Below, piece by piece: positions 1 to 25,636 of a DNA stretch of 25,636 bases. How positions within the stretch are numbered: position 1 is the first letter of the stretch; every line of letters starts with the position of its first letter. The notes beneath the pieces are model-generated. The model was not told the origin of the DNA. It saw only the letters and a program-made list of their open reading frames with translations, and searched no databases. This DNA comes from a virus, in IMG/VR virus record IMGVR_UViG_3300028129_001008, positions 1-25,636 of that record. One strand, written 5' to 3'. The position numbers were made by a program, and so were the translations under genes.

Positions 1-10
1 CAAAACAAAG

Positions 11-196
11 ATGAGTAAGACAAATTTTAAAAAAGGTGACACGGTGTTGTTACAAGATGGGGCTAGACAAAGGTTAGCTGTAGTAGTTAAAGATGGTGTA
101 GACAATAAAAATAAAGTAAGAGTTAAACCTGCAGATTTTCCTTTTGAAATATCTGTTACTTTAGTGAAAAATGATAAACTTTACATAGTTGTCTAG
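11..196 (+). CDS. Small hypothetical protein (61 aa)
   Basis: Complete short gene with an A-rich leader directly before the ATG and a TAG stop. The product is small, basic and beta-rich: KKGD near the N-terminus, then alternating hydrophobic/charged stretches (LAVVVKDG, KVRVKPADFPFEI). The composition recalls small SH3/KOW-like folds, but no family signature is certain. It is followed by an 88-nt gap before the DGR-type target gene. Function unknown; reality is supported by length, clean start and stop, and codon use like its neighbours. Confidence 0.6.
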   Translation: MSKTNFKKGDTVLLQDGARQRLAVVVKDGVDNKNKVRVKPADFPFEISVTLVKNDKLYIVV

Positions 197-284
197 GTAT
201 AGTAAAAATTAAACAATGGGAAAACTGTTTCAGTCAGAGTATAAACAATGTCAAGAATGTAAATAAATTTAGAAAAATTAAATT

Positions 285-716
285 ATGGAAAAGTTATATA
301 CATTAAAACCAGAAGTGTTAAAGTATGTAAATACTGAATGTAGATCAGAAGGTACATTAGAATATTGGAAAAGTACTATATATAAAGAGTGTGCTTTAGA
401 AGAAATTAAGCAACCTCTTGTGTTGTCTAAACAAATTAATATAGAAATACATCCTGAAGAAAAAGAACTGACGTGGGATGATTCTATAGAATATTGTAAA
501 AATTTAAGTGAAGGTTGGAGGTTACCTACTATACAAGAATTATGGTACATTTCTGAAGATTGTAATTTAAAAAAAGAATTTAGTCATAAAGACTATTGGA
601 GTAGTACGGAGGACGCCAGCCTCTACCTCGCGTGGCTCTTCTCCTTCCTCAATGGGAGTGCCTCCAGCTACGATAAGGACTACGCCTACTATGTGCGTGC
701 AGTTAGAGATATATGA
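285..716 (+). CDS. DUF1566/C-type-lectin-like protein, probable DGR target
   Basis: 143-aa protein. Residues about 60-140 match the DUF1566/Lcl C-terminal, FGE-like C-type lectin fold: LTWDDSIEYCKNL (about 64-76), GWRLPTIQELWYI (about 79-91), YWSSTE (about 104-109) and a closing YYVRAVR (135-141). These blocks are typical of displayed variable proteins of gut Bacteroidetes and their phages. Between YWSSTE and YVRAVR the DNA changes sharply to about 58% GC with nearly all codons ending in C, as expected of a DGR variable region copied from an AAC-rich template. Residues 1-60 match nothing I recognise and may be an anchoring or assembly segment. There is no signal peptide, so it is likely a virion or intracellular binding protein. 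No tail genes lie nearby. Start: ATG after an A/T-rich leader; stop TGA. Confidence 0.82.
   Translation: MEKLYTLKPEVLKYVNTECRSEGTLEYWKSTIYKECALEEIKQPLVLSKQINIEIHPEEKELTWDDSIEYCKNLSEGWRLPTIQELWYISEDCNLKKEFSHKDYWSSTEDASLYLAWLFSFLNGSASSYDKDYAYYVRAVRDI
606..704 (+). other. Candidate DGR variable region (VR)
   Basis: About 99 nt at the 3' end of the lectin-like gene, 57 of 99 bases G or C, in a window near 30% GC. Of the 26 codons at 612-689, 19 end in C (GAC, GCC, CTC, TAC, TCC, TTC, AGC). That is the set reached by changing the two adenines of AAC template codons. Interspersed invariant codons (GCG TGG, AAT GGG, AAG) and the closing TAT GTG CGT GCA fit the conserved scaffold of Bacteroidetes DGR lectin targets. 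No second copy (template repeat) and no reverse transcriptase were noticed in the window. Confidence 0.75.
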
Positions 717-728
717 ATAAATAAGACC

Positions 729-920
729 ATGAACAGTTATAAATTAAATAGTATTATAGCAGGTGCTACAAGATATTCTATTTGTAAATTTTTAGGAATA
801 GAACATGCTGCTATATACAAAGAAGTAAAAAGTATTACACCAACTGGTATAGTAACTACTAAGGATAATAAGAAGTATCAAATAACATTAGAACATATTA
901 AAACAAAAAGAGAATTATGA
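729..920 (+). CDS. Small hypothetical protein (63 aa)
   Basis: Starts 12 nt after the lectin-like gene. Its stop overlaps the next start as ATGA, indicating translational coupling with the secreted protein downstream. Residues 15-35 (RYSICKFLGIEHAAIYKEVKS) are helical and the rest is beta-like (TGIVTTKDNKKYQITLEHI), compatible with a tiny regulator, but no family is recognised. It is too short, and not helical enough, to be the DGR accessory protein Avd. Confidence 0.55.
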   Translation: MNSYKLNSIIAGATRYSICKFLGIEHAAIYKEVKSITPTGIVTTKDNKKYQITLEHIKTKREL

Positions 921-1300
921 AAAAAATATTAACTATACTTTTAATACTATGTAGTCTAAATAGTGTATCACAAAGTAGATTAGGTTTTACTTATGATGAA
1001 ATATATAATGAATTTCCTGATAAAGTAACAAATTTTGAATTCAGACAGAATATACTGCTCAAATTTGAATTTTTTGAATTATATCATGTATTTGATAAAA
1101 ATGGTTATTGTTACTTATCTACAGTATTTGTCTCAGATGTAAAATCAGCTCAGTATTTTATAAACAAATATAATACTGAAATGGTGACTATATCAAAAGG
1201 TAATTGGGCATTTGTAGCAGAAGGTTTCAATATATATTGTGAACAAACATATTCAGAAGAAATTGATCGGGTAATGTTTATTTGGAAATATGATCAATAA
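917..1300 (+). CDS. Secreted hypothetical protein with N-terminal signal peptide
   Basis: 127 aa. The N-terminus is a classic signal peptide: MKK, a hydrophobic core ILTILLILC, then polar NSVSQS. A signal peptidase I site near residues 17-19 is likely; the Cys at residue 12 lacks the small residue before it that a lipobox needs. The mature part (LGFTYDEIYNEFPD, then YINKYN-like and YSEEIDRVMFIWKYDQ) is mixed alpha/beta and resembles small secreted proteins of Bacteroidetes, without a named family. Coupled by an ATGA overlap to the preceding small gene. A phage-encoded exported protein would act in the periplasm or cell envelope, for example in lysis timing or superinfection immunity; this role is inference. 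Confidence 0.62.
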   Translation: MKKILTILLILCSLNSVSQSRLGFTYDEIYNEFPDKVTNFEFRQNILLKFEFFELYHVFDKNGYCYLSTVFVSDVKSAQYFINKYNTEMVTISKGNWAFVAEGFNIYCEQTYSEEIDRVMFIWKYDQ

Positions 1301-1323
1301 GTTAAACTTAATATAGTATTAAA

Positions 1324-2565
1324 ATGAAAAATCAATTAATATTTAGTAATAATGGTATATTATCAGAAATTGATATTACTACTATGGGAGATTCAGTAAA
1401 AAAAACCGATGATTCTAAAATAGGTCAATTTGACTCAGGATTAAAGTATGCAGTAGCTATACTATTAAGAAATAATGTGGAATTTTACATTGAGTCTGGT
1501 AATAACATATACAAATTTGATAAAGTTGTTAAAGTAGACCCTATTACAGGTAAACAAAAAACATTAATTCAAGTAATAAATACAGATTTTTCTGATGAAG
1601 GATCACATGTTACAACTAGAACTACAACAGCATTTGCTGTTAATTTAGGTTATGACTGGGAGTTTTGGATGGCTATCAGAGAATTATATAGCAATTGCTT
1701 AGATGAAAATGGTGTTGTAGAAGAAACTTATAACTATAACTATGATACAAAAATTGTGATCAAAATTAATGATGCTATTCAAAATGTACTTGATAATTTT
1801 AATAATTATTTCTTCAAAGGTGAGTATATCTATAGTACTGATAAAATTAAAATAGCTCGTAATGAGTTACCTGGACAACCTTTTACAATTTACAAGAATG
1901 GTATTCAAGTGTATTCAAATCCTAATAGAAAGTCTAAGTATGTATATGACCACATGTTAGCAGAATTAGATGAAATGCGTGTTATACGTAACAGAAGTTC
2001 ATCAGAAATACAAATATCGTATGCTATACGTGAGTGTAATGATGTATCATTTATTATGGATTTTCTTAATAATTATGACCATGAGCTACATGATTCAAGA
2101 TTATGTGGGTACGGTAATTTTTCTGATGAATGGGTTAGTGTAGTCAATAGCATGTACAACAATGAAACTTTACCTGCTATACATTCAGAAATGTTTGATG
2201 ACATAACTGCTGATTCTCGTTTTAGAATAGGGAAGAAAAGGTTAAGTGAATCTGAACATTGGCTCAGTAACAAAATAGAAATAAATATTGTTACTCCTAA
2301 TTTAAGTGTTCCTGTTGAATTATCATTTGAAGCATCTGTTATACAAATAGCTAAAGAGAGTGGTATAGAAGTATTATTTCCTGTATTTGAAGCATCTATT
2401 AATTCATCTACACAAGTAGTTGCTGATATGGATGACATGTGTTTATACATAAACAGTACGTTCTCTAAAGATGATTTATGGCAACTCTTGAAAGAAATAT
2501 ACAGGTTGGAAAAAAAAGAAAATTCTCAAATCTGGAAAGATTATGTGAAATTGTTAAATAAATAA
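1324..2565 (+). CDS. Putative GHKL/HATPase-like ATP-binding protein
   Basis: 413 aa with no obvious named family. Two stretches resemble GHKL ATPase boxes. SKIGQFDSGLKYA (about 31-43) looks like the G2 loop (GxFGxGxK) of Hsp90/MutL/histidine-kinase-type ATPases. AIRELYSNCLDE (about 117-128) looks like the N box (ELxxNxxDE) that holds Mg-ATP. Their order is reversed from canonical GHKL proteins, so either one match is fortuitous or the fold is permuted. The C-terminal half (about 200-413) is unassigned and ends in a Lys/Glu-rich helix. It stands alone, with 23 nt before it and the HNH gene after it. Codon use matches the flanks. Confidence 0.5.
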   Translation: MKNQLIFSNNGILSEIDITTMGDSVKKTDDSKIGQFDSGLKYAVAILLRNNVEFYIESGNNIYKFDKVVKVDPITGKQKTLIQVINTDFSDEGSHVTTRTTTAFAVNLGYDWEFWMAIRELYSNCLDENGVVEETYNYNYDTKIVIKINDAIQNVLDNFNNYFFKGEYIYSTDKIKIARNELPGQPFTIYKNGIQVYSNPNRKSKYVYDHMLAELDEMRVIRNRSSSEIQISYAIRECNDVSFIMDFLNNYDHELHDSRLCGYGNFSDEWVSVVNSMYNNETLPAIHSEMFDDITADSRFRIGKKRLSESEHWLSNKIEINIVTPNLSVPVELSFEASVIQIAKESGIEVLFPVFEASINSSTQVVADMDDMCLYINSTFSKDDLWQLLKEIYRLEKKENSQIWKDYVKLLNK

Positions 2566-2575
2566 AATATAAAAT

Positions 2576-2920
2576 ATCAATAAAGGTCAGTTCATAAAAG
2601 GAAATAAACCTTGGAATAAAGGTTTAAAAGGTTTAAGAGTATCTCCTAAAACAGAATTTAAGAAAGATCAATTTGTAGGTAAAAATCATCCAAGCTGGAA
2701 AGGTGGTGTACAAAACAATAAAAAAGATTGTGTACATTTGTGGGATAGTAAAAACAAAAGGAAACGTAGACCTAGACACATATGGGAAAAAGCAAATGGT
2801 ATTATCCCTAAAGGTTATGTCATCTTCCATATTGATGGAAATAAACATAATGATAACCTTTCCAATCTAAAAGCTATTTCCAGATTAGAACTTTTAAAAC
2901 ATAATAGAAATGAAAAATAA
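2576..2920 (+). CDS. HNH homing-type endonuclease; start codon apparently lost (ATC)
   Basis: The frame is open from 2573. Residues after 2576 read INKGQFIKGNKPWNKG, then PKTEFKK, NHPSWKGG, and an HNH core RHIWEKANG, IPKGYVIFHIDGNKHNDN, LSNLKAIS. This is the layout of small phage HNH (HNH_3-type) endonucleases, which usually begin with M just before KGQF-like residues. At that place there is ATC, not ATG. The first ATG (2738) would remove the N-terminal DNA-binding half and leave a 60-aa HNH core. Either ATC is used as a rare start, or the gene is inactivated by a single start-codon change. The catalytic His/Asn residues (HIDGN, NL) are intact. It overlaps the lipoprotein gene by 11 nt. Free-standing homing endonucleases are common selfish genes in phages. 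Confidence 0.7.
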   Translation: MNKGQFIKGNKPWNKGLKGLRVSPKTEFKKDQFVGKNHPSWKGGVQNNKKDCVHLWDSKNKRKRRPRHIWEKANGIIPKGYVIFHIDGNKHNDNLSNLKAISRLELLKHNRNEK

Positions 2921-3035
2921 AATAATATTATTAGTATCACTACTTTTTATACTTGCTTCATGTATATCTCAAAAAGAAATTTATAACACTTATACAAAAG
3001 GTGGTCCTGTAATATTTAAAAACCAAATAAAATGA
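2910..3035 (+). CDS. Small lipoprotein (41 aa)
   Basis: ATG at 2910 lies inside the end of the HNH frame, and the TGA at 3033 overlaps the helicase start (ATGA). The protein opens MKNKIILLVSLLFILASC: a basic start, a hydrophobic core and a textbook lipobox LASC with the lipidated Cys at residue 18. Only about 23 residues follow (ISQKEIYNTY, then KGGPVIF). A membrane-anchored micro-lipoprotein is expected, facing the periplasm. In phages such proteins often serve superinfection exclusion or lysis; no homolog is recognised, so that role is inference. The perfect lipobox and tight packing support a real gene. Confidence 0.68.
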   Translation: MKNKIILLVSLLFILASCISQKEIYNTYTKGGPVIFKNQIK

Positions 3036-4129
3036 CAAGAGAAGAAATTCAGGAAGCAGCACTAAAGGCTGTAAAAGGGAAATCAAAAGCTGGTTTAGCA
3101 TTAGCAACAGGTGTTGGTAAAACACTTGTTGGTTTAAAACATTTAGAACAACATTTAGAAATAGGAACTCGTGTTTTATTAGTAGGACCAAAAAAAGCAA
3201 TATATAAATCATGGATTAATGAAGCTGCAAAATTTAATAAAACACATTTAATGAACAGTGTTCATTTTGTTACGTATTTAAGTTTAACTAAAACAAATCC
3301 TAAAGATTTTGACATAGTATATTTAGATGAAGCACATAGTTTATTAGATTCACATAAAGAGTTTTTAGAAAATTATAATGGTCTTATATTAGGTTTAACA
3401 GGAACGCCTCCTAAAAATAAAATGAGTGAAAAAGGAATCTTGATGAATCAATATTATCCTATTCAATATGAATATTTAACGGATGATGCTATAAATGACG
3501 GAATACTTAATAACTATAAAATTATAGTACACGAGTTAAAATTAGATAACGTAAACAAAAATGTAGAATCAGGTAAACATAAAAAGTTTTATACTACTGA
3601 ATTAGCAAATTATAATTATTGGACAAACAGATTAGAAAATGCAAATTATGGTAAGGAATCTACAATTTGCAGAATAATGAGAATGAAAGCAATGATGGGA
3701 TACAAATCAAAAGAAAAGTATACTCAAAAACTTATTCAAGCTATTAAATCTAAAACTATCATATTTGCTAATACACAAGACCAAGCTGAAAGATTATGTA
3801 AACATAGTTATCATAGTGAAAATCCAAAATCTGATGAAAACTTAGAAAAGTTTCAATCAGGTGAAGTAAAGCTTTTGTCTTGTGTTTTACAATTAAGTGA
3901 AGGTATAAACATATTTGAATTAAGACAAGGTGTAATACTTCATGCTTATGGTAATGAAAGAAAAGCTGCTCAAAGAATTGGTAGATGTTTACGTCTCAAT
4001 CCTGATGAAACAGCAATGATACACATACTTTGTTATAAAGGTACAGTAGATGAAAAATGGGTTGTTGATGCATTATCAACGTTTGATCAAACAAAAATAG
4101 AATGGAAAAATTATAATATAACATTATGA
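3032..4129 (+). CDS. SF2 DNA helicase (DEAH-box, UvsW/Rad25-like)
   Basis: 365-aa superfamily 2 helicase with compact domains. Motif I/Walker A ATGVGKT (25-31), Ia-like LLVGPKKAIYKSW (about 49-61), motif II DEAH (99-102), motif III TGTPP (123-127), motif IV-like KTIIFANTQDQAERL, motif V QLSEGINIF, and motif VI QRIGRCLR (314-321) with its arginine fingers. No accessory domain is visible. The likely role is ATP-driven DNA unwinding or branch migration in replication and recombination. Its start overlaps the lipoprotein stop and its stop overlaps the next start (ATGA on both sides), implying coupled translation. Confidence 0.92.
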   Translation: MTREEIQEAALKAVKGKSKAGLALATGVGKTLVGLKHLEQHLEIGTRVLLVGPKKAIYKSWINEAAKFNKTHLMNSVHFVTYLSLTKTNPKDFDIVYLDEAHSLLDSHKEFLENYNGLILGLTGTPPKNKMSEKGILMNQYYPIQYEYLTDDAINDGILNNYKIIVHELKLDNVNKNVESGKHKKFYTTELANYNYWTNRLENANYGKESTICRIMRMKAMMGYKSKEKYTQKLIQAIKSKTIIFANTQDQAERLCKHSYHSENPKSDENLEKFQSGEVKLLSCVLQLSEGINIFELRQGVILHAYGNERKAAQRIGRCLRLNPDETAMIHILCYKGTVDEKWVVDALSTFDQTKIEWKNYNITL

Positions 4130-4638
4130 CAAAAGAATACAACAACAATCTTTTCTTACTTAGAGGTTTTGTAAAATTATCAAGCGTTATTAATGATATT
4201 GATGACTTACAAGACATGTCAAAATATGGAAAGTTAATAAAAAAAGAACTTAACATTTTCCAAGATTGGGTTGAAGATTACATGAAAGGTCCTTTAAACA
4301 GTTTTGGAAAAGTTGACATAACTTGTTTATATGATCTTATAGTAAAATTTGATAATCTTGAAAATTCTATATTTATTGAAAATGAGTATAAAACTAAAGT
4401 CAATCTTGTATATGCAAAAATGATGTCTGCTCTTAATGATCTAAATAAATTAGAACATGAGTTCAAAAGTTATGTGTATAAATTAATAGTTAAACTTGAA
4501 AGATTTAAATCATCTAAATTTATAGTATCAGAAACTTTGTTTATTGATAAACATGGTAATACTATTCAAAAAATTGTAGATGTTATTGATGAAATGGGAA
4601 TGAAAATATTATTTGATCCTAAGACAAAAATTGACTAA
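4126..4638 (+). CDS. Hypothetical helical protein (170 aa)
   Basis: Coupled by ATGA to the SF2 helicase. It is predominantly alpha-helical with long amphipathic stretches (about 75-135, ending LERFKSS), followed by a C-terminal segment with beta character (FIVSETLFIDKHGNTIQKIVDVIDE). There are no catalytic signatures. The position suggests a replication-associated accessory factor, but nothing in the sequence fixes a function. Confidence 0.65.
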   Translation: MTKEYNNNLFLLRGFVKLSSVINDIDDLQDMSKYGKLIKKELNIFQDWVEDYMKGPLNSFGKVDITCLYDLIVKFDNLENSIFIENEYKTKVNLVYAKMMSALNDLNKLEHEFKSYVYKLIVKLERFKSSKFIVSETLFIDKHGNTIQKIVDVIDEMGMKILFDPKTKID

Positions 4639-4650
4639 ATTAGAATAAAA

Positions 4651-4899
4651 ATGGTTTTGGAAAAAACACACGATTTAACACTTTTAAATGATAACACAAA
4701 TGATATGCTATATGTAATGGCTTGTGTTATCAAAATATGTAAGATGGAAGCTCTTCAAGCAGAACAATGTGTAATGCTAGCACATTATAAAAAAAGTTAT
4801 AAGATTGCTTCCGGTGATTTTGATAACATTTTTGAAATGCATAAAGATTTATCTGATTTAAACATAAATTCAGAAATAAATGAAATTAGTCTGTATTAA
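4651..4899 (+). CDS. clpS: ClpS-like N-degron adaptor
   Basis: 82 aa, close to the ClpS core domain length. It aligns by eye to the Bacteroidetes ClpS pattern: LLNDNTND (11-18) for the ligand-binding LxNDDxNT loop, VIKICKMEALQAEQCVMLAHYK (26-47) for the VCxHTAEQAEQCALIVHYKG helix, then GDFDNIFEMHKDLSDLNI (55-72). The Asn13, Asp14 and His45 equivalents of the residues that hold the alpha-amino group of N-degrons are kept. ClpS passes N-degron substrates to ClpAP (or ClpC-type) protease, so the protein could redirect host proteolysis or protect phage proteins. The usual extended N-terminal tail that controls delivery is almost absent (about 8 residues). It overlaps the next gene by 20 nt. Confidence 0.78.
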   Translation: MVLEKTHDLTLLNDNTNDMLYVMACVIKICKMEALQAEQCVMLAHYKKSYKIASGDFDNIFEMHKDLSDLNINSEINEISLY

Positions 4900-5140
4900 T
4901 GATTCAAATAAGCCTGATAAAATACCCTTAGAAGACTGGCCTAAAAAAAACAGTTTTTACACTCCTATTAAGATTGTAAGAATGGGTATACAAAAAGACA
5001 AATATGGGGTGTTATTAAAAGAAATAAATTTAAAACCTTCAGCTTTCCCTTATGAATATTATGATCTTGCAAGGTTTAGTCCTCATGATGAAGAAGATAA
5101 TATTTTAAAAGAATTAGAAGAGCTGGAATTAACTATATAA
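4880..5140 (+). CDS. Conserved small phage protein of unknown function (86 aa)
   Basis: Starts MKLVCINDSNKPDKIPLEDW and continues to SAFPYEYYDLARFSP and an acidic tail (EEDNILKELEELE). This VCINDSNKP ... FPYEYF ... RF pattern recurs in small proteins of Bacteroidetes phages and prophages, as far as I recognise. It has a beta-rich, SH3-like appearance and no catalytic motif. The start lies within the 3' end of the ClpS-like gene, pointing to coupled expression. Confidence 0.7.
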   Translation: MKLVCINDSNKPDKIPLEDWPKKNSFYTPIKIVRMGIQKDKYGVLLKEINLKPSAFPYEYYDLARFSPHDEEDNILKELEELELTI

Positions 5141-5142
5141 CT

Positions 5143-5619
5143 ATGAGTTATGAAAGTCTAGATATATTTAATTATATTGAGGAAAAACTTAAAATTCAAA
5201 AAACAAGGAAAAGAGTATATTTAGAAAAAAGAAATTATCTAATATATATATTATATCATAAGTTCTTTTATACAGAAGAAGTTTTAGCTGAATATTTTCA
5301 AATTGATCATTCTTCAATAAATTATGTAAAAAGAACTTTTAATGATTTATTAACTTTTCCTACTTCTGGATTTAAAGAAAATCTTAAAGAGTTATTTATA
5401 TTATTCCCTATTGATTTTGAACATCGTATTGTGACAAACAAAATTAAGTTAAAATCTCACATAAACATTAAAAATATTGGTGTTCTACAAAAATTTAGAG
5501 AATACTGTGAAATAACTGAAACTCAACCTACTGAAGTTATTGATGGTTTATTAGATAAAGTTTTAACAGCTGAATTAAAAAAATTAAAAGTAAAACAAAA
5601 AAAGGAAAATAATGGGTAG
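5143..5619 (+). CDS. DnaA domain IV-like DNA-binding protein
   Basis: 158 aa. Residues 29-66 follow the DnaA C-terminal helix-turn-helix: KRNYLIYILYHKFFYTEEVLAEYF, then IDHSSINYVKR, where DHSSI (55-59) occupies the place of the DnaA signature DHTT(V/I). The AAA+ part of DnaA is absent. A second helical element near the C-terminus (about 112-150) and a Lys-rich tail could add DNA contacts. It may bind specific sites as an initiator, or act as a repressor or decoy for DnaA boxes. It starts 2 nt after the preceding stop and its end overlaps the next gene by 8 nt. Confidence 0.62.
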   Translation: MSYESLDIFNYIEEKLKIQKTRKRVYLEKRNYLIYILYHKFFYTEEVLAEYFQIDHSSINYVKRTFNDLLTFPTSGFKENLKELFILFPIDFEHRIVTNKIKLKSHINIKNIGVLQKFREYCEITETQPTEVIDGLLDKVLTAELKKLKVKQKKENNG

Positions 5620-5830
5620 AGTAAAAGAATTATATTTTAATATTATTCAAGAATATGGATCAGTTGATCAAATACCTGAAGGTTTAACAATATCTGAATT
5701 TTTATCAATTATAAATAAAAAAAAGACAAATGAAGCTTTGGAAAATGAGATTGTATCAACTAGGTTTACTAATGGTATTCATAATAATTTATGTGATGCC
5801 TCCAATAGTAGGAATAATATTGTTCATTAA
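5612..5830 (+). CDS. Hypothetical protein (72 aa)
   Basis: Begins inside the last codons of the DnaA-like gene. Residues 1-35 (VKELYFNIIQEYGSVDQIPEGLTISEFLSII) look helical and folded; the C-terminal half is Asn-rich and low in complexity (NGIHNNLCDASNSRNNIVH). No family is recognised. The overlapping arrangement supports translation from a common message. Confidence 0.5.
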   Translation: MGRVKELYFNIIQEYGSVDQIPEGLTISEFLSIINKKKTNEALENEIVSTRFTNGIHNNLCDASNSRNNIVH

Positions 5831-5841
5831 TTTTATGAAAA

Positions 5842-5997
5842 ATGTATAATACACAATTAAAAGTAAGAGTAGGTGATAAAATAACACCTGTAATGAAACA
5901 AAAAAATAAGTTACGTAAGAAAATATTTTTAAAGAATATTTTCATCTTAAAAAAAGAAAAACTGACAACATATCATAATAACCCTGAATTTGATTAA
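5842..5997 (+). CDS. Small basic protein (51 aa)
   Basis: An ATG after an A-rich leader opens a 51-aa frame ending at TAA, 2 nt before the next ATG. The product is very basic in the middle (MKQKNKLRKKIFLKN) and begins with a short beta-like stretch (LKVRVGDKITPV). It fills the gap between two genes exactly and matches their spacing, which is the main support. Function unknown; nucleic acid binding is possible from charge alone. Confidence 0.5.
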   Translation: MYNTQLKVRVGDKITPVMKQKNKLRKKIFLKNIFILKKEKLTTYHNNPEFD

Positions 5998-5999
5998 TA

Positions 6000-6251
6000 A
6001 TGACGGAAACTGAAATGATAGATGCAGGCTTTGAAAAAGTCCTTGTAACTAAAGAAGACTCTGGTAATGATAATGATTATTATTTTTACAGAATTTTGAT
6101 TAATAATACAATTTTAATCAGTAGTGATGAAAGTGATATGGTAAAAAATAATGATTATCACTTACATATATATGAATTAAATATTATAATAAAATTAATA
6201 GAAGACTATAATACTTTTATTGATTTCATTAAAAAATTAGTTAAAAAATAA
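6000..6251 (+). CDS. Conserved small phage protein of unknown function (83 aa)
   Basis: Acidic N-terminal half (AGFEKVLVTKEDSGNDNDYYFYRI) and a helical C-terminus (LIEDYNTFIDFIKKLVKK). The GF..VTKE..........FY pattern also appears in the broken frame at 22567-22753, so the two appear to be paralogs, one intact and one decayed. No enzymatic motif is visible. Confidence 0.62.
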   Translation: MTETEMIDAGFEKVLVTKEDSGNDNDYYFYRILINNTILISSDESDMVKNNDYHLHIYELNIIIKLIEDYNTFIDFIKKLVKK

Positions 6252-6270
6252 ACATAAATAATAAAAAAAT

Positions 6271-6657
6271 ATGTTCAATGCAAAATTTATAAAAAAGAAT
6301 GGTAAAATTACTTACCAAGAAGAAAAAGATGGTGTAAAATATAAAACTTTTGTTAATAAGCTCCCAGAAGGTGCTGTAGTTGAAATGTTTATAAGCTTAG
6401 ACACTGAAAAAGGTTCATACGCTCAAATATCAAAAATTCATGCTTCAATACGTGAATTATCTAAAGAATCCGGATACACTTTTGAAGAAATGAAAAAGTT
6501 AGTTAAAGAAAGTGCAGGTTTGTCATTTATAGTGAAGGATGATGGTAAAGATGAACACTTGACAAAATCTTTTGCTGAATGTACTAAAGATGAATTGTCA
6601 AGTGTTATACAATCTTGTATTGAGATTGGTATGAATTACAACCTTAATCTAGGCTAG
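6271..6657 (+). CDS. Hypothetical protein, possibly NinB-like recombination factor
   Basis: 128 aa. After a beta-rich N-terminal part (KFIKKNGKITYQ, LPEGAVVEMFISL) comes KIHASIRELSKESGYTFEEMKKLVKE (about 54-79) and a closing KSFAECTKDELSSVIQSCIEIG (about 104-125). The 'H.xIRELa..tG.t.eE.K..vK ... KS...ls..E...vI' arrangement recalls phage NinB-type and related small recombination proteins; this is a weak, pattern-level match. It ends in TAG and overlaps the minus-strand gene tail-to-tail by 14 nt. Confidence 0.6.
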   Translation: MFNAKFIKKNGKITYQEEKDGVKYKTFVNKLPEGAVVEMFISLDTEKGSYAQISKIHASIRELSKESGYTFEEMKKLVKESAGLSFIVKDDGKDEHLTKSFAECTKDELSSVIQSCIEIGMNYNLNLG

Positions 6658-6967
6658 GTTCTTCATAACCTTCCTCACCTGGTTCAGGAATCTCTTTTTC
6701 CTCATGTAAATCAGGGTCATTGACAGCAATGCTTTCAATTTCAGCAACAGCTAAAGTTATAGTATAAAAAGATCTTTGAAATTGAGTCATCTCTTCATAC
6801 TTTAATTCAGATACTTTTTCAATAGTTGCTACAGCTTCCTCATTAGATGAGATTTTAGATTCTTGTTCTATTAAAAACAATAATGTGTTTTTAAGCATAA
6901 TGTAATATGCTTTGTTAATTTCAATTTTTAACTTAGCGTTATCTTTTAACTCTTTTACCTTTATCAT
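6644..6967 (-). CDS. Hypothetical helical protein (107 aa), only minus-strand gene
   Basis: Starts at ATG 6967 (MIKVKELKDNAKLKIEINKA) and runs leftward. The frame stays open further upstream, but those codons lie across the UDG start and encode UDG on the other strand, so the internal ATG is chosen. The protein has long helices, a segment MTQFQRSFYTITLAVAEIES, and a strongly acidic, Pro-containing C-terminus (EEKEIPEPGEEGYEEPS). No + strand frame covers 6658-6980, which supports this call. It converges with the 6271-6657 gene and diverges from UDG with only 13 nt between starts. Function unknown; the acidic tail suggests protein binding. Confidence 0.72.
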   Translation of the reverse strand: MIKVKELKDNAKLKIEINKAYYIMLKNTLLFLIEQESKISSNEEAVATIEKVSELKYEEMTQFQRSFYTITLAVAEIESIAVNDPDLHEEKEIPEPGEEGYEEPSLD

Positions 6968-6980
6968 AATATTAATTTTT

Positions 6981-7691
6981 ATGAGTGTAAATATAGACAT
7001 AGAAAGTATAAAAGAAAAATTTTTTAAGAAATTAAAGCCTTCAGGTTGGGATAGAGTACTCAGAGGTTTTATATTTAGTAGTGAATTTGATAATATATTA
7101 AAGCATCTTGTTGAAGATGCAAACAATGGAAAAAGATTTACACCAACATTAAAAAAATTATTTAGAGCTTTTGAGGAATGTCCTTATGAAGATTTAAAAG
7201 TTGTATTTGTTGGTCAAGATCCTTATCCTCAAGTTGGTGTTGCTGATGGAATAGCATTTTCTTGTAGTGGGCAAGATAAATTATTACCACCTTTAAATTT
7301 CATTATTGATGAGTTAGAAAGAACTACATTTCCTTCAGGTTATGATAGAAAAGATGACTTAAAAGATTGGAGTAATCAAGGTGTGTTATTACTTAATACG
7401 GCACTAACTGTCACAATTGGTACAGTAACATCTCATCTTAAATTATGGGAACCTTTTATAATTTATTTAATGGATATGTTGAACCATAATAATACAGGTT
7501 TAATATATGTATACTTTGGTAAAAAAGCTGAAGATTGGTGTTCGTATGTTTCTGATGATAACAATTATAAAATAATTCTTAAGCATCCTATAGGTGCTAT
7601 GTATAATAATGGGATGTGGGATTCACAAGATGCTTTTAATAAAATCACAAAAACCCTAAAAGAAAATTACAACTTTAATATGAAATGGTAA
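6981..7691 (+). CDS. ung: Uracil-DNA glycosylase, family 1 (Ung-like)
   Basis: 236 aa from ATG 6981; the frame extends upstream, but those codons are not conserved-looking and lie over the minus-strand gene. Motifs in order: VVFVGQDPYP (74-83, catalytic Asp80), AFSCSG (92-97, uracil-stacking Phe93), LLLNTALTV (136-144, Asn139), KHPIGAMYNNGMW (201-213, His202). It removes uracil from DNA to start base excision repair. Two deviations: the canonical GQDPYH has Pro instead of His, and HPSPLS is rewritten as HPIGAMY, although the His is retained. It overlaps the next gene by 7 nt. Confidence 0.93.
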   Translation: MSVNIDIESIKEKFFKKLKPSGWDRVLRGFIFSSEFDNILKHLVEDANNGKRFTPTLKKLFRAFEECPYEDLKVVFVGQDPYPQVGVADGIAFSCSGQDKLLPPLNFIIDELERTTFPSGYDRKDDLKDWSNQGVLLLNTALTVTIGTVTSHLKLWEPFIIYLMDMLNHNNTGLIYVYFGKKAEDWCSYVSDDNNYKIILKHPIGAMYNNGMWDSQDAFNKITKTLKENYNFNMKW

Positions 7692-8284
7692 TGGATGAAA
7701 TATATAATTTATTTATAAAACAAAAAATAACTCCCAATCAAGTTTATTTATTAAACTGTATAAGAACTAAAGTAACTGCTGTAGAAGGTTTTATTAATAT
7801 AGCTTTAGAAGTTACAAGATTAAGGTCAGATAATTGGTTAGATGAAGAAAATCTTCCAACAGCTAAAGCATTTGCTTTATTAGATGAAATAAATGGGTAT
7901 TTTAAAACAACAAAAAAGAATACATCAAAAAGTTTAATGGGTAACAATTTTAATGAAAAGATAACAGAATATCTAGAAATTTTTCCTAAATTTAAACTTC
8001 CTTCTGGTAAATATGCAAGGTCAAATAAAAAGAATTTAGAGAATAATTTCAGATGGTTTTTTAAAACTTATAGTTTCAGCTGGGATACTGTAATTCAAGC
8101 AACAGTAAGGTATGTAGATGAATACGAGAGAGTAAATTTTAAATACATGAAGACATCTCAATACTTTATCAGAAAACAAAATTTAGATAGAGAATCTGAT
8201 TCAGAATTAGCAAATTATTGTGACATTATAATTAATGGAACAGAAGATGCTGATCAAACTTATTTTAGTGAAAAAGTAGTATAA
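7685..8284 (+). CDS. Hypothetical protein between UDG and replicative helicase
   Basis: 199 aa; ATG at 7685 overlaps the UDG end, and a second ATG at 7691 (TAATG overlap) is equally possible. The N-terminus ITPNQVYLLNCIR and later WLDEENLPTAKAFALLDEINGYF look like winged-helix elements. The central part is basic with aromatic residues (NFRWFFKTYSFSWDTVIQATVRYV). Position directly before the DnaB-type helicase would suit a helicase loader or replication initiator, but no loader motif or ATPase is present, so this is inference from context. Confidence 0.65.
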   Translation: MVMDEIYNLFIKQKITPNQVYLLNCIRTKVTAVEGFINIALEVTRLRSDNWLDEENLPTAKAFALLDEINGYFKTTKKNTSKSLMGNNFNEKITEYLEIFPKFKLPSGKYARSNKKNLENNFRWFFKTYSFSWDTVIQATVRYVDEYERVNFKYMKTSQYFIRKQNLDRESDSELANYCDIIINGTEDADQTYFSEKVV

Positions 8285-8288
8285 ACAT

Positions 8289-8465
8289 ATGCACAAATTT
8301 TATAGGGTATTAATAACTGTTATTACAATAATTGTAGGATATTTTATAGTAAATACTTTTATTCAAAATATATCATTTGTAACATTCTTATTTATAGAAG
8401 TAATTGTTACATGCATGCATATTTTTGGAAATAGTGTATACAAGTATTTTAAAACATGGCATTAA
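8289..8465 (+). CDS. Small membrane protein (58 aa), two TM helices
   Basis: ATG at 8289 to TAA at 8463, overlapping the helicase start by 10 nt. Two hydrophobic segments are separated by a short turn: about residues 7-25 (VLITVITIIVGYFIVN) and 29-46 (SFVTFLFIEVIVTCMHIF). The ends are basic (MHKFYR; YKYFKTWH). This is a small inner-membrane hairpin with no recognised family. It fills the only gap between the 7685 gene and the helicase. Holin-like or membrane-anchoring roles are possible, but its place in the replication block does not favour lysis. Confidence 0.6.
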   Translation: MHKFYRVLITVITIIVGYFIVNTFIQNISFVTFLFIEVIVTCMHIFGNSVYKYFKTWH

Positions 8466-9454
8466 AAAGTAAAAAAAAATGGAATAGTCAAAAAACAGGT
8501 TTTACTGAATCCTTAGTATACTTAAAAGGTAGAATGGAAGGAAACATTAAAAGTCTTTTGACACCTTGGGAAAAGTTTAACGATGCCGGAACAGGTGGTA
8601 TTGAATGGAATACTACCACAGTAATTGGTGGAAGACCTGCTAGTGGTAAAACATTAATTGTAGAACAAATAGTAAGAGAATCTTTTATATTGAATGTGGG
8701 TGAAAACTTTAGAGTTTTACAATTTCAATTTGAAATGCTTGCTAGATCTTCAGCTATTAGAGAATATTCTAGTGTGTTAGGAAAGCCTTACAAGTACTTA
8801 TGTAGTACAGAAGGTAAATTAACACAAGAAGATCTTCAAAGATGCTTTGCATATGCTAAAGAGAAGGTTAAGTTTCCTATTGACATAGTTGAAGAACCAT
8901 GTACAGTAAGAGATTTTGAAAAAACTATTAGGGAATACATGGAAGAGCACTCCAATACTAATAGTGAAGGCGTTAAAACTTTTGTGAAAACTTTAATAAC
9001 AATTGATCACTCATTACTCTTTAAAAAAGATACACATGAGAAAGATAAAAGTGACATGTTGAATAATTTAGGTGAAACATTGACTAAACTAAAAAGGATA
9101 TTTCCTATTTCTTTTATAGTTTTAAGTCAACTTAATAGAAATATTGATCACCCAGATAGAGCTGAAGATGGTAAGTATGGTAACTATGTTTTAGAATCTG
9201 ACATATTTGGTGCTGATGCCTTATTACAGCATGCTGATTTAGTTGTGGGAATAAATAGACCAGCTAAACAGAAAATTAAATTTTATGGTCCTGATAGATT
9301 CATTATTGAAGATATGAATACATTAGTTCTACATTTTTTAAAGTGTAGAAATGGTGATACAAGAATGAGTTTTTTCAAAGCTCAATTTGAAAGAATGTCA
9401 ATAGTTGAAATGGAATCACCGGCAACACAAGAAAGAGGTTTAAAAACAAGATAA
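8456..9454 (+). CDS. DnaB-type (SF4) replicative helicase
   Basis: 332 aa comprising the RecA-like ATPase domain of DnaB with only a short N-terminal lead; the primase-interacting N-terminal domain is missing. Walker A GGRPASGKT (58-66), then FQFEMLARS, Walker B-like LITIDHSLL, sensor-like FIVLSQLNRNID (motif with SQL.R typical of DnaB) and C-terminal LHFLKCRNGDTRMSFF. A hexameric replicative helicase is expected. Starts inside the small membrane protein gene; 1 nt separates it from the next gene. The loader and primase contacts may come from neighbouring unknowns and the 11519 primase. Confidence 0.92.
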   Translation: MALKSKKKWNSQKTGFTESLVYLKGRMEGNIKSLLTPWEKFNDAGTGGIEWNTTTVIGGRPASGKTLIVEQIVRESFILNVGENFRVLQFQFEMLARSSAIREYSSVLGKPYKYLCSTEGKLTQEDLQRCFAYAKEKVKFPIDIVEEPCTVRDFEKTIREYMEEHSNTNSEGVKTFVKTLITIDHSLLFKKDTHEKDKSDMLNNLGETLTKLKRIFPISFIVLSQLNRNIDHPDRAEDGKYGNYVLESDIFGADALLQHADLVVGINRPAKQKIKFYGPDRFIIEDMNTLVLHFLKCRNGDTRMSFFKAQFERMSIVEMESPATQERGLKTR

Positions 9455-9455
9455 A

Positions 9456-10010
9456 ATGGGTATAAGTACAAGTGGTAATGCTAAACCACCTTTCAATAGA
9501 AAAATAGCTACAGCAAATTTATTAAAAGATCAAGCATGGATTTTTGAAAAATTAATGATAAATGATCCGTTATACATTCCTAAGTGTGCATACAGACCTT
9601 ATGGAAAACAAGAATTACACATAGCATTTTTTGAAAGTGAAATCTCAAGAGGTGAAGATATATATACAGAATTTGTAAGTGTTACACTTGAGTCAGAAGA
9701 TCCTGACAGAATATTGTATAAATGGAAATGTAATCCTTTTTATAAAGAAGAATATGATATCACTGAGCCTAATGCTCAAGGGCATGTAAGATACTTAATT
9801 CCTGTATCTGAATTGATAGCAATAAAACCTGAAAAATTCATTACTGAAAAAGAAACTCCTGATGACACAAATGATTTATTTCCTGATTTTGATGCAATGA
9901 TTGATCCTGATACTGACGCACCATTAAGTGCAATGACTGTTAGAGATTTAGCAGCAATCATGTTGAAAAAACCAGTAAGTAATAAAAAATGGTTAAATAA
10001 TTTAATTTAA
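9456..10010 (+). CDS. Hypothetical protein (184 aa) in replication block
   Basis: Follows the helicase by 1 nt. Mixed alpha/beta protein with aromatic-rich N-terminal half (DQAWIFEKLMINDPLYIPKC), an acidic linker (ETPDDTNDLFPDFDAMIDPDTD, about 139-160), and a C-terminal helix (SAMTVRDLAAIMLKKPVSNKKW). No catalytic motif. The acidic linker followed by a terminal helix would suit a protein-interaction adaptor between helicase and the RecA-like ATPase encoded next; inference only. Confidence 0.62.
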   Translation: MGISTSGNAKPPFNRKIATANLLKDQAWIFEKLMINDPLYIPKCAYRPYGKQELHIAFFESEISRGEDIYTEFVSVTLESEDPDRILYKWKCNPFYKEEYDITEPNAQGHVRYLIPVSELIAIKPEKFITEKETPDDTNDLFPDFDAMIDPDTDAPLSAMTVRDLAAIMLKKPVSNKKWLNNLI

Positions 10011-10019
10011 AAGTAAAAA

Positions 10020-10745
10020 ATGGAAATTACACTCCCAAGTAAAAAAGTAAAAGCTGAAAGAGTAAACCCCAAAAGACTGGTAATTTATTCAAAACCTAAA
10101 ACAGGTAAAACAACTGCATTTGCAGGACTTGAAGATAATCTTTTAATAGATTTAGAAAATGGTTCTGATTATGTAGATGCTTTAAAAGTTAAAGCAAATT
10201 CATTAAAAGACTTGATTGCTATTGGCAAAAAGGTAAAAGATGCTGGAAAACCTTATAAATATGTAACTATTGATACTGTTACAGCATTAGAAGAAATGGT
10301 GATGCCTTTAGCAATTGAAAAATATAAATCCACGCCTATGGGTAAGAACTATGATGGTAACAATGTATTAAGTTTACCTAACGGTGCAGGTTATTTATAT
10401 ATCAGAGAAGCTTTCTTTGAAGTATTAAAATTTATAGATAGTTTAGCAGACTGTATTATTTTATCAGGTCATATCAAAGACAAACAAGTTGATGATAAAG
10501 GTGAATTAGTAATGTCTGCAAATATTGATCTTACTGGTAAAATTAAATCATTATTGTGTGCTAATGCAGACGCTATTGGTTATATGTTCAGAAAAAAAAA
10601 TCAAGTGATCATTAATTTTAAAACTAATGATGAAGTTACTTGTGGTGCAAGACCTGAACATTTAAGAAATGCTGAAATAGTTATTTCTGAATCTGATGAT
10701 GAAGGTGTTATCACTACAAATTGGGACAAAATTTATAAAAAATAA
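10020..10745 (+). CDS. RecA-like P-loop ATPase (AAA_24/Sak4-like)
   Basis: 241 aa. Begins with a Lys-rich strand, then Walker A YSKPKTGKTT (23-32), followed by LLIDLENGSDYVD, and Walker B-like YKYVTIDTVTALEEM (about 79-93). LADCIILSGHIKDKQ holds a sensor-like His. This is the layout of phage AAA_24/Sak4 proteins, RecA/Rad51 relatives that assist ssDNA annealing and recombination. It sits directly upstream of the SSB-like gene, which is a usual partner of Sak4. Confidence in the family is high; the recombinase role is inferred. Confidence 0.86.
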   Translation: MEITLPSKKVKAERVNPKRLVIYSKPKTGKTTAFAGLEDNLLIDLENGSDYVDALKVKANSLKDLIAIGKKVKDAGKPYKYVTIDTVTALEEMVMPLAIEKYKSTPMGKNYDGNNVLSLPNGAGYLYIREAFFEVLKFIDSLADCIILSGHIKDKQVDDKGELVMSANIDLTGKIKSLLCANADAIGYMFRKKNQVIINFKTNDEVTCGARPEHLRNAEIVISESDDEGVITTNWDKIYKK

Positions 10746-10771
10746 TTAATTAATTAAATAAAAAAAATAAG

Positions 10772-11452
10772 ATGGCAATTGGAACTAAAGATGTAAAAGG
10801 TGGTGGAACAAGTATTAACAAAACTATCAGTCCAGGTAATTATAAATTAAAAATCAACACTATTGTAGCAGAAGAGTTTAAATTTATTCCTGATGCATTG
10901 AACATATTATTAAATGTTGAGACTGAACCTATAAATGGTTTTGAAGGTTTCTTTATTGATAAAGATAATGAGTCTTTAGGTAGATATTCAGGACAAATTG
11001 GTAGAGTGAAAGCTGGTCAATATGCATTTGCAGATGGTACTACTAAATCAGGTATTGAAATTAATAGAGATAACAGTATTTTAGTATTTATAAAAGCTCT
11101 TTGTACTTCATTAGATATCTTAGATTGGTTTGATGCTCAAGATGAGAAACATGACTCAATTGAAGAATTCATTGAAGCTTTAAATAAAGAGAAACCTTTC
11201 AAAGATAAATTTTTAGATTTTTGTATAGCTGGTAAAGAATATGAAAATAGAGCAGGTTATACAGCTTATGATTTACATTTACCAAAATCGTCTAGAGATG
11301 GTTATGCTTTTTCACAAGTTGACTCAGGTAAAACTTTATTGTTTTCAGAAAGTGCGCATATCAAAAGAAATACTCCTAAAAAAGTAGATAGTTTTGCGTC
11401 TAATAATACAGAATCAGGTACAGCTACAGCTTCAGATTTTGATTTAGATTAA
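10772..11452 (+). CDS. Probable single-stranded DNA-binding protein
   Basis: 226 aa. An extended beta-rich N-terminal two thirds (PGNYKLKINTIVAEEF, LNILLNVETEPI, GRVKAGQYAFADGTTKSGI) is followed by a Ser/Thr/Asn-rich linker (about 205-222) and a terminal acidic tip SDFDLD. A flexible linker ending in an acidic/hydrophobic tip is the hallmark of bacterial and phage SSBs, where it recruits replication partners. Placement between the RecA-like ATPase and primase agrees. OB-fold membership cannot be shown from sequence reading alone. Followed by a strong terminator, as expected for an abundant product. Confidence 0.68.
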   Translation: MAIGTKDVKGGGTSINKTISPGNYKLKINTIVAEEFKFIPDALNILLNVETEPINGFEGFFIDKDNESLGRYSGQIGRVKAGQYAFADGTTKSGIEINRDNSILVFIKALCTSLDILDWFDAQDEKHDSIEEFIEALNKEKPFKDKFLDFCIAGKEYENRAGYTAYDLHLPKSSRDGYAFSQVDSGKTLLFSESAHIKRNTPKKVDSFASNNTESGTATASDFDLD

Positions 11453-11473
11453 TTCAATCATTATTTTAATCTT

Positions 11474-11504
11474 AAGGGTCTCATTAAAGAATGGGACCCT
11501 TTTT
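11474..11504 (+). terminator. Intrinsic terminator-like hairpin after the SSB-like gene
   Basis: A 12-bp stem (AAGGGTCTCATT with AATGGGACCCTT, one G-T pair), loop AAAG, then a run of T to 11504. The next start codon is only 14 nt beyond the T-run, leaving no room for a promoter after the terminator. Confidence 0.85.
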
Positions 11505-11518
11505 AATTTAACTGTATC

Positions 11519-12505
11519 ATGCTATCAACAAAAACAGTAATAGAATTAACAGATGTACCAGATATATGGATATATGAAAATTACTTGAGTATAAGTGAGC
11601 CTATGGATGGTAGAGAAATAGTTATAAAGTCAGCGTTTAAATCTGAAAAAACACCATCCATGTTTATCTATATTGCTGATAACATGCGTTACAAATTTAA
11701 AGATTTCTCTTCTGGTTATCAAGGAGATTCCATTGAATTGGTAGAAAAACTCTTTAATTTAAAAAACAGAAGTTTAGCAGCAAATAAAATTGTAAAAGAC
11801 TATCAAGAGTATCTTAAGTATAATAAGAAAGTTGTGAAACCTAAAGTTAAAATTTATGAGAAATATAAGCTTTGTGAACATGAAGTTAGACACTGGTCTT
11901 CGTTTGATGCAACATATTGGAAACAGTTTCATATTAGTTCAAATACTTTAGAACATTTCAATGTGCAACCCTTGTCTTATTATAAACTATCAAGAACTGA
12001 AGAAGACGGGTCACTTAGTGTAATTGAATTTAAAGGTAACCATCTATATGGCTATTTTAATAAAGATGGTGATATATACAAAATATATCAGCCTAAAAAT
12101 CTTGATAAAAAGTTCTTATTAGTAAAGGATTACTTACAAGGTAAAGATCAGTTGACTTTTAAAAGTAAATATTTATTGATTACATCATCATTGAAGGACT
12201 TAATGTCTTTTTATGAAATGGGTATTAATAATATTGAATGCATTGCTCCAAATAGTGAAAATTCAATGATTTCTGAAAAGAATATTAATTACTTAAAAAG
12301 TAAGTATCATAAAATAATTGTGTTACTTGATAATGATGAAGCTGGTATTAAGTCAACAGCTCAATATAAAAACAGGTATGGGTTATCCGGTATCCATTTA
12401 CTGCTGGAAAAAGATATTTCTGATTCTGCAAAAGAGCATGGTCAAGAAAAAACAAAAACTGAAATATTCAAAGAACTGAAAAAAACGTTAAATCCTGAAA
12501 AATAA
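11519..12505 (+). CDS. DnaG-type DNA primase, cysteine-less zinc-finger and atypical TOPRIM
   Basis: 328 aa. N-terminal residues 36-70 follow the DnaG CHC2 pattern (KSAFKSEKTPSMFI, then YKFKDFSSGYQGDSIELV), where EKTPS and G.GDSI are kept but every zinc-binding Cys/His is replaced. The TOPRIM domain is at about 217-290: LLITSSLKDLMSF (219-231) and IIVLLDNDEAG (266-276). The DxD of the second motif is present (Asp271, Asp273), but the usual catalytic Glu of the first motif is Ser. It would make RNA primers for the PolB. Preceded by a terminator hairpin 14 nt before ATG; 5 nt before the next gene. Confidence 0.85.
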   Translation: MLSTKTVIELTDVPDIWIYENYLSISEPMDGREIVIKSAFKSEKTPSMFIYIADNMRYKFKDFSSGYQGDSIELVEKLFNLKNRSLAANKIVKDYQEYLKYNKKVVKPKVKIYEKYKLCEHEVRHWSSFDATYWKQFHISSNTLEHFNVQPLSYYKLSRTEEDGSLSVIEFKGNHLYGYFNKDGDIYKIYQPKNLDKKFLLVKDYLQGKDQLTFKSKYLLITSSLKDLMSFYEMGINNIECIAPNSENSMISEKNINYLKSKYHKIIVLLDNDEAGIKSTAQYKNRYGLSGIHLLLEKDISDSAKEHGQEKTKTEIFKELKKTLNPEK

Positions 12506-12510
12506 CAAAT

Positions 12511-13749
12511 ATGGACAAAATAACTAGTTTAAGTAAAACCAGTAAAGACCTGATGTTTAAAGAGCCTTATTATGGGTTCTTTTTAATCATGTTAAATAAA
12601 ACGTGGACTGACAGAATACCTACAGCAGGTGTTAGTAAACATAATATTAATTTCCAACTGGCTATTAATGAATCTTTTTGGATGTCGTTAACAGATGACA
12701 CAAGAAAAGGTTTACTCAAACATGAGCTCTTACATATTGCATTCAATCATTTAACAATTTATTTTGATTTTGCAGATAGAAAGATGGCCAATATTGCAAT
12801 GGATATGGAGATTAACCAATACATTGAAAAGTCATGGCTACCTGAAGGTGGTATTGATATAGATGACTATCCGGATTTAAATTTAGATAGAAAAGCAGGT
12901 TGTAGATATTACTACAAAATGCTGAAAAAAGCTCAAGAACAAAAGGAATCTCAAGGTACAAGTGGTGATGAAAACTTTGATTCATTATGTGATCAATTAG
13001 AAGGTAATTCAGGAAATCCTGGTAATTCAAAAGATCCTAGTGATGAAAGTGATAATAATCAAGGTAATAGTTTACCCGATCACTCTACTTGGGAAGAGTT
13101 TAAAGACTTATCAGAATCAGAAAAAGGACTTATTGAAAAACAAGTTCAGAAAATTCTACAAGATGCTAAAGACATGACCCAAAAGAAAAGAGGTACTGTA
13201 CCTGGGGAAATAGAAGGTGTCATAGTACTTGAAGAACTTAAAATTCCAAAATTTGATTGGAAAAGCTACATAAGAAGATTCAATGGTGTATCAACAAAAG
13301 TTTACACCAAAAAATTAAGAAGAAAAGAAAATAAAAGATACTCTGATAATCCAGGGTTGAAAATTAAAATGCGTCAACATATATTGTTAGCTATTGATAC
13401 ATCAGCATCTGTATCTTCAGAAGAACTTATTGAATTTATGAATGAAATACATCATATTTATAAATTAGGTACAGATGTTACAATCATACAATGTGACACG
13501 TTAATAAGAAGTATATTACCTTACACAGGTGATAAAGATTTAAAAGTACATGGTAGAGGAGGAACTTATTTTGATCCTGTCCTAGAGTATGCCAATGCAA
13601 ATTTAAAAAAATACACTAGTCTTGTGTATTTTACAGATGGTGAATGTTTTGCTAGTGTGAAACCTAAAATACCTACATTATGGGTATTATCTGAAAGATC
13701 AGGTATGAATGATTCTTTACCAGGTAAAGTAATAAAACTTGAATTATAA
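12511..13749 (+). CDS. VWA-domain protein with HExxH metallopeptidase-like N-terminus (DUF2201-like)
   Basis: 412 aa. The N-terminal domain has the zinc-peptidase motif KHELLHIAFNHL (HELLH at 71-75) followed by NIAMDMEINQYIE. A polar, low-complexity linker rich in Gly/Asn/Ser/Asp is at about 145-200. The C-terminal VWA-like domain has a MIDAS: DTSAS (Asp296, Ser298, Ser300), Thr352 in GGTYFD and Asp376 in FTDGE. Such proteins are commonly encoded with a MoxR-type AAA+ ATPase, here the next gene, and the pair is thought to remodel or mature target proteins. What the phage pair acts on is unknown. Confidence 0.87.
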   Translation: MDKITSLSKTSKDLMFKEPYYGFFLIMLNKTWTDRIPTAGVSKHNINFQLAINESFWMSLTDDTRKGLLKHELLHIAFNHLTIYFDFADRKMANIAMDMEINQYIEKSWLPEGGIDIDDYPDLNLDRKAGCRYYYKMLKKAQEQKESQGTSGDENFDSLCDQLEGNSGNPGNSKDPSDESDNNQGNSLPDHSTWEEFKDLSESEKGLIEKQVQKILQDAKDMTQKKRGTVPGEIEGVIVLEELKIPKFDWKSYIRRFNGVSTKVYTKKLRRKENKRYSDNPGLKIKMRQHILLAIDTSASVSSEELIEFMNEIHHIYKLGTDVTIIQCDTLIRSILPYTGDKDLKVHGRGGTYFDPVLEYANANLKKYTSLVYFTDGECFASVKPKIPTLWVLSERSGMNDSLPGKVIKLEL

Positions 13750-13774
13750 AAATTAAAAATTAAAAATTAAAAAA
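13747..13774 (+). repeat. Short A/T heptamer repeat (TAAAAAT x3) before MoxR start
   Basis: Three tandem TAAAAAT units and a fourth degenerate copy occupy almost the entire gap and end at the ATG. This is probably an extended A/T-rich ribosome-landing leader, giving strong initiation without Shine-Dalgarno, as in Bacteroidetes. Confidence 0.5.
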
Positions 13775-14950
13775 ATGGCTCAAACAAAATTAACTGTAGA
13801 AGAATTAAAAGGTTTTATCAAATATGTAATTGGTAATAATAAGTTTATTCAAGATAAAAATAAAATACCTACAGCAATAGCTGTAACTGGTGATGCAGGA
13901 TTAGGAAAGACTTCTTCAATATTAGCTGTTGGTGAAGAATTAGGTTTAGAAGTTGTAAAAATAAATTTAACTCAGATTGAAGAGTTAGGTGACTTAGTAG
14001 GGTTTCCTTACAAAGAGTTTGAAATGAAAAAACAAGATGGTACTATTAAATGGGTGCCTGAAACATTAATGGAAACATACATAAAAGCTAAATATGTTCC
14101 TACAAGTAGAAATAGAATGTCATATGCTGCACCAGAATGGATTGAAGGTAAATCTGATGGTGGAATACTATTATTAGATGATTTTAATAGAGCTGACAAT
14201 AGGTTTATTCAAGCATCAATGGAATTAATTGATAGACAAACATATATTTCTTGGAAATTACCTAAAAACTGGCATATACTTTTATCACAAAATCCTGATA
14301 ATGGAGATTATAATGTAAACTCTCAAGATATAGCTCAAACAACTAGATATATATCTGTAGATGTTAAGTTTGATTCTGATGTTTGGGCTAAGTGGGCTGA
14401 GACTGAAGGTTTAGACAATAGATGTATAAATTTCATACTAATGAATCCTGAGTCAATTACAAAAGAGGTTAACTCAAGAGCTGCAACTACATTTTTTAAT
14501 GCTATTAGTTCAATTGAAAAATTTGAAGAATCTCTTCCTTTAATTCAAATGATTGGAGAAGGCTCAGTTGGAGAAGATTTCACTAGCATGTTTACAATGT
14601 TCATCAATAACAAAATGGATAAGATTATTTCCCCTAAAGAAATTCTTACTAATCCTAATGAAACTTATGTTATTGGTGCATTAAACTCTTGTATTGGTAA
14701 AGATGATGACTTTAGAGCAGATATTAGTAGTATTGTTGCAACTCGTATAGTAAATTATGCATTAGTTATGGCAAATAAAGGCACTGTTGATGCAAAAGTA
14801 ACAGATAGAATAATCAAATTAGTCACAGATTGTGAATCTTTTACTGATGATTTACGATACTACATGGTCAAGGAATTATTGGCTGGTCACAAGGTTAAAT
14901 TTGCAGGATTAATGAGAAATACTCAAGTAATGAAGATGTCTTTAAAATAA
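13775..14950 (+). CDS. MoxR-type AAA+ ATPase
   Basis: 391 aa. Walker A GDAGLGKT (39-46), Walker B ILLLDDFNRAD (131-141) with the N-R-A signature of MoxR ATPases, ELIDRQTY, and sensor 1-like HILLSQNPDNGDYNV (about 167-181). A long helical C-terminal region follows (about 240-391). AAA+ ATPases of this group act with VWA proteins as chaperone-like machines; the partner gene is immediately upstream, 25 nt away. Followed by a hairpin terminator. Confidence 0.9.
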   Translation: MAQTKLTVEELKGFIKYVIGNNKFIQDKNKIPTAIAVTGDAGLGKTSSILAVGEELGLEVVKINLTQIEELGDLVGFPYKEFEMKKQDGTIKWVPETLMETYIKAKYVPTSRNRMSYAAPEWIEGKSDGGILLLDDFNRADNRFIQASMELIDRQTYISWKLPKNWHILLSQNPDNGDYNVNSQDIAQTTRYISVDVKFDSDVWAKWAETEGLDNRCINFILMNPESITKEVNSRAATTFFNAISSIEKFEESLPLIQMIGEGSVGEDFTSMFTMFINNKMDKIISPKEILTNPNETYVIGALNSCIGKDDDFRADISSIVATRIVNYALVMANKGTVDAKVTDRIIKLVTDCESFTDDLRYYMVKELLAGHKVKFAGLMRNTQVMKMSLK

Positions 14951-15006
14951 AAAAACATTATTCAGTTTCCCATAAAAAGAACAATAAATAAATTTAAAAC
15001 AAATAT

Positions 15007-15033
15007 AAGAGGAGTTAATTAACTCCTCTTTTT
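15007..15033 (+). terminator. Intrinsic terminator-like perfect palindrome after MoxR gene
   Basis: A 24-nt perfect inverted repeat (AAGAGGAGTTAA, then TTAACTCCTCTT) running into a T-run to 15033. The downstream ATG is 12 nt further on. It is the second hairpin of the same layout in this window. Confidence 0.85.
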
Positions 15034-15045
15034 AATTTAAAAAAT

Positions 15046-16209
15046 ATGAAAACACGTTTAATAATAAATTTTGAAGTAGGTAAATATTATGAAACAGAAA
15101 ATATCAAAGATTTAACTTTTAAACTAAACTCTTGTCATGCTTCATTTAGTATTGAATCTATAAATGAATTAATATCTTCAAAAACATATGAGCCTGAACA
15201 CAAGAATAAGTTATTTATTGCTAAACATTGCAATATACCTAGAGTTAAAGTTAAAAACTTAACTGAAAAATATAAAATAAAAGTTACAACAAAATTAGAT
15301 AACGCTGATGCTATATTTATAAGTAAAAATTACTTAACAAAAATGACTTCTAGTATATACAATATGTATGAATACGATGGTCAAACTTTTAAAAAGTTAT
15401 TAAGTTACTTAAGAAAAGAAAACTTAATAACTAAAGATGATTATGAAATGATTATTATTGAAAACAATAGTTTTGATTTAAATAATGATAAGATTCCTGA
15501 AAGTATTTTAGTTGATTATAGAACTAGCAGTTTTATTGAAAGTTTAAACTTAAGTCTAGAACCATCTTCACAAGTAAAAAGTATTAAAAGTAATCTTACG
15601 CATATTCTAACTAATAATGGATATGAATATACTAAATCTTTAATAAGTTCAAATAAACCAATATATTTTGAAACAGATTTAATGGTTCATTTAAATGCGG
15701 AAGATGCTATAACAATTGAAGAAGATACTTATGAAACATTAGATGAGATGTTATCAAGTTCTGATAATGATAATACAACATTAGCTATGGAAATTATGGC
15801 AAATGCAGATTTTAAAAAATCATTACCTTATTTGCTAGTATTGTTATTCAAGTATTCTCGAAAAATGGATTATAACCCTACAAAGAAGCACGTTAATTTT
15901 AAATCTTTAATTAGTCTTATACCATCAGGTTTAAATTATCATATCCATCCTTACGAATTAATAAATTACTTAAAGCAATATAATATATTCACAGTTGAAA
16001 ATGTTAATATTTTATTAACATGTTTAGGTGTTAGGTTATTAAATGTAGAAGACCCTGAATTATCAGGATTTACAGTTAAAAGCGTTTCATTAACTGATGA
16101 AAACTTAGAACTTTTAAATGTAAATTATGAAAGAAAAATGCAAAAAGATTATATTCCTGTAGAAAAAGAGGAAGTTATAAAACCAGAACTTATAAATTTT
16201 GACAATTAA
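15046..16209 (+). CDS. Large conserved-looking protein of unknown function (387 aa)
   Basis: No family recognised. The N-terminal third is mixed alpha/beta (RLIINFEVGKYYE, DNADAIFISKNYLTKM). The middle is helical with an acidic stretch (EDTYETLDEMLSSSDNDN, about 228-245), followed by a hydrophobic helical segment SLPYLLVLLFKYSRKMDY (about 263-280) that is probably buried rather than membrane. The C-terminus ends in an acidic-basic tail. It shares 1 nt (TAATG) with the nuclease gene, suggesting that the two are functionally linked, perhaps as nuclease partner. Confidence 0.75.
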   Translation: MKTRLIINFEVGKYYETENIKDLTFKLNSCHASFSIESINELISSKTYEPEHKNKLFIAKHCNIPRVKVKNLTEKYKIKVTTKLDNADAIFISKNYLTKMTSSIYNMYEYDGQTFKKLLSYLRKENLITKDDYEMIIIENNSFDLNNDKIPESILVDYRTSSFIESLNLSLEPSSQVKSIKSNLTHILTNNGYEYTKSLISSNKPIYFETDLMVHLNAEDAITIEEDTYETLDEMLSSSDNDNTTLAMEIMANADFKKSLPYLLVLLFKYSRKMDYNPTKKHVNFKSLISLIPSGLNYHIHPYELINYLKQYNIFTVENVNILLTCLGVRLLNVEDPELSGFTVKSVSLTDENLELLNVNYERKMQKDYIPVEKEEVIKPELINFDN

Positions 16210-17219
16210 TGGAAAAAGAAATGCAAGAAGAAATGGTAAGATTTTATTCTTACCCTTTCAATTTTAGTTACTCAAGTATAAACAAATTATTATTTTCACC
16301 TAAGTCTTTTTATAGACATTACATCTTAAATGATAGAGAAGATTCTGTAGATGCTCATTTAGTAGGTGGTAAATTATTACATTGTTTAGTTCTTGAACCT
16401 GAAAATTTTAATAATAACTTTGTAATACTTCCTGGAAAAGTTCCTAAAGATAATCACCGTTTAATAGTTGATGAAATTTTTAAAGTATTTGATTCACAAC
16501 CCGATAGAGATTTAACATTAAAAGACTTTTCTACAGAAATATTGAATTTAATGAAAAGTCTAGATTGGCATCAAAAATTAAAAACTGATGAACAAAGATT
16601 AAATAAAGTTATAAATGAAGATAACAATTCTTATTTTAAATTTCTTAATGATAAACAAGGTAAATCTGTAATTGATCCTGTAATTTATGCTAATATTAAA
16701 ATAGCTGTTGATGAAATAAAAGCTAATGAAAATGTTTGTAATTTAATGCAAATTGATATAGAGCCTGCAGAAGGTGTTGAAGTATTTAATGAATTAATGC
16801 TTAAAATGCCTTCAAAAAAATTACCATTTGGGTTTAAAGGAGCTGTTGATAATGTTGTAATTGATCACAATACACAAACCATATTTATAACAGATTTAAA
16901 AACATTAGGTAAAAACATTCAAGATTTTCCTGATTCTGTTGAATACTATAAATACTGGATGCAAGCTGTAATATACAAACATCTTGTAATTAATGAATTC
17001 TTAACTAAAAAAGATAAATCATCTAAAGATTGGAATATAGTTGTTACATTTGTTGTAATTGACAAAAACAATCTTATATATCCTTTTCAAGTTTCTCAAG
17101 AATCAATGATTGAATGGGAAAAACGGTTCACGGAAGTATTAAAAGAAGTCTCTTATCACTATGTAGAAAAAGACTATAATCTTCCTTATGCATTAGCATG
17201 TAACACAGTAAAATTATAA
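16209..17219 (+). CDS. PD-(D/E)XK exonuclease (RecB/Cas4/DUF3799-like)
   Basis: 336 aa. Motifs of RecB-family phage nucleases: SSINKLLFSPKSFY (22-35), GGKLLHCLVLEPE (53-65, motif I with His58), GFKGAVDNVVID (208-219, catalytic Asp214), IFITDLKTLGK (225-235; Asp229-x-Lys231 of the DxK), and YYKYWMQAVIYKH (246-258) with the QxxxY motif (Gln252, Tyr256). A dsDNA 5' or RecE-type exonuclease generating ssDNA for the RecA-like/SSB pathway is likely. Starts in the stop of the preceding gene. Confidence 0.88.
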   Translation: MEKEMQEEMVRFYSYPFNFSYSSINKLLFSPKSFYRHYILNDREDSVDAHLVGGKLLHCLVLEPENFNNNFVILPGKVPKDNHRLIVDEIFKVFDSQPDRDLTLKDFSTEILNLMKSLDWHQKLKTDEQRLNKVINEDNNSYFKFLNDKQGKSVIDPVIYANIKIAVDEIKANENVCNLMQIDIEPAEGVEVFNELMLKMPSKKLPFGFKGAVDNVVIDHNTQTIFITDLKTLGKNIQDFPDSVEYYKYWMQAVIYKHLVINEFLTKKDKSSKDWNIVVTFVVIDKNNLIYPFQVSQESMIEWEKRFTEVLKEVSYHYVEKDYNLPYALACNTVKL

Positions 17220-17224
17220 TATAT

Positions 17225-17779
17225 ATGGAAATCAGTACGCTTTATAAGGTATACTTTCAAAAGTCTAAGATATTTGTGTATCCGCTCTTAGATATCAAAA
17301 AAGGGACAGGTGTAACTCCAATACAAACGTATTTTAAATTGGAGGGATGTGTTGAACCCGAGGATAGCAAGCTTGTAGCTGTTTATGAAAAAAGAAATGA
17401 TGATGAATTCATCAAATTTGAAAAAAATATATTACTGAAACACACAAGACTAATAGATTACCAAGAATCAAATGGTTTAATAACATGTACATTTGATTTT
17501 GGTGATATAAAAACTGATTGGGAACATCTTATAGCCGGAAGGTATAGTAAGATGAATCCAAAAATAAAGCGTAAGATTAAAGATTACTTCAAACACTCTG
17601 CTTCCAATGCAAAATACATTGAAAGTTACCTTTTTCCTGAAAAGTTTTATGCAATTTATGCTGAGTTACTTGGCGTAACAGTGAGTTTGTTAGAAACAGC
17701 TGTAGAATTATGTGATAAGCCTAATCTTGAAAAAGAAACTTTAGTGTTTGATGAAGTACTTGAATTATTAAATAAATAG
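17225..17779 (+). CDS. Hypothetical protein (184 aa)
   Basis: A beta-rich first half (TLYKVYFQKSKIFVYPLLDI, TPIQTYFKLEG, CTFDFGDIKTDWEHLI) and a helical second half (KYIESYLFPEKFYAIYAELLGV, LLETAVELCDKP). The first lines recall small phage proteins of unknown role that travel with replication genes. No active-site residues stand out. Starts 5 nt after the nuclease and ends in TAG. Confidence 0.68.
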   Translation: MEISTLYKVYFQKSKIFVYPLLDIKKGTGVTPIQTYFKLEGCVEPEDSKLVAVYEKRNDDEFIKFEKNILLKHTRLIDYQESNGLITCTFDFGDIKTDWEHLIAGRYSKMNPKIKRKIKDYFKHSASNAKYIESYLFPEKFYAIYAELLGVTVSLLETAVELCDKPNLEKETLVFDEVLELLNK

Positions 17780-17806
17780 TATTAATTTTAAAAAAAAAAT
17801 AAAAGA

Positions 17807-18220
17807 ATGTCAGAAAATTTAAAACCAACAATGATGTTAGTATCATCAGACTGGAATGATAAACCATCATTCAGATTAATGCCTGTTACGGATAACTGTC
17901 CTTATGTAGAATGTCTATATGATCCAGAATCAAAAGTATTTGTAGTAATTTCCAAAGTGAAAAAGACTTCCTTACACATGTTACCAAAACTTGATGAAAA
18001 TGGAGATCCTATGGCTACTAAAGTACCAAGAAGAAACGGTAAGTTAATAAAAGAAGAAAGAAAGTCTATTGAAACATTTCAGGAGTATTATATTGGTTCT
18101 GTTATTGATATTCAAACATTAATCAAGTTACATGCTATTAATGAATCACAATTTGATTATTTAAGTCTTTTAAATACTGAAAAGTCAAAAGGTTCTGATA
18201 CAGATATTGATAAAAAGTAA
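17807..18220 (+). CDS. Hypothetical protein (137 aa) before PolB
   Basis: Starts after an A-rich leader. An N-terminal domain of beta strands (MMLVSSDWNDKPSFRLMPV, VFVVISKVKK) is followed by a basic central loop (ATKVPRRNGKLIKEERKS), a helix (DIQTLIKLHAINESQFDYLSLL) and a polar tail ending in Lys-Lys. No family recognised. Followed directly by the third terminator hairpin, so it closes an expression block. Confidence 0.68.
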   Translation: MSENLKPTMMLVSSDWNDKPSFRLMPVTDNCPYVECLYDPESKVFVVISKVKKTSLHMLPKLDENGDPMATKVPRRNGKLIKEERKSIETFQEYYIGSVIDIQTLIKLHAINESQFDYLSLLNTEKSKGSDTDIDKK

Positions 18221-18241
18221 TAATACTATTTTAAGATAATT

Positions 18242-18270
18242 AAAGGAGGGTGTTAAAACCCTCCTTTTTT
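18242..18270 (+). terminator. Intrinsic terminator-like hairpin before PolB
   Basis: A 10-bp stem (AAAGGAGGGT with ACCCTCCTTT), 6-nt loop, then a T-run to 18270. The PolB ATG lies 12 nt beyond. A GTG at 18250 in the PolB frame is inside this hairpin and is rejected as a start for that reason. Confidence 0.88.
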
Positions 18271-18282
18271 AATGCAAAAAAT

Positions 18283-20454
18283 ATGGAGAAAACACATTGG
18301 GTGATGGATTATGAAACAATATCCAATTGTTTTGTAGCTGTGTTTATAGATGTAAAAAGTGATCATAAAGAAATATTTGTTGTTCATGATTTAATCAATG
18401 ATTTTGATAATTTCATAGAGTTTTTAAAGAGAAATATCTTACACCATGAGTGGCATGTATCTTATAATGGATTAGCATTTGATGCTCAAATTACAGAGTA
18501 TATAATAATGCATGCTGAATCTTTAACTTTTATGTCAGGTTGTGAAATTGCTTCTTGGATATATGGCAAAGCTCAACAAGTAATAAGTGCTAAGAACAGA
18601 AACGAATTCTTAGAATTTTATGAGAAAAACATGCATATCAATCAAGTTGACTTATTTAAACTTAATCATTGGGATAATCCTGCAAAAAGATCCAGTCTAA
18701 AATGGATACAATATAGTATGGACTGGCACAATGTTTTAGATATGCCTATTGAACATACTGCAACTATTACCACACATAATGAAATTGATGAGATAATTAA
18801 GTATTGTATTAACGATGTAGAATCTACTAAAGCTATAATGTACATCAGTAAAAAACAAATAGCTTTAAGAAAAACACTAACTGAGCAATACAATATACCT
18901 TTATTTAGTGCTTCTGAACCAAGAATAAGTAAAGAGTTGTTTTTACATTTTTTAAGTGAAAAAACAGGTATAAAAAAATATGAACTGAAACAATTAAGAA
19001 CAAATCGTACACAAATAGTTGTAAAAGATTTAATATTACCTTATATAAAGTTTGAAACAGCAACTTTTCAAAAATTACTAAAGAGGTTTAATGAGATAAC
19101 TGTTTATCCTGAACATACTAAAGGAGGTTTCAAATACTCAATAAATTATAAAGGTGTAAAGACTGATTTTGGATTAGGTGGTATACATGGTGCTAAAACA
19201 TCAGGTGTTTATGAAGTTACTGAAAATACTATAATAATGACTTCAGATGTTGTAAGTTATTATCCTAATTTAGCTATTAGAAATGGTTGGGCTCCTGCAC
19301 ATTTACCTACACATGATTTTTGTGAGTTGTACGAATGGTTCTTTAATGAAAGAAGAAAGATACCTAAGTCTGATCCTAGAAATTATGTTTACAAGATTAT
19401 ATTAAATTCAACTTATGGTTTATCAAATGATAAACATAGTTTTCTATATGATCCTGAATTTACAATGCGTATAACAATAAATGGACAATTAAGTTTATGC
19501 ATGTTATATGAAATGATTACTGAAAGAATCCCTGGAGCACAGCCTTTAATGCAAAATACTGATGGTTTAGAAACAATAATACCAAAAAACTATGAAAAAG
19601 AATATTTAGATATTTGTAAAGAATGGGAAGAAATAACAAATCTTCAACTTGAACATGATAAATATTCTAAATTAATTTTAGGAGATGTAAATAATTATAT
19701 AGCTCTTACTGAATTTAATGAAGTTGATAAAGATAAGTATCTTAAATTAAAAGAATCAGCTCCACATTATGTTTATAAAGAAGAGATTGGTAAATATTAC
19801 TATAAAGCTTCTAAGTGTAAAGGTAGATTTGAGTTTAATGATTTAGCTTTACATAAAAATAAAAGTTTCCTCATTATACCTAAAGCCATATATGAATATT
19901 TCGTGCATGGTGTTGAACCTGAAGATTATTTTAAAACTCAACATAACATTTTTGATTTTTCTGGAGGTAAGAAAATTAAAGGTAATTGGGAATTTATTCA
20001 ACATTATGTTAAACCTGTAATGGATCCTGAGTATGCAAAATATACAAAGGAAGAGAAGGTTACTTATTTATTAGCAAATGGTTGGGAGCAAGTATGGTCT
20101 GATAATAATTGGGTGAGAGTTGACAGTAAATATAAAGAAGCCAACACAGGTATTTCAACTAAAAGTGCTTTCAATAGAACTGCACCAAAAATAGGTGAAT
20201 ATAACTATGAACCTTTACAAAAAACTTTAAGATACTATATATCTAAAAAAGGGTGTAAAATTCTTAAAACAAACAAAGATGATGGTAGAAAGACTCAAAT
20301 AGAAGCCGGTAAATGGCATCAAACTTTGATGATGAATTATATAGAAAAACCATTTCAAGAATATGATTTGGATATGTCTTATTACATTGATAGTGTAAAG
20401 AGAGAACTGAAAAAACTAGAGGTTAAAGTAACAAAACAATTAACATTATTTTAA
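18283..20454 (+). CDS. Family B DNA polymerase with 3'-5' exonuclease
   Basis: 723 aa from ATG 18283, chosen over GTG 18250 because the latter lies in the terminator stem. Exonuclease motifs: Exo I DYET (Asp9, Glu11), Exo II NGLAFD (Asp67), Exo III YCINDVES (Asp178). Polymerase motifs: A SDVVSYYPN (Asp322), B KIILNSTYG (Lys371, Tyr378), C QNTDGLE (NTDG, Asp427; the usual first Asp of DTD is Asn). The spacing from A to B is only about 50 residues, so the fingers domain is short. This is the replicative polymerase. It ends 1 nt before the DUF932-like gene. Confidence 0.94.
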   Translation: MEKTHWVMDYETISNCFVAVFIDVKSDHKEIFVVHDLINDFDNFIEFLKRNILHHEWHVSYNGLAFDAQITEYIIMHAESLTFMSGCEIASWIYGKAQQVISAKNRNEFLEFYEKNMHINQVDLFKLNHWDNPAKRSSLKWIQYSMDWHNVLDMPIEHTATITTHNEIDEIIKYCINDVESTKAIMYISKKQIALRKTLTEQYNIPLFSASEPRISKELFLHFLSEKTGIKKYELKQLRTNRTQIVVKDLILPYIKFETATFQKLLKRFNEITVYPEHTKGGFKYSINYKGVKTDFGLGGIHGAKTSGVYEVTENTIIMTSDVVSYYPNLAIRNGWAPAHLPTHDFCELYEWFFNERRKIPKSDPRNYVYKIILNSTYGLSNDKHSFLYDPEFTMRITINGQLSLCMLYEMITERIPGAQPLMQNTDGLETIIPKNYEKEYLDICKEWEEITNLQLEHDKYSKLILGDVNNYIALTEFNEVDKDKYLKLKESAPHYVYKEEIGKYYYKASKCKGRFEFNDLALHKNKSFLIIPKAIYEYFVHGVEPEDYFKTQHNIFDFSGGKKIKGNWEFIQHYVKPVMDPEYAKYTKEEKVTYLLANGWEQVWSDNNWVRVDSKYKEANTGISTKSAFNRTAPKIGEYNYEPLQKTLRYYISKKGCKILKTNKDDGRKTQIEAGKWHQTLMMNYIEKPFQEYDLDMSYYIDSVKRELKKLEVKVTKQLTLF

Positions 20455-20455
20455 A

Positions 20456-21595
20456 ATGGCAACGAGAGCAAAAGTAGTAACAAAAGAATTTTTACAAAAT
20501 GTAGCAGCACCTCAACACGCTGATACGTATACAGTAATAACGCATGATTTTGTCATGCAAAACACATTGGAGCAATTAGAAAAGCATGGTTTTTCTGTAG
20601 ATAAGGAAATATATAGAGCAAATGCTGAAGGTACTCTTGCTCAAGGAATGTATTATTTAAAGCACAGTCAAGATGATGACATGGGTATGATGTTTGCTTG
20701 GTCAAACAGTTATGATAAATCTATGAGATTTAGATGTGCAATTGGTGGATATGTATACACTTCATTAAATGGAGTAATTGATGGTGACGTAAACACCTGG
20801 GGACGTAAGCATGTTGGTACTGCAGATCAAGAAACTATTCAAACAATTGTTAGTCAAATTAGTAATGCAGGAAGTTATTTTAATAACTTAATCGCTGATA
20901 AGAATATAATGAAAACTATCATCTTAACTGATAATATGCTCAATAGATTTATTGGAGCTCTTTACTTGAAATATAATATTGTTTCAAATGAACAGATTTC
21001 CATTATTAAGAAAGAGTTGTCCAAGCCTTCTTTTGATTATAATTCTGAAGCAAGATCTCTTTGGAGTGTTTATAACCATGTAGCGTTATCTTTAAAAAGA
21101 TCTCATCCTAGAAATTGGATGGATCACCAAACAAGATTACACATGGTTGTAACTCTTGAATTTAATTTAATTAACTATAAAGCTAAAACTTTAGAAAATA
21201 ATTATGGTGAGCCTGAAAATCAAACTAATCTTTTGACACAAATTGAAGAAGCTGAAGAAGTTAAATCAACTGACATTATAATTGAAGTTGTTAAAGAAGA
21301 GTCTCAAGATAAAGAGTTTGTTGAAGAAAATGTTGAAGAAACTTTAGATACTGTTACTGATAATAGTGATGAAGATAGTCCAAATGACGTTGAAGAAGAT
21401 CTAGTTACTGAAGAAAGTGATAAAGTAGAAGAAGAATTTCTTGATTCCATTGAAGATAATAGTTTTGAAATCTTTATTGATAGCTCAAAACCTCAAGTAG
21501 AAACTGAGCCGGAAACTGAATCAAATGATAACTTTGAATCACTTGATTTTGAAGATAAAGATGAAGAAAATGAGGATTCAGAATTTGAGCTTTGA
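20456..21595 (+). CDS. DUF932-like protein with long acidic tail
   Basis: 379 aa. The folded part (about 1-245) matches the DUF932/phage-plasmid protein pattern: an N-terminal helix, MGMMFAWSNSYDKSMRFRCAIGGYVYTSLNGVI (spread over about 76-108, not contiguous identity) and RKHVGTADQET. From about residue 250 on, it is an extremely Glu/Asp-rich, low-complexity tail ending EDSEFEL. The folded part is typical of phage and plasmid proteins of unknown activity next to replication genes; the tail may be disordered and act as a DNA mimic or bind basic proteins. Its TGA overlaps the next TTG start. Confidence 0.78.
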   Translation: MATRAKVVTKEFLQNVAAPQHADTYTVITHDFVMQNTLEQLEKHGFSVDKEIYRANAEGTLAQGMYYLKHSQDDDMGMMFAWSNSYDKSMRFRCAIGGYVYTSLNGVIDGDVNTWGRKHVGTADQETIQTIVSQISNAGSYFNNLIADKNIMKTIILTDNMLNRFIGALYLKYNIVSNEQISIIKKELSKPSFDYNSEARSLWSVYNHVALSLKRSHPRNWMDHQTRLHMVVTLEFNLINYKAKTLENNYGEPENQTNLLTQIEEAEEVKSTDIIIEVVKEESQDKEFVEENVEETLDTVTDNSDEDSPNDVEEDLVTEESDKVEEEFLDSIEDNSFEIFIDSSKPQVETEPETESNDNFESLDFEDKDEENEDSEFEL

Positions 21596-22464
21596 AAACA
21601 AAAAAAGTAGTCAGAAAAGCTTTAGATATTAAAGAATCTGGTAGAAGTTCAGATTATATAAGTCCTAGTTTTATTTATGAATGTGGTTTTAATTGTGCTT
21701 ACTGTTATGTTAAAAGACATAATGGTAAGTACATTACCATAGCAAAAAATAATGGAGATTTATTATCTGCTATTAATGATCATGTGGCTTGGTTACCTGA
21801 AAAAGAACCTAATCAAACACACCCTTTGTATTACACTTACGATATAGGTTGCAACAGTGATATAGGATTACATTATAAACAAATAAACTGGAAATATATA
21901 TTTGATTTTTTTAAAATGCATCCTAGAGTAATGGGAACTTTTGCTACAAAAACAGTAACAAATGAGTTTTTAAATTACAATCCTGATGGTAAAATAAGAA
22001 TTAGGTTTAGTTTGATGCCTGAGAATATCAGACAGATATTAGAACCTAATACTAGCAATATAGAAGAAAGGTTATATGCAGTAAGGTTATTCCAAGATGC
22101 AGGTTATGATGTTCATCTTAACTTTAGTCCTGTTATATATTATGACAAGTGGTTACAAGACTATAAAGAATTGTTTAATCAAGTTAAAGATATAGCTCAT
22201 AGAGATCATTGGGATTTAGGTAATCCTGTAAAAGCCGAAGTTATTTTTCTTACTCATAATGAAAGTAAACACTTTAAAAACTTAGAAAATAATTTAAAAG
22301 GTGAAGATTTATTGTGGAGTAATAGCATTCAAGAATCTAAAATATCACAATATGGTGGTAAAAATGTAAGGTACAAACACAAACTTAAAAATGAATGGAT
22401 TAATGAGTGGAGAGCATTGCATGACAGAGTAATACCTTGGAACACAATACGTTACATATTTTAA
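21592..22464 (+). CDS. Radical SAM protein, spore photoproduct lyase-like
   Basis: 290 aa, initiated by TTG in a TTGA overlap with the preceding stop; no in-frame ATG occurs before the conserved SPSFIYECGFNC segment. The Cx3Cx2C cluster motif is Cys31, Cys35 and Cys38 (ECGFNCAYCY), which binds the [4Fe-4S] cluster that cleaves S-adenosylmethionine. Further SPL-family blocks: YYTYDIGCNSDIGLHY, FATKTVTNEFL, RIRFSLMPE, EPNTS, DVHLNFSPVIYYD, AEVIFLTHNE, SQYGGKNVRY, and a terminal VIPWNTIRYIF. SPL enzymes reverse the UV-induced spore photoproduct in DNA; whether this homolog repairs DNA photoproducts or another lesion is unproven. Confidence 0.87.
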   Translation: MKTKKVVRKALDIKESGRSSDYISPSFIYECGFNCAYCYVKRHNGKYITIAKNNGDLLSAINDHVAWLPEKEPNQTHPLYYTYDIGCNSDIGLHYKQINWKYIFDFFKMHPRVMGTFATKTVTNEFLNYNPDGKIRIRFSLMPENIRQILEPNTSNIEERLYAVRLFQDAGYDVHLNFSPVIYYDKWLQDYKELFNQVKDIAHRDHWDLGNPVKAEVIFLTHNESKHFKNLENNLKGEDLLWSNSIQESKISQYGGKNVRYKHKLKNEWINEWRALHDRVIPWNTIRYIF

Positions 22465-22475
22465 ACAAAACAAAG

Positions 22476-22574
22476 ATGAGTAAAGCAGGAAGAAAAAAAG
22501 GTGGTAAAAACACTGTAAAGAATGCCTCAAAAATTATTAAAAATGCACAAATAAAAAAGAAACAAAATGAATAA
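22476..22574 (+). CDS. Tiny basic protein (32 aa)
   Basis: ATG at 22476 to TAA 22572-22574, encoding MSKAGRKKGGKNTVKNASK then a Lys/Asn-rich tail (IIKNAQIKKKQNE). Extremely basic and probably nucleic-acid or polyanion binding if expressed. The upstream leader and first bases are identical to those of the gene at 11-196, probably because both use the same kind of start region. It overlaps the first ATG of the decayed gene. Small size keeps confidence modest. Confidence 0.42.
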   Translation: MSKAGRKKGGKNTVKNASKIIKNAQIKKKQNE

Positions 22575-22753
22575 AAAAACAGATAAAGTCTTGGTTCGCT
22601 TAGGGTTTTAAGGATAGTATTGTAACTAAAGAAGAATCAGAATCAGAATTAGGTGAGTATTAAAAACCTGACTTTTACCTTATAAGTTATAAAAATAATG
22701 AAGGTAATGAATGTGAAAAAGATAGTACATATTTTAATCAAACAAAAAATTAA
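22567..22753 (+). pseudogene. Decayed paralog of the 6000-6251 protein
   Basis: Frame 1 gives MNKKTDKVLVRLGF then TAA (22609). A shifted frame continues with GFKDSIVTKEESESELGEY, stops at TAA (22661), then reads KPDFYLISYKNNEGNECEKDS to TAA (22751). The shape GF..(I/L)VTKE..S........(F)Y.I matches residues 10-32 of the intact protein at 6000-6251. A frameshift plus an internal stop (and a TAG at 22601 in the second frame) shows that the gene is broken, not recoded, because two of the stops are TAA. Confidence 0.6.
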
Positions 22754-22770
22754 TAAAATCAATATAAATT

Positions 22771-23871
22771 ATGGTTGAAGCAATAACAGCATTTGATAAA
22801 ACTATTTATAAAAAAGATAGTAAAGGTAAAATTAGATTTTTACGTGTATATAATGAAGGTTCAGAATTAGTTCAGGAATCAGGATTATTGGATACAGAAA
22901 GTCCTATAATCCACAAATCAACAGCAAAAGCCAAAAACATAGGTAAAGTAAATGAAACAACGCCTGAAAAACAAGCATTTTTAGAAGCTGTTTCTAAAAT
23001 TGAAACAAAAATGAGTGAAGGGTACTTTACGTCTGTTGCAGAAGCAACAAACACAAAAATTATCTTACCAATGTTAGCTAAAGAATATGAGAAAGAAAAA
23101 CACAAGATTGTTTATCCTTGTTATGTACAACCTAAGCTTGATGGTATGAGATCTTTAGGTGGTAAAGACAAACCGTTGATTTCCCGTAAAGGGAAGAAGA
23201 TTACCACAATGTCTCACATCCAGGCAGATTTAAATACTCTCTCTAGTGAATACTATCTTGACGGTGAATTATACGCACATGGTAAAAGTTTTCAGGAAAA
23301 TATGAAAATTATTAAAAAAGACCGTGGTCAAGAAACTAAAAATGTTAAGTATCATGTATATGATTTAGTTTGTGAAAAAATATCTTTTACTGAGAGATAT
23401 GATGAATTAAAATCAATTGTTAAAGACTTACCTAATATTGAAATTGTACCTAGAATAACTATTCAAAATGAGCAAGAGTTAAAACATCATCACAAATTAT
23501 TTATCAATGCTGGATATGAAGGTACTATTGTACGTCACAGTGAAGCAAGTTATGCTATTGATAAACGTGACTCACAACTACTGAAGTATAAAGACTTTCA
23601 AGATGTTGCTCTTAAAATACTTGATGTAATACCAATGGACAAAGATCTTGAACAAGGGTCTTTTATATTCACTTGGGTTGGTGCAAAAGGTCATCCTATA
23701 GGTGATGATATTTTAGGTTGTGGGATGAGATTTTCACATGCAGAACGTGCTGACATGCTCAAAAATAAAGAGAAGTATATTGGTAAAACTGCAGAGCTCA
23801 GGTTCTTTGAATTTAGTGATGAGGGAGTACCACGTCATCCTGTAGCAATTGGAATACGTTTAGATAAATAA
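22771..23871 (+). CDS. ATP-dependent DNA ligase with N-terminal WGR-like domain
   Basis: 366 aa. Residues 1-90 resemble a WGR-type domain (TIYKKDSKGKIRFLRVY, KNIGKVNETTPEKQAFLEA, KMSEGYF). The adenylation domain carries the nucleotidyltransferase motifs: I QPKLDGMR (Lys122 adenylated; KLDG), III YLDGELYAHG, IIIa YHVYDLV, IV EGTIVRH, V LLKYKDF. An OB-fold-like C-terminal part follows (ALKILDVIPMD, FTWVGAKGHPIGDD, KTAELRFFEFSDEGVPRHP). It seals nicks in replication and repair. WGR domains otherwise occur in PARPs and bind DNA ends. Confidence 0.92.
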   Translation: MVEAITAFDKTIYKKDSKGKIRFLRVYNEGSELVQESGLLDTESPIIHKSTAKAKNIGKVNETTPEKQAFLEAVSKIETKMSEGYFTSVAEATNTKIILPMLAKEYEKEKHKIVYPCYVQPKLDGMRSLGGKDKPLISRKGKKITTMSHIQADLNTLSSEYYLDGELYAHGKSFQENMKIIKKDRGQETKNVKYHVYDLVCEKISFTERYDELKSIVKDLPNIEIVPRITIQNEQELKHHHKLFINAGYEGTIVRHSEASYAIDKRDSQLLKYKDFQDVALKILDVIPMDKDLEQGSFIFTWVGAKGHPIGDDILGCGMRFSHAERADMLKNKEKYIGKTAELRFFEFSDEGVPRHPVAIGIRLDK

Positions 23872-23887
23872 TTAAAAAATAAAAATT

Positions 23888-24613
23888 ATGTTGATTGGTA
23901 TCAGTGGTAAAATAGGATCTGGAAAAGATACTGTAGGTTTAATAATTCAGTATTTATTATTAAAAAATGAACATCCTTATTATTATAAGGATTTAAGATT
24001 TGATGAAGTAGTTGATCTTGATGATGCAGACAAAGCTCTTGATATAGCTAGTTCTGTTGAAATCAAAAAATATGCATACAAATTAAAACAAATTATAAGC
24101 ATACTTACAGGTGCAACATTGACAGAATTAGAAGACCAAAGGTTTAAAGAGAGATCTATTCCAGGTTGGGGATTAACTTATAGAGAACTTTTACAAAAAG
24201 TTGGTACTGATGCAATGAGAAATCAAGTTATTGAAGATATCTGGGAAAAAGCGTTATTTATTGATTATAAATCTAAATCTAATGCATGGGTTATAACGGA
24301 CACAAGGTTCCCAAATGAGGCCAAAGCAATAAAGAAAAGAGAAGGTTTAGTAATAAGAGTTACAAGAAACACATGTGGTAAATGTAAATCCATTAATACA
24401 AAAGAAGTCATATGTTATAAAGAAAATTATGTTTGTGGTCTAATATGTAATGATTGTAGTCACAACACTGATTATACTTTAGATCACGCTTCTGAAACAG
24501 GTTTAGATGAATACAAAGATTTTGATTATATCATAAATAATAATGGTACAATTGATGATTTAATAGAAAAAGTGAAAAATGTTTTAATATTGAGTAACTT
24601 TATAAGTAAATAA
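23888..24613 (+). CDS. Deoxynucleoside monophosphate kinase with Cys-rich insert
   Basis: 241 aa. Walker A GISGKIGSGKDT (4-15) at the extreme N-terminus, a helical lid region (KKYAYKLKQIISILTGAT; RELLQKVGTDAMRN), WVITDTRFPNEAKAI (134-148), and HASETGLDEYKDFDYIINNNGTIDDL (200-225): the layout of T4 gp1-type phage dNMP kinases, which phosphorylate dTMP/dGMP-type substrates. Between VIRVTR (155-160) and HASETGLD sits an insert with six Cys (163, 166, 176, 183, 187, 190) including CGKC and CNDC, resembling a zinc ribbon. It belongs with ThyX and UDG in nucleotide and repair metabolism. Confidence 0.88.
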   Translation: MLIGISGKIGSGKDTVGLIIQYLLLKNEHPYYYKDLRFDEVVDLDDADKALDIASSVEIKKYAYKLKQIISILTGATLTELEDQRFKERSIPGWGLTYRELLQKVGTDAMRNQVIEDIWEKALFIDYKSKSNAWVITDTRFPNEAKAIKKREGLVIRVTRNTCGKCKSINTKEVICYKENYVCGLICNDCSHNTDYTLDHASETGLDEYKDFDYIINNNGTIDDLIEKVKNVLILSNFISK

Positions 24614-24620
24614 TAAACTT

Positions 24621-24800
24621 ATGAGTACAGAAAAAAATTTAAAAAAGCAGATTGAAGAGTTAAAAGCTACTTTAACTGGTAATATATTTAGTGATGGCGA
24701 GACCATGCAAAAAATATATGAACTGAAAAAACAATTAAATCCTAGAATTGAAAAATTTCCAGAAGAGGATGATGATGAGTGTTTAAGCTGCGGTTCATAA
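24621..24800 (+). CDS. Small acidic protein with C-terminal CxxC (59 aa)
   Basis: ATG at 24621, 7 nt after the kinase stop, to TAA 24798-24800. An amphipathic helix (STEKNLKKQIEELKATL; MQKIYELKKQLN) leads to an acidic cluster PEEDDDE and a terminal CLSCGS, perhaps one half of a metal site. The reading frame fills the gap to thyX. No family recognised. Confidence 0.6.
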   Translation: MSTEKNLKKQIEELKATLTGNIFSDGETMQKIYELKKQLNPRIEKFPEEDDDECLSCGS

Positions 24801-24815
24801 TTAAAACAAAAACAT

Positions 24816-25436
24816 ATGAAGAATACAGTAGAATTAATAGGGTATTACGGATCTGATAAAGTACATGCTTTGTCTGCATGGACAAGTACAAGTAGAGATT
24901 TATCAGAAGAAAAAGAAGATAGAATGCCTAAGTTGTTAAACATGTTGGCAAGTGAATCACATCACACACCGTTTGAAAAGTCCATGCTTCATTTCTTAGT
25001 AAATGTGGATCAAGCAACACATATCCATTTATTAAAACATCGTATAGGTGTAAGTATAAATGGAGAATCCGCTAGATATAAAGAATTGAAAGAAGATAAA
25101 GAGTATCTACCTAGTGATTTTCCTATTAAATGGTATAAGAAATTATCAGATCAAGCAGAAGCTAACAATAAACTATATCATGAATGTTTAGCAGACTTGA
25201 CTCCAATGCTAGGAAGGAAACGAGCAAAGGAGTCAGCAAGATTTTTCAAAATGATGTCTTCACAGATTACTTTAGACATTTCTTTTAATTGGAGAAGTTT
25301 TTATCATTTTCAACAATTGAGAAATTCAGAACATAGTCAAAAAGAAGTGCGAGAATTAGCACAACAGATGTTAGAATTAGTTAAGAACATAGAAGGTAAC
25401 CCATTTAAAGAAACAATTAAAGCATTTAAATTATGA
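24816..25436 (+). CDS. thyX: Flavin-dependent thymidylate synthase ThyX
   Basis: 206 aa. ThyX motif is KHRIGVSINGESARY (74-88), the RHRxxSxNxxSxRY pattern with Lys in place of the first Arg. ESHHTPFEKS (47-56) is the conserved H.PFE block, and the C-terminal LRNSEHSQKEVRELAQQM agrees with the family. ThyX makes dTMP from dUMP with FAD, NADPH and methylenetetrahydrofolate. It supplies thymidylate for an AT-rich genome and lowers dUMP, in keeping with UDG and dNMP kinase nearby. Its stop overlaps the next start (ATGA). Confidence 0.95.
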   Translation: MKNTVELIGYYGSDKVHALSAWTSTSRDLSEEKEDRMPKLLNMLASESHHTPFEKSMLHFLVNVDQATHIHLLKHRIGVSINGESARYKELKEDKEYLPSDFPIKWYKKLSDQAEANNKLYHECLADLTPMLGRKRAKESARFFKMMSSQITLDISFNWRSFYHFQQLRNSEHSQKEVRELAQQMLELVKNIEGNPFKETIKAFKL

Positions 25437-25618
25437 CTGAAATAGAAAAGAAGATTCAAGAAGCAAAAAACGAAAGACAAAATATCAAAAATGATATTGC
25501 AGAAATAGAACCCATTGCCATTGAAAAAATGACAATGCTTAGAGTTAGAGAAGCTGAACTTAGAGCGATTGAATCGTTTATAGACCAATTAAATGATTTG
25601 AAAAACAAAATTGAGTAG
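25433..25618 (+). CDS. Small coiled-coil protein (61 aa)
   Basis: Coupled to thyX by ATGA. It is nearly all Glu/Lys/Ile/Arg in heptad-like arrangement (KKIQEAKNERQNIKNDIAEIE, then REAELRAIESFIDQLNDLKN), predicted to be one long helix or coiled coil. Ends in TAG; nothing follows but 18 nt to the window end. Function unknown; oligomerisation or a scaffold role is possible. Confidence 0.62.
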   Translation: MTEIEKKIQEAKNERQNIKNDIAEIEPIAIEKMTMLRVREAELRAIESFIDQLNDLKNKIE

Positions 25619-25636
25619 GCTTAATTACCTACAACG

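Follow-up and report, generated by a model that had tools for sequence, protein, structure and literature searches.

The window, by which we mean the whole stretch of DNA analysed, is a 25,636-base IMG/VR virus record and represents a fragment of an incomplete genome. Its gene at 285-716 raised the question of how a phage gene built like a DGR target could be diversified when neither a reverse transcriptase (RT) nor a template repeat (TR) accompanies it. The gene, on the plus strand, encodes a standalone Lcl_C/DUF1566 protein of 143 amino acids with a C-type-lectin fold (PF07603, E 6e-14). The AlphaFold model of the protein had a mean pLDDT of 75.5, with values of about 90 for most of the C-terminal domain; the first ~50 residues were mostly without confident modelling. 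The closest PDB structure, and the nearest solved fold, was the Legionella Lcl C-terminal domain (8q4e, E 4e-5), with the N-terminal parts left out of the comparison, and the model also resembled C-type lectins. An earlier note, made from the sequence alone, had described a lectin-fold DUF1566 protein, and this description held. The protein has the build of a DGR target, namely a C-type-lectin-type domain with the variable repeat (VR) at its C-terminus.

The VR block was found at 594-707 (plus strand) by alignment to the TR of a bacterial cassette, L176. It contained a 5' anchor, TATTGGAGTAGTACGGAG (594-611), followed by the mutated core (612-689) and a 3' anchor with the codon AGA (690-707). 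The TATGTGCGTGCAGTT segment at 690-704 of the window differs by 1 base from TATGTGCGTGCGGTT of the bacterial TR and VR and, from its position, is a candidate IMH or 3' homology. A run of six codons was present at 612-629, whereas five are found at this place in the bacterial TR and in the other phages; the extra codon may be a one-codon (AAC) expansion of the template or the result of slippage. As the VR is one codon longer than the L176 TR, the real donor would be a close variant of that TR, unless slippage was responsible. The gene body had a GC of 0.28 and a GC3 of 0.17, whereas the VR block had a GC of 0.57 and a GC3 of 0.86. The G+C peak of the contig was a 99-nt stretch starting at 604 (58/99); outside the block, no such stretch exceeded 42/99. 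The switch to 57/99 G+C, which the earlier note had reported, was confirmed in 606-704 as an outlier for the contig. The 19 of 26 codons ending in C (612-689) were likewise recovered, the best other stop-free run of 26 codons in any frame having 15, and the block does lie between YWSSTE and YYVRAVR. The note had seen no RT and no template repeat, which was true over the full 25.6 kb of the window; no Avd and no second copy of the VR were found there either. L002, a contig obtained independently from this phage, covers 751-10791 (plus strand) at 100% identity and starts 44-47 nt downstream of the VR block. An assembly break could be expected here if the VR varies in the population; the start is at most suggestive of such variation.

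The TR was inferred from the variable columns, and the search pattern TGGAAYYWSAACTTCAACAAYGGSAAY was scanned against 2.9 million viral contigs (91 matches reported) and 84,980 bacterial and archaeal genomes (51 matches). The best of 140 TR candidates was that of L176, with 1 non-A mismatch in the fixed 72-nt stretch of the window, followed by runner-up candidates with 7 non-A mismatches, all of them bacterial; the best viral candidate had 13. L176 had been chosen by a pattern requiring A at ~12 variable positions, not by agreement at other sites. It is a 4.5-kb contig of a Chitinophagaceae MAG (CANNJE010000181.1), and its locus was found to contain a Por_Secre_tail protein, an Lcl_C target, bAvd, the TR, an RVT_1 RT and a TetR gene. 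A complete bacterial cassette (RT, Avd and TR) with a TR fitting the phage VR therefore exists. Over 594-701, the window VR was changed at 23-25 of 43 TR adenines versus 1-2 of 62 non-A positions, the range reflecting where the extra codon is placed. The p value of this adenine bias was 5e-11 to 5e-10 over gap placements within the codon run and 3e-11 in a separate computation. The VR of L176 itself departs from its TR at adenines only, over the same block. In the sister phages L030, L035-L037 and L044, changes were found at 13-21 of 43 TR adenines versus 0-1 of 59 non-A positions.

Window 594-707 is thus, in essence, established as a real DGR variable repeat. The alignment to the L176 TR strongly supports the proposal of the earlier note that a DUF1566 target was rewritten from an AAC-rich template with mutagenesis at the adenines. 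A near-copy with mismatches at template adenines, for which it had looked to the phage genome, was present in the bacterial cassette, the 1-2 non-A positions excepted, but not in the window or the long phage contigs. Only one MAG contained the exact TR, there on a short contig, and among 399 Chitinophagaceae and 299 order-level genomes an L176-type TR was detected only in the known MAG and in one relative with 3 mismatches. A second Chitinophagaceae genome (G147:C14:1481-1528, L251) contained a 3-mismatch TR-like match of the CAG type. The pattern CGGAGNNC..GCGTGG gave 17 matches, none of which had an Lcl_C gene, and these were put down to chance. In the related cassette L199, the RT was 76% identical, and the contig also bears a Competence (ComEC-like) gene; we therefore take the L176 cassette to be cellular.

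The close strains of one phage, L035, L036, L037 and L044, showed a flank divergence of 0.8-4.1% (96-99% identical elsewhere). Their VRs differed at 16-28 of 43 TR adenines versus 1-3 of 65 other positions, where the TR was the bacterial one of L176 and had not been fitted to the strain comparison. Such a pattern marks mutagenic retrohoming from a TR of the L176 sequence, and marks it as recent. The hypervariability is that of these sister strains, not of the window's own population.

With the target protein alone as the query, no close relatives turned up among the viral contigs or in the phage collection. Searching with an alignment gave 18 virus contigs that carried a short standalone Lcl_C gene, exactly one per whole record. 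The VRs examined had an AT-rich body followed by a GC3-rich block (GC3 of 0.68-0.86 in the block versus 0.10-0.35), the codons of which were mostly NNC. Fixed positions told apart two VR subfamilies, STE, which includes the window, and SSE. Every one of the 27 columns with at least 3 bases in the SSE VRs includes A. Differences at codon positions 1, 2 and 3 were 0.33, 0.26 and 0.13 in the SSE VR versus 0.11, 0.06 and 0.23 in the gene body; positions 1 and 2 thus vary most in the VR and position 3 in the gene body. The VR of L034 (3367-3726) looks mosaic, with STE-like ends (ACGGAG, GTGCGTGCGGTT) and SSE-like CAG codons mid-way, and possibly belongs to a third TR type. In L021, a short GC-rich stretch (2280-2400) was present in AT-rich surroundings upstream of the target gene neighbourhood.

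An L176-type VR was found in 22 viral contigs and the TR pattern in none; the TR scan of viral contigs relied on a single exact pattern and would overlook a TR whose first codon is, for instance, TAC. A scan in which every VR base was allowed as template A also found no TR in the viral contigs. The L176-type VR scan fixes many non-A positions and is evidence of occurrence, not of mutation bias, for which the alignments of the window and its sisters to the L176 TR, the strain comparison and the ranked TR candidates are better tests. The 22 contigs were of two kinds, with either the short standalone genes or proteins of 183-324 amino acids with other N-termini. The latter RT-less targets, with VRs of the same TR, were found in L254 (9423-10037), L256, L257, L259, L261, L263, L264 and L266-L271.

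Because the VR is present in 22 viral contigs, the TR in none, and the bacterial TR fits well, diversification in trans by the host is the best explanation. We consider it probable that the target, which lacks an RT of its own, belongs to a crAss-like phage of Bacteroidota and that a chromosomal DGR of the host rewrites it in trans. The VR (594-707) of the gene would be overwritten with mutagenised cDNA, for which the TR RNA, the RT (bRT) and Avd would come from an L176-like chromosomal DGR of the Bacteroidota host and not from the phage. Upon infection, copying of the TR RNA by the host RT would be error-prone at adenines. The resulting cDNA would home into the phage gene via the common flanks TATTGGAGTAGTACGGAG and TATGTGCGTGCGGTT, just as it would into the host's own Lcl_C target. 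Such homing would take place during infection, and the bacterium donating the TR would presumably be the actual host. The wider reading, towards which we lean with less assurance, is that RT-less DGR targets, some associated with the virion and others intracellular, are retained by many aquatic crAss-like phages and match the TRs of chromosomal DGRs in their Bacteroidota hosts. The phages would thereby leave targeted hypermutation to the host, and the host DGR would in turn rewrite phage genes during infection.

Several comparisons bear on the putative crAss-like affiliation. The RecA-like protein of the window (10020-10745) was 49% identical to those of crAss-like phages, and its polymerase had relatives in Vibrio phages and Cellulophaga phi14:2; no structural genes were identified in the window fragment. 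The related contig G021, of 89,418 bases (89.4 kb) with a 127-bp terminal repeat, contained crAss-like terminase, portal and capsid genes; it matched crAss-like capsids and had its terminase and portal families in common with L254. The crAss-like matches in the database comparison include phages of Bacteroides and Flavobacterium hosts. Cultured crAss-like phages infect Bacteroidota. A 5487-aa open frame was present in G021 (L243:2467-18930), and very large proteins are known in crAss-like phages. The target gene of G021 (L245:5684-6187) overlaps a neighbour that resembles window 21592-22464; in the window, 21 kb separate this counterpart from the target gene. A small ORF at 2738-2920 of the window looks, by eye, like an HNH homing endonuclease.

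A complete DGR of the phage's own, or of a co-infecting relative, could also act in trans from an unassembled part of the genome far from the target. The window is a fragment, its 74-kb sister contig G030 is incomplete too, and RT-bearing crAss-like phages are known (PMC7290462, PMC11054128, PMC12386605). However, no RT was found in ~34 target-bearing IMG/VR records, which included contigs of 58, 61, 65, 74, 75, 89, 161 and 180 kb, and no RVT_1 in the 18 contigs with standalone Lcl_C genes (180, 161, 89, 75 and 74 kb among them). HMMs of RT and Avd, built from the TR loci (138 and 94 hits), gave no match in the window or in nine long virus records beyond one Avd-like match at E 0.04, whereas the positive controls gave E<1e-145 and E<1e-44. 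The RT and Avd for which the earlier note had suggested a search were therefore not recovered on the phage side. The long virus records scanned had no TR-compatible copy, as opposed to the 22 viral contigs with a VR. G021, which is closed by its terminal repeat, carries an SSE-type target, and neither an RT nor a VR copy compatible with a template role was found in it; the TR of that subfamily was not found. The earlier view that the element acts from elsewhere in the genome was only partly right: the related long phage contigs had neither RT nor TR, and the matching TR lies in a bacterial DGR. We thus regard a phage-borne DGR as unlikely and the host genome as the most likely place of the element.

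The VR patch could instead have been gained by homologous recombination with an already diversified VR of the host, and not by retrohoming into phage DNA. Imported host VRs would likewise differ at TR adenines only, and the host VR fits the same TR. However, such exchange would have to be limited to ~100 nt with little flank similarity and to have occurred in several phage lineages and two gene architectures; the closely related strains, moreover, all have different VRs, and short flanks suffice for retrohoming. We consider this origin improbable. A relict VR, left to evolve normally after an ancestral complete DGR was lost, is hardly credible: RT loss has been reported in crAss-like DGR cassettes and taken as the end of retrohoming (PMC11054128), but 16-28 TR adenines, and hardly any other positions, separate the near-identical strains, which contradicts a relict, and synonymous non-A positions still equal the bacterial TR despite proteins only 31-40% identical in amino acids to that of the window. 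Both the dead VR and the phage-borne DGR were ranked below a host DGR acting in trans.

With a host DGR as the preferred source of variation, the role of the varied proteins may differ between the two kinds of target. The surroundings of the 285-716 gene were early and replication genes, outside the virion module, and no recognisable virion-type N-terminus was found in the 143-aa protein. For these reasons, the protein may be a variable binder that the phage uses inside the cell, for instance against a host factor that itself varies; a tail receptor-binding protein is less favoured. The selection of host receptors by a hypervariable surface, suggested earlier for this gene, thus found no support. 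In L254, portal, terminase, endolysin and virion genes are found near the target gene, so the longer targets are probably fibre-like, and for them host-surface binding or receptor selection is plausible.

If the host-supplied reading is true, a host element rewriting a phage target would constitute targeted mutagenesis across genomes. It would explain RT-less phage VRs now taken for dead cassettes, such as the RT-less crAss-like cassettes interpreted as inactive (PMC11054128), and the TR sequence would link phages to hosts. The DGR catalogue of Roux et al., which by their own account misses remote targets (PMC8144416), would be an undercount. The locus would also offer a simple system for testing trans homing; the reconstitution of a DGR has been reported (PMC12875486).

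In the DGR literature surveyed, element and target share one genome, in cis or remotely, and no report of a host DGR acting on phage genes was found in the open-access journal literature searched. The cellular DGRs of Bacteroidota (L176, L199 and L157, with a DUF1566/Lcl_C target, bAvd and RT) have the same TR logic, target domain and flanking homology as the window. In these, however, a single chromosomal locus holds target, TR and RT, whereas the window has a phage target without TR or RT. The DGRs of Bordetella BPP-1 and crAss-like phages (PMC7290462, PMC11054128, PMC12386605) likewise have a phage C-type-lectin VR mutated at template adenines; these phages contain their own RT and TR and a tail or receptor-binding target, whereas the window contains neither RT nor TR, and its target lies outside the virion module. 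The remote targets of Treponema denticola (PMC4891356) and Thiohalocapsa PB-PSB1 (PMC10907252) have VRs that match a distant TR at all or nearly all non-adenine sites, and trans activity is the reading given to them. In both of these bacteria donor and target belong to one genome, whereas in the window the target is viral and the donor cellular.
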